From positions 620,001-684,000 of the forward strand of contig JASNGC010000002.1 of assembly GCA_038659295.1 (NCBI GenBank): a stretch of DNA of 64,000 bases, given 5' to 3'. Positions 1-64,000 of the stretch are shown piece after piece. The notes under the pieces are model-generated. The model worked only from the letters and a program-made list of their open reading frames with translations. It was not told where the DNA came from and did no database searches. Position 1 is the first letter of the stretch. Each line of letters opens with the position of its first letter. The position numbers were made by a program, and so were the translations under genes. The stretch comes from Enterocytospora artemiae. Taxonomy: Eukaryota > Microsporidia.

Positions 1-619
1 ATTTCTTAAATTTGTATTCAACATAACTTCAAATCTGTCTTCTTCCGAAAATAAAATCAAGTTGTTGTCTCTTCTAAAAGATATCCCAGATTATCACAAT
101 GTTATCCCGGTATATTTGGTTAAATATGGTTTATTTGATTTAATCAAATGCAGGGACAATCCACTTGATCAAAAGATAGTTACCGGTGTGATCAGTCTGT
201 TACAGAAGACGAATAAGAAAGGACTACTCCAAGTTAGTGAACTAGTTGATGAGCATGTGTTATCCAGTGTAATTGAAGAAGTAATAGAGCAGTCAATTTT
301 GACTGACTCTCCTATTAAAGAGGAGGTTTTTACTCATATTTCTATTGTAAATAGTAGTTTGAAGGACTTGAAGGGGTTCTATTATTTCAACTTTGATCCT
401 TGTATTAAAACTCTGAATCGTACTTGTCTATTTGATATTGACTATGATCTTACAAACTTTAAATTGATAATAGAGCACTTATTTCCCAAGGTGGTGAGTG
501 TTCTTAAATATAGCTTTGAGAAGGATAAGGCTAGAAAGCTGTTTGAAATATGTGGAACACTTGGCTTGAATGAAGAATGTACACAAATGATTGCTCAGGA
601 TTTGGTAATGTTAATTTAA
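1..619 (+). CDS. Hypothetical protein, 5' end outside window
   Basis: The frame is open from base 2 to the TAA ending at 619, with no ATG near the left edge, so this is the 3' part of a longer gene. The visible ~205 residues are mainly helical-looking, rich in Leu, Ile, Lys and Asp, with no signal peptide, membrane segment or Cys/His cluster. The pattern of short amphipathic stretches could suit a helical-repeat scaffold, but I do not recognise the family. The gene is followed by a ~730-base spacer and then by the convergent primase large-subunit gene. The reading frame is long and uninterrupted, so I am confident it is coding, but not of its identity. Confidence 0.75.
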   Translation, partial: FLKFVFNITSNLSSSENKIKLLSLLKDIPDYHNVIPVYLVKYGLFDLIKCRDNPLDQKIVTGVISLLQKTNKKGLLQVSELVDEHVLSSVIEEVIEQSILTDSPIKEEVFTHISIVNSSLKDLKGFYYFNFDPCIKTLNRTCLFDIDYDLTNFKLIIEHLFPKVVSVLKYSFEKDKARKLFEICGTLGLNEECTQMIAQDLVMLI

Positions 620-1345
620 TAAATATCAATTTCTTTATCTTTATAGTGGAGAGCTTACCAAAGATTGAATGAATAAACTTCACACATAACAAATAGTTTT
701 TATGTTTTATATGAATATATTTATTATTCATTTGTTTCTGTCATGGTTGCTTGATCAATAACTATGCTATGTATGTTAATATAATATGTTGAAGATATTT
801 TTCTAGATAATCAAATTAAAATGCACAGTATATATTTGAATGCAATATGCTTAAACTTCTAAATCATCAATTGTATCTAATATCAGTTTCCATCCATAAG
901 AGGAATAAGTTAATTTTCAAAAACCTTGCATTTACCTCTTCTTATTGAACATAATTGAAATCATTCATCATATTATGGGTATTTATTCTATAACCATGAT
1001 GCACTTCTATACGGTTATAGATTTCAAATTTATGTTTACGTTCGAAAAAAACGAACAATCAATTACCTAATATAGTGATACAATGGCAATTGTCCAATTA
1101 TCATTCATTCTTACAAATAAAAACATTTTGATGAGATTAAAAGAAATTAGTGATAATGACGGGAATGGTCCAGACCTCAAGCGTAGGAGGTATATGAAAG
1201 CTCGGGGAAAATAAATAAATCTTAATTCACTAACTATATAGGTTTTACAAGTACCAGGAGAGTAAACTATGAAAACTTGTACATAGTTCTTTTATTATGC
1301 ATTTTCTAGTAAGGCCATTGGAAATATCAAACATAAAAGTAATAT
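620..1345. other. Intergenic spacer with one possible tiny ORF
   Basis: AT-rich spacer between two convergent genes. Most of it shows nothing. One exception is a 43-codon frame at 1083-1214 (+) ending in a basic tail (KRRRYMKARGK). Its last ~70 bases are less AT-rich than the surroundings. It has no CCC start motif and I cannot assign it. Confidence 0.5.
1083..1214 (+). CDS. Possible 43-residue basic-tailed small protein
   Basis: ATG at 1083 (or an inner ATG at 1131) opens a short frame whose C-terminal third is hydrophilic and strongly basic, resembling the tail of a small RNA-binding or ribosomal protein. No family is recognised, the upstream CCC motif seen at most genes here is absent, and a frame this short can occur by chance. 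It might also be a terminal exon, but no convincing splice sites are visible. Listed only as a candidate. Confidence 0.2.
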   Translation: MAIVQLSFILTNKNILMRLKEISDNDGNGPDLKRRRYMKARGK

Positions 1346-2569
1346 TTAATTGCCGCTTTGTTGCTTCTCGTTTTCTACAATTCTATAAAAGTCTGCTGGA
1401 TTTCCAAAACTAAGCTCTTCCTCGTTTTCTGTAGAAATCAATGTTTTTAAATATCTTCTACAATTCTTAGAACAGTCTAACTCTTCAATATCAATAAATT
1501 GAGTAACAAAATCCTTATTTTTTACAAATGGGCAACCGGTTGCTTGTGGATCATTGGATAGCCCAATCAATTTATGGCAAGAAAAACATTGATATCTAGC
1601 CCTTTTCCCTTCAAGACCATAATTATGCCGAATACTATAGATCAATTCCTTTTCTTTCATTTGGATTAGTTTAGATCTAAAAAAGTTTACAGTATCCAAT
1701 ACAGGAACATTCAAATCCTTAAAAAATAAGCAAAGGGCATTTCTATCATTGAATTTCAAATGCTTTTCGACATTCAACTTGTGAAGAATTGCTCTTATAC
1801 AAAGTGGAATAGAATTACTTTCAATAATTTGGGAAATGCTATTTGTGCCTTCCTTTACAATAGCATAGTTTGTGAGTACATCTGAATTTAACTTAATCAA
1901 TCTTTCATCAAAATTGCGCACAACAGTCTCGTAGAGCAAGTCCATTCTATTTTCCAAATTTCTGCGGAACTCAGAAGCTATAAATGCCTTTTTGGTGTCT
2001 ATATTCAACGGTAAATACCCATTTATCATTGAATATTGTCTTTTTGGTATGACCTCACTGCACTTAGTGAAGTGTATTTGAACCAAATTACACCATGATG
2101 GTCTCTCAACAAAGGAATTTGAGCTGTTATATGCTGCGTATCTTTCAATTGTATCAAGTCGGCTAGAATTTGACTGCAAATCATTAAAGCTGGTATTCGG
2201 TGGTACAGGTCTTACTGTAGAGTTTATATGGTCTATTTTAGGTAGAAATTTTTCGTAGAAAAACTTCTCAACCTCTGATTCACTCATTTTATTTAACCGA
2301 AATTTAAAAAGTTGATGCTCCATATTTGTAAAATAAATCGATGACCACTTGGCTTGTGCTGCAAGTAAACGCAAACAAAAATGTGTTGTGCGATCCATAT
2401 CCATATCTTCTATTGACGAAGCATCCCTAATATTATTTTCAAATTTACGCAATACTCTAAGACGCTCTGCAGCATTTTTTCTAAAATCCTCATAATTCAT
2501 TTTAGCTATGTGTAATTGATCATAAAATGATATTTCGATGGGTTCTGGGTCTTGCTTAAGCCGCTTCAT
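1346..2569 (-). CDS. PRI2: DNA primase large subunit
   Basis: Regulatory and Fe-S subunit of the DNA polymerase alpha-primase complex, which makes the RNA-DNA primers for nuclear replication. The 407-residue protein has the eukaryotic PriL layout: an N-terminal helical platform and a C-terminal domain with four cysteines placed for a [4Fe-4S] cluster, at about C257, C328, C346 and C366. The diagnostic stretch IRHNYGLEGKR lies just before the second cysteine, as in yeast and human PRI2. It is shorter than yeast PRI2 (about 530 residues), mostly at the N-terminus and in linkers, which suits a reduced genome. The start follows a TCCTAAAA leader, in line with the CC-type start motif. It is convergent with the partial gene on its left. 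Identity is secure. Confidence 0.93.
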   Translation of the reverse strand: MKRLKQDPEPIEISFYDQLHIAKMNYEDFRKNAAERLRVLRKFENNIRDASSIEDMDMDRTTHFCLRLLAAQAKWSSIYFTNMEHQLFKFRLNKMSESEVEKFFYEKFLPKIDHINSTVRPVPPNTSFNDLQSNSSRLDTIERYAAYNSSNSFVERPSWCNLVQIHFTKCSEVIPKRQYSMINGYLPLNIDTKKAFIASEFRRNLENRMDLLYETVVRNFDERLIKLNSDVLTNYAIVKEGTNSISQIIESNSIPLCIRAILHKLNVEKHLKFNDRNALCLFFKDLNVPVLDTVNFFRSKLIQMKEKELIYSIRHNYGLEGKRARYQCFSCHKLIGLSNDPQATGCPFVKNKDFVTQFIDIEELDCSKNCRRYLKTLISTENEEELSFGNPADFYRIVENEKQQSGN

Positions 2570-2791
2570 TTTTAGGATTCAAAAAAGTAATTTTTTTAAT
2601 TTCATTGGTACAATATTGCCAACATGATGGAAAGAAATATAGCCCCAAATCCAAATCATTTATTTTATCTTTAAAGCTTTGAAGGAAAGTAATTATTAAG
2701 ATTAATGCTTCTATATTAAGTTTTCAATATGTGATTTATGAGATACTGTTCCAATGGAAACTTCAAGATTCAAAATATTTTAAATCCTTCA

Positions 2792-3841
2792 ATGACTCAA
2801 ATCAATGAAAGAGATTTCTTTCTTAGCAAAATATCATCTACACAGGATAATTTAATAAATTATGATGGTCAGAAGTCGCGGATAGAAGAAACATGGGAAA
2901 TGTTAGAAAAAATGAGCGTTCAGAAGAAGCATGATTATCCAGAAATGATTAAACAATGCCAAATTGAAAATGTCACTGCCTTAAAAACTTTTGAGCTGGT
3001 TGACAATGGTGTTTTGGAATTTGTACCTATTAATGACGAAGTAGAGGTTAATTCAAAAAAGAATTGCTCACTTCATAAGTCTATTCAATTAAACATTAAG
3101 AAAATTTTACAGATTGGAAGGAAACGCTTTGATGAAATGGAAAAAAGAGCAAATAAGATCTATTCTGTATTAAAAGAACTGAAGCAGCAAATCATTCTTT
3201 ATAAGGGCGAAATAAGAATATATTTTGATGAAATGAACTTTATTGAATTGAAAAACCTGAAGTTCAATAATATTGAAAATGTTCAATCAGGTAGCATTGA
3301 TGTTTCTTCAGATTATACCATATCTGAGACTACTCTTAAGGCTATATATGACAAATTTCAATATTCAAACACAAAGAAATTGGCCTGTCAATTAAGATTT
3401 AAGGAAATTAGTCTATTTGGTTATCTCGAAGATGTTGATGGAATTAGTCAACTTGATAGGTTACAAATTTTTTTTGATCAAACCAAGTGCATACAAAAAT
3501 ATCTTAAAAAGTATCTTGAAATCGAAGTTTTCTTCACTGAAGTAAATGGTGCCTACAACAATGAAATATGCTCAAGTATTTTGGTTGAAATTATAAAAGG
3601 TATATCTATAGATTTCATTTATCATAAAATTATTTTACTGCTATCTCGCTATACTTTGCATGAACTAGTCAGATCAAAATACACTATAATTCACTATTCT
3701 GGAAATATCGATGAAGATGGACTGCCAGAGATATTTTATGTCAATGCAGATTCCTATATATTTAAGATTGAGAGATGGATGGACGATTTTGAAATAAGTA
3801 GAAATGGTAAGAATATTTTATTTAATACCAAGTACTATTGA
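2792..3841 (+). CDS. Hypothetical protein, coiled-coil
   Basis: Not recognised. I chose the ATG at 2792 because AAATCCTTCA lies directly before it, much like the TATCCTCA leader of NOB1 in this window; an in-frame ATG at 2738 would add 18 residues. The ~349-residue product is hydrophilic. A Lys/Glu-rich helical stretch (about residues 95-145) looks like a coiled coil, followed by mixed alpha/beta-looking sequence. There is no signal peptide, membrane segment or Cys/His cluster. Divergent to the primase gene, with start codons about 220 bases apart. A Mediator head subunit (Med17-like) was considered but no motif settles it. Confidence 0.7.
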   Translation: MTQINERDFFLSKISSTQDNLINYDGQKSRIEETWEMLEKMSVQKKHDYPEMIKQCQIENVTALKTFELVDNGVLEFVPINDEVEVNSKKNCSLHKSIQLNIKKILQIGRKRFDEMEKRANKIYSVLKELKQQIILYKGEIRIYFDEMNFIELKNLKFNNIENVQSGSIDVSSDYTISETTLKAIYDKFQYSNTKKLACQLRFKEISLFGYLEDVDGISQLDRLQIFFDQTKCIQKYLKKYLEIEVFFTEVNGAYNNEICSSILVEIIKGISIDFIYHKIILLLSRYTLHELVRSKYTIIHYSGNIDEDGLPEIFYVNADSYIFKIERWMDDFEISRNGKNILFNTKYY

Positions 3842-3978
3842 CCATAATAAATTGAATGTTTTTTAAAAGACATGAATAATTCAAACCAAATTGTTTTTTA
3901 ATGGTTTTGTGATTCCAATGTTAAATTAAAATTCAACAAATGAAATAACTACCCTGATGTTTATAGCTTATTTGTTTT

Positions 3979-4782
3979 CTATCTTACTGCTTTATTGTAT
4001 TCTTTATATGTTACGAGCATTAGAAGTGCAACAATTACATATATCATGAAGTAGATTGTCTTATCCTTAATTCTTGTATAGGTATCAGGTATTTTTGATA
4101 TTTCCAAATTTGCCTCACCGAGATATCTATTTGCACTTTCAAAATATCTATCAATTGAATCTATCATGAAAGTCTGATTTTTGATATTGATTTTCAAATC
4201 CATTAACACATTGGTTAAATTAATTAAACTATGGTTTATGCCATTTTGAATTCCCAAATCAATACTAGTACAATTCCCCTCATACATTTGGCCACTGACA
4301 GACTGTCTTACGGTATTTAATAGATTTTCATTGGATCTATGTGCTATGCCAGATATTATTTCATTGGCCATTGATTTTTTTAAATGATCCTGTAGAATAT
4401 TGGTATATAGAATTATTAGTTTATGTAGGTTTTTTTTGAAATAACTTCGAATAACTTCCTCAAGAATGTCATTTTTTAGCTTTTTTTTATGTTTAGAAGT
4501 ATTTGAGAGAACAATTTGGGTAGTGATGTTTTTAATTTCATCTTTAATCTGGTTGATTTTTAGGTCAATTTCCTGTTTAATGCCATCGATTTCTATTAAG
4601 CACTTTGTTGGTTGTTTAAAGCTTGGTAGAACATTTTTGTTTAAAGCCTTCTGTAGAACACCTATTTTTATGGTTAACTCTTCAAATAATACCCTTAAAG
4701 CCTCAACAGATAATTGCTTCATAGGCACATTAGACTTAACATTTCGTAGTTTTATAAAATATGGTGTTTTATTTGTAATCAT
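3979..4782 (-). CDS. Tail-anchored Qa-type SNARE, possibly syntaxin-18/Ufe1-like
   Basis: The 267-residue protein has SNARE architecture: an N-terminal helical region, one ~60-residue heptad segment (about 180-240) with a Gln near its middle (INIKNQTFMIDSIDRYF), and a single C-terminal membrane span (about 245-260) followed by a short basic tail. This is the layout of a tail-anchored t-SNARE that drives fusion in the early secretory pathway. The N-terminal part (about 30-105) has long Lys-rich helices like the Habc region of ER/Golgi syntaxins. I favour the Ufe1/syntaxin-18 group over Sed5, but this is inference. Upstream of the ATG at 4782 is AATAAATA with no CCC run, so the start is less certain than others; an inner Met lies at residue 21. 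Confidence 0.6.
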   Translation of the reverse strand: MITNKTPYFIKLRNVKSNVPMKQLSVEALRVLFEELTIKIGVLQKALNKNVLPSFKQPTKCLIEIDGIKQEIDLKINQIKDEIKNITTQIVLSNTSKHKKKLKNDILEEVIRSYFKKNLHKLIILYTNILQDHLKKSMANEIISGIAHRSNENLLNTVRQSVSGQMYEGNCTSIDLGIQNGINHSLINLTNVLMDLKINIKNQTFMIDSIDRYFESANRYLGEANLEISKIPDTYTRIKDKTIYFMIYVIVALLMLVTYKEYNKAVR

Positions 4783-4951
4783 TTATTTATTCTAAAGTAT
4801 ACAATTTATTTCCAAAATATTTTGAAACATATCATGCTATTTACATAATTTCATGGTAAAACAGTTAAAAACAGATATCCCGTAACCTATTCTAGCGCAA
4901 AGTAATTTGACTCAGTTATTTGTGCTTCAAAATTGATAGATACTCTCTTGC

Positions 4952-5758
4952 TTATGGATTTATCAAGGTGTCCTTTGAATAAAAATCCAGCAGCTTATTA
5001 AAGATCCAATCTATCATGGAACTGGGGAACAGTAGATTAAAAAATCTTAAAATTTGGTAATAGAATGGTATGACTCTTATTTTTGTTCCATTTGCAATAT
5101 CTTCAATCATAATATCAGCAACATAACCTTTATCCAGTACCAATATGTCCTTGATGCTGCCAAATAATTCAGTATTGACTTTTGCAGGATGAATGATATA
5201 GCTATCAACACCTTCTCGTCTTAAACTTTCATTCAAAATCCTGATAAAAGATTTACTTGCACAATAAATCGAGTTATTTTTCAAACCCGTGAATCCTAGT
5301 ATTGAGTTGGTGAAAACAACCTTCTTATATTTAAAGATTTTAAGACAGTTCAAATGAACATTGATGTTTAAAAATAAATGCTCTGTAATATCGCTTAACG
5401 ACATCCTATTAAATAATTTCAATCCGGGAGTTGATCCAACATTGTTAACTAAAATATCAAAAGAGATACTAGATAAATGGAGGATAACTTCATTTGCAGA
5501 TGCCTTTGTAGGTCTAAATTTTACAGATTCTTTACCGGTATGATTATTTGAAACGGTCTCCACCTCGGAAAAACAGGTTCTCAAATCGACTGCATATTCA
5601 TGGAAATTTGGATGATTTAGCCCACTTCTTGATCTGGCCAAACTACAAACAACAGCCCCGTAGTTTAACAGTCTTTTTGAAATCTCTAACCCTATTCCTT
5701 TTGATCCTCCAGTAATAAGAATCTTCTTTCCTCTATAAAAATTTTCTATATAAGTCAT
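4952..5758 (-). CDS. TSC10: Short-chain dehydrogenase, probable 3-ketodihydrosphingosine reductase
   Basis: NADPH-dependent reductase likely converting 3-ketodihydrosphingosine to dihydrosphingosine, the second step of sphingolipid synthesis, on the cytosolic ER face. Starting at the ATG at 5758 the protein is 268 residues. It shows the Rossmann motif TGGSKGIG (about 16-23), NNVGS (105-109), catalytic Ser152 and the YxxxK pair Tyr165/Lys169. The C-terminal region is hydrophobic with aromatic residues, as in membrane-associated KDSR/TSC10. A charged insert at about 68-90 is unusual. The start is fixed by TTTGCCC ending three bases before the ATG. SDR assignment is certain; TSC10 is the best fit by architecture and by elimination in a reduced fungal-type genome. 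Confidence 0.78.
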   Translation of the reverse strand: MTYIENFYRGKKILITGGSKGIGLEISKRLLNYGAVVCSLARSRSGLNHPNFHEYAVDLRTCFSEVETVSNNHTGKESVKFRPTKASANEVILHLSSISFDILVNNVGSTPGLKLFNRMSLSDITEHLFLNINVHLNCLKIFKYKKVVFTNSILGFTGLKNNSIYCASKSFIRILNESLRREGVDSYIIHPAKVNTELFGSIKDILVLDKGYVADIMIEDIANGTKIRVIPFYYQILRFFNLLFPSSMIDWIFNKLLDFYSKDTLINP

Positions 5759-5768
5759 GCTGGGCAAA
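5759..5768 (-). promoter_or_regulatory. CCC-type start motif before TSC10-like gene
   Basis: On the minus strand the sequence TTTGCCCAGC abuts the ATG. The longer open frame would need a TTG start inside this motif, so the motif decides the start. Confidence 0.55.
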
Positions 5769-5890
5769 TTTCATAAAATTATTTTTTTAAGGAAAGAGAA
5801 TGAATCATCCAAAATAATTTAAATTTATTTTAAAGCTATTGGTTTTTTGATTAGGCAATCATAGCATCTATTCATATATGATTATTGGCT

Positions 5891-6307
5891 TCAAGAGCAT
5901 CCACCACAGCCACAAGTGCTGCACTCTGAAAAGTCTCTATCTTTATGGCTAGGTACTCTGCAGATACATACACCCCCTTTTAGTGTTTTTGATTCAATAC
6001 AACCGGAACAACAGAGGAATTCATAGCCTTTTATCTTCCACAGGTTCACCAATTGTCTGTCAATAAAGTGCATTCTACCCAAAAAATCAAATACTTCCTT
6101 TGAAATCAAACCGCTATTCTTCAAATTCAACACTTTTTTTGTTTTTTGAGTTGTTAAATAATAAAGCCTTTTTTTAGATATTTCCAAATCAGTTATAATC
6201 TGATCATCCGAGTTTTTCACAAGCTGCTCTATTTCTTTTAGAATTTCACTTAAACTTGCTTCAATTATAGCAAATTCTTTTGAAAATTGAACATTTGTGG
6301 TTTTCAT
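5891..6307 (-). CDS. BUD31: Splicing factor BUD31/G10
   Basis: Small zinc-binding protein of the spliceosomal NineTeen-related complex, located near the catalytic centre. The 138-residue length fits the family (about 144-157). The conserved C-terminal half is plain to see: a WKIKGYEFLCCSGCI segment, then CICRVP, then ECSTCGCGGC at the very end, giving the cysteines that bind three zinc ions. The N-terminal half is divergent. The start lies seven bases after GCCCTC. Because BUD31 has no known role outside splicing complexes, its presence implies a working spliceosome even though no intron is needed for any gene in this window. Identity is secure. Confidence 0.93.
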   Translation of the reverse strand: MKTTNVQFSKEFAIIEASLSEILKEIEQLVKNSDDQIITDLEISKKRLYYLTTQKTKKVLNLKNSGLISKEVFDFLGRMHFIDRQLVNLWKIKGYEFLCCSGCIESKTLKGGVCICRVPSHKDRDFSECSTCGCGGCS

Positions 6308-6543
6308 AAGAGGGCTTTATGAGGTCTCATACTATTGAAGCCTAATAGTTTTTTAAAATGATATGACACATATATAACAAACAAAATGCAGAATAATTTG
6401 CAAAGCTACCAGAATACATTTGCTATCATATATTATGGAGCCTATATGTATAAGATAAACCAGATTATTATAAGCGAACAGGTTAAGAATTTCATTTCTA
6501 GACTTTTCCTGGAATTAATCATTGTATTTTTCACGCAACCCAT

Positions 6544-6614
6544 GCACCAATGGTCTAATGGTATGATAATAGCCTTCCAAGCTGCAGGCCCGGGTTCGAT
6601 TCCCGGTTGGTGCA
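6544..6614 (+). tRNA. tRNA-Gly (anticodon TCC)
   Basis: Full cloverleaf: a perfect 7-bp acceptor stem (GCACCAA/TTGGTGC), D-arm, anticodon loop CTTCCAA giving TCC, a 5-bp T stem (CCGGG/CCCGG) with loop TTCGATT, and discriminator A. The anticodon stem has one A.C mismatch at its base. No intron and no encoded CCA. A T-rich stretch around 6640-6660 may end transcription. Confidence 0.95.
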
Positions 6615-7092
6615 TCCTTGCCTTCAAGGAAGAAAGAGTCTTTACAGACTTTCTTTTTATATTTGACGCTTGGTGGAGAAATAATCTGTATTACTTTCTT
6701 TTATACTCACTAGATCGACCAATTAGAAATCAATATTAAACAAGTTAACCGTAATCTATATGCAATCTCATTCTTACCCAACAATCAAAATTATCTTTAA
6801 TTAAGGCAGTACACTATGGCAAAATGGTTATAAGCCTTCAGGATGGACAGATAGGGTTAAGACAAGTCAATGGATTTCTCTTTACAGTTATAAGCGTACA
6901 CAGAATTTATGCAATATATATTTTAACTATGGTTGTGTTCAACGAGTTTTGGGATAATTCGGCAACATTTTATAAAAATGGAATATGCCATCCTCTTTCC
7001 CACTCCGCCCCAATCTGGAGAACACATAATTCTATCTGAAAGTATTCAGGAAATTTTTTTGTTTCATTAATTATAGTTCTTAAATTGCCCCA
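6615..7092. other. Spacer between tRNA-Gly and CDP-DAG synthase
   Basis: Holds a 71-codon frame from an ATG at 6824 that lacks a start motif and family features. The stretch 6810-7040 is less AT-rich than normal spacers and ends before a GAAATTTTTTTG run (about 7049-7060) that resembles an Sm site, so a non-coding RNA is possible. No known snRNA core sequence was found. Confidence 0.3.
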
Positions 7093-8574
7093 ATGAAGAG
7101 AAGAAGTAAGAGAAAATTACACTCAGAAATTAATTACACAAGCAAAACTGTCGAAAGAACCGCAGAATTGCAGAAGGCAATTGAAGTTGCGTCAGAAGCA
7201 TCCAGCCTTATAGTTAATCGTATGGCTAAAGAGGAATCTATCATAAATAAGTTTCAAGTCAACAGGAAAAATTTTCTGGCAGATGACTCCTCTACCAATA
7301 CTAGAAATCCAAAAGAAGATGGTTTTGAAGTTGGAGGAGAGAATTTAAATAGTACACAAATAATGGCATGTGAACTACCCATAATTACAGTTGGTTCATC
7401 TGAACGACCCACTAAATTAGAAAATTTGAATCGACAAAAAATAAGTATTTCTACACAAAGAATCGATAGTTCTTCCCCAAATACCTATCCTATAATAGAA
7501 AATGGACCCTTATACCTGTTTTCTGAAAATTTTGTTAGAAGAGGTATTCTTGGAATTCTGATGCTGACTAGCTTTTTGTGGATTTGTCATGGGTCTATAT
7601 ATAAGTTGGTCATTTTGATACTTTTACTAACAATGATAGTTTGCTATGAAGTAATCCATTTAGTTAAGCCTCCTCATAGACCGTTTTCTTTAAATCCATT
7701 GTTGATTTTCTATTTATCAGCATTGATTTACATTGGAAACGTTCTTCCTCAAATTTGTATGGTCTTCCCGAAAATACGCAATGCTTTACAGAATATAGTG
7801 CCTGTTTGTAGGGTTAAGGTGGTTATTTTCTATGCATATTCTGTTGGGTTTGTGTTGTTTATAAAGGCATTGCGTAGAGGAAAGTTGAAGAATCAGCTGT
7901 TATTATTTACCATAATTCACTTCTCAGCATCCATAACATCAATGACATGCAATGCTGCAGTGTCTAATCTACAGAAAGACAAGTACTTTTTTGTCTTTCC
8001 GGTATTCTTGGTAATTTCCAATGATATTTCGGCATATTTTACAGGGAAGTTGTTTGGTCGAACTCAGTTGTACTCATTGAGTCCTAAGAAGACTGTTGAA
8101 GGATTTATTGGAGGATTTGTGGTGACTGGGATTGTAGCTATGATGATAATATCTTACTATCATATGAAAAAAGAAAATAATATCAGCAATATAATTAGTA
8201 GCGATATAATAGACAAATACAGAGTAAGCACTAATAACACTATGCTGCCTCCTTTGTTCTTCAATTTCCCACTTATCTATTTCCATAATATAATTTTTGT
8301 CTTTGGAGCCTCTTTCTTAGCTCCCTTTATGGGATTTTTTGGATCTGCAATTAAACGTTTATTTAAAAAAAAAGACTTTGGATCAATTATTCCCGGGCAT
8401 GGTGGAGTGACAGATCGAATGGATTGCCAGCTGCTAATGGTCTGGTTCACTTATTATTATCTACAAGGAATGGCTGAGGCTAAGGAGAAGCAGATGTCCA
8501 ATATATCGAATTATATTTTGAAAAATTTTACATCCGAAGAGATTAAAGAAATAATAGGCAAAATCACTGAATAG
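7093..8574 (+). CDS. CDS1: Phosphatidate cytidylyltransferase (CDP-diacylglycerol synthase)
   Basis: Integral ER membrane enzyme making CDP-diacylglycerol from CTP and phosphatidic acid, the branch point for phosphatidylinositol and other phospholipids. The 493-residue protein has a polar N-terminal tail of ~140 residues, then several membrane spans. The family signature lies at about 417-444: S-x2-KR, KKD, PGHGG and TDRMD, with the Asp residues that bind metal and CTP. The segment SPKKTVEGFIGG (about 333-344) is also typical. Length agrees with yeast Cds1. The ATG directly follows TTGCCCCA, a clear start motif. The long spacer on the left holds tRNA-Gly. Identity is secure. Confidence 0.95.
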   Translation: MKRRSKRKLHSEINYTSKTVERTAELQKAIEVASEASSLIVNRMAKEESIINKFQVNRKNFLADDSSTNTRNPKEDGFEVGGENLNSTQIMACELPIITVGSSERPTKLENLNRQKISISTQRIDSSSPNTYPIIENGPLYLFSENFVRRGILGILMLTSFLWICHGSIYKLVILILLLTMIVCYEVIHLVKPPHRPFSLNPLLIFYLSALIYIGNVLPQICMVFPKIRNALQNIVPVCRVKVVIFYAYSVGFVLFIKALRRGKLKNQLLLFTIIHFSASITSMTCNAAVSNLQKDKYFFVFPVFLVISNDISAYFTGKLFGRTQLYSLSPKKTVEGFIGGFVVTGIVAMMIISYYHMKKENNISNIISSDIIDKYRVSTNNTMLPPLFFNFPLIYFHNIIFVFGASFLAPFMGFFGSAIKRLFKKKDFGSIIPGHGGVTDRMDCQLLMVWFTYYYLQGMAEAKEKQMSNISNYILKNFTSEEIKEIIGKITE

Positions 8575-8832
8575 ATCAATTCAAAGTTGTAGATGAGTGG
8601 CCAGGATATTTAAGTAGGTTGGTTTTCCACGGAAAATTATTAAGCTAATCTGAATTATGTGTTGTTTGACCTTGAAAATTATGTATCTTCATAGGGCTTT
8701 ATTATTTTATTCAAATAAAAAATCCATATTACAAATCGATAAATTCACAAAACTATGAATTTTTAAAACTTTTGTACAGATAATATTCTTTTCAAAGTGC
8801 ACTTGATCGAATTCTTTCTTTTTTCCCCTGAA

Positions 8833-9942
8833 ATGTCTTTTTTAGAATCCATTGAATCAAACAGAATAAATCACGGGTATTTATCAAACAACTTCAAGGT
8901 TTATAAACGATTCTGCAACAAGCAGAATAGGAGAGCTGAAGATTTGTCATTACCCAAGTTTGCCTACAAAATGGAGTCAAATTTATGTAAATTTAAAATG
9001 CTCAAAAGTAACAAATTTTTGAAGAAAAATACAAAAATGTTAAAAAAAATCCAACAAGAAAATAACAAGGCCCTTATACAGAACACAGAAGATAATTCCT
9101 CATCTGATATACATGATTTTGTTTCCATTTACAGAAAATATATAGAATGTTTTTTGAATCCATCAGTTTCAAACTTACTAGAGTCCAGAGCATTTCTCTG
9201 TGATTACCATACATTTCTTAACGACCTGTATACTCTTCTGGATGACAGGCATGACTTCACTCAGTATAGGTTAAATTACCAATGGAATGATATTACTCTT
9301 CAGTTTGAGTCACAGAAGCAACTACAGAATTTTGTAGAAGGTAAGTTATTGCAGAAAGCTTCGAGAAATAACATTTATTCTGATAATAGATTTAATGCAC
9401 ATATGGCAAGAAGAGCTGCATCCTGGGATTTAAATGTAGAGAGATTCATACAAGAACTGATAAGTACTGGAGATAGCAATACTATTGATCAAAAAATCAT
9501 AGACAGCCAAAAAAAGCTTTATCTACTTTCCAAAGAGTTGTATATCTCTGCAAATGAGTTCAATACATTTTTGATGGATAATTTTGTGGATTCAAACTAT
9601 GTTAGAAAGACAGTAACAGAATTTCAAAAAGTATATGAGTTTGTAGAGACATTGATCAGGGGTGATCCAAAGAGAAATCAAAGCACTATTAATGAGTTTG
9701 TCGTTCCAGAGATCTTTGGAGCATATAGATCACATTTTGAAAAATTAAAGCTCATCATCAAACCAAGTGCAAAATCACTCAGAAATGTGTTGTTAGATAT
9801 TCTGAGAGATAACTTGACAAAAACTGACAGTACTAGAAATATGCCATTTTTACCTGTTACTTACGACTTGGGATATGATTTTATAAAATATCCCGATGAT
9901 AATAATGAAAATAGGAACAAAGCAGGTTTTTTTAAAAAATAA
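8833..9942 (+). CDS. SRP68: Signal recognition particle subunit SRP68
   Basis: Likely the RNA-binding SRP68 subunit, which with SRP72 forms the S-domain core heterodimer of the signal recognition particle for co-translational targeting to the ER. The N-terminus carries the family hallmark: NRINHGYLSNNFKVYKRFC followed by basic residues, matching the RxxHGLxxxDxxRYRxYC element of human and yeast SRP68. The remaining ~330 residues are helical. At 369 residues it is far shorter than yeast or human SRP68 (about 600), apparently lacking much of the C-terminal SRP72-binding part. The start was set at the ATG at 8833, eight bases after TTTTCCCC; the longer frame has no ATG. Identification rests mainly on the N-terminal motif. 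Confidence 0.72.
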   Translation: MSFLESIESNRINHGYLSNNFKVYKRFCNKQNRRAEDLSLPKFAYKMESNLCKFKMLKSNKFLKKNTKMLKKIQQENNKALIQNTEDNSSSDIHDFVSIYRKYIECFLNPSVSNLLESRAFLCDYHTFLNDLYTLLDDRHDFTQYRLNYQWNDITLQFESQKQLQNFVEGKLLQKASRNNIYSDNRFNAHMARRAASWDLNVERFIQELISTGDSNTIDQKIIDSQKKLYLLSKELYISANEFNTFLMDNFVDSNYVRKTVTEFQKVYEFVETLIRGDPKRNQSTINEFVVPEIFGAYRSHFEKLKLIIKPSAKSLRNVLLDILRDNLTKTDSTRNMPFLPVTYDLGYDFIKYPDDNNENRNKAGFFKK

Positions 9943-10371
9943 AGAGTGCTTCTAACCAGTGTGTTCTTCTCGTTTTTCGTGCGATTCTAAAGTAAATTTA
10001 GAGAGTGCTCGACTTATAAACAAATTGTTAATTCTAAAAAAGAAATGAAGGAGTAGAAAGTTCCACTATCGATTAATGGATTATATAAGTGCAGAGCATT
10101 AGATGAAATGTTATACTGAGTTGTGCAGCAGCAATGTTTCGTTTTATGATCTGGTAAAATTCATCTTAGTGTTATTGAACTGTTTAACAGTGTTTAGATT
10201 ATACAAACAAATATCTGTTTTTGAAATGAAAATAATAGAATGCATATCAAAAAAATGCAGTCTCATTCTATGATTTTGAAGCTGAAATCTTTAAATATTT
10301 TTATTAAATGAATTTGTTCTTTTTGAAACAAAAATTTAAAATCTCCATTTCATTGTTTGTATTTCAAACCA
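9943..10371. other. AT-rich intergenic spacer
   Basis: Separates SRP68 from gamma-glutamyltransferase on the same strand. The octamer AGAGTGCT occurs twice (about 9943-9950 and 10001-10008). No gene or RNA is seen. Confidence 0.5.
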
Positions 10372-12468
10372 ATGAAACTAAATTACTGCTTACTTGTTTC
10401 TCAGATTTGGCTAATTTTATTATTTTCTACAAAAAATAATTTAGTGAGTATAGCCAATTTTCCGGAGATGCAACACAAAGAAGTTAAAACAGAGTTTTCC
10501 ACAATAGCTACACAGAAGAAATCAGAGTTAAATTTGTTGGATGTTAACGATGCAATGGACAAGAATAACTCTATAATAACCCAGTTAAATAATTGTATTG
10601 CCGATATGAACAATCCCAAAACTCCAGAAAAAATGAATAACTCTTTAATGATAAATGATTTATCCTCGGTTGGCGATTCACCATCTAGAAAAAGAGTCTT
10701 GAATAGTGATATGTCAAAGCCAGATACTTCTGTAAACTCAATCATTACCTCGTTCAGTAATTTCACCGATGATTCAAGATCAGAATTCAAAAAGTATGCT
10801 GTAAACACTGAATCTGAAATATGTAGCGATGTTGGTGCCAGAATATTAAAAAACGGTGGTAGCGTCACAGATGCTGCTATTGCTTCTGCAATTTGTATTG
10901 GAGTAATTAATTCGTTTTCAGCTGGAATTGGAGGTGGAGGATTTTTATTAGTAAAACAGAAGAACAAGAACTCCGAGGACGATTTTGTAATGCTCGATTT
11001 CAGAGAAGTGGCCCCAGAAAATGTGGAAATTGATCACTTCCAAAAATTTCCATCTGATGCTACAAAAGGTTTAAAATCTGTTTGTACACCAGGTGAAATA
11101 TTAGGTTTTTATGAGGCTCATAAAAGATTTGGAAAAGTCTCGTGGAAAAAGCTCTTTGAAGAATCAATAGACATCTGTTTCAATGGATTTCGAGCAACAC
11201 CAATCTTAGTCCAAAAATTGGAAAAAAACAAATCAGATATTTTATCAGATCCTGGAATGAGGGAAATTTTCACAATAAACGGAGAAATAATTCCAGTAGG
11301 TCATTTGGTAGTGCGAAAAAATTTAGGAGCAACTCTAAAAGAAATTTCAGAAGATCCCATGTCATTTTACACCGGAAATATTGCTCGGAAAATTGTGGAA
11401 TACTCAGAAGCAAATGGAGGATACTTAACATTGAACGATCTCAAGCTGTATGAAGTTAAGGAAAGGTCTGTATTAAAAGGTAGATTTAACTCATTCGATG
11501 TATATACAACCAATTTACCTACCTCTGGGTTGTTTGTGATACAAGCTTTGAATATTTTAGATCATTTTGATACAAATAAACTAAAGAAACTGATTGGAAA
11601 GGACAACATTGCTTATATATATCATATATTGATAGAAGTGTTTAAGTTTATGTATTCTGAAAGAAGTCAAGTAGGTGATCCAGATTTTGTGGAGAATTGG
11701 AAACTTAAGGTATCCAAGATCATCACAAAAGTAGCAGCTCACGATATTTTTACAAAACTTGATTTTCAGAATGTTCTAAACACCACAGAATACGATATGA
11801 AAAGCCCATTTGCAGAAGACCATGGCACAACACATTTAAATGTGGTGGATGAGTTTAACAATGTAGCACTATTAACCACAACAATCAACCTTGAATTTGG
11901 TTCTAAAAAGATGGATCCAGCCACTGGAATAATATTTAATAATCACATAAGCGACTTTTCAATTCCAAATATAATGAGATTCAATGATGTTCATAATAAT
12001 GATGGCTTATCAAATGCGAATATTCTTGAGCCTTGGAAAAGACCCTTTTCATCAGCATCACCAGTCATTCTGATCAAAAACAATAGCAGCCTAGACATTG
12101 ATGTGAAATCTGAGCAAAATGCAGATGATTGTTCGGAGCTATTGGTCATTGGTGCTGCTGGAGGCACTAGAATTCCCACTTCGGTTGTAGCAACTATTTT
12201 TTATAATGCCTTGGGAATTTCTCTATTCCATTCGATATCAGCAACTAGGATTCATAATCAACTCTATCCTGAGCATACATTTGTGGAGAGAAATTTCCCC
12301 AGCGATTTGATGGAACAATTAGAACAATTTGGACATAAGTTTGAAGTTTCGGATCAAAATACCACCTTTACGTCTGTACAGGGTATTCACATTATAAACA
12401 ATAATGGTCAAAGAAATATTTATGCCATTTCTGATCCGCGAAAACATGGAAAGTCTGCAGGATTATGA
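10372..12468 (+). CDS. GGT: Gamma-glutamyltransferase
   Basis: Ntn-hydrolase that cleaves the gamma-glutamyl bond of glutathione and related peptides, normally at the cell surface or in a vacuole. With the ATG at 10372 (AAACCA just before it) the protein is 698 residues. It has a hydrophobic N-terminal signal/anchor segment (about 5-26) and a polar ~120-residue extension before the enzyme domain. Family landmarks: DAAIASAICIGV and the glycine-rich SAGIGGGGF, the autocleavage nucleophile Thr486 in HGTTHLNV, and IGAAGGTRIPT plus HNQLYPEHTFVE in the small subunit. The proenzyme is therefore complete. Few microsporidia are known to me to carry GGT, so its presence is notable; no sign of bacterial base composition is visible. 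Four bases overlap the longest frame of the RNase H2 gene, but not its likely coding part. Confidence 0.93.
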   Translation: MKLNYCLLVSQIWLILLFSTKNNLVSIANFPEMQHKEVKTEFSTIATQKKSELNLLDVNDAMDKNNSIITQLNNCIADMNNPKTPEKMNNSLMINDLSSVGDSPSRKRVLNSDMSKPDTSVNSIITSFSNFTDDSRSEFKKYAVNTESEICSDVGARILKNGGSVTDAAIASAICIGVINSFSAGIGGGGFLLVKQKNKNSEDDFVMLDFREVAPENVEIDHFQKFPSDATKGLKSVCTPGEILGFYEAHKRFGKVSWKKLFEESIDICFNGFRATPILVQKLEKNKSDILSDPGMREIFTINGEIIPVGHLVVRKNLGATLKEISEDPMSFYTGNIARKIVEYSEANGGYLTLNDLKLYEVKERSVLKGRFNSFDVYTTNLPTSGLFVIQALNILDHFDTNKLKKLIGKDNIAYIYHILIEVFKFMYSERSQVGDPDFVENWKLKVSKIITKVAAHDIFTKLDFQNVLNTTEYDMKSPFAEDHGTTHLNVVDEFNNVALLTTTINLEFGSKKMDPATGIIFNNHISDFSIPNIMRFNDVHNNDGLSNANILEPWKRPFSSASPVILIKNNSSLDIDVKSEQNADDCSELLVIGAAGGTRIPTSVVATIFYNALGISLFHSISATRIHNQLYPEHTFVERNFPSDLMEQLEQFGHKFEVSDQNTTFTSVQGIHIINNNGQRNIYAISDPRKHGKSAGL

Positions 12469-12547
12469 TAGGTGCGCATAGAATTGTGCATTATATGGTT
12501 TTATCGTGGCAAAATATTACAATTTCAATAAAAGGACATCTACTTAA

Positions 12548-12560
12548 CCCCAATTTGTTA
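12548..12560 (+). promoter_or_regulatory. CCC-type start motif before RNase H2
   Basis: CCCC followed by AATTTGTTA leads directly to the ATG at 12561. It supports that start over upstream in-frame ATGs at 12465 and 12495. Confidence 0.5.
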
Positions 12561-13304
12561 ATGTTAGAGTATTTGAATACTTTTTATTCTAATATTACAT
12601 ACTTCGATGATTCTTTTGTTGTTGGAATTGATGAAGCTGGAAGAGGGCCAGTCTTGGGCCCAATGGTGTATGCAGTTTATATAATGCCCAAGACTCTTAA
12701 GACAACATATAGGGATTCCAAATTGTTGACCCCAAAGCAGAGAGCCGATTTTTTCTCTACAATGGTAAATTACGCCTATATTTCCATTGACCCTGTATAC
12801 ATAACAAGTCATATGGAGGGAAATAGTAAGAATTTGAATACGATTGCTAAGGAAACGGTTGTACTGTTACTGAAAGAAGTTAAAGACAAAATATGCATGT
12901 CAACCGTTTCCCAAAATTCCATTAGTGTTTATATAGATGGCCTTGGAAATAATGAATCATATAAGTCTTACTTACAGAAATATTTTGATTTTAATTTTAT
13001 AATTGAGAATAAAGCTGATTCAAGGTATCAAGTTGTAAGTGGTGCAAGTATTGTAGCAAAATGCATTAGAGATGGAGTATTAAAAACTCTAAACGATAGT
13101 GACAATAGTGTTTCCGGTGATTTGGGCAGTGGGTATCCCTCAGATCCAACTACTAAAAAATGGCTAAAAGTAAATCACTCGCCTTTGGGATTTCCCAAAT
13201 TCGTTAGACATAGTTGGAAGACTATAAAAAATCTTTTACCACGCATACAAGGGAGAAAGTTAGAAAATTCCTTAAGAGGATTTTATACTGGCCCACATAA
13301 GTAA
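12561..13304 (+). CDS. RNH201: Ribonuclease H2 catalytic subunit A
   Basis: Removes ribonucleotides and RNA-DNA hybrids from nuclear DNA. The 247-residue protein has the RNase HII active site: Asp24 and Glu25 in GIDEAGRGPVLGP, a DSKLLTPKQR block that matches eukaryotic RNase H2A, an Asp in YIDGLGNN, and a further acidic residue in SGYPSDPTTKKW. The segment NKADSRYQVVSGASIVAKCIRD is characteristic. The length is close to the family core (about 250-300). The start chosen places CCCC about 10 bases before the ATG. It follows gamma-glutamyltransferase on the same strand with only ~90 bases between coding parts, and MRE11 comes next; no functional operon is implied. Confidence 0.95.
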   Translation: MLEYLNTFYSNITYFDDSFVVGIDEAGRGPVLGPMVYAVYIMPKTLKTTYRDSKLLTPKQRADFFSTMVNYAYISIDPVYITSHMEGNSKNLNTIAKETVVLLLKEVKDKICMSTVSQNSISVYIDGLGNNESYKSYLQKYFDFNFIIENKADSRYQVVSGASIVAKCIRDGVLKTLNDSDNSVSGDLGSGYPSDPTTKKWLKVNHSPLGFPKFVRHSWKTIKNLLPRIQGRKLENSLRGFYTGPHK

Positions 13305-13533
13305 CATAATGGATATATTAAAGTCTATGATAAATGATGACTTTACAATGTGATATATAATTTTGTTGCCATGATAAATCTGTATTGGTAATAAGTTTTT
13401 GTTGAATCTCGAAAGTTTTATTCGTAGCCTCTTATTTATTATACTGATTTGTAATTTTTGGATAAGTATTGTACAAATTTTTTGCAATACATATTGGGAT
13501 TATTTTTCTCGAATCAATTCTCACCCTACTTTT

Positions 13534-15510
13534 ATGAAATTGCTAATTACTTCAGATAATCATCTTGGGTTTCAAGAAATGGATCCCATACGAAAGAATG
13601 ATTCTTTTGATACATTCGATGAGATTCTGAAGATTGCAAGAAAAGAAAAAGCAGATGCTGTCCTACAGGGTGGAGATTTATTTCACTACAATAAGCCTAG
13701 CAGACATACCTACAACCGAATATTACAAATATTAAAAGCTCATTGTTTGCAAGGTGCAAGAAGTCGAAACACATCAAGTTCTGGCACTTACCCTTATATA
13801 AACATCCTTTCCAATGATATTATGGTTAATACCCACAATTCAAACCTTTCTATTTCTTTACCCATTCTTTCCATCCATGGAAATCATGATGACCCTTCTG
13901 GATTTAATTCTGTATCGCCTATAGATATCTTACATTCGGCAGGGCTTGTAAATTATTTTGGTAAGGTTCATAACGTGGATGACATAGAAATTTATCCTGT
14001 TTTGATGGAGAAAGATGGAGTATTTGTGGCGTTGTATGGTCTGGGACATATTAAAGACAGAAGGTTATACCAAACATTTCTAAAAAAGAAAGTTAAGTTT
14101 ATCAAACCTAGTGAAATGATTCTGCAGAAAAAGAAAGAGGATTATGATGGAAAAAACCGTGTGACTATGGTTGGTGAAAGTTTTAACAAATCTATCTTAG
14201 GCCATTATTCTAGTGTAGATTCAGATTATTACTACATCTGTATGGTTCATCAAAATAGAGTACCAAGAGAAATGGAATATCTTCCAGAAGATTTCTTACC
14301 TTCTTTCTTTCATTTGGTAATTTATGGTCACGAACACGAGAGTATCAAATTTAAACATAGAAATTTTCATGTGATCCAAGTGGGCAGTTCGGTAAGAACA
14401 AGTATTTCTCAAGGCGAGACTGGGGATAAGTATGCTTATATCTTGGAATTGATCAACAAAAACAAACATAAGCAACAAGAGATTGATCAAGTGGATTCTA
14501 CCAATGAGGAGTATGCTATTAGTCTGAAGAATAGTTTAGAAACAATTTCCGATGTAGAATACAGTTTGAAATTGAATGCTGATCAAGAGTGTGATAAATC
14601 GAACAGTAATAACAAAAAAATCCCATTTGTAGATATGGAATCTATTAGGCGAATAAAATTGAAAACAGTAAGGCCATGTGTGTTAGGTACAATTAAAATT
14701 AAAGAGGTGGATAATGTAGAAAGGATCATTGAAGAAAAGGTAGAAGACATCATTTGTAAAGAACTGGGAATTGTAAATATTAGAGAAAACAGTAATACTT
14801 CTTTAGGGTGCATTGATAAATTGGATTTAAAACCATTACTTAGAATAAAAATAGATCTGATCAACTGCAAAAAAGTTAATAAATTTGCCATAAATTCCAA
14901 AATTGGTCAGATATGCGCGAATCCGAATGATTGGTTAAGAATTAACAGGAAGAACCATTCCACTACAACTGTAGAGGACCCGGTAATAAAGCTTAAAAAG
15001 AGCAATATTTCGGATATTTATTTGCAAATATTAAAAGGCATAAATTTAAAGGTAGTTCCAGATCAAAAGATGATAGATAGTTTAAATGAATTTGTTGAAA
15101 AAGATAATAAGACAATATTTACAGAAATGATCTATCAAAATATGGAAAGAATTACAAAATATATCTGCAAAAGAGAACTAATATTGGAGGATTTAGAAAA
15201 TATGATCAGATTGGTTAAAAATGATATTGATAATCTTTCGATTAGTGGTAACAGATGCTTTATCAAGTCTATTGATGTGAAGAATAATGAAGAAATTTCT
15301 AATATTCGCATTGATGAGCCGGATTCTCCTCTCATTTATAATTCTTCTAAGGACCTTATGAAACATGATAACAAGAAGAAGCTAAAGATTGACCCTGAAA
15401 ACAGTTTAAAAAATAATAAAAAAGTTGCCAACAACGAAATAGCTGAAGATATTCCCCAATATGCCAACGAATCAGATATTTCTGACTTTTCATCTATTAA
15501 CTATTCATAA
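13534..15510 (+). CDS. MRE11: Double-strand break repair nuclease MRE11
   Basis: Nuclease of the MRE11-RAD50 complex, acting in end resection and telomere upkeep. Starting at the ATG at 13534 (CACCCTACTTTT before it) the protein is 658 residues. The phosphoesterase motifs are in order: TSDNHLG (about 7-12), QGGDLFHYNKPSR (45-57), SIHGNHDDPSG (about 114-124), a VHQN motif near 238, and YGHEHES (264-270). The typical MRE11 capping domain follows, with VGSSVRTS and a long Lys/Glu-rich C-terminal region (about 430-658) that ends in an acidic and serine-rich tail. Upstream codons in the same frame encode a hydrophobic stretch, which I reject because it precedes the start motif. Identity is secure. 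Confidence 0.95.
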   Translation: MKLLITSDNHLGFQEMDPIRKNDSFDTFDEILKIARKEKADAVLQGGDLFHYNKPSRHTYNRILQILKAHCLQGARSRNTSSSGTYPYINILSNDIMVNTHNSNLSISLPILSIHGNHDDPSGFNSVSPIDILHSAGLVNYFGKVHNVDDIEIYPVLMEKDGVFVALYGLGHIKDRRLYQTFLKKKVKFIKPSEMILQKKKEDYDGKNRVTMVGESFNKSILGHYSSVDSDYYYICMVHQNRVPREMEYLPEDFLPSFFHLVIYGHEHESIKFKHRNFHVIQVGSSVRTSISQGETGDKYAYILELINKNKHKQQEIDQVDSTNEEYAISLKNSLETISDVEYSLKLNADQECDKSNSNNKKIPFVDMESIRRIKLKTVRPCVLGTIKIKEVDNVERIIEEKVEDIICKELGIVNIRENSNTSLGCIDKLDLKPLLRIKIDLINCKKVNKFAINSKIGQICANPNDWLRINRKNHSTTTVEDPVIKLKKSNISDIYLQILKGINLKVVPDQKMIDSLNEFVEKDNKTIFTEMIYQNMERITKYICKRELILEDLENMIRLVKNDIDNLSISGNRCFIKSIDVKNNEEISNIRIDEPDSPLIYNSSKDLMKHDNKKKLKIDPENSLKNNKKVANNEIAEDIPQYANESDISDFSSINYS

Positions 15511-15869
15511 ATATTTATTGAGAAAATAATAGTGTTTTTTATCTAAATATTTATTATGTATCCTTCAATTTATAATAAATGAATACGATTGTCAAATCCA
15601 TGCTCTTTATTTAATAATCTCCTTTAAAGGTAAAAATTGTTCAAAGATACTATGATAGTTGTCCATTTTCTTAAAGATATATTCATGTGTCAGAAAAGCT
15701 TATAATATCAGTTTAATTATTAGCATTTCCACACATCACTTAATTCACTAATAGCTACAATCTTGGCACCCAAAAATATCTGATTACTGTGTTAACGAAT
15801 ATTTTCTGTGATTAGTAAAAATATCAGTTCTTTGACGTTTATGATTACCCTGTTTTAAGCTGTTTCGTT
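15511..15869. other. AT-rich intergenic spacer
   Basis: No open frame of note and no RNA signature. The run ACCCT at about 15846-15850 may serve as start motif for the next gene. Confidence 0.5.
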
Positions 15870-18800
15870 ATGTTTCAAATATTTTTTGTTTTAACAACTT
15901 CATTGTCTTTCACTATGCTCGGTTACCTACTTTCCGCATTGCTGGGATTTTTGATGTTTCCACTGCTTTATTTAACTCTTCCATATTCTGCAAGCTTTGT
16001 AAAGCTAAAAAAGCGATTCTCTATCTCCAGATTGGATTCACTACCTATATCTGATAGATTAAAGTATCATCTAATTCGAGGACAGACACAAGGACAAGAA
16101 ATTAGTGTGATTAATTCTCTTGTACAGCGTACCTTCATCGAGATGGTAAGAAACCATAATTTCGAAAGTAAAATCAGACAGTTGCTTTTGAAGAATTTTG
16201 GACCTGGACTAAAGATGGGAATTTTTAAGGGAGTAGAAATCGAAAAGATAGAGTTTGGACATGAAGCCCCATATATTAATGATATAAGGATAATTAATGA
16301 TAAAGAATTTGGCAGAATTATCAGTAAAGGAAACAAAACAGCTGAGTATTCTCCAAATGACTCTTCGAAACAGCTTGAAAAGATCACTTTGGAGTTAAAA
16401 AATCAATTGGAAGCACCTGACGCTACAAAGCTTTTAAACAGAAAACACGATCCAACTGATATAAATGACAGATCTAAATTGGCTTTATCACATAGTAAAG
16501 ATTCTATACCTTCTCTAACAAAGTTGCCCAGTAAAATAGAGTTTCAACATGATACTTTAAGTAATAGAAAGGAAATTATCAATGAAGATTTGATTAATTC
16601 GAAAAATTTTTATCAAAACATTTATGAGCATCTAAAAATTTCAGGAAATCTCGATTATTCAGGAGGGTTTATTGTTTCAATTAAAATTGAGCTACCAAAG
16701 CACATATTTGTAAATTCCGTGATTTCTTTGAAAAGCCTCAAAGGAACCATTATTATGCAAACACCTGCCAAGAATTATTCCACTCGTTATGAATATTGTT
16801 TTGCAGACGATTTGGAATTTGATATTAATGTGCATTCTGGGTTAGAAACAGGATCCAATAAGGTATTTTTTCAAAATAGCATTAGTACTTTTGTCAAAAA
16901 GGCAGTGAACTATACATTTCGTCGGTTTTATGAGTATCCACAGTGGAACTATTATACTCAACCATTTATTCCTTATAGGTTGAGAGTGGAGCATATGAAC
17001 AGCTATATAGATGGGAAAGATATACAACAGTTTGCTCCAATTCTGGATAACATACTTAATTTGATGGATTTGGATTATAAAATCTTAGGGAGATATACTC
17101 AAAGTTACAGTAGAAATATACTCAACAATAAGTATTCTACCAACTTATATGGTAATTTTTCAAAACAAACATCTTGTATAAGTGATATCTGTCACAGACA
17201 AAGCACTTTTAGGGTTAATGGTGTTGATTTTATAGATTTGTTTGAATTTCAACTACCAGATACAATTGAATGCAAAGGAGACGATTTCTTTATATTCAGC
17301 AAACTAAATATTCATGAATCCAAGATTCTAAGTAGTTTTGTCGATCTATCAATTCTCAAGTATGTCTTAAGCTCATTTTTAGGTCTAGAAATAGTTCATG
17401 GAGCCTATAATAATCTTCAAGATAATTTGATGCACTGTGATATATCAAATTCTACCATTTGTGTTGAAGGTAAGATATCTTTAGTCAAGATATCATTTAA
17501 GAATTCAAAAGGGAAAGGTGTTACCACTCATGAATTTATTAGGGCCATTTGTAGCAATACCATTGTATTCCAACGGAATGATGAGTATATCAACGATTTT
17601 TTTGCTTTTAGGATTGATCAAAATAGCATCAAAATTTTTTCATTCGCTCAAAATTCAGATTATACGTTTAAATTGAATAATATCAGAAAATTAAGGAATA
17701 GGTTGTTCAATAATCCACTCGACCAGCTGAGTCCTAACACTCTGACTGATTTTCTTCAAAATTTGAATTATAGAAGTATTAAGCTCAATAATCCAGATGA
17801 TCACGAAATTAACCGCAGGGAAAATAGTTCTATCTTCCAACCCGAAGATCATTTGTGTAATCCTATCCAGAAATATCCTACTGAGTTAGAAGGTATATTT
17901 GAAGCTGCATTGAAAATAGATAGTGAAAATATTGAAACTTATAGAGCTACGATTGAAGTTTCAAAAGATATTTTAAAAGAAATTATTTTTATGGATAACA
18001 TCCGAACTAAGATATTTTCGGAGTGTGGTAAAATCTGCAGTATAGTTGAAGAATCAGATAAAATCTGTACAATTATTTTGGAAACAAGAAGGATAGTGGA
18101 TGATTTTCCTCGACGTCAAATCAATGAAGATATTGTCATACACTCATTTAAAACCTCAAAATTTGTTGTAGACCTATGTCTTGAAAAAAATCTAATATTT
18201 CTTTACAGAATATCACCAGATGCCATTTACGCAAATCACAGTGTTGTTAATATAACATGTAGAAAAGACATGAAGATACTGTACCCATCATATTTTATTG
18301 AAACAATTCAGCTTCGTGCTAGTCATATGAGATTTTTAATAATGATGAAAAGCGTAGAGTCAGTTCAGCATTGTGGTGTCTTGATGAATGGAATTGCGGT
18401 GAAAGAAGGAGCCGTATATTTTGAATTTGACACAAATACTGAGGAGGAGTACAAATTTAAAATACTTAGCTGTAAAAAGGACCAAGCCATTTTTGAGATT
18501 CCAAGAATCATTTCGCGTGAGAAGTTTACTATTTTGATACCTACAGAAAACGATTATTTAAAAATATTTTTAATTCCCAGATCAAAGAAAAAAACAAATG
18601 TTTTTTACAAGATGAGCAATTTGGACATAAAAGTTGATTACTATATCGATGGGATCATTAAATTGTCTACAAACTCGCAAATTAACATTCCCATATTTGG
18701 AAATCCCACACATGTGATTTTTTGGGACCGCGAAATTGATGTGAATAACCATGATCTAAATAATTGTGAATCGTATATTTCTGATGGGATTAATCAAACA

Positions 18801-18920
18801 AAAATAGAGAAATGTGGTGTATTAAGATCTGAAAGAAAGGAATATACAATAATTTACAAGAATCGAACAAGAAAAAGTAGAATAGTAAAAATTTTTACAG
18901 GATTGACAAAATTAAATTGA
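15870..18920 (+). CDS. Membrane-anchored SMP-domain lipid-transfer protein
   Basis: The 1016-residue protein begins with a long hydrophobic segment (about 12-40) that should anchor it in the ER. A synaptotagmin-like mitochondrial lipid-binding (SMP) domain follows, from about 80 to 380. Seen there: FIEMVRNHNFESKIRQLL, KMGIFKGVEIEKIEFG leading to an AP-x-INDIRI strand, then GGFIVSIKIELPK and the EFDINVHSGLE segment near the end. A charged ~80-residue linker (about 165-245) interrupts the domain, as in TEX2/Nvj2-type proteins. The remaining ~630 residues are unlike anything I recognise and look beta-rich. SMP domains move lipids at membrane contact sites, so a contact-site role is likely. MMM1, Nvj2/TEX2 and extended synaptotagmins are the candidate subfamilies; no C2 domain is evident. 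Confidence 0.68.
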   Translation: MFQIFFVLTTSLSFTMLGYLLSALLGFLMFPLLYLTLPYSASFVKLKKRFSISRLDSLPISDRLKYHLIRGQTQGQEISVINSLVQRTFIEMVRNHNFESKIRQLLLKNFGPGLKMGIFKGVEIEKIEFGHEAPYINDIRIINDKEFGRIISKGNKTAEYSPNDSSKQLEKITLELKNQLEAPDATKLLNRKHDPTDINDRSKLALSHSKDSIPSLTKLPSKIEFQHDTLSNRKEIINEDLINSKNFYQNIYEHLKISGNLDYSGGFIVSIKIELPKHIFVNSVISLKSLKGTIIMQTPAKNYSTRYEYCFADDLEFDINVHSGLETGSNKVFFQNSISTFVKKAVNYTFRRFYEYPQWNYYTQPFIPYRLRVEHMNSYIDGKDIQQFAPILDNILNLMDLDYKILGRYTQSYSRNILNNKYSTNLYGNFSKQTSCISDICHRQSTFRVNGVDFIDLFEFQLPDTIECKGDDFFIFSKLNIHESKILSSFVDLSILKYVLSSFLGLEIVHGAYNNLQDNLMHCDISNSTICVEGKISLVKISFKNSKGKGVTTHEFIRAICSNTIVFQRNDEYINDFFAFRIDQNSIKIFSFAQNSDYTFKLNNIRKLRNRLFNNPLDQLSPNTLTDFLQNLNYRSIKLNNPDDHEINRRENSSIFQPEDHLCNPIQKYPTELEGIFEAALKIDSENIETYRATIEVSKDILKEIIFMDNIRTKIFSECGKICSIVEESDKICTIILETRRIVDDFPRRQINEDIVIHSFKTSKFVVDLCLEKNLIFLYRISPDAIYANHSVVNITCRKDMKILYPSYFIETIQLRASHMRFLIMMKSVESVQHCGVLMNGIAVKEGAVYFEFDTNTEEEYKFKILSCKKDQAIFEIPRIISREKFTILIPTENDYLKIFLIPRSKKKTNVFYKMSNLDIKVDYYIDGIIKLSTNSQINIPIFGNPTHVIFWDREIDVNNHDLNNCESYISDGINQTKIEKCGVLRSERKEYTIIYKNRTRKSRIVKIFTGLTKLN

Positions 18921-18935
18921 TCAGCTAGTTTAATG

Positions 18936-19148
18936 TCAACAGAATGTTATCAAATTAGTACTTAAACTATCCCAATAACCATAAGAAACATATTCCGTAA
19001 TCACTGATATTAAGTCAACAAGATCTGAATAAATTTGTCCTTTGGATATTTTGAAGTGATAGGTATCTTTTACATTCACAATATCTGAGAAAATATAAGC
19101 CAAAGAGTCTGGAACAACATATTGTTGATGATAATCTTTATTTACCAT
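18936..19148 (-). CDS. Possible 70-residue small protein
   Basis: An ATG at 19148 opens a 70-codon frame with a balanced composition and some helical periodicity (SDLVDLISVITEYVSYGYW), filling the space between the SMP gene and tRNA-Glu. A GGCCC element lies about 25 bases upstream, further than usual. No family is recognised. It could be a real small subunit or a chance frame. Confidence 0.35.
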   Translation of the reverse strand: MVNKDYHQQYVVPDSLAYIFSDIVNVKDTYHFKISKGQIYSDLVDLISVITEYVSYGYWDSLSTNLITFC

Positions 19149-19232
19149 CAATACAAAGTCATATATTAATAATGGGCCAAATGAGACACAAAAAATTTAA
19201 GAGCCATGACCTCTCCTTGGACTTGCAGAAAA

Positions 19233-19304
19233 TTCCCAACCAGGGAATCGAACCCTGACCCCTAGAGTGAAAATCTAGAATCCTAACCGTTAGACTAATC
19301 GGGA
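19233..19304 (-). tRNA. tRNA-Glu (anticodon TTC)
   Basis: 72-nt cloverleaf on the minus strand: acceptor TCCCGAT/GTTGGGA with two G.T pairs, a CTAGA/TCTAG anticodon stem, loop TTTTCAC giving anticodon TTC, T arm with TTCGATT loop, discriminator A. No intron. Confidence 0.95.
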
Positions 19305-19450
19305 TGCTCGTCGTTCAATTTAAATAAATGACTTAGAAAATACTATGCTGTTCACATTTCCCAAAACCCTTAAATGATTACTATGAAAAATATTGAATAA
19401 GTATTTATTAATTAAAAACCTTATTTTGAAAAGATTTATGAAGTAATATA

Positions 19451-19822
19451 TCACATATTTGATATTTCTTCGTACAATAGATCATACCTAACTTTTTGCA
19501 ATTTTGAAAAATCATAACTAGCTTTAGCAATGAATGCAATATTTTCCCCCCGAATTGCAATTAATCCAAGCCTACTTTCTGCATATTTATCTCCGAGAAA
19601 TATTCTCTCTGTAACAAAATTTAACGAAATACTGTTGTATTGATCATACGATTTCAAGGTACCATACAAAAACCTGTTATCAGTAAGAAGGACAATAACC
19701 TGTGTATCAACATATTCTTCATATTCTCTTGTGTTGACTCCATCCATGATGCCATCTGGAGAATCAATGCCACAACTATTAGTATCTTCAGTCACAGAAG
19801 TTTTTTTCTTTGAGATGTCCAT
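19451..19822 (-). CDS. LSM1: U6 snRNA-associated Sm-like protein LSm1
   Basis: Subunit of the cytoplasmic LSm1-7 ring that binds deadenylated mRNA ends and promotes decapping. The 123-residue protein has an Sm fold starting at about 39: Sm1 motif VIVLLTDNRFLYGTLKSYDQYNSISL, then Sm2 motif GLIAIRGENIAFIA. The Sm2 IRGENI followed by a C-terminal helical tail is the LSm1 pattern (LSm8 and LSm3 differ). The polar N-terminal arm of ~38 residues is a little long. The start is precise: CCCC directly touches the ATG at 19822. Confidence 0.88.
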   Translation of the reverse strand: MDISKKKTSVTEDTNSCGIDSPDGIMDGVNTREYEEYVDTQVIVLLTDNRFLYGTLKSYDQYNSISLNFVTERIFLGDKYAESRLGLIAIRGENIAFIAKASYDFSKLQKVRYDLLYEEISNM

Positions 19823-19832
19823 GGGGAGCAAA
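19823..19832 (-). promoter_or_regulatory. CCC-type start motif abutting LSM1
   Basis: On the minus strand TTTGCTCCCC is followed at once by ATG. It leaves essentially no room for a 5' leader if transcription begins at or near the motif, as described for other microsporidia. Confidence 0.55.
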
Positions 19833-20020
19833 AAATAACAAAATTATAAGAAAAACTCCAGAAATATTTTTTGTTCAATAGATGGATTTTGATGGCATAA
19901 AGAGTAATTATGATATAAAATTTATTTATAGATACAAGTGTAATTATTCTCCAGAATAGTTGGTAGCCATCATTAAATTATACGCATTTATCTTAATGTC
20001 TCACCTGTCCATAGCCCATC

Positions 20021-20563
20021 TCAAATATAATTATAATCGTCGTAATCGTGATTAAATTCCTCTATTTTCTTTCTAATCTTAGAATGATCAGCCCAAACGA
20101 CAAATTCTTCCATTCCACGACTAATGAGCATCGAGGTGTCATTTACAATTCTATTCCCCAATTTTACATGTCCTTGTTGCACAAATTGATCCGCATTTTG
20201 GAAATTGGGCATCATCTTTTTACTTACCATCACCATAGGCAATCTCCTCTGGCAAATCGACGATACTGTCACTTTTGTGCAATCAACTAATTTCTTGTTG
20301 GAAATAATTCCAATATCGTATAGTCTATTTATGAGTTTTTTACCCACAAATTCCTTAACTCCATCATTATCTGCTAATCGGGCAATACTCTCTGATAATT
20401 TACGGATCATACCGACAATTCTGTTATATCTTTGGTATTCATCCCTGTTCTTTAATAAATATTTGGAAGTCACAAGCTGTTCCCTTGTTGTATTGGTCTT
20501 CTTCCACTCATCTAGGTTGACTTTTTTCAGAAGTTTCTGTTCGTGATATTTGAGATTTCTCAT
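20021..20563 (-). CDS. IMP3: U3 snoRNP protein IMP3
   Basis: Small-subunit processome component that binds U3 snoRNA and pre-rRNA and supports early cleavage of the 18S precursor. The 180-residue protein matches the family from end to end (about 183 residues): MRNLKYHEQKLLKKVNLDEW at the N-terminus, a central basic helical part, then the S4-like RNA-binding domain with CTKVTVSSICQRRLPMVMV, a QGHVKLGNRIVNDTSMLISR block, and MEEFVVWADHSKIRKKI. The start lies two bases after CCCC. Identity is secure. Confidence 0.96.
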   Translation of the reverse strand: MRNLKYHEQKLLKKVNLDEWKKTNTTREQLVTSKYLLKNRDEYQRYNRIVGMIRKLSESIARLADNDGVKEFVGKKLINRLYDIGIISNKKLVDCTKVTVSSICQRRLPMVMVSKKMMPNFQNADQFVQQGHVKLGNRIVNDTSMLISRGMEEFVVWADHSKIRKKIEEFNHDYDDYNYI

Positions 20564-20641
20564 TGGGGAAATTTGTGGAAGAAAATTTTAAAATAAAAAC
20601 CAATATTTTGAATATCTGACACCGTGATCTGTTAACTTTGA

Positions 20642-20662
20642 TAGTTATCTCGGAGATAACTA
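20642..20662. repeat. Perfect 21-base palindrome (10-bp arms)
   Basis: TAGTTATCTC, one G, GAGATAACTA. It lies 79 bases upstream of the IMP3 start codon. With a one-base centre it is more suited to binding a dimeric protein as duplex DNA than to forming an RNA hairpin. Confidence 0.7.
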
Positions 20663-20868
20663 GTTACAGATGCCCCATGAATGTATGTAAGCATATTTAT
20701 AAATAATGTTCAAAAACTGTGTAAATGGTTGGAAATAACGATGAAATTTAAAATAAACTACGTAGATAACCATATATCGTGTGTTATCCCATCTCATAAT
20801 ATAAATGGTCTCTATTTAAGAAAGAGTTGATCAATCTCAAAATTGAAATATAATTACTATACTATTTT

Positions 20869-22143
20869 CTAATCACTTTTATTATACAATGCTTTACCGG
20901 CCCAAATGGATTTTGGACCAATTTGGATACCTATCATTTCTGAATTTGGCTCCACTACAACAAAATCTCCTAAGATACTACAAGATCCATTTTCAACAGA
21001 ATGTATTTGAGATTGTTCTTTAATTGTGCAATTAAAACCTATTAACGAGTTCCTAATTACACAATTGTCTTCAATCACACAATTATCAAAAATTGTACAG
21101 TTGTATAGATCTACATTCCTACCTATCTTGACATTTCGGCCAATGCAAATACTTCTTACTGGACAGTAGAAAGGTGATGAAAATATATTAGAGAGCAAAC
21201 TGTCATCTGATTTTGACCTTTGAATTTTTCTAGTCTTATAATTTTCCTCTTCCACTGTTTTTCTGTCCGGAATAACAGCTACACTTCCATTAGAATTTAA
21301 ACAACTTGGAGTGATTTTTGATATTATCTTATATAAACTATCGATATCATTGGCTAAAACCTTCTTTTGACCATTAAGATATTCAGAGGGAACACCGATA
21401 TCAAACCAAATTGAATCAATCAAATAATGGGCCATAAGTCCACGTGATGCCACTAATGGGAATACCTCTGTTTCGATAGACATATTCCTTAACTCAATGT
21501 ACCTTAATATCTCATTTTTAAAAATGTATATTCCTCCGTTTATAATGTTGCTTATGATATCTTTTTTCCTTTTTGGTTTTTCTAGAAACTCCAGTACTGT
21601 TTCACCCTCAGTGCGAAGTACTCCATATCGTGTAGGGTCATCCACAGTTGTTGTCATTAGCATCGCAATTATCTTAGAGGGCTCTTCAGATTCTTTTATT
21701 CTAGAAGATGTATTCCATTCTTTAGAATTTGGTCCAAAATCCACACATTTATAAAACTGAGAAACCATAGCATTCAGATCCAAGTTGCAATATATATCTG
21801 TATTCATAACAATAAAATCATCACTCCCGATATATTTTTCTGCAAGTTTTAAGGGTCCAGCAGTCCCAAGAATTATACTTTCTTGAGAATAAATTATTGT
21901 TAAGTCATATATCTTTTCCCATAGCTTAGATGACTCAATAATTTGTTCTGAAAAGTAATTTAATGCCAAAATTATTGTTTTGACATTTGCCTCAGCTAGT
22001 TTTTCAATTTGAAATTGAATAATTGGTATATTACAGAACAAGACCAATGGCTTTGGCCGAGTATGGGTGAGAGGATAAAGCCTGCTTCCCCTGCCACCAA
22101 CCAACAGTACTGCTTTTTTAATTGTTTTGTTTGGTAAATTCAT
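20869..22143 (-). CDS. PSA1: Mannose-1-phosphate guanylyltransferase (GDP-mannose pyrophosphorylase)
   Basis: Makes GDP-mannose from mannose-1-phosphate and GTP for protein mannosylation and GPI synthesis. The N-terminal nucleotidyltransferase domain has VGGRGSRLYPLTHTRPKPLV (about 15-34), NTDIYC with the metal-binding Asp, LEFLEKPKRK, and INGGIYIF. The C-terminal part (about 325-400) has hexapeptide repeats of a left-handed beta helix (IGRNVKIGRNVDLYNCTIF). At 424 residues it is ~60 longer than yeast Psa1 owing to polar inserts near 135-155 and 295-320. eIF2B subunits share this fold, but a separate eIF2B-epsilon gene lies in the window and the motifs here are those of the catalytic enzyme. 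The start follows AAACCCTG. Confidence 0.92.
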   Translation of the reverse strand: MNLPNKTIKKAVLLVGGRGSRLYPLTHTRPKPLVLFCNIPIIQFQIEKLAEANVKTIILALNYFSEQIIESSKLWEKIYDLTIIYSQESIILGTAGPLKLAEKYIGSDDFIVMNTDIYCNLDLNAMVSQFYKCVDFGPNSKEWNTSSRIKESEEPSKIIAMLMTTTVDDPTRYGVLRTEGETVLEFLEKPKRKKDIISNIINGGIYIFKNEILRYIELRNMSIETEVFPLVASRGLMAHYLIDSIWFDIGVPSEYLNGQKKVLANDIDSLYKIISKITPSCLNSNGSVAVIPDRKTVEEENYKTRKIQRSKSDDSLLSNIFSSPFYCPVRSICIGRNVKIGRNVDLYNCTIFDNCVIEDNCVIRNSLIGFNCTIKEQSQIHSVENGSCSILGDFVVVEPNSEMIGIQIGPKSIWAGKALYNKSD

Positions 22144-22614
22144 CAGGGTTTTGATTTGAAAGTATTATTAAATAAAAGTATACTAATATGATTTATTACT
22201 AAGTAAAGAAGGAGTATCAACAGAAAATATTGGATTTTGGGATTCTACATAATTATCTCACAAAATAATATTATTGCTATCGGATTTTTGTAATTGAGAT
22301 TATAATATTATAGTACTTAAAGTTTAACTTAATACAGGTGTGAATTTAATTTTGATTAAAATGCCCTTACTTTGCATACGCTTGGATGGTATTTTTATGA
22401 GAAATTCTTAAGTTAATTTTTAGACCGTATCTAACAATAAAAGATATCTAAATGACAAGCTGAAAACGCTCTACACATTATACTTTATTTTCGGATGTTT
22501 TAAACTTATAATTCGATCTAGACATTAAACTACTATCCTAAAGCATTTTCAAATACGTATGAAACCTTTTAATCTATTGTCTTCAAATTATAAATTTTTT
22601 ATCCCTATTTTGGC
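22144..22614. other. AT-rich divergent intergenic spacer
   Basis: Separates two divergently transcribed genes. Start motifs occur at both ends (ACCCTG on minus just beyond 22143, ATCCC on plus at 22601-22605). Nothing else seen. Confidence 0.5.
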
Positions 22615-23382
22615 ATGAGTAATGGCTCCTCTTCCACTAATAGAACCAGAATTAGTTCTTCTTGTATGATAGATGAGAATCCTTTCAATGCTGTAAAGTA
22701 TACTGAAGTAAATTCAAAAGAAATCTGTACAGGTCAAAAAATAGTAAAGCCAATTCTTTCTATGGATCTGCTAACAACAAAAAAGGTAGATAACATAAAT
22801 ATTGAAAGTACTATCAAAAAGATGGATGGAATTTACAATGAGATTCATATTTTTTCTAAAAACCCATTAAACATCTCAGAGTTGAAATATTATGTTTTTC
22901 CAATGGATTTAGATATTAAGAATGATGATAGTGATAGTTTTTTGAAAAATCATCAAGCATACTTGAAAGCTCTTAAGTCCGCATTCAATAACTTTAGGAA
23001 ATTTGGACATAAGTTTATTGTACAAATTGAAGGAGGCTTGATACTTTTTCTCAATAAATTGAAGTGTACATTAAATCTAAAATCTGTCCTTGAGGCTAGT
23101 GATATTAATTATTCTGTAAACTCTGCAATGTTATTGATTGAGGATAGTCCCAATTTGGTTGTGGATTTATTGATAAACTACGATATTCGAAAAGGGGCAA
23201 CAATTCCATTTATTCTAGGATACTACGAGTTTAACTACTCATTTGTTAGGCCTATTACGGTAAGAAACGGCCCAATCGTGGAAAATGGTAATAGTAGGGA
23301 GTATATGTACAGTATCTGTGGGCCTGTGTATTCAGGGGACCTAGAATTTCCAGAACATATTAGATTGCAATATAAAAAATAA
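22615..23382 (+). CDS. Hypothetical protein, tentatively DONSON-like
   Basis: The 255-residue protein starts at an ATG ten bases after ATCCC. A polar N-terminal ~60 residues precede a folded part. Three stretches there recall the C-terminal half of metazoan DONSON, a factor that loads the CMG helicase: ALKSAFNNFRKFGHKFIV resembling its 'SLYxLL...FY.C' segment, SAMLLIEDSPNLVVDLLIN resembling 'SVVLVKGxxTFTLLNFLIN', and YMYSICGPVYSGDL resembling the 'ITGPIMP' element near the end. The order and spacing agree, but identity at each is low and I recalled the comparison without alignment. No Cys cluster, signal peptide or membrane span. If wrong, it is an unknown cytosolic or nuclear protein. Confidence 0.4.
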   Translation: MSNGSSSTNRTRISSSCMIDENPFNAVKYTEVNSKEICTGQKIVKPILSMDLLTTKKVDNINIESTIKKMDGIYNEIHIFSKNPLNISELKYYVFPMDLDIKNDDSDSFLKNHQAYLKALKSAFNNFRKFGHKFIVQIEGGLILFLNKLKCTLNLKSVLEASDINYSVNSAMLLIEDSPNLVVDLLINYDIRKGATIPFILGYYEFNYSFVRPITVRNGPIVENGNSREYMYSICGPVYSGDLEFPEHIRLQYKK

Positions 23383-23533
23383 ATTAGTATAATATATCAG
23401 TTTTTCCTTATAAATAAACCAAATACGGCACTATCTTTGAGCTCGTTTAAATGTACACTTAATTTAATTGTTATCAACTCGGCTTCATTGATTGCATTGC
23501 GATGTCCACAATTGTATTTTTGGATTTGATTAT

Positions 23534-24730
23534 TTATTCATTTGTCTTTCGCATGCAATGCGCTGAACAGACCATTTTTTCAACCACAAACTGGCTTTCT
23601 GAGTCAAAATAGCTATTCTGATAAACATAAAATGGTTCCACCACAAACATCTTTCTACACAGATCACATCGATTTTGATGCTTAAACATGGCATTCTGCC
23701 ATGCTTCAAGTTTATAGTTCTTTCTTAACATTTTTGTAAAACAAATTTGAGCCAAGCTATTTCCAACAGGTATTTTATTGGAAATTTTCTCATAAGGGTT
23801 ATTTGACAATCTGATTGTAGTAGACTCACAGAATGATTTAAATAATTTAAATGGAATATATTTCAACAAATTATCACTAAGATCAATCATATTTACACTG
23901 CTGAGTGTTTCTGAAAACGCCTCCCCTGAAATGTTTGAAATCTTATTGTTCCTTAAGTTTAAATATCTCAATTGGCTGCAATAGATACCATCAACAGGGA
24001 ATTCAGTCAACAGATTATCACTAAAGTCTAATTTTTCGATGTTTTTCAATCGAAAAAGACCGGGGTGGATTTTTGTAATTTTGTTTTTAAATAAGGGAAG
24101 TATTTTTAGGGATGTTAAACTTGACATGTCAGGAACTTCTTTAATTTCATTCATACCCAACCCAAATTCCTCAAGCTTAACTAATCTGTTAATACACCTA
24201 GGAATCACTTTGATCGCATTGTTGGACAGATTTAACCAGCTTAAGTTTGTTAACAGACACAGTTCATCTGGAATTTCCTTGATTCGATTGTTACTAAGAT
24301 CGATTTTAATTAGATTTTGCAAAAATTTGATATCAGGCGATAAATGAGTAACTTGGTTACTGAAGAATCCAAATTTTCTTAAATTTTTTAATTTGTAGAC
24401 AGATTTTGGAATTTCCGAAAATTCATTTTCCGAAAGCCCTAAACCTGTTATCTTCGTTAGGTTGCCAAACTCATCAGGCAGAGACTTTAATTTGTTTCTT
24501 GTCAAATCAATCCAATTAATATGGCTACAATTTCCTATTTCCTTATCAATATATACAATTCTATTATCATTTAAGGCCAGCCTGGTCAAATACCTCAGTG
24601 CTTTGATACTACCATCAATGTTTCTGATTTTGTTATCACTTAGTATTAGCCAATTTATATCTGAATCAATCGATTCGTATGGTATCTCTGTCAAATCAGA
24701 TTTAGTTAGATCTATACTGGATATTTCCAT
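23534..24730 (-). CDS. Leucine-rich repeat protein with C-terminal Cys/His module
   Basis: From the ATG at 24730 the product is 398 residues. About 12 LRRs of 22-24 residues run from near the N-terminus to ~330, of the SDS22/Ras-suppressor-like type (for example LTNLSWLNLSNNAIKVIP). The last ~50 residues form a separate module: CDLC followed ~29 residues later by MVCSAHC, a plausible zinc site. There is no signal peptide or membrane span, so the protein is probably cytosolic and acts as a binding scaffold. The neighbouring gene at 25392 shares the same two-part design on the opposite strand, head to head. Codons upstream of the ATG stay open, but contain AAACCC about 30 bases before it, consistent with a start motif. 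Confidence 0.78.
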   Translation of the reverse strand: MEISSIDLTKSDLTEIPYESIDSDINWLILSDNKIRNIDGSIKALRYLTRLALNDNRIVYIDKEIGNCSHINWIDLTRNKLKSLPDEFGNLTKITGLGLSENEFSEIPKSVYKLKNLRKFGFFSNQVTHLSPDIKFLQNLIKIDLSNNRIKEIPDELCLLTNLSWLNLSNNAIKVIPRCINRLVKLEEFGLGMNEIKEVPDMSSLTSLKILPLFKNKITKIHPGLFRLKNIEKLDFSDNLLTEFPVDGIYCSQLRYLNLRNNKISNISGEAFSETLSSVNMIDLSDNLLKYIPFKLFKSFCESTTIRLSNNPYEKISNKIPVGNSLAQICFTKMLRKNYKLEAWQNAMFKHQNRCDLCRKMFVVEPFYVYQNSYFDSESQFVVEKMVCSAHCMRKTNE

Positions 24731-25391
24731 TATGTTTATACAAATTATTTTTTTATAACTTGTTTTGGGTTTCAAAAAATAAATAATGTAAAAATAGTTT
24801 CAAGAAAGCTTATTTTCCAAGGTAAATATTATGAGCACGATGGTCAGTCAACTAAAATAAATAAAATGATTTTGGGCCTGGTTTAGCAGTCAAAGTATCT
24901 AACAAGTTGTTATGTGTATTTGGATAATTCGATAAAATAAACCAAACTAAAATTACAAAGCTAATTTATCATTTCAATCAACTGCTATTTAACATATATT
25001 GGAACATTAAAAGTAGAAAACCATTTGCATCTATCCGGGCATTATATATTTATGGAGCCTTAATATTTAAGAAGGTATGTTATTAAATATAATTTGTAAT
25101 CCTAAGTAACACTTTAACAATAAAATATTTGGTTGGTGGATAAGTTAACAGTTTTTCTATTGGTCTAATAGGATTCATGATGATCTTAAAAACATAAATC
25201 AAGAAAGAAAATTATTTTGCAACAAAACACCATGTACTTAGCAGTATTGTTTCAAGTAACTATCTTTCACTAAAAATGCATATGACATCTCAAACCAGTT
25301 TCATCGTCTTCGATAGTTTTAGAAGCCATGAATTTATCAAGATCAATTTTGTTTCAGTAGTATTTTTATAAAAAAATCCTTGGACTTCTTC
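24731..25391. other. AT-rich divergent spacer between the LRR pair
   Basis: About 660 bases, long for this genome, lying between two divergent related LRR genes. No RNA signature or frame of note was recognised. Confidence 0.5.
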
Positions 25392-26729
25392 ATGGGTTCA
25401 CGTGCAAGTATTCCTAATAGACCGATAGCGATTGCAAAAATTAATAGGAATGTTCCTTCGATGCACAGGCTATTCCGAGTCCCAGACCATTTATTCCAAT
25501 TTGATATAGATAAGCCTCGAGCACCATCATTCAGAATGCTTCTAGATGTGATGATGGAAGAATTTGACAATCTCATAAAGTATAATATAGAAAAGGTTCC
25601 AATAAGCGAGCTACGGTTCGAATCATATGAGCTGTACAAAGAAGAAATTCGGCCCGAGATAATGCTTGAAGCCTGCATTGAGTCTGATGAGAATACTGTA
25701 GATTACATGCTAGACCCAACATCAGATAACAAGCACATTTATCTATGTAGACACTTCATCACGAACCTAAATGAAAGCATAGGGCTTGTAAAGGAACTAG
25801 ATGTATTACAAATATGCTGCAACTACTTATATAGAATTCCATATTCGATAAAGAATCTGACAAAACTCAAGTTACTTATCTTGTCGAGAAATAGACTAAG
25901 AGATTTACCAGAAGAAATTGGATGTTGTAGGGATTTGAGGGAGATAGATGTCTCCAGCAATCAGCTAACTAGCCTTCCAAAATCAATTGCATCCTTAAAG
26001 CAACTAAATACACTGCAAATATCAAACAATAAATTTGATATTTTACCCTCTGAGATTGGTAAAATGACCTCTCTTAAATACCTTCACTTTTCAAACAATC
26101 CAGTATCTACTGTTCCGTTTGAGATTCTAAAATTGCCCTTCCTGGCTGCTATATCATACGAAAATTGCCCTCTTGATTTCAAAACAACGTTCTTGAAAGA
26201 AATGGGACAGCATACACTTCTTGAAATATCTGCAAGATCAATAATACGCAATAATTGTAGGGTTTACAAAAATTTATCTTCGCAATGTAGGGCTTATCTC
26301 CTTTCAGTCAAAGAATGTGCATTTTGTGGGGGCCCCTTTTTTGAATATCATTTTGATGTAAGAGATATGCACGAATTTGATGGGAGACTTATACCAATAA
26401 ATTATAAAATGTGTTCAGAACACTATTCTGATCATAGGTTAAGAATCTCAACTCTTTTCCAGCATGAATTGGAGACTTCACCTACAAAATTACTGAGAGA
26501 CAAAATGCCTAATATTACAGAATTGTTTGAACCATATTGTCACAACCCCGAGCAAAAAAACATTGCAGAAAAAGAATTTGATTCAATAGACGGGAAAATT
26601 CCGTTAATCTGCCTTTCTTTGTGGAATACTCGTTTTTACAAGTCCTATTATAATGAACAGAGGAGGGATACCTCTGTATTTGGTTGGAACAGCAAGATAC
26701 ACGGAGACTCCAGGGATGAAACAAGTTAA
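25392..26729 (+). CDS. Leucine-rich repeat protein with C-terminal Cys/His module (second copy)
   Basis: The 445-residue protein has a ~135-residue non-repeat N-terminal domain, about five LRRs (about 135-255, for example LRDLPEEIGCCRDLREIDVSSN), a linker, then CAFC followed ~30 residues later by KMCSEHYSDH. This last part resembles the CDLC ... MVCSAHC end of the adjacent LRR protein, so the two appear to be old paralogs or members of one fungal LRR family. The tail of ~100 residues is polar. No signal peptide or membrane span. The start at 25392 follows AATCC by about 17 bases. LRR nature is certain; the shared zinc-site idea is inference. Confidence 0.75.
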   Translation: MGSRASIPNRPIAIAKINRNVPSMHRLFRVPDHLFQFDIDKPRAPSFRMLLDVMMEEFDNLIKYNIEKVPISELRFESYELYKEEIRPEIMLEACIESDENTVDYMLDPTSDNKHIYLCRHFITNLNESIGLVKELDVLQICCNYLYRIPYSIKNLTKLKLLILSRNRLRDLPEEIGCCRDLREIDVSSNQLTSLPKSIASLKQLNTLQISNNKFDILPSEIGKMTSLKYLHFSNNPVSTVPFEILKLPFLAAISYENCPLDFKTTFLKEMGQHTLLEISARSIIRNNCRVYKNLSSQCRAYLLSVKECAFCGGPFFEYHFDVRDMHEFDGRLIPINYKMCSEHYSDHRLRISTLFQHELETSPTKLLRDKMPNITELFEPYCHNPEQKNIAEKEFDSIDGKIPLICLSLWNTRFYKSYYNEQRRDTSVFGWNSKIHGDSRDETS

Positions 26730-27182
26730 TTGTTAATAAAAATTGTAAAAAGAAAGATAGTGTTGAAGTGACTGGATTCGCCAAAATTTGAAAACACGGT
26801 ATTATTGGTCATTGAGCTTTATTTTAAAGAATGATTTCTCACTCAGCAGAATAGAGCGATGTAATCTAGAGGAGACTTAATTTTAATGACCAAATTCTAA
26901 ACATTTCTACTGTCATAAACGACACCTCCACTGCATTTCCTTAAATTTTTTTGATTAGGGTCAGGAAGTTAATTCATATAAACCTGTGGACACTCCACAA
27001 CAATTATGAGATCTAGAAATCTTATTCTTTTTAATTAAGAAAGAAGATATAAAATAGATATATAGATCTAATTAATGAGTTGGAGTATAGCCATAGTATG
27101 CTCATAATGCCATAAACTATCTTTTCAAAAGGCTTCTATGACAAAATGACACAACCACTAAACTTCCAAATGCTGTTTATTA
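26730..27182. other. AT-rich intergenic spacer
   Basis: Between convergent LRR and SCY1-like genes. No feature recognised. Confidence 0.5.
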
Positions 27183-28748
27183 TTAGATTTCCTGGTCTTC
27201 CCATTCATCAACCTTCATTTTATCAATTTTATCTTTCAAATTCTGCTCCGAGGTTCTCAATTTTGCTTTAAAAATACCAGCTAAGTTCTTAACCGACCAC
27301 TCTTTGTTTTCAATATCATCTTTGTTGGCTTTGAGATACTTTAGTATTTTTTCGATAATTCCAAAACACTTATCCTGAGCTTCCTTATCACTCAATTTAG
27401 AGCACAGCAGAGGAAGTAATTCAGAACTAAGCTTATATTTATCGAAGAATGGAAAATACTTTTCTAAGCAGGAGTAAGTGGCAGGCTTGTTTTTGTTGGC
27501 CAACAGAAAACTTACAAATAGCTTATAGATATTTCGGTAAAAACTACGGGGATAAGCAATTGGAATACTAGTTGTATCTTTACCTAGAAAATTTTGACAG
27601 ATTATTCCAATAGAATCTGAATCCGAGATATTTCCTGTCATTATTTCCACAAATCTATTCATAGACTGCTCGCTAAAATTGATTTCGTTCTTAAAAATAA
27701 ATGAGATGGTCTCCAGCTTTAGCGATTTATCCTTTACCCGTAATCCTAAGCCAATTTCCTCCACTGCACCATCCAAATTGTCGATTTCATTTATATTTGT
27801 AAGAAGATAAAATCGAACGCTTGTATCAATAACCTTGAATAATTTTATCAAATTCTTTGCAAAAATTCCATCATCTAACTCCTTCAAAAATTCCAAAATC
27901 TCCAATTTGAACGGCTTTTCAATATCACCCCTGCTCAATTCGCAGATAAATACAGAAAAGATATTTTTTTTTACAAAATCAATTATTTGGAATTTGTCCA
28001 TTATTATTTTATCCATAATTTTTCTTTTTTCTATAATATCCATTGTTCTTAAATCCGACAGTAAGTGCTCGATATCGAAATATATTCCCTCATCTTTAAT
28101 TTTATCAGTGGATATATTAATTATCTGTTGGGAAATATTGTTCAGCTGGGTGATGTCATGGCTGGTGAATTCTGGTGTGCCATAAGATATAACATCTGAA
28201 TTTTTATGAAATTGTTGTGCAACCGGCTGAATATTGGTTGAATTCTTTGCTAGGGAATTAGGTTCAGTACATTCTAGCAAAATATCGTCTTGATTGTTAT
28301 GATTGTGTGAGCTATTATCGAAAGTATGAATTTGTGCTAGGATGAAATTTCCCAACAGGGGATTTCCTATTTCATCGATAAAAATGGACTCCAACTTAAT
28401 ATTATTGTGGCTTATATGGTTGCTATGGAGGATGTCAATCGCATTTATAATCTTGAACATTACAAATTTATTAAACTCCCTATTACTTTCCGAATATATG
28501 GATGAGAAGGGTATCACCTTTTTGGTAAATACTGAGTGTGCGGTCATTCTAAAAACAGGCAAAATATTTGAATTCACAGTGGCCAATGATTTTACCTTGG
28601 TGTATATTTCACCAATATCACCAATATTTATTTCTCTATAAAACGATATCTTACTGGCACTTTTATTGTTATATTTTGTTTTATATATTTGACAGTCGCT
28701 AAAATTAAATTCCAATGTCTCTTTTGAGCCAAAAAGCGATTTGAACAT
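27183..28748 (-). CDS. CEX1: SCY1-like pseudokinase (Cex1/SCYL1 family)
   Basis: The 521-residue protein starts MFKSLFGSKETLEF, like other SCYL1/Cex1 proteins, and has a degenerate kinase domain (about 15-200). The catalytic-loop region reads LHSNHISHNNIKLESIFIDE, so the HRD Asp is absent, and the DFG position reads LGNF, so it cannot bind metal normally. The C-terminal half consists of helical HEAT-like repeats (about 230-490), ending in an acidic WEDQEI tail similar to the family's C-terminal sorting motif. Family members work in Golgi-ER COPI traffic (SCYL1) and tRNA export or aminoacyl-tRNA delivery (yeast Cex1). The start lies four bases after ACCCAG. Family call is firm; the specific role is not. 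Confidence 0.8.
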   Translation of the reverse strand: MFKSLFGSKETLEFNFSDCQIYKTKYNNKSASKISFYREINIGDIGEIYTKVKSLATVNSNILPVFRMTAHSVFTKKVIPFSSIYSESNREFNKFVMFKIINAIDILHSNHISHNNIKLESIFIDEIGNPLLGNFILAQIHTFDNSSHNHNNQDDILLECTEPNSLAKNSTNIQPVAQQFHKNSDVISYGTPEFTSHDITQLNNISQQIINISTDKIKDEGIYFDIEHLLSDLRTMDIIEKRKIMDKIIMDKFQIIDFVKKNIFSVFICELSRGDIEKPFKLEILEFLKELDDGIFAKNLIKLFKVIDTSVRFYLLTNINEIDNLDGAVEEIGLGLRVKDKSLKLETISFIFKNEINFSEQSMNRFVEIMTGNISDSDSIGIICQNFLGKDTTSIPIAYPRSFYRNIYKLFVSFLLANKNKPATYSCLEKYFPFFDKYKLSSELLPLLCSKLSDKEAQDKCFGIIEKILKYLKANKDDIENKEWSVKNLAGIFKAKLRTSEQNLKDKIDKMKVDEWEDQEI

Positions 28749-28922
28749 TTCTGGGTAATTTTTTGTTTGTCATTTGCAAACAAAATATACAAACTTCATG
28801 ATAGTTTTAAAGAATTAAATTGTAATAGTGGAGGAAACCAATTTGTGACTTTTACAGTGAAAAATCATATCCAAATAATTTATTAATGGATTTCCGAAGA
28901 TTACGATGCCTGAAAAACAAAC

Positions 28923-30641
28923 TTATTCCAATATCAACTTCCTTTTCTGGACTTTTCTGGTATATTCTTTCAATATTGATTTTTTAATAACCTTATCAGT
29001 ATTCAAAAGATATATATAACAATACATAGTCATACATTGCATTTCTACATCTAGCATCTCACATGAGTCTAACATACAGGCCATAAAATAATCCTGAAGC
29101 TCTTTGGAATCCTGTATTTCTTCTCTCAGCAGATTGAAAAAAACACTCGCTCTGGATATCACATCCTCTATGTTATTTGTGGAATTAATTTCTGAATCAG
29201 CAACGATCTCTATGAAGAAAAGGGCAAATGCCTCGATGCACTCCATTTTATTAGCATTCCAAAATATCTTGAAATGTGTGATGGTTTGTTGAACAGAACT
29301 TTCAATAATTTGCTGAATGGGCTTTTTTATCGTTTTTTTCATATAGTTTATAAAATCATCAAAAAATGAATCTTGGGTTTTGCAATCAAGCTCCTTGATA
29401 CACACATCAACATATGTGTCTATTTCAAAGTTGTCAATAACACCACCATTACACAGAACAATCTTACATTCTCCAATATTCTGTGTATAACACACCTCCC
29501 ATGCAGAGGATTCGATCATTACATCTTCATTCACAAGATATACAGATTCATCATACCCAGCACTTCGAGATAAATCAACATTAGAATGGATGTAAACCAT
29601 GTTTGGATTTACCGCAATCGTACTTCTATTCTTGAATCTATTACTATCTTGAAAAGCGATATTTGCCAGCCCTTCAAATTCTCCATTTATCATTAAGTAA
29701 TCCCATAGTGTTATGATCTCTCTGCTATAATAGTTATTATTCCCGGAAGATATGTACTTCTTACTTTCAAAATTATCCACTGAATTGTTGAATTTAAAAT
29801 TTAATAATTCATGATCGCGAACCGTAAAAAATTTCATTGATGGAAGAAATGCCTCACCAATGGAGTTAATTAAATCAGGAATATCTCTACAGTCAAAATT
29901 ATCTATAAATAACTCGAATAAGTGTGGATTAGCAAAAAATATTGTGGGCGATGAAAGAATCTCTAATCTATGTCCATGGGATGTGTCATCCAACGATGAT
30001 GGCGAACCGAAATACTTATCGCATATTCCATTTAATTGAGATGCCTGACCAAAAACACTATTTTCTGAGCTTTTACTTATCCCTCTGTGTTTTGGAGCTC
30101 TTTCCAACCCTAAAATCTTGTTGTCTTTTGTCAATTTATATATAAATTCTTCTGGGTCATTTGACTCTCTTTTATATACAAAAAAGGTACAAATTTTATC
30201 ACTAAGCTTGTGAAATTTTTCAAGCCTCTTCAAATTAACATTTGAGAAGTGATTTGAGTGAATTACAAGAAAATCCTTTTTAAAATCGAACTTCACTAGT
30301 CCTCTAAAAAGAGCTCCAAGGTCTTCTAAATAGGAGCCTTCACCCTTGGCCTCATGGGTATCATTATAATAAACAAATTCCATGCTACTGAAAAGAATTG
30401 TAGATTCAATCATTTTGATAATCGACTTTAGATGTTTCCCTGCAATAATAACTTTTGTAAAATTCTGTTCCTTTAGATTTTGCAAAATATAGTATATTAA
30501 CGGACAATTGTCGACAGGAAAAAGCGAAATATTTTCTAAAATATTTGTCATTGCCAATGGAATTTCTTTAGCTTCGTAAAAATCACAAATCAGTAATACA
30601 AGGTTATTGTTATATGCGAATTCCTTCGTTAATGGTTTCAT
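28923..30641 (-). CDS. GCD6: Translation initiation factor eIF2B subunit epsilon
   Basis: Catalytic subunit of the guanine-nucleotide exchange factor for eIF2. From the ATG at 30641 it is 572 residues (yeast Gcd6: 712). The N-terminal part is a degenerate nucleotidyltransferase domain (ICDFYEAKEIPLAMTN ... LFPVDNCPLIYYILQNLKEQNFTKVI), then a short left-handed beta-helix region (about 340-410, VDLSRSAGYDESVYLVNEDVMIESSAWE), then a C-terminal W2 HEAT domain (about 440-572) with acidic and aromatic residues. Its substrate partner eIF2-beta lies divergently next door, start to start 262 bases apart. The start follows CCACCCTTCTTCT. Identity is well supported by the three-domain order. Confidence 0.85.
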   Translation of the reverse strand: MKPLTKEFAYNNNLVLLICDFYEAKEIPLAMTNILENISLFPVDNCPLIYYILQNLKEQNFTKVIIAGKHLKSIIKMIESTILFSSMEFVYYNDTHEAKGEGSYLEDLGALFRGLVKFDFKKDFLVIHSNHFSNVNLKRLEKFHKLSDKICTFFVYKRESNDPEEFIYKLTKDNKILGLERAPKHRGISKSSENSVFGQASQLNGICDKYFGSPSSLDDTSHGHRLEILSSPTIFFANPHLFELFIDNFDCRDIPDLINSIGEAFLPSMKFFTVRDHELLNFKFNNSVDNFESKKYISSGNNNYYSREIITLWDYLMINGEFEGLANIAFQDSNRFKNRSTIAVNPNMVYIHSNVDLSRSAGYDESVYLVNEDVMIESSAWEVCYTQNIGECKIVLCNGGVIDNFEIDTYVDVCIKELDCKTQDSFFDDFINYMKKTIKKPIQQIIESSVQQTITHFKIFWNANKMECIEAFALFFIEIVADSEINSTNNIEDVISRASVFFNLLREEIQDSKELQDYFMACMLDSCEMLDVEMQCMTMYCYIYLLNTDKVIKKSILKEYTRKVQKRKLILE

Positions 30642-30900
30642 AGAAGAAGGGTGGATAAGGAGAAAAATTGTACATAAATTTGCTATATATAGAAATCTAT
30701 CCAACGATACAAAGATTTGATTGTGTCTTTTAATGTATTTATAAACTTTTGTTTCGGAATTTACTCCATTCAATTGATCCTGGTTTCCAGTGTTTTTCGC
30801 CTTAAAAATTTTTTTGAAAATATAAACACCAAAAATCTGGATTTAATATTCAATATATTGCTTGTATCCAATTTATAGAAATTTTTTATTTTCCTTTTTG

Positions 30901-30903
30901 CCC
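30901..30903 (+). promoter_or_regulatory. CCC start motif abutting eIF2-beta
   Basis: TTTTTG then CCC directly touches the ATG. The divergent eIF2B-epsilon gene has its own motif (minus-strand CCC at 30649-30651), so both genes appear to have independent start elements inside the shared 262-base spacer. Confidence 0.5.
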
Positions 30904-31509
30904 ATGATAGATGATTCTTCGAGCAGTGATGACGATTTTCTTCTGCCGGTGGGGTTGTCTAAAATGAGCTTAAATAAGCTCAAGCCACAAACTGTGTCTG
31001 TATTTGCTCGTAAAAAAGTCTCCACAAACGAGGAAAATGTTATTTCCAGCTTGCGATACGAATCTCTACTGAACAGAGCTAAGGACATTTTGAAAGCAAA
31101 TAGCTCTGATGAATCAAGAAAGAAGTTGAAACTCGTGGTGACTCGAAAGAACCGCAAAACACAAATCAATGTCAATGAGTTAGCAGTTCAAATGAATCGC
31201 CAGGTAGAACACTTAACCAAATTTATTCTTTCCCATCTATATTCGGAGGGTTCTGTCAATGAAAATGGAATCTTGAATATTGATGGGAGATTTGTTCAAA
31301 GTGAGATTGAGAATGTTTTACGAAATTTTATAGAGTTGTATGTTGTGTGTAAATCATGTGATAATGTAGATTCAACTGTTATAATCAGGGAAAATCGACT
31401 CTATTTTCTAAAGTGCGAGGTATGCAATTCCAGAAGATGTGTAGGGAATACAATAGAGGGATTTAATTTGAAAGAGGATGCTAAGCAAAAAATGAGAAAT
31501 ATTTTATAG
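30904..31509 (+). CDS. SUI3: Translation initiation factor eIF2 subunit beta
   Basis: Beta subunit of the eIF2 ternary complex that brings Met-tRNAi to the 40S subunit. The 201-residue protein has an acidic SSSSDDDF N-terminus but not the poly-lysine boxes usual in yeast and animals, which bind eIF2B-epsilon and eIF5. The core domain (about 90-160, QMNRQVEHLTKFILSHLYSEGS ... DGRFVQSEIENVLRNFIELYVVC) is typical. The C4 zinc ribbon at about 161-187 reads C-x2-C ... C-x2-C. The ATG at 30904 directly follows TTTGCCC, which rules out the longer frame. Loss of the K-boxes is either real reduction or masked by divergence. Identity is secure. Confidence 0.93.
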   Translation: MIDDSSSSDDDFLLPVGLSKMSLNKLKPQTVSVFARKKVSTNEENVISSLRYESLLNRAKDILKANSSDESRKKLKLVVTRKNRKTQINVNELAVQMNRQVEHLTKFILSHLYSEGSVNENGILNIDGRFVQSEIENVLRNFIELYVVCKSCDNVDSTVIIRENRLYFLKCEVCNSRRCVGNTIEGFNLKEDAKQKMRNIL

Positions 31510-31543
31510 AATAAATTGATTAATTTCATATGAATATGTTTAA

Positions 31544-31726
31544 TTATATGTGGAATTTTCCTGAGCCCTCAACGATAGGGATGATATTGATATTCAATCT
31601 ATACATTAAAAAAAGTGGGAGAGTATCGATCAAAAATTGTTGTTCCTTAGTTGTAATAAAAACCATGTTATGATTCATTAAATGAGTGCAATCATATTGG
31701 AAAAAATTATTGATATAAATCACCAT
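31544..31726 (-). CDS. Possible 60-residue small protein
   Basis: An ATG-initiated frame of 60 codons between the convergent eIF2-beta and membrane-protein genes. The C-terminal part (KEQQFLIDTLPLFLMYRLNINIIPIV) looks like ordered protein sequence with alternating hydrophobics. No start motif of the CCC type directly before it and no recognised family, so it may be chance. Confidence 0.3.
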   Translation of the reverse strand: MVIYINNFFQYDCTHLMNHNMVFITTKEQQFLIDTLPLFLMYRLNINIIPIVEGSGKFHI

Positions 31727-31823
31727 TAAGTAATAATTTGTCCAAGCACATATGGACTTTTATAATATAAATTACATTATGCAATCATCTATTTTTCTAT
31801 AGTTTTATTATTTTGAAATTGCA

Positions 31824-32642
31824 TCAGCTTTCACATAAAGTTTTGCGGGTAGTTCTGAACCATAGATACTGAAGCTTTGGAATATAAAATAGCAGAACAC
31901 TAGCAATCATCCAAAGTAAAAATGATCCAAAGCTTCGGCTTTTTTTCTTAAGACATAGATCATAGAAAAATTCCTTAAAGTCATATGGAATTCCAAAAGT
32001 GATATCAGAGATGGTTAGTAATAATATAGCCCCAATAATGGAATAGGATATGGAAATTAAAATGGTGTTAAGTAGAAAAAAGGTTGCAGATGTAAATATG
32101 ATTCCCAGAACCGGATGGCTCATATTGAGCAATGCTAGTTTAAGTTCATCAGGAACATCTTCAGAGATATTTTTAATCAGGGGCTCAAAAAATCCGAGCA
32201 GTGTGATCAAAGTGCATGTGTAAAGAACAAAGCATATATAGTATATTGCGCTATTGAATGTAAGTACGATGGTGGTTGATATGATTAGTGTAAACACAAA
32301 AACACTTGAATGCTGAAAACTTTCAAATGCCTTTGATAGTAATTCATTGTCTATAGACCTACGAGAATATGATTCAAGATATGCTTTGATTTTTGCGCTG
32401 CTAGAAAACACCACCATGACAATCAATGGATATGTAGCAAATATCCTTTTGGAAGGTTTTACCATAATTGCGGTAAAAATAGAAACTGGAATTAGAGTAG
32501 TCCAAAAAAGGGGGACAAGAGAGTTAAATGAATTGTCCGAGAGAACCTTTTTCAAATTTTCCTCGTATGTATCAATTATAAATTTGAGTGTAAATGACAA
32601 AAACGAGAAAGCAAATAACAAGGTTGAGCTGAAAAATTCCAT
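31824..32642 (-). CDS. Hypothetical multi-span membrane protein
   Basis: The 272-residue protein begins with a hydrophobic segment that could be a signal anchor (about 4-22) and has around six to seven further hydrophobic spans (near 44-62, 70-82, 113-150, 175-215 and 243-258). Short polar loops include SSSAKIKAYLESYSRR and KKKSRSFGS. No transporter or enzyme signature was seen. The start lies three bases after GACCCT, a clear start motif, so the gene is real. ER or Golgi residence is plausible but unproven. Confidence 0.72.
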   Translation of the reverse strand: MEFFSSTLLFAFSFLSFTLKFIIDTYEENLKKVLSDNSFNSLVPLFWTTLIPVSIFTAIMVKPSKRIFATYPLIVMVVFSSSAKIKAYLESYSRRSIDNELLSKAFESFQHSSVFVFTLIISTTIVLTFNSAIYYICFVLYTCTLITLLGFFEPLIKNISEDVPDELKLALLNMSHPVLGIIFTSATFFLLNTILISISYSIIGAILLLTISDITFGIPYDFKEFFYDLCLKKKSRSFGSFLLWMIASVLLFYIPKLQYLWFRTTRKTLCES

Positions 32643-33554
32643 TTAGGGTCAAAAAAGTATTGATTTTCAAAAATCAGGATTAGGAAACAGTAAATTCATA
32701 CAAAGAATCACCAATTGAAGCTAATAGAATTGACAAACCTTATTATTCTATATTTCACAAATAAATATTTATAAATTTTCTTTTGTTATAAAAATAAATA
32801 AAAGATGATCGTTAAGCTATGATAATTTTCATTCGAATTTATACTACGAAAAGCATGTTGTAATATTGAAATGTGTTTGAGTGGTATATCCATTAAGTTT
32901 TGAATTACTATATATGTAAGAAAAATAAGTAAAAAAGTTAATATAAGATATTTGCTAGGCCAAGGTTGTAGCTAGACATATTAATGACATTAAATCTTCA
33001 ATATTTCCCTTTTGATAATTAAAAATTCAATTAATTGGGTTGAATAAGTGTTACTCCAGATTACTTTGTATCACCTATTCAAAAAAGGTATTAGACCTCA
33101 AAGGAGGAATGAAACAGTGGTATTTTAAAATAGTTACTTCTATTATTAAGAACATCTAAGTAATAGTGATATGCATATAAAAGATTATACTATTTAGATT
33201 TTAAACTAATTGCTTTTTCAAGATTTATTATAAAACCAACAATTCAAATAAATTAAGAAATATTAGATGGTGGTGTAACTAAACTACCTTTTTTAAGAAT
33301 TGAAAATTTAATTTTGCAATATAAAAGGGTATTGTATCAGCCAATCATTGATCCTGAAATTAAGAATAAAAAAATACTAATAGATATAAATTGAATATAT
33401 TTAATCATTAAGAATATTCTTATGAGGGTTCTCCCTATAACTAACTATTTTTATTTACCACCAATTTATTTGACTAAATTTTCCAATATAAGTCAACCAT
33501 TCATCGATATTTTCCCTCCTTTTAGTGATAAATTCTAAATTTCCATTACCCCTA
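32643..33554. other. Long AT-rich divergent spacer
   Basis: About 900 bases, among the longest spacers in the window. Very rich in A and T with many short in-frame stops. Only the CCCC at 33549-33552 at its right end is recognisable, as the start motif of the ZIP gene. Confidence 0.5.
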
Positions 33555-34493
33555 ATGGAGGTTCAAATGATGATATTTTCTTTACTTATTGCTTTTGGTA
33601 GTTTGTCGTTTTGCTTTCTACCAAGAATTATAGCGAAGACAGCATCATTTCGCAATTCATATGCACATATAACAGTTTTCACTGCAGGGCTACAACTTGC
33701 AACAATGCTGGTTGATATTATTCCCCATATGGCAAACCCACACGATGACCATGGTAAGTCTCACGAAGAACATACTCATACACATCTTGAACATACACAT
33801 GGGCCTAAGGGGCCCTTTATCCTAACTGGGGTAGTATTTATTTTTCTGCTTGCAATCGATGTATTGATTTTACATAGTAAAAAACCCCATAGTCATAAAG
33901 ATAGAGACACATCCTCGAATAATCAGCATTCACATAACGATGATGATGAGACCCATCATAATGAAAATTCAAGCCATATGAATGAATTTCATGGCGAGCA
34001 TAAGCATGGATCTTGTGGCGGAAGCATTGGAACTTGTAATACAGCAACTTTGTCTAAGTCTAAGTCAAAGCTTCAGGCGCTGATAACTCTCATGGCCATT
34101 TCCATACATTCATTTTTTGAAGGTTTAGCAGTTGATTCAGCCAAAATACAATCATCTTATAATGTTGGGCTTGTTCTTCATAAGTTTTTGGAGTCATTTT
34201 CTGTTGGTGCTTCTATTTTTGATTCATCATTTACGCTTTCGACCAACTCACAATTGGTTATTATTTATTCCTTCTTAACACCTTTTGGTATAGTCTGTGG
34301 GAATGTTTTAAGAGAAAAAAGTATGAAGCTTGCACCATACTTTCATGCAGCATCCTTGGGATCTATGATGTTTGTTGTTTTTATAGAAATGATTGGTCAT
34401 TCGTTCTCAGGAGGAAAAAACGGGGTAAAGTTGCTATCACTTGCATCTGGTTATGTAATCGGCTGTGTTGTTATAGATCAAGTTCACGAATAA
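33555..34493 (+). CDS. ZIP-family zinc/divalent metal transporter
   Basis: Eight-span importer of Zn2+ or Fe2+ into the cytosol. The 312-residue length suits plasma-membrane ZIP proteins of subfamily II/I. Spans 1-3 lie in the first ~115 residues. A long histidine-rich loop (about 55-75 and 112-160, with repeated HTH, HSH and HNDD groups) separates them from the core. Spans 4 and 5 carry the metal-site motifs SIHSFFEGLAVDS and GLVLHKFLESFSVG, which give the HxxxE and HKxxE ligands. The start lies three bases after ACCCCT. A secreted-protein or unrelated histidine-rich role is unlikely. Which metal is carried cannot be read from sequence. Confidence 0.93.
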   Translation: MEVQMMIFSLLIAFGSLSFCFLPRIIAKTASFRNSYAHITVFTAGLQLATMLVDIIPHMANPHDDHGKSHEEHTHTHLEHTHGPKGPFILTGVVFIFLLAIDVLILHSKKPHSHKDRDTSSNNQHSHNDDDETHHNENSSHMNEFHGEHKHGSCGGSIGTCNTATLSKSKSKLQALITLMAISIHSFFEGLAVDSAKIQSSYNVGLVLHKFLESFSVGASIFDSSFTLSTNSQLVIIYSFLTPFGIVCGNVLREKSMKLAPYFHAASLGSMMFVVFIEMIGHSFSGGKNGVKLLSLASGYVIGCVVIDQVHE

Positions 34494-34722
34494 ATACTTT
34501 AAAGCTGGTGCAAATTTTAGTTAATACACTTTTAATTTAGTGAATTATTATCTATATCTTTATTACTTAGTAAACACATTACTCTTGCAATTAGGTAAAT
34601 TTTTGTAGAAAACAGATTAGATTAGCAAAATTCATTCTGTTTACCATTTTAAATAAGCCAGAAAACTTTATTTGTTTGAAAAAGAAACAATATTTCCACA
34701 ATTTGCACACATTCTTCCAAAA

Positions 34723-34804
34723 CGTCAACGACAGGAATCGAACCTGCGCGGGAGAATCCCACTGGAGTTCAAATCCAACGCCTTAACCACTCGGCCACGT
34801 TGAC
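34723..34804 (-). tRNA. tRNA-Ser (anticodon TGA)
   Basis: 82-nt class II tRNA on the minus strand: acceptor GTCAACG/CGTTGAC, a D loop with GGTTAA, anticodon stem TTGGA/TCCAG around loop TTTGAAC giving anticodon TGA, a long variable arm (TGGGATTCTCCCG) and T arm with loop TTCGATT. Discriminator G, as usual for serine tRNAs. Confidence 0.93.
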
Positions 34805-34943
34805 TGCCAGGTCTTTGACCATGTATTAAGGAGTAAGTAAATTTGTAATTATGTGTGAACTCTCACGCCGTGAAAAGCTATACAAATAGCCAGATACCAT
34901 ACATTATTTCTGCATAATTATACACTCCAGGATTATACAAATT

Positions 34944-35534
34944 TCATTTATTTTTTTTCTCTATTCTTTCATATAATTTATTATATTCATCAATGTAAGA
35001 AAATCCACTCACCGAAGTGTCAGTAGTTGCCGAGTCCTCAATATAGGTATTTTCTATAAAAGTATTATTAGGTTGACGCTTTTTTCTACCTTTATGAAAT
35101 GTGATACCATGCTTACCAACTAGTCCTTTTTTATAATTAGTAGGCTTAGGATTAGTTAGTAGAGACTTTATTCTAGTACTTCTATTGACCGCTAAACCAT
35201 AGGTTTTTTTAAATAAATCTTCATCAGAGCTTGATATTCGCTTTCTATCGTTTTTTTGTTCTTCTTTATCCGACAATTCTTCAACCTCACCTGAACTATT
35301 ACCATCATCCTTTGGTTCTATTTTAAGTACTTTATTATCTAAATCCTTCCTATTACTTCCGATATTTCTCTTATTCATTTTTTCTTGAAAGGCTTCTACT
35401 AAACTAATAAATGGAATATCCAGATCCAACTCCTCTAACTCTGTTCTGATGTCATGAACCATCTGTTTTCTCAATGCAATTAGCCTATATTTACAATTCA
35501 TCTTAGATTTAACAATCTCCGGAGAAATATCCAT
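34944..35534 (-). CDS. Hypothetical protein, possibly borealin/Nbl1-like
   Basis: The 196-residue protein starts at an ATG seven bases after CACCCTT. Residues ~10-52 form a long amphipathic helix with a KYRLIALRKQMVHDI ... LDIPFISLVEAF pattern, similar in style to the borealin N-terminus that bundles with INCENP and survivin in the chromosomal passenger complex (RIxxxxxxxxxLLxxV ... LPxAL). The middle (~65-110) is acidic and serine-rich. A short basic region (about 125-160, ending HKGRKKRQP) could bind nucleic acid or act as nuclear signal. The next gene to the right encodes KNL1, another chromosome-segregation protein, but neighbourhood means little here. I would not rely on this name without a profile search. 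Confidence 0.4.
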   Translation of the reverse strand: MDISPEIVKSKMNCKYRLIALRKQMVHDIRTELEELDLDIPFISLVEAFQEKMNKRNIGSNRKDLDNKVLKIEPKDDGNSSGEVEELSDKEEQKNDRKRISSSDEDLFKKTYGLAVNRSTRIKSLLTNPKPTNYKKGLVGKHGITFHKGRKKRQPNNTFIENTYIEDSATTDTSVSGFSYIDEYNKLYERIEKKNK

Positions 35535-35972
35535 TATTTAAGGGTGGAAACTCATTTAAACTTTATTTAATGGGTTTAGTAAAAACGATTTCTATAATAA
35601 ATATAAGTTATTTAATGGTTTAAACAAAAGCAGCCTAAAATTGATATTTATCAATTCAAGCCCTGATTAAAAATACCTAATTTTGACTAGCAGATAACAC
35701 AACCATTAGTAATATAGAGTTTTTAAATTTTTAAAACTTCTTGAACCATAAAGGATATTCACAAAGAAAACAAAAATTCATTGTTTTATCCAAAGTTTTT
35801 TAATATTATATTGCGAAAAAAGGACAACAGACTAAACTTAAAGCTATAGCCTATGGTAGATATAATTGGAAATTCTAAACACAATCCGATGCCTTATAAT
35901 TTTTAGTGTATATTTTAATAGTTTATTGAAGTTATTCATCAAATCATCGCTGAAGACACTCAATTCAGAAAA
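35535..35972. other. AT-rich intergenic spacer
   Basis: Lies 3' of the KNL1 gene and 5' of the borealin-like gene on the minus strand. No feature beyond the start motif at 35542-35544. Confidence 0.5.
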
Positions 35973-38195
35973 TCAACCAACTCTTTTATTCATCATCTGA
36001 TAAACAAATCTACTTAATCCACCTAAGTCGTTGAATAAATTAATTTTGGCTCTTAGACGACTATCACCACACTCATCAATTTTCATACTATTAACACCCT
36101 CGCAAATACTATTCCCATCAGCACAAATATTAACACTTTTACATTCTTTTATATCTTCAATGGTTTCATCCACTTCGATTTCTAGATTACTTTTTATGAA
36201 AAACACATGACTTACTCTGCTTTCAGGAATTATTTTAATGTGATATTTGTTATTTGAGTAAAACGACTCTACTTTGAACTTCTCTTCTAATTGTTCCACC
36301 TCTTTCCTTAATCCATTTAATATGTATATTGTATGTATAATTCTATAAATAAAAGATTTTAGGTTAACTTTTTGATTAAAAATTAATTGAGTTGTTAATA
36401 ATCTTGTTGAAATAGATGAATTATTGTTCAGCTCCGTGGAAAAATGGCCAAAATTGGCATTTAGTTGAATATTACTAGTATTGTTCACAGTTGTAGTGTC
36501 TACAATATGATTGGGTGCTGTTGCATTCTCACTTTGATTGCTTAGTTTTATACAGTCTTTCACAAATTCTGTAAATGAATCTCTTATATTGCTTTTTACG
36601 GAGTACTCTACAATGATATTATCACACAGCTTACAAGTAAATTCAAAACCACACACTTCAAGTGTTAATTCACTAGAATGGATTTTTTTGATTCGAATTT
36701 TAAGTAGCTTTACTCCAAAAATATTTTCAAAAGAATTTGCTCTATTTTTCATTTCAGATAGCTGGCCTTCATCAACACTTTTCAGGTAAATTTGATTGTT
36801 CAACTTTGATATGTCTCCTTTCAAAATTTCAAGTCTATCGCCTATGATTCTGATTTCCATTTCTTTCTCCATTTGATGCTTTTGGATTTCCTCATATTCC
36901 TTCTTAATATTTTGGAGAATTCTTTTATGATCAATAACTTTACTCTGAATTTGGGATAAAATAGGATTACTGGAGTTTAACAGATCATTATTTCCCACGG
37001 TGTTACTATTGGTAATATTAAGTACATCATTCAAATCAATATTCATAATGGAATTGCAATTCCCATCTTCTAAATCATTATTTATACTTATGGCAATTCC
37101 ACGGTTTCTCTTCATTATACAGCTATTTATCTCTTCTTTCTTTTGTATTTCCTTTGCCACCATTCTCAATATTTCTTCTTTCTCTAAATCCTTTTCTTCT
37201 TTTTTCCTCTTCAGTTCATGAAGCATAAATATTAGTTTATTTTTATTTTCACAGATTATTTTATTGAACTGTAACTCTTGGATTCTTCTATACTGATACC
37301 ATTCAATTTTGCTCCTATTTCTAGCCTCATTTCTAAGTCTTTTTAGGATAGTAATGTCATTGATTAGGCTTGCAGTACTGCAATCCTGGTGTTTGTTTCT
37401 TATCTGTCTTTGCAATTCCTCCATTTTATTGTTTAGAAATTTACTACAATTGTTTAGAAATATTACTCTTTCTTTCCGAGAATATTCAACGTATATCTTC
37501 AGTGATATATCTACTCTGTTAGTGCTTTTAGAGATTGTTTCTCTCCGGCCCATTTCGGAAATTATTTTATCCAAAAACCTAATGCCAAGATTTGCAAAGT
37601 ATTCATCAATATTTATTGATTTTACTGATTTGGAACTGATTCTAAAATCTGAAGTATTTAATAGACTAGCATTTCCATCATTAGAAGTACCAGCATCATT
37701 ATTAACATTACAATAATTACTGGAATTTGCATTAAGATCATCACCTTCATCCAACTCATCCTTAACGTTTTTGTAATTAGATCCATCTATTTGTAGCATA
37801 TTCCCGTCAACTTCACTCTTTGCCAATAGTAAATCCTTCTGTGGGTTATCATCCACATCATCTACTATTTCTCCCAATAATGAATATTTCAGAGGATCCA
37901 AACTCATTCTGCCTCCCACTCCGCTATTAGCACACACTTCTTTATTAGATTGCTCTTCATATTCTAAAAAAGTTCTCTCTGGAAACTTTTCCTTATTATT
38001 GAAAATATTATCCAAATCCAATTCATTAATATTATAAGAAGAGTCTTCATTCTCTTCGTAACAGAATAATGTCATATCTGATGCATGTTCATCATCCTCA
38101 ATCCTATCCCTATATATATAATCTACCTTTGGATCTGGCATAAAGGAAACACGTCTCTTTCTAGAAGTATCTTCAGCTTTATCTTTATCGGCCAT
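35973..38195 (-). CDS. SPC105: Outer kinetochore protein KNL1/Spc7 (Spc105)
   Basis: Scaffold of the KMN network linking kinetochore, PP1 and spindle checkpoint. From the ATG at 38195 it is 740 residues, short for the family. Close to the N-terminus is a PP1-docking RVSF (residues 15-18), preceded by Lys/Arg as usual. One DMTLF element follows (about 42), which might be a lone MELT-like repeat. Residues ~190-300 hold the Spc7 motif (IDEYFANLGIRFLDKI) and the start of a long coiled coil that runs to about 500. The C-terminal ~200 residues look like the RWD region that binds the Mis12 complex. The start follows CACCCTC by ~12 bases. The RVSF plus Spc7 motif combination makes the call firm. Confidence 0.85.
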   Translation of the reverse strand: MADKDKAEDTSRKRRVSFMPDPKVDYIYRDRIEDDEHASDMTLFCYEENEDSSYNINELDLDNIFNNKEKFPERTFLEYEEQSNKEVCANSGVGGRMSLDPLKYSLLGEIVDDVDDNPQKDLLLAKSEVDGNMLQIDGSNYKNVKDELDEGDDLNANSSNYCNVNNDAGTSNDGNASLLNTSDFRISSKSVKSINIDEYFANLGIRFLDKIISEMGRRETISKSTNRVDISLKIYVEYSRKERVIFLNNCSKFLNNKMEELQRQIRNKHQDCSTASLINDITILKRLRNEARNRSKIEWYQYRRIQELQFNKIICENKNKLIFMLHELKRKKEEKDLEKEEILRMVAKEIQKKEEINSCIMKRNRGIAISINNDLEDGNCNSIMNIDLNDVLNITNSNTVGNNDLLNSSNPILSQIQSKVIDHKRILQNIKKEYEEIQKHQMEKEMEIRIIGDRLEILKGDISKLNNQIYLKSVDEGQLSEMKNRANSFENIFGVKLLKIRIKKIHSSELTLEVCGFEFTCKLCDNIIVEYSVKSNIRDSFTEFVKDCIKLSNQSENATAPNHIVDTTTVNNTSNIQLNANFGHFSTELNNNSSISTRLLTTQLIFNQKVNLKSFIYRIIHTIYILNGLRKEVEQLEEKFKVESFYSNNKYHIKIIPESRVSHVFFIKSNLEIEVDETIEDIKECKSVNICADGNSICEGVNSMKIDECGDSRLRAKINLFNDLGGLSRFVYQMMNKRVG

Positions 38196-38527
38196 ACAAA
38201 ATAAGAGGGTGACAGGAATACATTTGATCTCCAAAGTAAGATTTCCAATGATATACAGAGTAACTGGAAGAATAGCATAAAATCAATGTATATTTTAACC
38301 AAAATAGTAGCTTTATATCGTAGTTTATTTTATGCACAAACATCTTGAATAACAAAAAGTCGATAATATAGCTTTATATGAAATCTCATTGGTTTACTTT
38401 TAAAATTATGAACATTTTGGAATGTCCATAATTTTAATGTGATAGTTAGGTCATTCCTTTCAGGTGTGCCCTTCTTCTCACACTTTTCTTAAAGATGTAT
38501 ATATAAATCAACCTTTTTTACAATAGT
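38196..38527. other. AT-rich divergent/tandem spacer
   Basis: Between aminopeptidase P (stop side) and KNL1 (start side). Only the KNL1 start motif (minus CCC at 38207-38209) is noted. Confidence 0.5.
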
Positions 38528-40807
38528 TTAGACTGAAGATGTATTTATTGTTAAGAATTTTCTTCCTTCTTCGCTTAAATATTTTTCTAGAACACATCTA
38601 CATATCCTATTAAAATCATTAAGATATTTCTTCTCCTCTATAGTTAGCATAGAAATATCTAACAGCCTCAATTGATAGGGAACAAGCGTGATATTAATCA
38701 ATTTGATTTGAGAAGTCTGACAATTACAGGTATTTGTAAAATACTTACTAATAGCATTATTATCTGGAACGGTTACCAAAGCACCACCACTATTATCATC
38801 ACCATCATCTTGCAAAGATATCATGTGTGGCTGGCTATTTGATTCCGCATCCTCATCTTCATTGTCATTATGGCCACATTTGATTGTTGGCTCAAGTATC
38901 TTTGAAAATACCAAATTTTCAATTCTTATTCCGTATTCATTTTCCTTATAATATCCAGGCTCAATTGAAAATACCATATTTTCCTTAATTAGCTCTTCGG
39001 ACTTTGGGCCTACACAAGGAGGATGCTCATGGACACATAGATAATGACCCACTCCATGAGATAATCCATGTCCATACTCCATATTTTCATCTTTTAACTT
39101 CTTACGACCAATTTGGTCTAATTTACTAAACTTATCAGTAGACAAGTAAGAACTCATCATACAATTAATATGGCATTGAAAAACTAGGGTGTTTGAATGA
39201 ATCATTTCAGGTAGTAAACTAGTATTATCACCAAAGTATAAAGTTCTTGTTGTGTCAGTAGTACCAAATATATATTGAGAACCACTATCAATAAGGTAAA
39301 TTTGATTTTTATCTATGATTTTGTCACTTGCTTTATGATGCACTATCGCCGCATTTGAGCCGGTTGACGAAATTGTCTCAAATGAAGGCTGTAAAAAAAA
39401 GGAATTCTTTCTTTTAAGTTCTAGCAGTTTTTCCGAAACATCTATTTCACTAATATTTTTACCAATATTTTGTTCCAGATAAGCAAAAAGTTCAGTTAGC
39501 GCGATTCCATCATATAAATAAGATAGAGCCATTCCAGCAAGCTCAATTAAGTTTTTTGTAGCTTGCATTAATCTAATTTCATCTGTCTTTTCAATATAAA
39601 GGTGAAGAGAATCACATTTTCCTGCAAAAGACTCATTAGAAAAATCTCCATTGGTTTTAAAATTCTTCAATAAAGACTTACCATCATATTGATTATTCAT
39701 ATCATCCTTATCCTGTCTAATATTTCCTATAATCATATTGTCGTCTTTTTCACGATATTTCCTGATAATAAATTTGTTAAAAATATATTGATTACAATCC
39801 CCTGAAATTACAACAGATGTATCGATTTTGCCCAAAAATGACTCAAAATCATCATATTTTCTTACCTCTACATCTGTTAAATATATTTCGCAATCTGTAA
39901 AGAGAATATTTGATGCTGGACCAATCAGCAAGTATGAATAGAATACTGGATTGAATTCAATGTCTGTACCCCTCAGATTTAAAACATAAGCTATTGTATC
40001 TAATTCTGTAATAATAACTGTTTTTCCTGAAAATTTTCTTCTAATTTCCGATAATTTTATTTTAAAGGAGGATCCTGTTACGTTAGGACATCTATCAAAC
40101 TTACGTTTGACAATTGATGAATCAGAAAGACACTTGCCATTTTCATTTAAACCATCACAAATACATTTAGAGTGGCTGAGCTCTTCTTTAGTTATATCAT
40201 GATTTACACATACGTAACCCAATCCTAGAGATCTTAAGTATTTAATTATATCAAGATCGTTCTTTATATAATCACAAAACAACCTATTTTCGAGATATTC
40301 TATCTCCAAAGAAGTTTTATGAAAGTAATTTTTTTTAAAGCTTTCTAATTCCAATTTTTCACTACTACATTCATTGTTAAGCACCTCAGTTATGCAAATA
40401 TCAACCAAATTTTGCTCAATGTAAACAAATTCTACATTGTTTGCATCCAATTTTTCCTTAATTTTCTTGAATGTTTTCGATGACACCTTTCTTAAATCAA
40501 AACTAACTGATTTGTATTTTATAAGTGAGTCAGTTAACGTTTCGAGGGATAATTCATAAGAAGATTGCTCTTTTGCTTGGATGTAATATCTGGAGTCTGT
40601 AAGTAGTACCGGATTATCAGATGTTAAAGCTATACCATTTGATCCTGTAAATCCTGTAATGAACTCCACTCTAGAATCCTTTGGTCCTAAATACTCACTT
40701 AAATGATTGTCAGATGTAAAAGTAGCGTAACAGTCTACCTTGAGTTTCTTCATCTTTTTCAAAAGTTTATGATGAATTTCGTTGTTGAATATTTTGTTTG
40801 TTGTCAT
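38528..40807 (-). CDS. XPNPEP1: Xaa-Pro aminopeptidase (aminopeptidase P, M24B)
   Basis: Cytosolic-type metallopeptidase that removes an N-terminal residue followed by proline. The 759-residue protein has the three-domain layout: N-terminal creatinase-like domain (GFTGSNGIALTSDNPVLLTDSRYYIQA at about 50-76), a second such domain, and the pita-bread catalytic domain. Metal ligands are visible: Asp in IYLIDSGSQY, Asp in GTTDTTRTLYFG, His in HGLSHGVGHYL, Glu in SIEPGYYKENEYG and Glu in GIRIENLVF. A ~60-residue low-complexity acidic insert near 650-710 is unusual. There is no signal peptide or obvious targeting sequence. The start follows TACTCC directly. Identity is secure. Confidence 0.94.
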   Translation of the reverse strand: MTTNKIFNNEIHHKLLKKMKKLKVDCYATFTSDNHLSEYLGPKDSRVEFITGFTGSNGIALTSDNPVLLTDSRYYIQAKEQSSYELSLETLTDSLIKYKSVSFDLRKVSSKTFKKIKEKLDANNVEFVYIEQNLVDICITEVLNNECSSEKLELESFKKNYFHKTSLEIEYLENRLFCDYIKNDLDIIKYLRSLGLGYVCVNHDITKEELSHSKCICDGLNENGKCLSDSSIVKRKFDRCPNVTGSSFKIKLSEIRRKFSGKTVIITELDTIAYVLNLRGTDIEFNPVFYSYLLIGPASNILFTDCEIYLTDVEVRKYDDFESFLGKIDTSVVISGDCNQYIFNKFIIRKYREKDDNMIIGNIRQDKDDMNNQYDGKSLLKNFKTNGDFSNESFAGKCDSLHLYIEKTDEIRLMQATKNLIELAGMALSYLYDGIALTELFAYLEQNIGKNISEIDVSEKLLELKRKNSFFLQPSFETISSTGSNAAIVHHKASDKIIDKNQIYLIDSGSQYIFGTTDTTRTLYFGDNTSLLPEMIHSNTLVFQCHINCMMSSYLSTDKFSKLDQIGRKKLKDENMEYGHGLSHGVGHYLCVHEHPPCVGPKSEELIKENMVFSIEPGYYKENEYGIRIENLVFSKILEPTIKCGHNDNEDEDAESNSQPHMISLQDDGDDNSGGALVTVPDNNAISKYFTNTCNCQTSQIKLINITLVPYQLRLLDISMLTIEEKKYLNDFNRICRCVLEKYLSEEGRKFLTINTSSV

Positions 40808-41190
40808 GGAGTAAAAATGTAATTATTATTTCAACCAAAATTTTAAAAAATAACTGAATAAAAACACGAACTAACTAAATACAATTTATAAATGGCTCAC
40901 TAGAAATATTAAATGGAAAGTAGTACTTTATTATCAACATTTCACCCAAATTCATTTTGGAAATATTGTTTTGCTAACTAAAAATCATACATAATACCTA
41001 TACATACCACACGCCTTGTATAATGTTAAAGGCTCCATTAGTTGTCCTAAAAACTTAAATATCGGACGAATTACTTCAAATATTCCCAGTTAGAGAAGTG
41101 AAGTTGCTGCGATCGTGATATTCTATGTATCATTAAAAGTTTTGACGAGCATATATTTTATCTACAAAGTTAAAAATTCTTCAACTCAAT
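40808..41190. other. AT-rich intergenic spacer
   Basis: Upstream of aminopeptidase P and downstream of the alpha-actinin gene, all on the minus strand. No feature recognised. Confidence 0.5.
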
Positions 41191-42888
41191 TTATTTATGT
41201 AGCAATTCTGACAAATCTTTAACTGTGGCCTTCTTGCCAATCTTTGTGAATTTACACAAACTAGAGTAATGTTCATCTGATATTTCAGATACTGAAACAG
41301 TATCGCACCCTAGAAGCTTAAAAATTCCTGGCAATACTGATTTTGTGTATGATGCAAATGAAAGATCTAATACCAAATTTCGCACCTGCTCAATAGTATA
41401 AACCTCAACCTCACTTAAATTAATCATATCGAAATCCTTCTGGTTGATCGAGTGACCAATCTTTTTGATGGCTTGGAAAGAAATGGTATCTTTCTCGCTA
41501 AATTTTTTAAAAATAGCCTCTGCATTCTTTAAATTCTCCTCTAGCACACCTTTCACTGTGTTCAATCGACTGATTCTTTCAAGGCAAATACCAGATATTT
41601 TTTTTATTGCGGGAAGAATTAGCATGTTGTTTTTATTCTCGTAAGTTGACTCCAAAAGTTCCAAAATAACCTTTGGCATACTCAGATCTTTATCACACTC
41701 CTTTCCATAGAGTGATTTTGTTTCATTTGCCAAATACTGCTGGAAAATGAACTTTAAATTTTCTAGTTTGATCAAATCATCCGTTTTACACTCTTTTACA
41801 ATATCATTGAATCCATTAATGTCTATTACCTTGTCAATGTGGTAGTGATCATAAGTAACAAGATAATCAGTAAGAGTATCATCAAATTTATGATTTTCTG
41901 CCATATCAAGAGCCCTTATTGAATAGTAGCTAGAATTGATGTCAAAAGCATCTTTCATGAGAATGGTATTTAACTTGTCAATCCTTTGAATTGAAGTTAG
42001 AAGAGTATTGAATATATCTTTTACCTTTTCCACTTCTTCGTAAAATGTGATCTTGTTTTTGTTGAAATTTTCAGACTTAGATTTAAAAATATTTCTTTCC
42101 TTAAATGTCAGATCAAGATTGGCAAAAAGATTTTTCATTCCATATTTCGCATTATTTATCTTCTCTACATCCTTGAACTTTTCATAAAACATCATTAAAT
42201 AGGTCATAATACTTTTTTCATCAGGATAGAGTTCTGTTGCAAGGTCTTCCACATCGATCAACTGAGAAATCCCAAGGTGAGACTCCGCAATTGAAAATGC
42301 TTGGCCAAGGTTTTCAACTGAATTCTCCTTTTTCAGCTGATAGAAATTTTTGACCAATTCCGGGCGAAAGTTATGAATAATAGCATTAAATCCCAAACCA
42401 TCCTTCCAAGAAGTTGTAAAATTGTCAATTTGGACATTTTCATAGTTGCGAGTGACGAATTTTACCCACTCAAGAAGTTCTGATTTAAATCCCATATTGA
42501 TGTTTGAAGACAAATCCTCTGAAAACACCATTTTAGAAATAAGAGTCCAGACAAACCCAAGAATCAGCTTTTCATCTCCATACACAATATCCTCTGCTCC
42601 GATATTTACCAATGTTATGCCCCTACTTTTAATGAAATCCAACAGGGTATTCACATTTTCCATTTTTTGTATTTTAATCATTGGTTTCATTTGAATGACT
42701 GGTGGGTTTCTGTGCAAACATTCAAGTAAATTGTATATTTGCGTTCCATCTTTTAAATCCTCGAAAAGGTTTTTAATAGCACAATATCCGCCTTTGGTCA
42801 ACTTACTATTCAACCATTTGGTGAATGTCTTAACCTGCATTTGAACCCAATGCTCCGAGCTAGTTGTGTTTGTTGTGGTAAGGGACAT
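41191..42888 (-). CDS. Alpha-actinin-like actin cross-linker
   Basis: From the ATG at 42888 the protein is 565 residues. Two calponin-homology domains form an actin-binding domain: CH1 about 10-115 (VKTFTKWLNSKL ... ENVNTLLDFIKSRGI) and CH2 about 125-235 (ELLEWVKFVT ... WKDGLGFNAIIHNFRPELV). A helical rod of roughly one to two spectrin-like repeats follows (about 240-470), then a ~90-residue C-terminal part that looks like a degenerate calmodulin-like domain without clear EF-hand calcium loops. Fimbrin was ruled out because it has four CH domains and an N-terminal EF-hand pair. The short rod matches fungal alpha-actinin. The start lies five bases after TTGCCCT. Confidence 0.87.
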   Translation of the reverse strand: MSLTTTNTTSSEHWVQMQVKTFTKWLNSKLTKGGYCAIKNLFEDLKDGTQIYNLLECLHRNPPVIQMKPMIKIQKMENVNTLLDFIKSRGITLVNIGAEDIVYGDEKLILGFVWTLISKMVFSEDLSSNINMGFKSELLEWVKFVTRNYENVQIDNFTTSWKDGLGFNAIIHNFRPELVKNFYQLKKENSVENLGQAFSIAESHLGISQLIDVEDLATELYPDEKSIMTYLMMFYEKFKDVEKINNAKYGMKNLFANLDLTFKERNIFKSKSENFNKNKITFYEEVEKVKDIFNTLLTSIQRIDKLNTILMKDAFDINSSYYSIRALDMAENHKFDDTLTDYLVTYDHYHIDKVIDINGFNDIVKECKTDDLIKLENLKFIFQQYLANETKSLYGKECDKDLSMPKVILELLESTYENKNNMLILPAIKKISGICLERISRLNTVKGVLEENLKNAEAIFKKFSEKDTISFQAIKKIGHSINQKDFDMINLSEVEVYTIEQVRNLVLDLSFASYTKSVLPGIFKLLGCDTVSVSEISDEHYSSLCKFTKIGKKATVKDLSELLHK

Positions 42889-43414
42889 TTGAGGGCAAAA
42901 AAGAATCAATATTTTAAATTTCAGGGTTTGTTTACACTCTCCAAAAGCGTAATTAATGTAAAATAAGCATAAATAGCTGAGTAGTATAGTATAATCATCA
43001 CTTCATAGATATTACCTCCTTATAAACATCGACCATTATTTGTTTCTTAGTTTATTCTCTTTATGTCCATATTATCAGATGGTTATGGAATGTTATGCCT
43101 GTGTTATTTTTTATGCTGAATAAATTACTTAAAAATTCCAAACAAAATGAATTACACAAATATTAGATTTTAATATATGACTATATTCCAACCATGGAAA
43201 ACAGTTCTTATCTCTTTTCAAGACTTTAAAAGGTGAATGGTGTTTGAATTATCTATGTAGGAGTAAATGAATACAGTAGACTGGGATTATGGTTTTGATT
43301 AAAAGGTTCAGTCCAAATGCTAAGTGATTAATGATAGGTTATTAGATACTAAAGTTCTTATAATTTAAAAAACAAACAAGAAAATGTTTGTTTGGAAAAT
43401 TTCACAGACCTGAT
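42889..43414. other. AT-rich intergenic spacer
   Basis: About 520 bases with no open frame of note. The minus-strand CCC at 42893-42895 belongs to the alpha-actinin start motif. Confidence 0.5.
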
Positions 43415-43831
43415 TTATTTATAGTATTTTCCAATGCTTCGGATTACTTTTGCAATAATAAAATTGTTAACTTTGATCAAAACAGCCATCGAAATCACAA
43501 GTTTCCATACATCCATTTTAGCTCCTAAATATTTAGTTTCGTAATCAATTCTGACAGGAAATTCGTTATCCTCACCGAAATAAATAGAAATATCTTCAAT
43601 TTCATAAATTCTATGGCCTAACTCTTTGAGTACACAAATATGCTGCCCACTAAAAGACACTTTTACCCAGTTGAAATCTTTTGCGTCATATGAACATATC
43701 TGCTTATCACCTATATTCAGAACATCAAACTCCCTAGTAGAAATCTCAATATTATCACCACTTACTATTGACAGAATCAATATGATATAGAATGCTCCAG
43801 CAGAAAATGGAGTTAAGGTATTGAGTTTCAT
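43415..43831 (-). CDS. Small secretory-pathway protein with N- and C-terminal hydrophobic segments
   Basis: The ATG at 43831 follows AACCCCTATA, which overrules a longer upstream frame. The 138-residue product has a signal peptide-like N-terminus (about 10-25), a polar lumenal or extracellular part of ~75 residues with two cysteines (CSYDAKDFNW ... ICVLKEL), and a C-terminal hydrophobic segment (about 110-125) with a basic cytosolic tail. The topology resembles a type I membrane protein such as a p24 cargo receptor: short GOLD-like lumenal domain, single span, short tail with lysines. The match is by architecture only; I did not find the p24 signature. Otherwise unknown. Confidence 0.68.
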   Translation of the reverse strand: MKLNTLTPFSAGAFYIILILSIVSGDNIEISTREFDVLNIGDKQICSYDAKDFNWVKVSFSGQHICVLKELGHRIYEIEDISIYFGEDNEFPVRIDYETKYLGAKMDVWKLVISMAVLIKVNNFIIAKVIRSIGKYYK

Positions 43832-44023
43832 TATAGGGGTTGAACCAGGAATAATTAAATCAACAAATACTGGATAACCCTGATGAGTTTTGGAAACATC
43901 AAAAACAACATACACTCAGTAAAAAAGGGCTATTGTGCTAAATTTAGGATGCATTCCCTCGGATGAAAGTTGATTAATAAGTAAAACTATAGTACCTGGA
44001 TTATATAATTTTCAAAAAGAACC

Positions 44024-46930
44024 CTACTCGAATTTTGTCTTTTTAATGCTGCAAAGTCCCAAGCTATCAAAGGCTGTTTTGCCCATGTGTTTTATCTTTT
44101 CGTGATCAAGAATTACTCGTCTGTAATCGACAATTTTTATTACACTATTTACAATTTCATTTAATATTTCACTTAAAAATTTCATATTTATAAACCTAGC
44201 TCTCAAAAATAAAATCTTTACTCTTCTGCCCAAGCAATAGAAAATATCATAAATATTCTGGCCAACTTTCTTATTGTACCTATTAATGTAAATAATCCCA
44301 CATCTAACCTTTATGTCTCGTCTAATTTTATCACGAATCAGATTTCCCGTTGATTTAGCAGGAACATATATTGATTGCCTGAAAAAAGGGATGTCTAGAT
44401 TAGCTTTTATAGCAAATCCCTGATTAAATATTTTTAATCCACACCATTCCAAATGGTCTTTCAAAAATGGTGGATCTAAGAAATCCTGAGCTGATTTTGA
44501 TTTTACAGTATCACTAAATAATGTTCTATTTTCCATTCTGGTGGTAGTTCGCGGCATTTTTTCTATTATGTTTACAAATGAATCTGAAGCAGATTTTTCG
44601 TGAAGAAATCGAATATCAAAATTAGATTCTGTTTTCATTTGATTCAGAATGATACCATATTCTTGCAAAGTATTTATTTTGTTAAAAAATGTTACAATTT
44701 CTTTGAAACATGGGCTAATAATCAAGAAATCATCTATATAATGGCATATCATTCCTTTTTCAAAAATTTGATTAAAATAAACCCTATCAATATGAGAAAG
44801 ATACAATGAACATAAAACAGCAGAAATACAGCATCCTTGTGGTAATCCTCTTTCTATTCTATAGTAGTTATCTCCCTTTTGAAAAACAAAATTTGAAAGT
44901 CTATTGATGAGTAATTCTTTAAATTCACTATTGCTATATACTTTATGACGATATTCCTTGAAAATTTTTTCGGTATAATTTTTCAAAATAGGAAATTGAG
45001 GTAATTCCTTGGTAAACAAATCATCGCTAGAAAATTCCGCAGAAATATTTTCAAAGTTTATTTTAGAAATAGGTCGTAAATATGCAAATGACTTTCTGAT
45101 ACTCGAACTTTTAAACCGATTAGTTAAAAGATTAAGCTCAAGGGTTTTGTATTCGGAGTAGCTATAAACAGGCTCATTAAATATATTGTTGATCATATCA
45201 ACTATGTGTGATTGTGGGATATTATCAAAACATTTGAAAAGATCCAGAGTAAGAATATAAACTTTTTGGGTAGAGTTAATTAAAAATGGATATAATTTTC
45301 TGTAAATATCATCAAATCCCAGAAGTGATGTGCCCACAAATGTCTTCTTGGGTGTAGAATCTGAGTTATAGGAATAGGACATTTTAAAAAGTTCTCTACG
45401 TAAGATTGGAAGTGTTTGGCTTAATACACTATTAATGGAGACATTCCTATAGTCAGATCTGTTTAATATTCCACAGTTAGTTATTGCTCTACATCCTGTT
45501 AGTTTGGGAACCATTCTTATTGTTGCAGAGGGAATAGTTCTTGCGGTTAGGTGACAATCGATTAGATATCTTTCGTAAAATTTAGAGGTGTATACTAGCC
45601 ATGTGCATCGTTTAAAGAAACACAATTGATATTTTTTACCTGGTAGAGTAGTTGTGTAGAAAAAATACGAGATAATCTTTAGAAAGACATTGTTAATAAT
45701 ATAAAACAAAATATTGTCCACAATCTTGACTCTTTCCAGGTGCTCCTTCATTTCACACTTTCCATTAAATATTTTTAATTTAGAAAGCTTTATATGTGAT
45801 CTGAGCTCTTCAAGACTAATCCTTTCATAAACATTTCTTTTTATAAGAATTGTGAGCTTTCCTTTTAGGACTTTGAAGTTCTCAAAATCAAAAATCGAGG
45901 TGAGGAATTTCTTTGAAATTATAAACAGGAAATCAATAATTTGTTCAGGGTCTGTTTCCACAAGCCCAACTGTTGGATCTGCAACAATTGAATTAATATC
46001 TTCTATTTGGCACAAGAGATATGAACTACTAGACAATTCAGAATTCTTTTCTATGGAAGATTTTTTATCCGTATTCCTTGTTCTTTTTACAATATCTGTA
46101 TTATCATAATTAATATTTTTCATCCGATCAGAACCATTATAGAATCCCCTATTTTGACTAGCACTGTTTTCTTTTATAGTGTTCATAATGTTATGGTTAA
46201 AATCTGAAGGTTTAGATTCTAATAGGATATTGTTTTGACTCTGCTTACTACTATTTTGTTTAACATTGATACTCTCTTTAAGGCATATTGACTCTGATTT
46301 TGTTTTACTACTTTTATCTTTAAAGAGTGATTTAAAGACAGCCTTAATACAAATTTTGTTGTATTTTTTGCAGGCTATTTCCACCGATTTTGATATTAAA
46401 TTTATATCAATTAAAGATTGATCAATATTCACCAATATGGAATGAATAATGTGTGGGAAATTCAGTATGGGCAATTCAGAACGAGTAATAAATAAGGAAT
46501 CTCTGAATATCGATCGAACTGGTATAGAACCATCATAAAGCTCAAAGAACAAACCTGCCGTATAGATAAGTTGGCCTCTACATTCTTCGATAATATGACA
46601 TTTTGTTATAAGAAATACAGAATATTCATCACCTATGGTTTCAAACACATGTACCCATTTGGAGGTAAAAAACAAATTTCTAGATGTATTTAGATTGTAC
46701 CAAGTCCTCTTGGAAGTATCAAATCCTCTACAGTATTGGTTTTGTGGATCAGAAAGGTCGATACATCTTTCCAATATATCAAATGGGCTAAGGATACTCT
46801 CGACAGGCAATTTTGGTACTTCACACTTGCACAGAATAAATACATTGACAATATTTAAATCTATCCCAAATTTCTCCTTCGAGAAACTTTTTAAAGTAAC
46901 AAACTTTAGCTTTTTTAAAATTTCCTTCAT
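44024..46930 (-). CDS. TERT: Telomerase reverse transcriptase
   Basis: Catalytic subunit of telomerase. From the ATG at 46930 the protein is 968 residues. The N-terminal half includes a TRBD region with a CP/T-type segment (YQLCFFKRCTWLVYTSKFYERYL). The reverse transcriptase motifs are in order: motif 1 TIRMVPKLTGCRAI, motif A LTLDLFKCFDNIP (Asp ~563), motif B' RGLPQGCCISAVLCSLYLSHID, motif C CHYIDDFLIISP (Asp 733/734), motif D GIILNQMKTESNF and motif E WCGLKIF. A retroelement RT was ruled out by the TRBD region, the TERT-type DLFKCFD and WCG motifs, and the lack of integrase, RNase H or endonuclease. Motif C has Ile before the DD instead of the more usual Val. CCTAAAA precedes the ATG. Identity is secure. 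Confidence 0.95.
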   Translation of the reverse strand: MKEILKKLKFVTLKSFSKEKFGIDLNIVNVFILCKCEVPKLPVESILSPFDILERCIDLSDPQNQYCRGFDTSKRTWYNLNTSRNLFFTSKWVHVFETIGDEYSVFLITKCHIIEECRGQLIYTAGLFFELYDGSIPVRSIFRDSLFITRSELPILNFPHIIHSILVNIDQSLIDINLISKSVEIACKKYNKICIKAVFKSLFKDKSSKTKSESICLKESINVKQNSSKQSQNNILLESKPSDFNHNIMNTIKENSASQNRGFYNGSDRMKNINYDNTDIVKRTRNTDKKSSIEKNSELSSSSYLLCQIEDINSIVADPTVGLVETDPEQIIDFLFIISKKFLTSIFDFENFKVLKGKLTILIKRNVYERISLEELRSHIKLSKLKIFNGKCEMKEHLERVKIVDNILFYIINNVFLKIISYFFYTTTLPGKKYQLCFFKRCTWLVYTSKFYERYLIDCHLTARTIPSATIRMVPKLTGCRAITNCGILNRSDYRNVSINSVLSQTLPILRRELFKMSYSYNSDSTPKKTFVGTSLLGFDDIYRKLYPFLINSTQKVYILTLDLFKCFDNIPQSHIVDMINNIFNEPVYSYSEYKTLELNLLTNRFKSSSIRKSFAYLRPISKINFENISAEFSSDDLFTKELPQFPILKNYTEKIFKEYRHKVYSNSEFKELLINRLSNFVFQKGDNYYRIERGLPQGCCISAVLCSLYLSHIDRVYFNQIFEKGMICHYIDDFLIISPCFKEIVTFFNKINTLQEYGIILNQMKTESNFDIRFLHEKSASDSFVNIIEKMPRTTTRMENRTLFSDTVKSKSAQDFLDPPFLKDHLEWCGLKIFNQGFAIKANLDIPFFRQSIYVPAKSTGNLIRDKIRRDIKVRCGIIYINRYNKKVGQNIYDIFYCLGRRVKILFLRARFINMKFLSEILNEIVNSVIKIVDYRRVILDHEKIKHMGKTAFDSLGLCSIKKTKFE

Positions 46931-47377
46931 TTTTAGGTAAAATTTTTTCAATATTTATTAGAAAAACCAAAAAATTTCCGCTTAATTGCCTGATAGCATT
47001 TGAAGTATTGATATGTATATAATTCCAGATACTTTCGATGCTATTTTTAAAGAATAGAATCGTTTGATCGATTTTAGGTGAAATTCTTGTTAAAGTGTTC
47101 TAGATTCCTGAAAGATTAAACATAAACATCGCCACCAAAAATTTTCAACACATGAATAATTAATATAGCACAGCCTGGATCGTGTTGAAGAACAGATTTA
47201 TCATATGAAATCTTACTTTCAACGTTATATGCATGTAATCTTAGAAACTTAAATAAACCTTTACAATTTATTGTAGTTCCATGAAATTAGTATTGCAGAC
47301 ATTTATATTCGGTAATATGGTTTTAACATATGCTTTACAGCAGCCCCTATAGCAAACCAAATTTTGTGCCCACATCT
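46931..47377. other. AT-rich divergent spacer
   Basis: Lies between TERT and the next plus-strand gene. The CCC at 47369-47371 decides the downstream start over an upstream ATG at 47330. No RNA gene recognised. Confidence 0.5.
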
Positions 47378-48523
47378 ATGCACCAGGATAATATCGGAGA
47401 AATCGATGTTCCATTTACTGTTCCACACAAGACATATCCTGCACCATATAGTAGCTTGATGTGTAATTCTGATAAGACATTTATTGCAATGTTTTCCGCA
47501 GGAAAACCCGATTTTTTGCTTTTCAACGTTCCAAAGAATACAATACAGCTTGTGACAACTGAAAACAATGCAATTGCAGGAATAAGTTTTGTGAATCAAA
47601 AATTGGCCATTTCCTATGAAGATAAACTTGAAATATTCAATATCGAATGCCTGAAATTTGAAAATGCTGAATCTTCTGTAGCTATTATCAAACCCCCATT
47701 CGTATTAGGAGAGAAACCAGCTCACAAAACCGTTCAAATTAAATGTTTGAAAACTATTACACTAAGTCTTGAAAACTCTTTGGTTTTAAAGGATACTCTG
47801 TGTGTTTTTCCTTTAAAGGAGACTCAGTTATTATATCTATTTCATAAAACATTTGCAGTTTATGGAAAAAATTTACATTTAAAGAACGATCGATCTTTTG
47901 AGAAATTTTCTTTAGTTAATGATAACTGTTTGATAGTATATCTATCTGAAGGCATCGAAATATATAAATTAAACGAAGGGTTAGTGTATGAGGGAAGATA
48001 TGAAGACATTTGTCATTATAAATGCTTGGAAGAACCAGTTTATACTGAATATAACAGTAAGAAGATTAAAAAATGCAAGGATGAGAGGTTTGAGAGCGAT
48101 GTATATCAAACAAGACCTTACTATAATGTGAGAGAAAACAAAATATACAAGCTCCAAAATGAAAAGATTGTGGGGCCTGACCTTAACTTATATTTAGAGG
48201 ATTTAGACAATTTTCACCCCACAGAGTTTCAAAATCAGGATAACTCAATATTATTATTTGATGCTAAGCTAGGCGATCTTAGAGTTTATTCAAAGAATTT
48301 GAAAAAATGTATCCTCAATGTTTTGTCTGACAAATGGATCTGTTTTGATGAGGATCTTTTTTCAATCCATTCAGGTAATTTTGAAGTATATAAAATCCAA
48401 AACCAATATAAAGCTCCATTTGAATTAATTACAGATAGTATCCTTTATTATGAAGAAGAAGACGAGTTAGACTGGTCAGACACAAACTATCATGATCTTA
48501 AAACACCAGATAATGATAAGTAA
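47378..48523 (+). CDS. Hypothetical protein, possibly beta-propeller
   Basis: The ATG at 47378 follows TGCCCACATCT; the upstream in-frame ATG at 47330 lacks such a motif. The 381-residue product has repeating short beta-like segments separated by turns (SDKTFIAMF, NDNCLIVYLSEGIEIYKL, NSILLFDAKLGDLRVY, IHSGNFEVYKI), suggesting a seven-bladed propeller without canonical WD dipeptides. The C-terminal ~25 residues are acidic (YYEEEDELDWSD). No signal peptide or membrane span. I do not recognise the family. Confidence 0.68.
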   Translation: MHQDNIGEIDVPFTVPHKTYPAPYSSLMCNSDKTFIAMFSAGKPDFLLFNVPKNTIQLVTTENNAIAGISFVNQKLAISYEDKLEIFNIECLKFENAESSVAIIKPPFVLGEKPAHKTVQIKCLKTITLSLENSLVLKDTLCVFPLKETQLLYLFHKTFAVYGKNLHLKNDRSFEKFSLVNDNCLIVYLSEGIEIYKLNEGLVYEGRYEDICHYKCLEEPVYTEYNSKKIKKCKDERFESDVYQTRPYYNVRENKIYKLQNEKIVGPDLNLYLEDLDNFHPTEFQNQDNSILLFDAKLGDLRVYSKNLKKCILNVLSDKWICFDEDLFSIHSGNFEVYKIQNQYKAPFELITDSILYYEEEDELDWSDTNYHDLKTPDNDK

Positions 48524-48847
48524 CAAACCAATTATAATTCAGTACCTTAATTTGCCTGAAATGAGAGGGGTCTCTTCCTAAATTCTAATTATTTTATCTA
48601 AAAACTTGGAATATTTAGAAATTCAAATACCGTTTATAAATAATTATTTCTAAGTTTTCAACGTTGAATATTATATACTCTTGATAAGTTTATATTTCTT
48701 CTAAAATAGTTTGTATAGAAAAGTTCTTTGAAGATATAGCTAGCAAATAATGGATAGTTTGGCTAGTCATAATATTGTGCTAACAAAAAATTGTCTAATA
48801 AAAGTTTATCGAAGCATGATAGAATAAGATAATTTGGAACCGTCTAT
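48524..48847. other. AT-rich intergenic spacer
   Basis: Between two convergent genes. Nothing recognised. Confidence 0.5.
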
Positions 48848-50122
48848 TTAATCGAAGGATAGCTCTCTAGCATTGATATGGGGACTCTCGTTGGACGTGG
48901 AATGAATTCTTTTGATTCTTGAGTTAAAAGGTGAAATTCCTGTAGCTTTCAAACTTGGTGACGAAGAGTATGGAGTCTCAATATCACGAAGAAGATGTGT
49001 ATAAATAACTCCAGAACGTGTTTTTATAACGCTGGAACGACTATTTTCAATAGAATTGTTGTATTTTGGATCGAAAAATGGTATTGATATCGTATATAAT
49101 GACCGAATAATCATCTTAAACTCGGGTTTAAATATTTTTAATAACTCTAATAAATCACATCGATATCCATCAACACTCAGATCCCATCTGAGATCTCCAA
49201 CAATAAAGACTTCAATAAGTCTACACATTTTTGGTCGAAAATTGTATGAGCTGCAAAGAACACAGAAAAAGAGAACCCCATCACTATAGTTTGAAATATT
49301 TGGAATTTTATCCCTGGTAATTAAAATTAAAGAATACATAAAAACTGTAATGTCAAGATTACTGGAATTAAGAAGTCTTCGAGAAATGGCTCCATTGATT
49401 GCATTGATCTTCACTTCAATAAACTTAGACACTTCTTTGATGTCATTTTCAGTAATGTCCTTGGTCAAGTATGCCACCTCGTAATAATTAAATAGGTTAA
49501 TTAAATAAACCTCAACCAATCGTCTAGCAATATAAATGATGTATTTGTCAGATTTAAACTGCTCTCTAGCATATGTATAAAACACCGATAGCCGATAGAA
49601 TGAAACATTTGGATTATGATCTCCAATAAATACAACGTTGAAAAATATTCTGATTGACTCATCTGGAGAAACTATTGCATACTTATCGAAGGTATTAACA
49701 AAATTTTCATATAAAGATATCTCTTTATCACATTTTTGAGCGAATTTTTCCAAAAATTTTAAAAATTCTACCGATACTATTTCTGTTATATTTTGAATAT
49801 TTTTAGTTGCATCAAGAATCCCTTTTAAACTATATTCCAAATTGGAAAGTAGTTCAATAGTAACAGAACTGAATGCATCCCTTATCGTTCTTTCAAAGAA
49901 GTTCAGTTTCTCAGACATTTCTTCGTTTCTCTTCATAGAATCACTCTCCAGATTTTCATTTTCCAAAACGCTATTACCGTCCATTAACTTATCCTTCATT
50001 TTTTTAATAACCTCTATTAAACAGGTGTATTGTGAAATGTAATCAACTGTATGCTTAGGTCGCAACTCTATAAATCCAGGTTTCCAATCTTGTGGATTAG
50101 TTAGTTTTGAGTTATTATTCAT
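48848..50122 (-). CDS. Hypothetical helical protein
   Basis: The ATG at 50122 was chosen over one at 50140 because the CCCCC run lies between them, eight bases upstream of the chosen ATG. The 424-residue product is largely helical with a Lys/Glu-rich first ~130 residues (some coiled coil), a hydrophobic helical middle (about 150-340) that suggests a HEAT- or MIF4G-like fold, and a basic, serine-rich tail (about 360-424). No signal peptide. An mRNA-export or nucleoporin helical domain was considered, but no motif confirms it. Not recognised. Confidence 0.7.
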   Translation of the reverse strand: MNNNSKLTNPQDWKPGFIELRPKHTVDYISQYTCLIEVIKKMKDKLMDGNSVLENENLESDSMKRNEEMSEKLNFFERTIRDAFSSVTIELLSNLEYSLKGILDATKNIQNITEIVSVEFLKFLEKFAQKCDKEISLYENFVNTFDKYAIVSPDESIRIFFNVVFIGDHNPNVSFYRLSVFYTYAREQFKSDKYIIYIARRLVEVYLINLFNYYEVAYLTKDITENDIKEVSKFIEVKINAINGAISRRLLNSSNLDITVFMYSLILITRDKIPNISNYSDGVLFFCVLCSSYNFRPKMCRLIEVFIVGDLRWDLSVDGYRCDLLELLKIFKPEFKMIIRSLYTISIPFFDPKYNNSIENSRSSVIKTRSGVIYTHLLRDIETPYSSSPSLKATGISPFNSRIKRIHSTSNESPHINARELSFD

Positions 50123-51035
50123 TTTACAAGGGGGCAACATTTTTGATTAGTTTAGAAATGATGACCGGAAAGGGAGAGAAAGGAGATCAAATCAATTTAT
50201 CAAATACACATCTTACTATATCCTTCGAGAGTACATAAGCATCATTACTTTTTTGAAAAAGGAAACCTTTAATTTGATAATTACATATATCCGGCAGTAA
50301 ACAGGAAATAATAGAGAAGTTGATATTTGATATAGCTTTATTAAAATTTTAAACACATTACCTGCCATTGATGGTTATTTTTCACTATCGACTCTAATAT
50401 TATCTGATAACTTATCATACTTGTGTGTACAGGGATAACTAACTATGCATACAAATCATAAAGTTAAAACTCTACAGTTATTAATCTGATGAATTGTTAG
50501 ACACAACAATTTAAATAAAAAAATCTTAATAATAGTCATACATCTTTTAGCAAACTTTATTGCTAATATTGGTGACGACATATTTAAAACAATTTCCTCT
50601 GCCATCAATATTAATACCATTACGTAATTTTAATCAAAATGATCAACTAAATGGTATTGGTCTGAAAATGAAAAGGATTAATAAGTGAAGCCTGTTAGAA
50701 TAAGCTACTCGAAGTATTTAATAAATAGATAGTATGCTTGCTGGAGTTTATAAAATAAATAATTGCTATTTGAAAAACGGACTCTTCAAAATTTAGTTCC
50801 ATTATGAACCATCAGTTTTAAAAATTCATTTAAACAATTTCCTTAAGGAAATAAAGTTGATAGATTGAGAACCACACAAGATTTATAGTATAAAAAAATT
50901 ACAAAGGCATCAATATTAGTTATCGTATAAAAAGATATTATAGGAACAATATTAAATTAACATTCACATATAAATAACTTATATTCTATAGGTGTATTTT
51001 TATTTGAGATTAACCCTAATTTAGCTCTACAATAA
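50123..51035. other. Long AT-rich divergent spacer
   Basis: About 900 bases with no frame or RNA recognised. TTAACCCTAAT at 51011-51021 lies about 15-25 bases before the next ATG and is its likely start motif. Confidence 0.5.
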
Positions 51036-52487
51036 ATGAGAAAACTATATAATTTGATATCTTTTGTAATTCTTGATATAAAAATGGCCCTAACTCTTTT
51101 CTTGTTGATTGGGACTATATTACTAAATACATTTATGACAAAGCGTAATATAAAAATAAGGCAAAACTTTTTTGATTCCATCCAAGTGAATACACTTTCA
51201 GATTTAATTTTTTCAAAAATTTGCTTAGATTTATGCGCATCGGCTATTGCCATTTGGATAAAATTATTTGAATATATTTCATCGAATCAAATATCTAATG
51301 CTGTTCTGGATGATCTATTAAAATCCAACAGAAAGAATAAGATCTCCATTCAGTATTTTAGATTCAATGTAAAAGCTGTCAGAAACTTTTATAAGTGTGC
51401 ACTCTCGACCCCAAAAGATGCTTTAGAAATTATAATAACATTTTGGCAGTTTAGAGTGTTCCCTATATTCTTTATAATAATTCCATTGTATATTATATTG
51501 ATGTATAAGTTTATGGATCAGCGTCGTCAAATTGATAGGCAAAGAAAATTATTTACATCAGAGAAAATCCGATATTTGGAAAAATCATTCGACATGTTTT
51601 ATGTAGTTAAATCATCCAATACAGAGTTGGAAATGCAAAAACTTCTCAAGAAGTTTCTAGTTGCTGATGGAAGGTATTTTCTAATTTCTGAAGTTTATAG
51701 ATTTTTTATGAGAGAAATATTTGTAATCATTCAAACTTTGATAGTTATGGACAAGGTCGTAGGGTCAAATTATCTTGAAGACAAAAGTAAAGAATTTTTC
51801 GATCAGCTAATATTTCTTTCGAAGGCCCTAACAACATTTAGAAATTCATTTGCTATTCTTATGGAGGAGTGGTTTATCATTCCTGAATCCTTTAATTCTG
51901 GCTATCCTATAAATATTCTAAGTCCTAATGTTAGAAATTTGGCTAATCGGGATACCAACGTTGCAGTGGAAAAGTTATTGAACATTGTTAAGGGCAAAAC
52001 TCAATTGTCTAGCTCAGTTATTTTCATCGATCAAAGGGAGGTTTTTGATAGTTTTATACTAAAATTGATGAATATGGGATATCCATCCATAGAGAGCATA
52101 TCTTATATGCCTGATGATCAAATGTTATTTGATGGATCAGTAATATTTAATATGAACTATGGAACTCATAATTGTGAATCACAAACGGTAAGGAGATTTG
52201 AATCTTTAGGACTTTTGAGCCTTCTTTTTAATGTGTTAAAAATCGATAGTATCATTGAATTAAGGCAGCAAAATACAAAGTTTTTAAGTCACGGACAAAG
52301 ACAATTTGTGTGTTTTTGTAGAACAATAAATAAGGTAGTCGATATTTATATCTTCAATAATCCCTTAAACTATATTAGCGAGACATATCATAAGCGTATG
52401 ATTGAAATATTAGATAAATTGCCGACAGCCATAGTTCTTCTAAGTGGATCACCTCAAAAAAAATACTTTAGGCACAAATTTTGTTGA
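51036..52487 (+). CDS. Degenerate ABC half-transporter, Atm1/ABCB7-like
   Basis: The 483-residue protein has an N-terminal membrane region (spans near 14-30 and 135-155 plus weaker ones) followed by a cytosolic part aligned by eye with the Atm1 nucleotide-binding domain. The Q-loop region reads YMPDDQMLFDGSVIFNMNYG, resembling the VPQDTVLFNDTIxxNIxYG of Atm1, and the signature region reads FLSHGQRQFVCFCRTI, in place of LSGGEKQRVAIARTI. But no Walker A (GxxGxGKS/T) is seen, where KGKTQLSSSVIFID stands instead, and the Walker B glutamate is not clear (VDIYIFNNPLNYI). Normal ATP hydrolysis is thus unlikely. Atm1 exports a sulfur compound from mitochondria and mitosomes. This could be a decayed paralog, or a partner of an active half-transporter elsewhere. 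Confidence 0.6.
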   Translation: MRKLYNLISFVILDIKMALTLFLLIGTILLNTFMTKRNIKIRQNFFDSIQVNTLSDLIFSKICLDLCASAIAIWIKLFEYISSNQISNAVLDDLLKSNRKNKISIQYFRFNVKAVRNFYKCALSTPKDALEIIITFWQFRVFPIFFIIIPLYIILMYKFMDQRRQIDRQRKLFTSEKIRYLEKSFDMFYVVKSSNTELEMQKLLKKFLVADGRYFLISEVYRFFMREIFVIIQTLIVMDKVVGSNYLEDKSKEFFDQLIFLSKALTTFRNSFAILMEEWFIIPESFNSGYPINILSPNVRNLANRDTNVAVEKLLNIVKGKTQLSSSVIFIDQREVFDSFILKLMNMGYPSIESISYMPDDQMLFDGSVIFNMNYGTHNCESQTVRRFESLGLLSLLFNVLKIDSIIELRQQNTKFLSHGQRQFVCFCRTINKVVDIYIFNNPLNYISETYHKRMIEILDKLPTAIVLLSGSPQKKYFRHKFC

Positions 52488-52652
52488 GGTTATTACAATA
52501 AATCTGAACATTGAAAAAATCCCATATGCGATGAAATTTTCAATGATTGTAAAAGCCAATAGTAATTTAAGTTGATACAGCAATAATTAGCTAAATTTAA
52601 AATTCTTTATAAATCTCATTTACTATATGTATTGTTTATGTTACTGTAGTGA

Positions 52653-53708
52653 TTAAAACAATACAAAATTAACTTTTGATCTTGCCCTTAATGGCTGTTT
52701 CCAATTGAACAAATGATATATAATTCTGCCAGAGCCCTCGAGAAATCCAAATTTTTCAATCACATCAATTTCATTTCTGGCAATATTCAATATATCAAAC
52801 ATGTCTACCCCTTTCATTTGTGCAAGTGCAAATAGGTCTCTTAAAATTAGCTCAGAGCCCTTCCAATAATACAAATATGCCTTTTTAATTGGTTCCATAC
52901 TTTCCCAGCAGAATGTATCAATGATAAAAAAAGATGCATATTCATTAGTCTCTTTGTTGTATATGGTATAAACTGTATCCTCAACCTCCGTAAGTGTCAT
53001 CTCTAACTCCTCTCTGCTAAAGTCCTCATAAATAGAATAGTTCTTTTGGTCACCTTTGAAAAGGTCGAAAATCCGGTCAAAATCATCTCCCTGTGGTGAT
53101 TTTGTGCTGCTTCTCATCTTATACTCAACACTATTACATGATCTTGGTATATAAATCATTTTCTTTAATTTATCTATATTAATGGGCAAGTGGTAATAAG
53201 TTGCCTCTGTAAATCCAAAACCTCGATTTTCACTATTTGTAAAAATGGCCTTGTAAATTCCTCTGTTAAATGCCAACCTCTTAATTTCACTGATAAGCAT
53301 GGGGGCCAAGGCCATACTTCTGTGTGTTTTTCTCAAGCACAGGAAGTTGATGCTTATTACTAGCTCTTTTTTATCATCTACAACCAATTTATGTTCTTTT
53401 GCAAAAATATATCCTATAATGCTCCCTTCCATAACTAGTCCAAGTGAATATTCCTTGTGATGATTTGGAAGTTCAAATAGACGGCTGAAAATGTTTTTTG
53501 AATAAGACAAACTTAATCCATCATTCACATCTGAAATATAATTGAATTTCAAAAACTCCACAATTTGATCTACATCTTCAATAAATTGCCACTTGAATCC
53601 ACTTGGAATTGGTGTCTGTTCATTATTAATTTTCTTTGGTTCATAAATGATTCCCCTTCCATCTTCGCCTACTCCAACCGGCTGAGTTGGCCAAAAAGTC
53701 TTTGACAT
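52653..53708 (-). CDS. NMT1: Glycylpeptide N-tetradecanoyltransferase (N-myristoyltransferase)
   Basis: Transfers myristate from myristoyl-CoA to N-terminal glycines of proteins. From the ATG at 53708 the product is 351 residues, with the two-GNAT-fold layout. Visible landmarks: SKTFWPTQPV at the N-terminus, FKWQFIE near 40, a myristoyl-CoA-binding INFLCLRKTHRSMALAPMLISEIKR block (about 117-141), FTEATYYHLPIN, and a C-terminal fold with FFIIDTFCWE (about 265). It lacks the long N-terminal ribosome-targeting extension of yeast and human enzymes, and ends on VNFVLF. The start lies three bases after AAGCCCT. Identity is secure. Confidence 0.94.
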   Translation of the reverse strand: MSKTFWPTQPVGVGEDGRGIIYEPKKINNEQTPIPSGFKWQFIEDVDQIVEFLKFNYISDVNDGLSLSYSKNIFSRLFELPNHHKEYSLGLVMEGSIIGYIFAKEHKLVVDDKKELVISINFLCLRKTHRSMALAPMLISEIKRLAFNRGIYKAIFTNSENRGFGFTEATYYHLPINIDKLKKMIYIPRSCNSVEYKMRSSTKSPQGDDFDRIFDLFKGDQKNYSIYEDFSREELEMTLTEVEDTVYTIYNKETNEYASFFIIDTFCWESMEPIKKAYLYYWKGSELILRDLFALAQMKGVDMFDILNIARNEIDVIEKFGFLEGSGRIIYHLFNWKQPLRARSKVNFVLF

Positions 53709-54011
53709 TGAGGGCTTTACAAACAAAAAATCTTCTATGGAATTATCTTAAGTTAAGGTGATTAGCTCAACGATTCTAGACAAACAATTTTCCAAATTGG
53801 TGTTATTATCAATATATAAGTTTATTACCAGGCAACTTTCATAGAAGTATATTCTAGAACGATTAATGTATAAGTATAAAAGTAACTTTCCTAAAAATTC
53901 AAAAGATTACATTGATTATATCCGATGTATCACTGGCATACATGGTTTATAGTTATAGAAAACAACAATTTATCTACTAGCAGGTATTAAGCATCATTTG
54001 AACGAATTTAA

Positions 54012-55361
54012 TTACAAATATTTTCTGAATAAGAAATACTCATAAGTCGGCTTAGACGGAATTTTATCAATGTCATTGATCCTGAGGTCATACATTTTTT
54101 TGTTTCTGATATCAAAGTCTTTAAAATCCAGATCATAGGACACCTCTAACTTTTTAATCAATCCATTATATGGCTCAATATATCTAATACACCGTGATTG
54201 TAGTAATCTCTGAATAAGTGCATTCACCCTAAGAGAGGATTGTCTGGTATTCAGAAACAGCTTTTCAACTATCACTACGATTTTAGCAAAATCTTCAGTT
54301 TCTACAAAATAGTTCATAGGATGAGTTAGCTCAAACAGAACTAAAAACACCTTTTTCATATCTAACCCATTATCACCGAAAATGTACAAAATTGTATTGA
54401 TACATTCTATCTTGGCCTTTACAGAATAATTGCTATCTTCTTGCCACAAGAGATTATCGTTTAGTAATGTGTAAAGGCCTTCATGAAACTCTTTACGAAT
54501 TATTCTAAAGTATTTTCGAATTCCCAGAAATACTTCAAAAAGACAGTCTCTTCTCCTTTCTTTCAAAATTGTAAAATATAGTCTTTGAAGAGAATTTACT
54601 GTCTTGATATAGTTCTTCTCATCTAATATGTCAATTTCCGTCTTTTCATCATCCCTGACATCATTCTGCAACTTAACCCGCTTCTTATCCTCCTTTTTTA
54701 CTGTGCCATTAAACTTTTGTTTTCTATAAAACTCCTTATCCTGTTTGTCAGTTCCAACAGTATTCTTTTTACTGGGCTTCTTTTCATATTTCTCCTCTTT
54801 GTCAATCCGTCTTTGAACACACTTTTCCAAATATTGGCAATTCTTAAGAGCTTCAATAATTTTGTTTCCGAATTTATAATCTAGGCATTGATTGATTATC
54901 AAAAATACTGTTTCACCTGTTTGGTCGTTTTCAATTCGATCGATTAAACTTTCTAGGCAAAACTCCGCACAATTTTTTTTTGTTGTTCCAATAAGCACTT
55001 TACTTACCAATCTGTCTACAAAATTAAAGTGATCAAGTGTCTTTAATAAAATCGAAGCACATTTGAAGCTTTCCTCAATACGGCTGTTACATATTTGCTT
55101 TATATATAAATTGTATTGCTTTAATAATTCTCTATCAAAATCTGATATTTTCAAATCCGCAGTTCTGTGCTTTATCTTCTCAGTACCCATTCGAATTTTG
55201 TAAAGTGGTGTTATGGATTTAAACACTTTTACCAAAGCCAAAAAGACAACCTCGGTATTTTTGGTTTGTTTCAAAAGCTCTGTAACTTTCGAGATTTTAT
55301 TTTCCGGATCATTTATTATTTCTGTACATGTAGAAGCAACATACTCTAAAAAATCAGTCAT
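54012..55361 (-). CDS. NOC3: Nucleolar complex protein NOC3
   Basis: Pre-60S assembly factor acting with NOC2, with an additional replication-initiation role in yeast. The 449-residue product is short for the family (yeast 663). The key stretch SITPLYKIRMGTEKIKHRTADLKISDFDRELLKQYNLYIKQI near the N-terminus (about 48-90) fits the NOC3 consensus 'DIIPGYRIR ... VSKEVKKLRxFEQxLLxxYKxYL'. A Lys/Glu-rich linker at about 183-245 and a helical CBF/Mak21-type C-terminal domain (about 255-449) follow. ACCGTTCT precedes the ATG, so the start is a bit less strongly supported than most. It is divergent to NOB1, another ribosome-assembly gene. Confidence 0.82.
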   Translation of the reverse strand: MTDFLEYVASTCTEIINDPENKISKVTELLKQTKNTEVVFLALVKVFKSITPLYKIRMGTEKIKHRTADLKISDFDRELLKQYNLYIKQICNSRIEESFKCASILLKTLDHFNFVDRLVSKVLIGTTKKNCAEFCLESLIDRIENDQTGETVFLIINQCLDYKFGNKIIEALKNCQYLEKCVQRRIDKEEKYEKKPSKKNTVGTDKQDKEFYRKQKFNGTVKKEDKKRVKLQNDVRDDEKTEIDILDEKNYIKTVNSLQRLYFTILKERRRDCLFEVFLGIRKYFRIIRKEFHEGLYTLLNDNLLWQEDSNYSVKAKIECINTILYIFGDNGLDMKKVFLVLFELTHPMNYFVETEDFAKIVVIVEKLFLNTRQSSLRVNALIQRLLQSRCIRYIEPYNGLIKKLEVSYDLDFKDFDIRNKKMYDLRINDIDKIPSKPTYEYFLFRKYL

Positions 55362-55787
55362 AGAACGGTAAACAAAAATATAAAATTATTTTTGAACAAA
55401 ATCACATCTATTTAGTGGCTAATATCTGTTGTTAAATAGTTGAGTTCATAACAGATTATATCCTTTATTTAATTTAATTCAAATCATGAATTGTATAGAT
55501 AGAAAATTGATTTTTTAATACAATTACTAATGTCTTTAAATTTTAGCATCTAAAGGTAGATTTTTTCCATATACAACAATATCACCTAATCAAGGTTCAG
55601 TATTTGTGGGTACTATCCAATCTTTATAGTAAGATTGCTTTTATCTAAAAAATAGGATAGATAAGTCACCCAAAAAGTGAAATTTGCCATGAATACATAC
55701 ATTTGAAAGTGACATGGTTTAATGCATTCCAACAACAATTACTCCGTTTCCAAAATTTAATATTTTCTTCGCAATTTTTTATCCTCA
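55362..55787. other. AT-rich divergent spacer
   Basis: Shared 5' region of NOC3 (minus) and NOB1 (plus). TATCCTCA at 55780-55787 abuts the NOB1 start. Nothing else recognised. Confidence 0.5.
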
Positions 55788-56474
55788 ATGAAGGCAGTTT
55801 TTGATGCTAACTTCTTTATAAATAAAGAACTCCCAAGAGCTGATATCTCTCACGGTTTTATCCCAAGCTCCGTAGAAGAAGAAATACGCGACAAATCATC
55901 CAGAGAATTTTACGAATTTTATAATTTCAATATAGAAGTTAGAGATCCACAGCAAAAATTTGTCAATGAAGTTCAAAATTTTATCAAAGATAAACATCTT
56001 GGACTCAGTAATCAAGACATTGATGTTGTAGCACTTATGTTGGAGTTTTTCGATGAGGGAGTTGACTCATGGATTGGTCCTGATAACATATCATCATTTG
56101 AAGAAACCATCTGTCTGACTAAGGACAACGGGATTAGGAATGCTCTGTCACAGATGGGACTTCTTGAAGATAATAGGTTCATTAGTAAAAAATTTATACT
56201 TCGTTGCTATTGTTGTTTTAAAACATATGGTTCTCATGTAGATTTTTGTCGTGATTGTGGATATAATACTATCACAAAAGTTTCAATAATCGAGGAGAGT
56301 GGTCAAGAGATATTGTGCTTGAAAAAAAATTACAATCCGAAACCTAGGATATTAAAGGATTTTCATGGGAACACTATTTTAACTGAGGACTCTAAAATGT
56401 ATTTGGATTACCAAATAGAACAAAGACGGAGAGAACGGATGGACGCTCGAATTAGAAAACTGAACAAGATGTAA
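55788..56474 (+). CDS. NOB1: 20S pre-rRNA endonuclease NOB1
   Basis: Endonuclease that makes the 3' end of 18S rRNA in late 40S maturation. The 228-residue product (human 412, yeast 459) keeps both essential parts: a PIN domain (about 1-135) with VFDANFFI, SSVEEEIRD, and NQDIDVVAL holding the acidic catalytic residues, then a zinc ribbon (about 137-165) with CYCC ... CRDCG, and a short basic C-terminal tail (RRRERMDARIRKLNKM). The long inserts of other eukaryotes are missing, in line with genome reduction. The ATG directly follows TATCCTCA. Identity is secure. Confidence 0.95.
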   Translation: MKAVFDANFFINKELPRADISHGFIPSSVEEEIRDKSSREFYEFYNFNIEVRDPQQKFVNEVQNFIKDKHLGLSNQDIDVVALMLEFFDEGVDSWIGPDNISSFEETICLTKDNGIRNALSQMGLLEDNRFISKKFILRCYCCFKTYGSHVDFCRDCGYNTITKVSIIEESGQEILCLKKNYNPKPRILKDFHGNTILTEDSKMYLDYQIEQRRRERMDARIRKLNKM

Positions 56475-56593
56475 TAGAGACGACTATATATTTGCCATGG
56501 TTAAAATTTGCATTCCAATAAATTTTCATTGAATTGGCCTGCTTAAAAATATTATCATCTTTAAAAAACAAAGCTTGTTTTTAATCCTCAAGT

Positions 56594-56827
56594 ATGCATA
56601 TAAAGTTGAAGGGAATTTCAGGAAAAGACAAAGATCTGGAGGTTGATGGAACTTACACACTCAATGAACTTAAGGAAATAATTCAAGAGTACGAACTGAT
56701 TCCTCCACAACAACAACGACTTATCTGCAATGGTAAAATACTAGTTCAGGGCGACAAAACTTTACTTGAATACAAGATTTCATCAAATAACGTCATACAC
56801 GTGGTTTTAGCAATGAGAGGAGGTTGA
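56594..56827 (+). CDS. RUB1: NEDD8/Rub1-like ubiquitin-family protein
   Basis: The 77-residue product is a single ubiquitin-fold unit. It ends exactly with the VVLAMRGG tail, so no precursor processing is needed. Features: MHIKLKGISGK at the start, then IQEYELIPPQQQRLICNGK (NEDD8 and ubiquitin share IPPxQQRLIxxGK) and VIHVVLAMRGG, in which Ala72 (not Arg as in ubiquitin) is the hallmark of NEDD8. It is attached to cullins by a dedicated E1-E2 cascade. The start follows TAATCCTCAAGT. Alternative: a diverged ubiquitin; but the ALRGG-like end and low similarity elsewhere favour Rub1. Confidence 0.85.
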   Translation: MHIKLKGISGKDKDLEVDGTYTLNELKEIIQEYELIPPQQQRLICNGKILVQGDKTLLEYKISSNNVIHVVLAMRGG

Positions 56828-56949
56828 ATAAATGCATAGAACTGGAGCTTAAAATGCTGTAGGACTAATAACATATTATATTTTTACTCTCACTAAATAA
56901 ATATTTTGAACGAAAAGAAACTTCATGCATGTTTCAAAGCAGAAATAAT

Positions 56950-57108
56950 TTAATAAATTTTTAGCTTCACCGTTCTCCAGTTTCTTCTTGCCTTATTGTA
57001 ATCCTGCCTATTCTCTGGTAATCTCCTCTTCCAAGCTGGAATCGTTCCATTTGATCTAAACGCTTTGGTCAATCTCCTCTTTACTAATGACGACTTTCTT
57101 GAACCCAT
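56950..57108 (-). CDS. RPL39: 60S ribosomal protein eL39
   Basis: The 52-residue product has the full family pattern: MGSRKSSLVKRRLTKAFRSN, then IPAWKRRLPENRQDYNKARRNWRTVKLKIY. It lines the ribosomal exit tunnel. The start was placed at the ATG at 57108 because TTACCCCAA directly precedes it; the upstream frame is not part of the family. No intron is visible. Identity is secure. Confidence 0.96.
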   Translation of the reverse strand: MGSRKSSLVKRRLTKAFRSNGTIPAWKRRLPENRQDYNKARRNWRTVKLKIY

Positions 57109-57734
57109 TTGGGGTAAAAATTTAAAAAATATTTTAACAAATTTTGAAAATTGTTTATTACTCATGGACGTATAGTTTCATGGTTTGAATACTCATACCT
57201 CAAGGCAATTCACAGGTAAGTCTTGATATATGCTGGAGAAGCAGTAGTTATACTATGTAGCATTTGTTTATTCTTTTTTATTTAATAAGAATACTAAAGC
57301 TTCAATCAGATAGAATTAACTTTATTGTTAAATATCAACGTAGAATATATAAAATGTTTGAGGTTATTTTTTAAAATAGCCATAAAACTAACTAACAGTC
57401 ACAGGAACTATTTAGCATAAAATTCTTATATTACTAAAAATTTTATTATATATAAGGTTTTGACCAGTATTCAACCGAATATGAGTTATTCTAGTAGTTC
57501 AGCTACAGTATAAGAAGCACAAATCATTACGTCTATGATAAGATAAGTATACTATACACTATTACAATCTTCAAACCTGAAAAATTCTGATTTATAAGAA
57601 ATTAAGATTAAGTATAGCTATTTTACATAAATGAAAAGAGTAACACGTCTTTCATTTTTAAATTGCAAATAGCCAACCACTCATATTCATTGAAAACTAT
57701 TTAAATTAAAAATTAGTAATTATTTATTAAATTC
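57109..57734. other. AT-rich spacer before the accessory block
   Basis: No gene or RNA recognised. Gene density and codon texture change from here on to the right end of the window. Confidence 0.5.
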
Positions 57735-57920
57735 TTAAATTTCCTCTTCGTGACATACTACTCTTTTAATTGTAACATTACGCCCTGGATATTGTTGTTT
57801 AGTCGGTTCATATCCAACATTAACGAGTGAATTTAATATACAAAGGCATGGGATGTATGTAACCAACACAACAGACAAGTTTTTCAAGAAGATTGCAAAT
57901 GGATCATTACTTGGTGTTAA
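57735..57920 (-). CDS. -1-frame C-terminal extension of the cysteine-module protein (candidate)
   Basis: Starting at the T5 run that ends the cysteine-module frame (minus CCTTTTTAA), the -1 frame stays open for 61 codons. It contains a hydrophobic span (DPFAIFLKNLSVVLVTYIPC) and a polar tail ending at TAA (57735-57737). Slippage of Phe-tRNA from TTT to TTT at the run would join the two frames; an insertion or assembly error of one T would do the same. Without it, the extension has no start codon near its left end. Confidence 0.45.
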   Translation of the reverse strand, partial: LTPSNDPFAIFLKNLSVVLVTYIPCLCILNSLVNVGYEPTKQQYPGRNVTIKRVVCHEEEI

Positions 57921-59260
57921 AAAGGCAGATTATCTGTGATAAAACTTTTGTAAAGTCCAAACATACCAGATTTTACGCCAGCGAAGAACACCAGAATGAC
58001 GAGAGCGAGTGAAGTCAAGCTGAAGAGATTGATAGTGTCAGAATAGCAGTAATGAATGCAGATAATCAAAACAACAACAGCTGTGAAAACCATCCAGTGC
58101 TCTAGTTTCCACTCTTCCTTTAAGCAGTTGGGCAGCATATCCCAAAAAGACAAGGCATGAATACTTGAATCTGAATTAATTTGTTGACCGCTTAAGACAT
58201 TACTACTCTTATTGATATCATAACTAGATATCGGAATGGCTTTTGGATTACTGAAATCCTCACAAACTGCTTCACATTCAGGCAGAATTTCATTATTCTT
58301 ATCGAAAACAGTTTGACAACGAACTGAATCATCAGACAAACCCCATGAAGGATCATATTTACTCTTAATTTGCTGCATTGTAGATCCATCCTTACAGATT
58401 CCCAAGTGTCCTAGTGGTAGTCCTCCGCTTCCAACAGAATATCTACCTGAACTATCAGTGGTCATCGGAACAATCTTTGCTTTTTCACCCCATTTACAAA
58501 CTGGTTCACATTCAGGTTGAATTTTTCCTTTTTCTCTGAAAACACTCCTACAATTATTCGACTCTGAGCTTGGATAGAGTATCATAGACTCATCATTTCT
58601 TGCCTTGATTGTTGCTATGAAATTATTTTCACAGACTGGCATTGTGCCAGGTGGAAGTCCCCTACTTTCAATAGGACCTTCACCACGTATTGGAACGGCT
58701 TCCAAATCCTTATACTTCTCACAAACTGCTTCACATTCAGGTAGAATTACCCCATTATTTTCATTGAAATAATCTTTACATTTAATAGAATCTCCATTTT
58801 TGCTTGGACTACCTCGCGGTGAAGAATCACCTATTACCCTGATGTCAGATATAAGTCCATCACTTCTACAGGTAGGTACATGCTTAGGTAGAAGTCCTCC
58901 ACTAGTAACATGAGAGTCAGCCGGTATCGAAACAAGTTTCGGAACATCACCATAATCACAGACTGCCTTACAACCAAGTGAAACTTTTTTCTCTTCATTA
59001 AAAGTCTTTATACAATTGAGTGAATCCTCATCTAGTTTTGGATCGGCCCCTAATTTAAAATCATTCTGGTCCCTGATTTTTGCTACAAAATTACTTTTTT
59101 TACAGATTGGTACAAGAACAGACGATGGTTTCTCACCTTTAACAGAATCATTGACTACAGGACCAGCCTTTGGAATATCTTTCTCTGTAAATGTTGAGTT
59201 AGCCTCTGCAGCAAGACAAAAATTGCACATAACAATCAGATACTCTGTTAGCATATTCAT
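57917..59260 (-). CDS. Secreted membrane protein with four tandem cysteine modules
   Basis: The 447-residue protein starts at an ATG two bases after CCCC and has a signal peptide-like N-terminus (about 1-20). Four modules of 78-79 residues follow, each with four cysteines in near-constant spacing: C53/83/97/101, C131/161/176/180, C210/237/251/255 and C289/315/329/333. Each module opens near a P-x-C, has a C-x3-F, then (P-E)-C-x-A/P-V-C, and three of the four end near a (S)-x-G-L-P linker. Two hydrophobic spans (about 388-404 and 411-430) follow, and the stop TAA lies in a T run. The -1 frame continues with 61 codons containing a third possible span (57735-57920). No known domain is recognised. 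Extracellular or cyst/spore-surface display is inferred from topology. Confidence 0.82.
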   Translation of the reverse strand: MNMLTEYLIVMCNFCLAAEANSTFTEKDIPKAGPVVNDSVKGEKPSSVLVPICKKSNFVAKIRDQNDFKLGADPKLDEDSLNCIKTFNEEKKVSLGCKAVCDYGDVPKLVSIPADSHVTSGGLLPKHVPTCRSDGLISDIRVIGDSSPRGSPSKNGDSIKCKDYFNENNGVILPECEAVCEKYKDLEAVPIRGEGPIESRGLPPGTMPVCENNFIATIKARNDESMILYPSSESNNCRSVFREKGKIQPECEPVCKWGEKAKIVPMTTDSSGRYSVGSGGLPLGHLGICKDGSTMQQIKSKYDPSWGLSDDSVRCQTVFDKNNEILPECEAVCEDFSNPKAIPISSYDINKSSNVLSGQQINSDSSIHALSFWDMLPNCLKEEWKLEHWMVFTAVVVLIICIHYCYSDTINLFSLTSLALVILVFFAGVKSGMFGLYKSFITDNLPF

Positions 59261-59901
59261 TGGGGCTAATTCTTCTTTTACAAAATTAAAGTCACAAATT
59301 TTGATGCTGATTCACACAAGAAAATTGAAACTTTTCACCAAAGCATAAAATACTAGGATATTGAGTGGTATTTCTCTTAGTTATTCAGTTGTATGAACAT
59401 CCATGTCTTTAAATGGAAAATCAATTAATTAACAAGCCATTTTTGAAGTGCCCTGAAAATTGTTAGTAATGATACTTTAAATCAATTGAGTATGTTACAT
59501 AACGTATTTTGAAGTTTATATTCATGAGATAGTTGATGAGACAAATTACAAGTATATTACTATGATTTGTTGTCTACATGCACTATTGTACTCGTGACCT
59601 GTGGTATAGATAATAAAGAACCATCACAATATGCTGGATGGAGTAATAGATTATTACCACTCCATTACAAAACTACAATCCATATTACTTCTACCACACA
59701 AATACCAATATATCATAACTAACTCAGACCTAATTAGATGGAATAGGTGATTTATACAAAATATTGATGTAAAAAGATATATGTGATGACTTGTCAGAAA
59801 TAAAATAGTATTGCCTACTACTTTTGTTGAGTATCCACAAGGATTAATTTAGAATCAAAAAATAAATCACTATCTTTGGGAATGAGAAATCTATTGGGAT
59901 G
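59261..59901. other. AT-rich spacer between two secreted-protein genes
   Basis: About 640 bases with no frame or RNA recognised. Confidence 0.5.
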
Positions 59902-60480
59902 TTAAACATGTATATCCATTAACTTTTCACTACTTATTTGTTCTATACTACTATTTATAACTGTTGGTGTGGGTGTTTTGAATGCTTTAATTAATTCAGG
60001 AATACCGAAGATAAAATGAATAAATATTACCGATGCTATAAACGGAATAATCCCGTATAAAGCAAGGAATGGTATGCCTATTATTGTGGACTTAATCCCA
60101 ATAATAACTAAATTACGCATCATGCTGATTCCCTGGGATCTTGGGACATTCATATACACAATAATAGCTGGTATAAATATGATAATTTGGCAAAAGAAAA
60201 AGCATAGGGGCAATAGGCCGGAATCATCATAGCCGTGGGATGAATCCGACACTCTGACAACCAATGCTGACTGCTAGGTTGTATCATTTGGTCTGTTGGT
60301 TTGACTGGGTGGATATCCACCATTGATCTGATTCACCTCATTTTTTTCATATACTGTGGTATTCATACTATCATGATAACATAGAGAAGATTGACTTGTG
60401 TCATTCTCTGCAAAAGATGCTTGTGTTGATGGTTCTTTGCAGAATATCAATGCAGTTAAGAATAATATAATTGTTGACAT
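59902..60480 (-). CDS. Secreted multi-span protein with in-frame TAG (readthrough candidate)
   Basis: The ATG at 60480 opens a 68-codon frame with a signal peptide-like start (MSTIILFLTALIFC) and a polar region with N-x-T/S sites. It stops at TAG (60274-60276). The same frame then continues for 123 codons to 59902: a short polar part and three hydrophobic spans (about 87-108, 120-138 and 141-158 of the joined reading) and a polar tail. The longer downstream frame has no good ATG of its own. The sequence after TAG is CAG TCA, which fits the CAR-YYA context known to promote stop-codon readthrough. GGGTTGAA precedes the first ATG, so the start motif is of GGG type, unlike most. It could instead be a recent pseudogene or assembly error. 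Confidence 0.6.
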
Positions 60481-60942
60481 TTCAACCCTGACGAGATGTT
60501 GAATATTATATACTTTCCAAAAGAACTAATTGTCTTGATTTACTTAATATGGATATCACATATAATATATTCCAGAATAAATAATTTGTATAATTTAATA
60601 GAATCTTGGTTTGAATATTACAATTTCTAACAATATATGATAATGAAGTAATGAGATACCGTATCTTTTTTAACTAATAAGGGTGACTAATATTGTCAAG
60701 AAATGTTTGTGTTAACACAAGTGTTACGGGAATAATTCAACAAATTAGTAAACTATCTGTGAAATTATTCTTATTCTATTTCACTGGTTGAATAAGATAC
60801 GATAATATTATAGAAATTTTATCTTGGTATTAGAACGAGTGATCATTTTATCACTTTCACAACAAACTATATTCATTAAATTGTTCTTTTATTCCATGCA
60901 TATTATTTGTTAATCAAGTTGACAGATTCACTTACACAAAGG
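60481..60942. other. AT-rich divergent spacer
   Basis: Between the readthrough-candidate gene and the LRR fragments. No feature recognised. Confidence 0.5.
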
Positions 60943-62601
60943 ATGTTCTCACCATTTTTACCCGATAATACACCATATATAGGATATAATATATTTCACG
61001 TGTTTATGGAGGCATGTAAGTTAGAGTCCAATGCTTTGAAAGAGTACTGGGGGAATGAAATATCCAAACTTAATTCAATTGACCTAACAATGTCATATGA
61101 TTATAGTGATACAGTTGATGAAGTATTAAAGTACATATCTTATGATTCATTTGAAGTATCGAATATTTCAATAACCAAGGATATAGAGACATTACCTGTA
61201 GTGAAATTGCTTAGGAACGTTAGAAAGTTAAATCATTTGGAGTTATCTGTAGGCAAAGATTTAAATGAAACAAATTTAAATTGCATTGCAGAGTCGCTGA
61301 AGAATATTTCACCAAAACATCTTAAACTAAACATTCCATCATCTGATAATGAGACAAACCTATTTATTCGAATATTGGAGAATTGTCGGAATCTTGAGTC
61401 ATTTGATATCAGTGATAATAGTATTGATGGTATAGTTTATTCTATTTGGAACAATTGTTTAAAGCCATAGGAGAAATGAAATTACTGAAAAAGTTAGATA
61501 TTAGCTATAATATATTGAGATTTGAAGGAACTAAAGCATTTTCTAAATCAATAACAAAACTAAATATTGAAAGCTTAAACTATCGTGTAAATATGCTTAA
61601 TGAAGGTGAGGCAGCATCACTTTTTTCAGAATTATTGTCAAAGATGCCAGAGTTAAAAATACTCTACTTGGATGACAATGGATTGACCTCAGACCATATG
61701 TTATCTATCATGGGTGGTGACAAGTTGTTGCAGAGTAGTCACATAGAAGAATCTGCATATGAGAAAGATCACACCATACTACCTTGGAACAAAATGGAAT
61801 TTTTAAGTTTATGAAGCATCATGCTGTATCATAGAAAAAGTTGAAGAAACGTTGGAATGGTTTCCCAATTTAAAAAGTTTAGGTCTGGCGGGAAGTCATA
61901 TGAACAAGATGAGTCTTATAAAACTCTTTAATTTAATACGTAAACATGAAAAGTTAACTGATATAAAGATTGGAAGATGCTACTTTGGTAGTCAATTATG
62001 TAATGAAGAATTTATTGATGACAGTTTTAGAACAGAATCACTTGATATTTCATTCAGTGACTTGAATCGTGGAGATGTCAAAGAAATCGGGGAAGTATTG
62101 AAACATATGCCAGAATTGAAGACTCTAACTCTTGTCTGGTGTAATCTAGGCTCAACAGGTCTTTCACATATTTCAGATGGAATAATAAGTTCAAAGAAAT
62201 TGATATCCATAAATCTAAGAGGAAATAATTTATGTCTAAATGATTTGGATATGATAACAAAAATCATTGAGAATAACAGGTCTATTGAAACATTGAATTT
62301 GTCAAATAATCAATTGGGTAAAGAGTTGGAAGAAGGAATGGTTGTGAGATCAGAGGCGGTTCAACATTTTGCAACTGCACTTGAATCTTTAGAGGATTTG
62401 ACAGATTTAGATATGATTGATGTAAGATTTAACAGTTCTGATTGGAATACAATACTCAAATCGATTATAAAACTTCCTAGTTTGGAGAAGTTTAAAATTT
62501 ATTGTGGTGATTTCGGATTAATGGATAAAGATACTAGAGAATTGTTGAACCTCCTTAAAGGCAGAGGGGTATGTGTTTCCATTGCAATATGGTTGCCGTA
62601 A
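60943..62601 (+). pseudogene. LRR-family gene, frame broken at two places
   Basis: Three LRR-bearing frames follow one another. Segment A (60943-61470, frame 1) begins MFSPFLPDNTPYIGYN and ends in LRRs (NLESFDISDNSIDGI). Segment B (61446-61814, frame 3) continues with MKLLKKLDISYNILRFEG. Segment C (open from 61807, frame 1, to 62601) resumes LRRs such as SIETLNLSNNQLGKELEEG. The repeats are of the ribonuclease-inhibitor type (~28 residues). Two compensating shifts near 61430-61446 and 61807-61814 would be needed to join them. A disrupted subtelomeric LRR gene is the simplest reading; sequencing indels could also explain it. No start motif precedes 60943. Confidence 0.72.
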
Positions 62602-62754
62602 ATAAATTATTTAATATTAAATGGAGAGATTGTAGTTTATGAAATGTACTTCAAAAACTGGTCTTTGTTATATGTGAATATTACTTCTTGTTTCAGATAC
62701 ACACTTTGAAATACATGACTCAAGAATCGAGAAGTTGGGTATTATCCACAGATG
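62602..62754. other. Short spacer after LRR pseudogene
   Basis: No feature recognised. Confidence 0.4.
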
Positions 62755-62999
62755 CTAGGAATGTGTCAGAAGCTCTCTCTTTGCACATTTAAGAATAGTC
62801 TCATCTGGCTCCTTCTTTCCGTATGCATTCCAGAGTCCAGCCCTGATCTTCCCATCTTTCCTTTCCAAGATAAGCTCATCTCCATATCTCAATATAATCA
62901 GTGAGTCATTCTCATAGGTTCGAGTAATTTTTTCAATATTTTGTGTTCTGGATCACTGCATCCTGAGATAATTCTCTCTCCTTTATTAAAAATTCATTC
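62755..62999 (-). pseudogene. Nudix hydrolase (MutT/MTH1-like) relic
   Basis: The minus strand carries a stretch of unusually low AT content. Codons at 62952-62755 encode LILERKDGKIRAGLWNAYG then KKEPDETILKCAKREL and stop. The latter fits the Nudix box G-x5-E-x7-R-E-U, and WNAYG before it is the pattern of MutT/MTH1-type nucleotide sanitising enzymes. The box is cut off right after REL; the EE-x-G-U part is missing. Just upstream another frame reads GERIISGCSDPEHKILKK and would need a frameshift near 62930-62945 to join. No ATG or start motif is present. Hence it is a broken gene. Confidence 0.68.
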
Positions 63000-63774
63000 C
63001 AGAAATAGAGTCAAAGATCACTTCAAGAAGTTGATGGAACTGATTATTGCACAGAATATAAAGGCTATGTTACTTCTATGAGTAGACCAAGAACAAGTGA
63101 TTATGGACAAACTGTATATCATTATAAAAGATTAATTTACCATAGTAAAAATAAGCGTGCGCAACTCTGTATTTTCATAATAATTATTCTAATACAATAA
63201 AATATATAGTCATTACTAAATATCAGTGGTATTCTGATACCATTTACTTCATGTTTATCCTATTGTAATTGATAGATCTAGTATTACTGCTAATATATTA
63301 TAAAGAGATAATAATTCTATTGTTAATCATGACGCTTAATTGTTCTATAGCCCCAACTGTCGTTCATCCTAAAAAACACCAATACAGTATATGTATCACC
63401 TTTCAATCAATCAAGCTTTACCTTATAGCCTGCAAGATATAGGCAGATTATTGATAAATTAGAAGCTATTCAGAAAAATAGTCAATTGCTGGTAGTCTTA
63501 TCAGAGAACAATGTAATTTCTCTTTTAATAAGAAATTTTTATTATGGAAATGATTATTTCATATTATACTTGGCAAATACGGTATAAAACATCCCAATAA
63601 TGCCTTGATTAAGAGCTTACAGCATTGATAAAACAAATAATTAAGTTACTAAACAATACTCAAAAATATCATCATATTTATTAAGCCTTTGTAGCTTAAG
63701 GAGTATATTCTATTTGTCCATATTACCATATGATCAATTTTTTCACTTTAATACTAAAAGTTTCAAATAATACA
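63000..63774. other. Spacer with one short plus-strand frame
   Basis: A plus frame open from 63009 to a TAA at 63198-63200 (61 codons of open frame, inner ATG at 63078) has a coding-like texture (DGTDYCTEYKGYVTSMSRP) but no motif or family. It might be another decayed fragment. The rest (63201-63774) shows nothing. Confidence 0.3.
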
Positions 63775-64000
63775 TTAATCTTCTGTAATGTCAACACATG
63801 TTCCATTGTTCTTATCATTAAGTTTACTTAACATCTCTTTAGTATCCTCATCCATCTGTTCAAAATCTATATGAGAAATTGTAAACTTCTTCAAAGAAAG
63901 AATCTTTACTATCGATTTGACTATTATATTCCAATCTGATCTGTTCAACTCGGTATAGTTCATATTTAAATCCTCCAAGTGTTCTAGTGATCCAAGTGCT
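63775..64000 (-). CDS. LRR-family protein, C-terminal end only (continues outside window)
   Basis: The frame is open from the right edge and ends at 63775. The visible ~74 residues (ALGSLEHLEDLNMNYTELNR ... MDEDTKEMLSKL) match the end of the broken LRR gene at 62400-62601 (LEDLTDLDMIDVRFNSSDW ... MDKDTRELLNLL), residue by residue in order, at moderate identity. The two are on opposite strands, tail to tail. It is thus a member of the same subtelomere-like family. Whether this copy is intact cannot be seen. Confidence 0.72.
   Translation of the reverse strand, partial: ALGSLEHLEDLNMNYTELNRSDWNIIVKSIVKILSLKKFTISHIDFEQMDEDTKEMLSKLNDKNNGTCVDITED

Follow-up and report, generated by a model that had tools for sequence, protein, structure and literature searches.

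On the minus strand of the window, by which we mean the whole 64,000-nucleotide stretch of Enterocytospora artemiae DNA analysed here (C2:620001–684000, in an assembly of 3,015,070 bases and 5 contigs), an open reading frame starting at position 60480 runs for 68 codons to a TAG at 60274–60276, and the same frame then continues through 123 open codons to a TAA at 59902–59904 (Table 1). The nine bases TAGCAGTCA (60268–60276) read TAG CAG TCA, which places directly after the stop a hexamer that fits CARYYA, a described leaky context. The position of the TAG, both parts of the frame and the match to UAG-CARYYA had been pointed out in an earlier note on this DNA, and all were recovered when the sequence was re-read. 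The locus lies about 12 kb from a contig end. A search with Mre11 puts the organism within the microsporidia: of the 120 matches listed, those with a name that score best are Vittaforma corneae, Glugoides intestinalis and Hepatospora eriocheir, at 38–39% identity, with others, unnamed, scoring equal or higher. Elsewhere in the window, a frame at 10357–12468 resembles, judging by its sequence, gamma-glutamyltranspeptidase, which we had not expected in a microsporidian.

Table 1. Features at and around the stop-split gene, in window coordinates.
Feature	Position	Strand	Basis or remark
GGG start-site motif	60486..60488	(-)	5 nt upstream of the ATG; same spacing at L002, L003 and L004
68-codon ORF with signal-peptide-like start, ending in TAG	60274..60480	(-)	ORF reading, codon score and similarity to L004
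TAG CAG TCA, stop codon and CARYYA hexamer	60268..60276	(-)	read in the sequence
Possible RNA stem-loop, beginning 5 nt past the stop	60201..60268	(-)	folding
123 open codons and TAA; hydrophobic membrane region and polar tail	59902..60273	(-)	homologous to L002–L004
Gene tail and 3' spacer, fragments of which recur elsewhere	59798..59978	(-)	DNA search
Downstream neighbour, 447-aa member of a cysteine-containing secreted-like family	57917..59260	(-)	frame shorter than that of a near-identical copy
Neighbour, remains of a leucine-rich-repeat gene, three pieces in two frames	60907..62601	(+)	frame reading

A hydropathy scan with a 19-residue window gave two clear peaks in the downstream piece, starting at residues 21 and 67, the second of which sits in a stretch long enough for two spans, and three peaks in the paralog L002. 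Two of the three membrane spans claimed in the earlier note are thus clear, and the third is probable only. The first in-frame ATG past the TAG comes at codon 41 of the extension, beyond the first hydrophobic stretch, in agreement with the earlier statement that the downstream part lacks a good start codon of its own. The 123 codons contain no second disabling change.

The piece before the stop has a codon score of 0.221, close to the median of 0.225 for real 68-codon gene pieces, a value that is also reached by one antisense frame containing 5 stops. For the extension the score is 0.101, higher than in its own other frames but lower than the 5th percentile of 68-codon gene pieces (0.109). With synonymous choices only, the extension reaches 0.103, against a 5th percentile of 0.098 for 89 pieces; L003 gives 0.12 in its membrane part and L002 0.246. 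Since the uninterrupted L003 is low in this part too, the low score of the extension is as compatible with a living gene as with a dying one.

A GGG five bases before an ATG is common to all four genes of the family (the window copy, L002, L003 and L004). Among the 140 ORFs of at least 150 aa that we sampled, 84 carry GGG or CCC within 20 nt upstream, compared with 1030 of 5774 plus-strand ATGs, and a GGG-like motif of this kind is a known microsporidian start-site signal according to the part of PMC2803860 drawn on here.

Paralogs and selection in the family

When the downstream piece was searched against its own genome at the protein level, four places were found, namely itself, L002 (49%), L003 (41%) and L004 (40%). 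L003 and L004 are each open throughout their 162 aa, and in both a signal-peptide-like start leads through a polar linker into the membrane region shared with the window copy. In the reverse search, residues 3–159 of L004 aligned with the window copy at 32% identity with one TAG inside, and because this uninterrupted paralog matches on both sides of the TAG, the two halves belong together. Judged from their sequences, the two halves at 59902–60480 are one gene, as the earlier note had supposed, and its family is a small, lineage-specific, microsporidian one with a signal-peptide-like start, a short linker and two to three predicted membrane spans. L002 lacks the secreted part, as the ATG behind its GGG stands just before the membrane region.

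The similarity across the start of the gene resides in its first residues. In an ungapped comparison with the start of L004, the pre-stop piece scored 53, which none of 1000 shuffles reached; without its first 20 residues, similarity to L004 was undetectable, 620 of 1000 shuffles scoring as well. Used alone in an own-genome search, the pre-stop piece found itself only. No homologs of the downstream piece or of L004 outside the genome were found in the protein collection searched, at an E-value of 0.001, and the Pfam matches of the family lay below the cut-off and were not trusted.

L003 and L004 sit in a duplicated segment of 4.8 kb whose copies are 99.6% identical, and both genes are about 62 kb or more from contig ends. 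The copies of the segment differ at 18 positions. Ten of these are packed into 61 bases at the 3' end of the paralog (L008:5334-5394 on C4, compared with L009 on C1), are spread over the codon positions as 4, 4 and 2, and cause 7 amino-acid differences; a further 5 lie within 17 bases further on. This clustering at the 3' end of L003 and L004 suggests gene conversion or fast local change.

A codon model fitted to three sequences gave an omega of 0.60 on the window branch, and setting this to 1 costs 0.35 log units (-1128.90 against -1128.55), so that this branch is indistinguishable from a neutral one. Compared with one shared omega, an omega of 1 costs 0.98 on L002 and 0.62 on L003. Setting all branches to 1 gave -1131.83 against -1128.60 for the shared value, a cost of 3.2, by which the three sequences together show some constraint. 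Changes unique to the window copy are distributed over the three codon positions as 13, 14 and 16, those unique to L002 as 8, 8 and 15, and those unique to L003 as 20, 10 and 19.

Surroundings and other stop-split genes

A DNA search returned 11 places, 8 of which fall in the gene tail and 3' spacer. The last codons of the gene, the 3' spacer or both thus recur at eight other places, of which four include coding sequence beyond the last three codons and seven lie within 40 kb of a contig end; a protein search revealed the membrane region at none of the eight, and the six that were aligned look like degenerate tails. The neighbours on both sides are frame-broken. Compared with a copy near a contig end, the cysteine-containing neighbour has its frame cut short by a single-base length change within several hundred bases that are otherwise identical, and the leucine-rich-repeat gene on the other side is in pieces. 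Together, the tail fragments and the broken neighbours look like a decaying array. The cysteine-containing family itself, with places on C1–C5, has several mosaic copies, mostly near contig ends; by eye, the window copy seems to contain about four internal repeats, and Pfam gave no match for two members.

The frequency of stop-split genes was estimated in a non-random sample of 304 kb comprising 25 sequences (the window, four stretches around the family and twenty stretches of C1 including its ends); 2 kb of this sample occur in it twice, and a 4.8-kb segment has a near-identical duplicate there. An ORF of at least 50 aa starting with ATG and followed by at least 100 open codons occurs in 12 frames. 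When the pieces on both sides were read, three of these proved to be one gene split by a stop, namely the window gene, an acyl-CoA-synthetase-like gene and a near-end family gene; the other nine were judged by eye, with Pfam on three of them, to be antisense or non-coding, or to be continued by the next gene without a change of frame. Under the stricter limit of at least 150 aa before the stop, 3 of 140 ORFs are followed by at least 100 open codons, two being split genes and one apparently running into the next gene in the same frame.

The acyl-CoA-synthetase-like gene (C1:201526-203424, L023) is interrupted by an in-frame TAA, before and after which an AMP-binding domain is recognised, and an uninterrupted paralog with a 661-aa open frame and 49% identity lies a few kb away. 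The near-end family gene (L020:3492-5528) is split by an in-frame TAG where its relatives, compared by eye, have a sense codon. Its downstream part runs into sequence like the leucine-rich-repeat gene of the window, so that in this copy the large near-end family and the leucine-rich-repeat genes seem to form a single gene. The bases after the stop in these two split genes are TCCAAC and GATTTG, neither of which is CARYYA.

A reassigned TAG was rejected as an explanation of the open downstream frame, since TAG is a regular terminator here (the 140 ORFs of at least 150 aa end in TAA 85 times, TGA 29 times and TAG 26 times) and eRF1 looks standard. The eRF1 frame (L041:1468-2640) keeps GTS, NIKS and YxCxxxF, the recognition motifs of eRF1; next to NIKS there is a single conservative change (TATNIKS, against TASNIKS in the best PDB match).

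Weighing the explanations of the stop

The earlier note had proposed a programmed stop, readthrough of which would turn a secreted peptide into a membrane-anchored form. In this reading the UAG in its CARYYA context would be partly decoded by a near-cognate tRNA, possibly helped by the stem-loop, to give a minor membrane-anchored form beside the secreted 68-aa peptide. We consider this unlikely. The stop and the following CAGTCA do fit the hexamer described as a stimulator of readthrough after UAG, which acted about equally after UGA and UAG in the test reported in the part of PMC4132726 drawn on here, and the extension is open over 123 codons that are homologous to a real membrane region in the paralogs. 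The gene resembles the tobacco mosaic virus class of readthrough in the CAG UCA after its UAG and in the open frame that continues beyond; it differs from that class in having two full-length paralogs with no stop there (L002 does not cover the place) and in being known from sequence alone. Readthrough that yields a second form of a protein, with one protein in two locations, is also known in fungi, in the part of PMC4207609 used here; those cases involve UGA CU and peroxisomal signals, whereas the window gene has another stop and context and a membrane region rather than a short sorting signal.

Of 6584 in-frame codon pairs, 14 (0.21%) start a CARYYA. The hexamer is absent after the ends of all 140 ORFs of at least 150 aa in the sample, and as TAGCARYYA it shows no enrichment genome-wide (149 occurrences, against 159 for the reversed pattern). 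Extrapolating from three split genes in the non-random 304 kb gives about 30 per genome, among which one would carry CARYYA by chance in about 6% of genomes; the window site was picked because its context matched, and the other two split genes lack it. The hairpin, which speaks for readthrough in that it begins 5 nt past the stop and is unmatched in the paralogs (the corresponding stretches of L002–L004 fold much more weakly), has a folding energy of -23.3 kcal/mol and a z of -2.6, or -2.3 when recomputed with 300 shuffles. Folds as stable occur in 53 of 15150 windows (0.35%) and, once matched for GC, in 26 of 572 (4.5%); a z of -2.6 or less is reached by 37 of 1500 random windows, and a 130-nt window has a z of -0.72. 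The hairpin is thus mildly unusual only. We know of no programmed readthrough in microsporidia, and a narrow literature search, covering titles and the starts of abstracts, described none.

A base-calling or assembly error at 60274–60276, or one allele of a heterozygous site, would mean that the gene is, or can be, uninterrupted, as L003 and L004 are, and the neighbouring gene does differ from an otherwise identical copy by a single-base length change of the kind produced by read errors or very fresh mutations. The TAG, however, does not come from a length change, the frame being the same on both sides, and long intact ORFs are common (the 140 of at least 150 aa), a weak sign of a sound assembly; we regard such an error or allele as quite unlikely. 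Removal of the stop by a short intron seems very improbable. Spliceosome parts are present (a Prp8 domain and U6 RNA), and a 63-nt GT...AG stretch whose last bases are the TAG could be removed without shifting the frame, but it has 43% GC where the window has about 31%, L003 and L004 read straight through this part, and the gene contains no GTAAG donor, although the species' own donor consensus may differ (a scan of the 304-kb sample for introns gave no clear one). Microsporidian introns are moreover few and largely confined to ribosomal-protein genes, according to the part of PMC3749934 consulted. Equally little credence attaches to the downstream part being a separate gene, read from a non-ATG codon or from the ATG after the first hydrophobic stretch in the manner of the short paralog L002, whose membrane region follows an ATG that has a GGG of its own, the frame there lacking a signal peptide. 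By eye, neither GGG nor CCC stands within 20 nt upstream of the in-frame ATG at codon 41; in the first stretch a CCCC does lie near an ATG, but out of frame.

The window gene is probably a redundant copy within a lineage-specific membrane-protein family, recently hit by a nonsense mutation. A member of the family would have acquired a nonsense codon in its linker, leaving a locus that may now yield at most a 68-aa secreted peptide, or nothing useful, while two uninterrupted copies, near-identical to each other, remain elsewhere (L003 and L004). The recent pseudogene, which the earlier note had allowed as an alternative, fits the locus better than a programmed stop: an uninterrupted homolog aligns across an in-frame TAG that is presumably disabling, L003 and L004 run from signal peptide to membrane region, the gene lies among tail fragments and frame-broken neighbours, the sample contains two other stop-split genes, and the window copy's own changes are spread evenly over the three codon positions. 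Counted against the lesion are the intact start motif, the lack of further damage in the 123 codons, the roughly 0.2% chance of a CARYYA match at any one codon, the window-branch omega, for which 0.60 and 1 are so little apart, and the constraint visible in the three sequences taken together. The intact start-site motif and the intact rest of the frame indicate that the lesion is probably recent, and we infer that the window copy is non-functional.

The locus invites comparison with expanded microsporidian gene families in which pseudogenes may be present, such as the leucine-rich-repeat family of Spraguea (PMC3749934, in part). Like these, it is lineage-specific, lies beside leucine-rich-repeat genes near a contig end and includes broken copies; unlike them, the family is small, with 4 loci, and its uninterrupted full-length copies are far from the contig ends.

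Were readthrough true after all, a secreted parasite protein would exist in two forms, and gene expression in this eukaryotic genome, a very compact one, would gain a further layer. Taken as one member, split by a nonsense codon, of a small membrane-protein family specific to the parasite, the gene is probably ordinary, and it documents a family whose downstream piece and L004 stand without a homolog in the protein collection searched. The locus also lies in a near-end array whose copies seem to be decaying.
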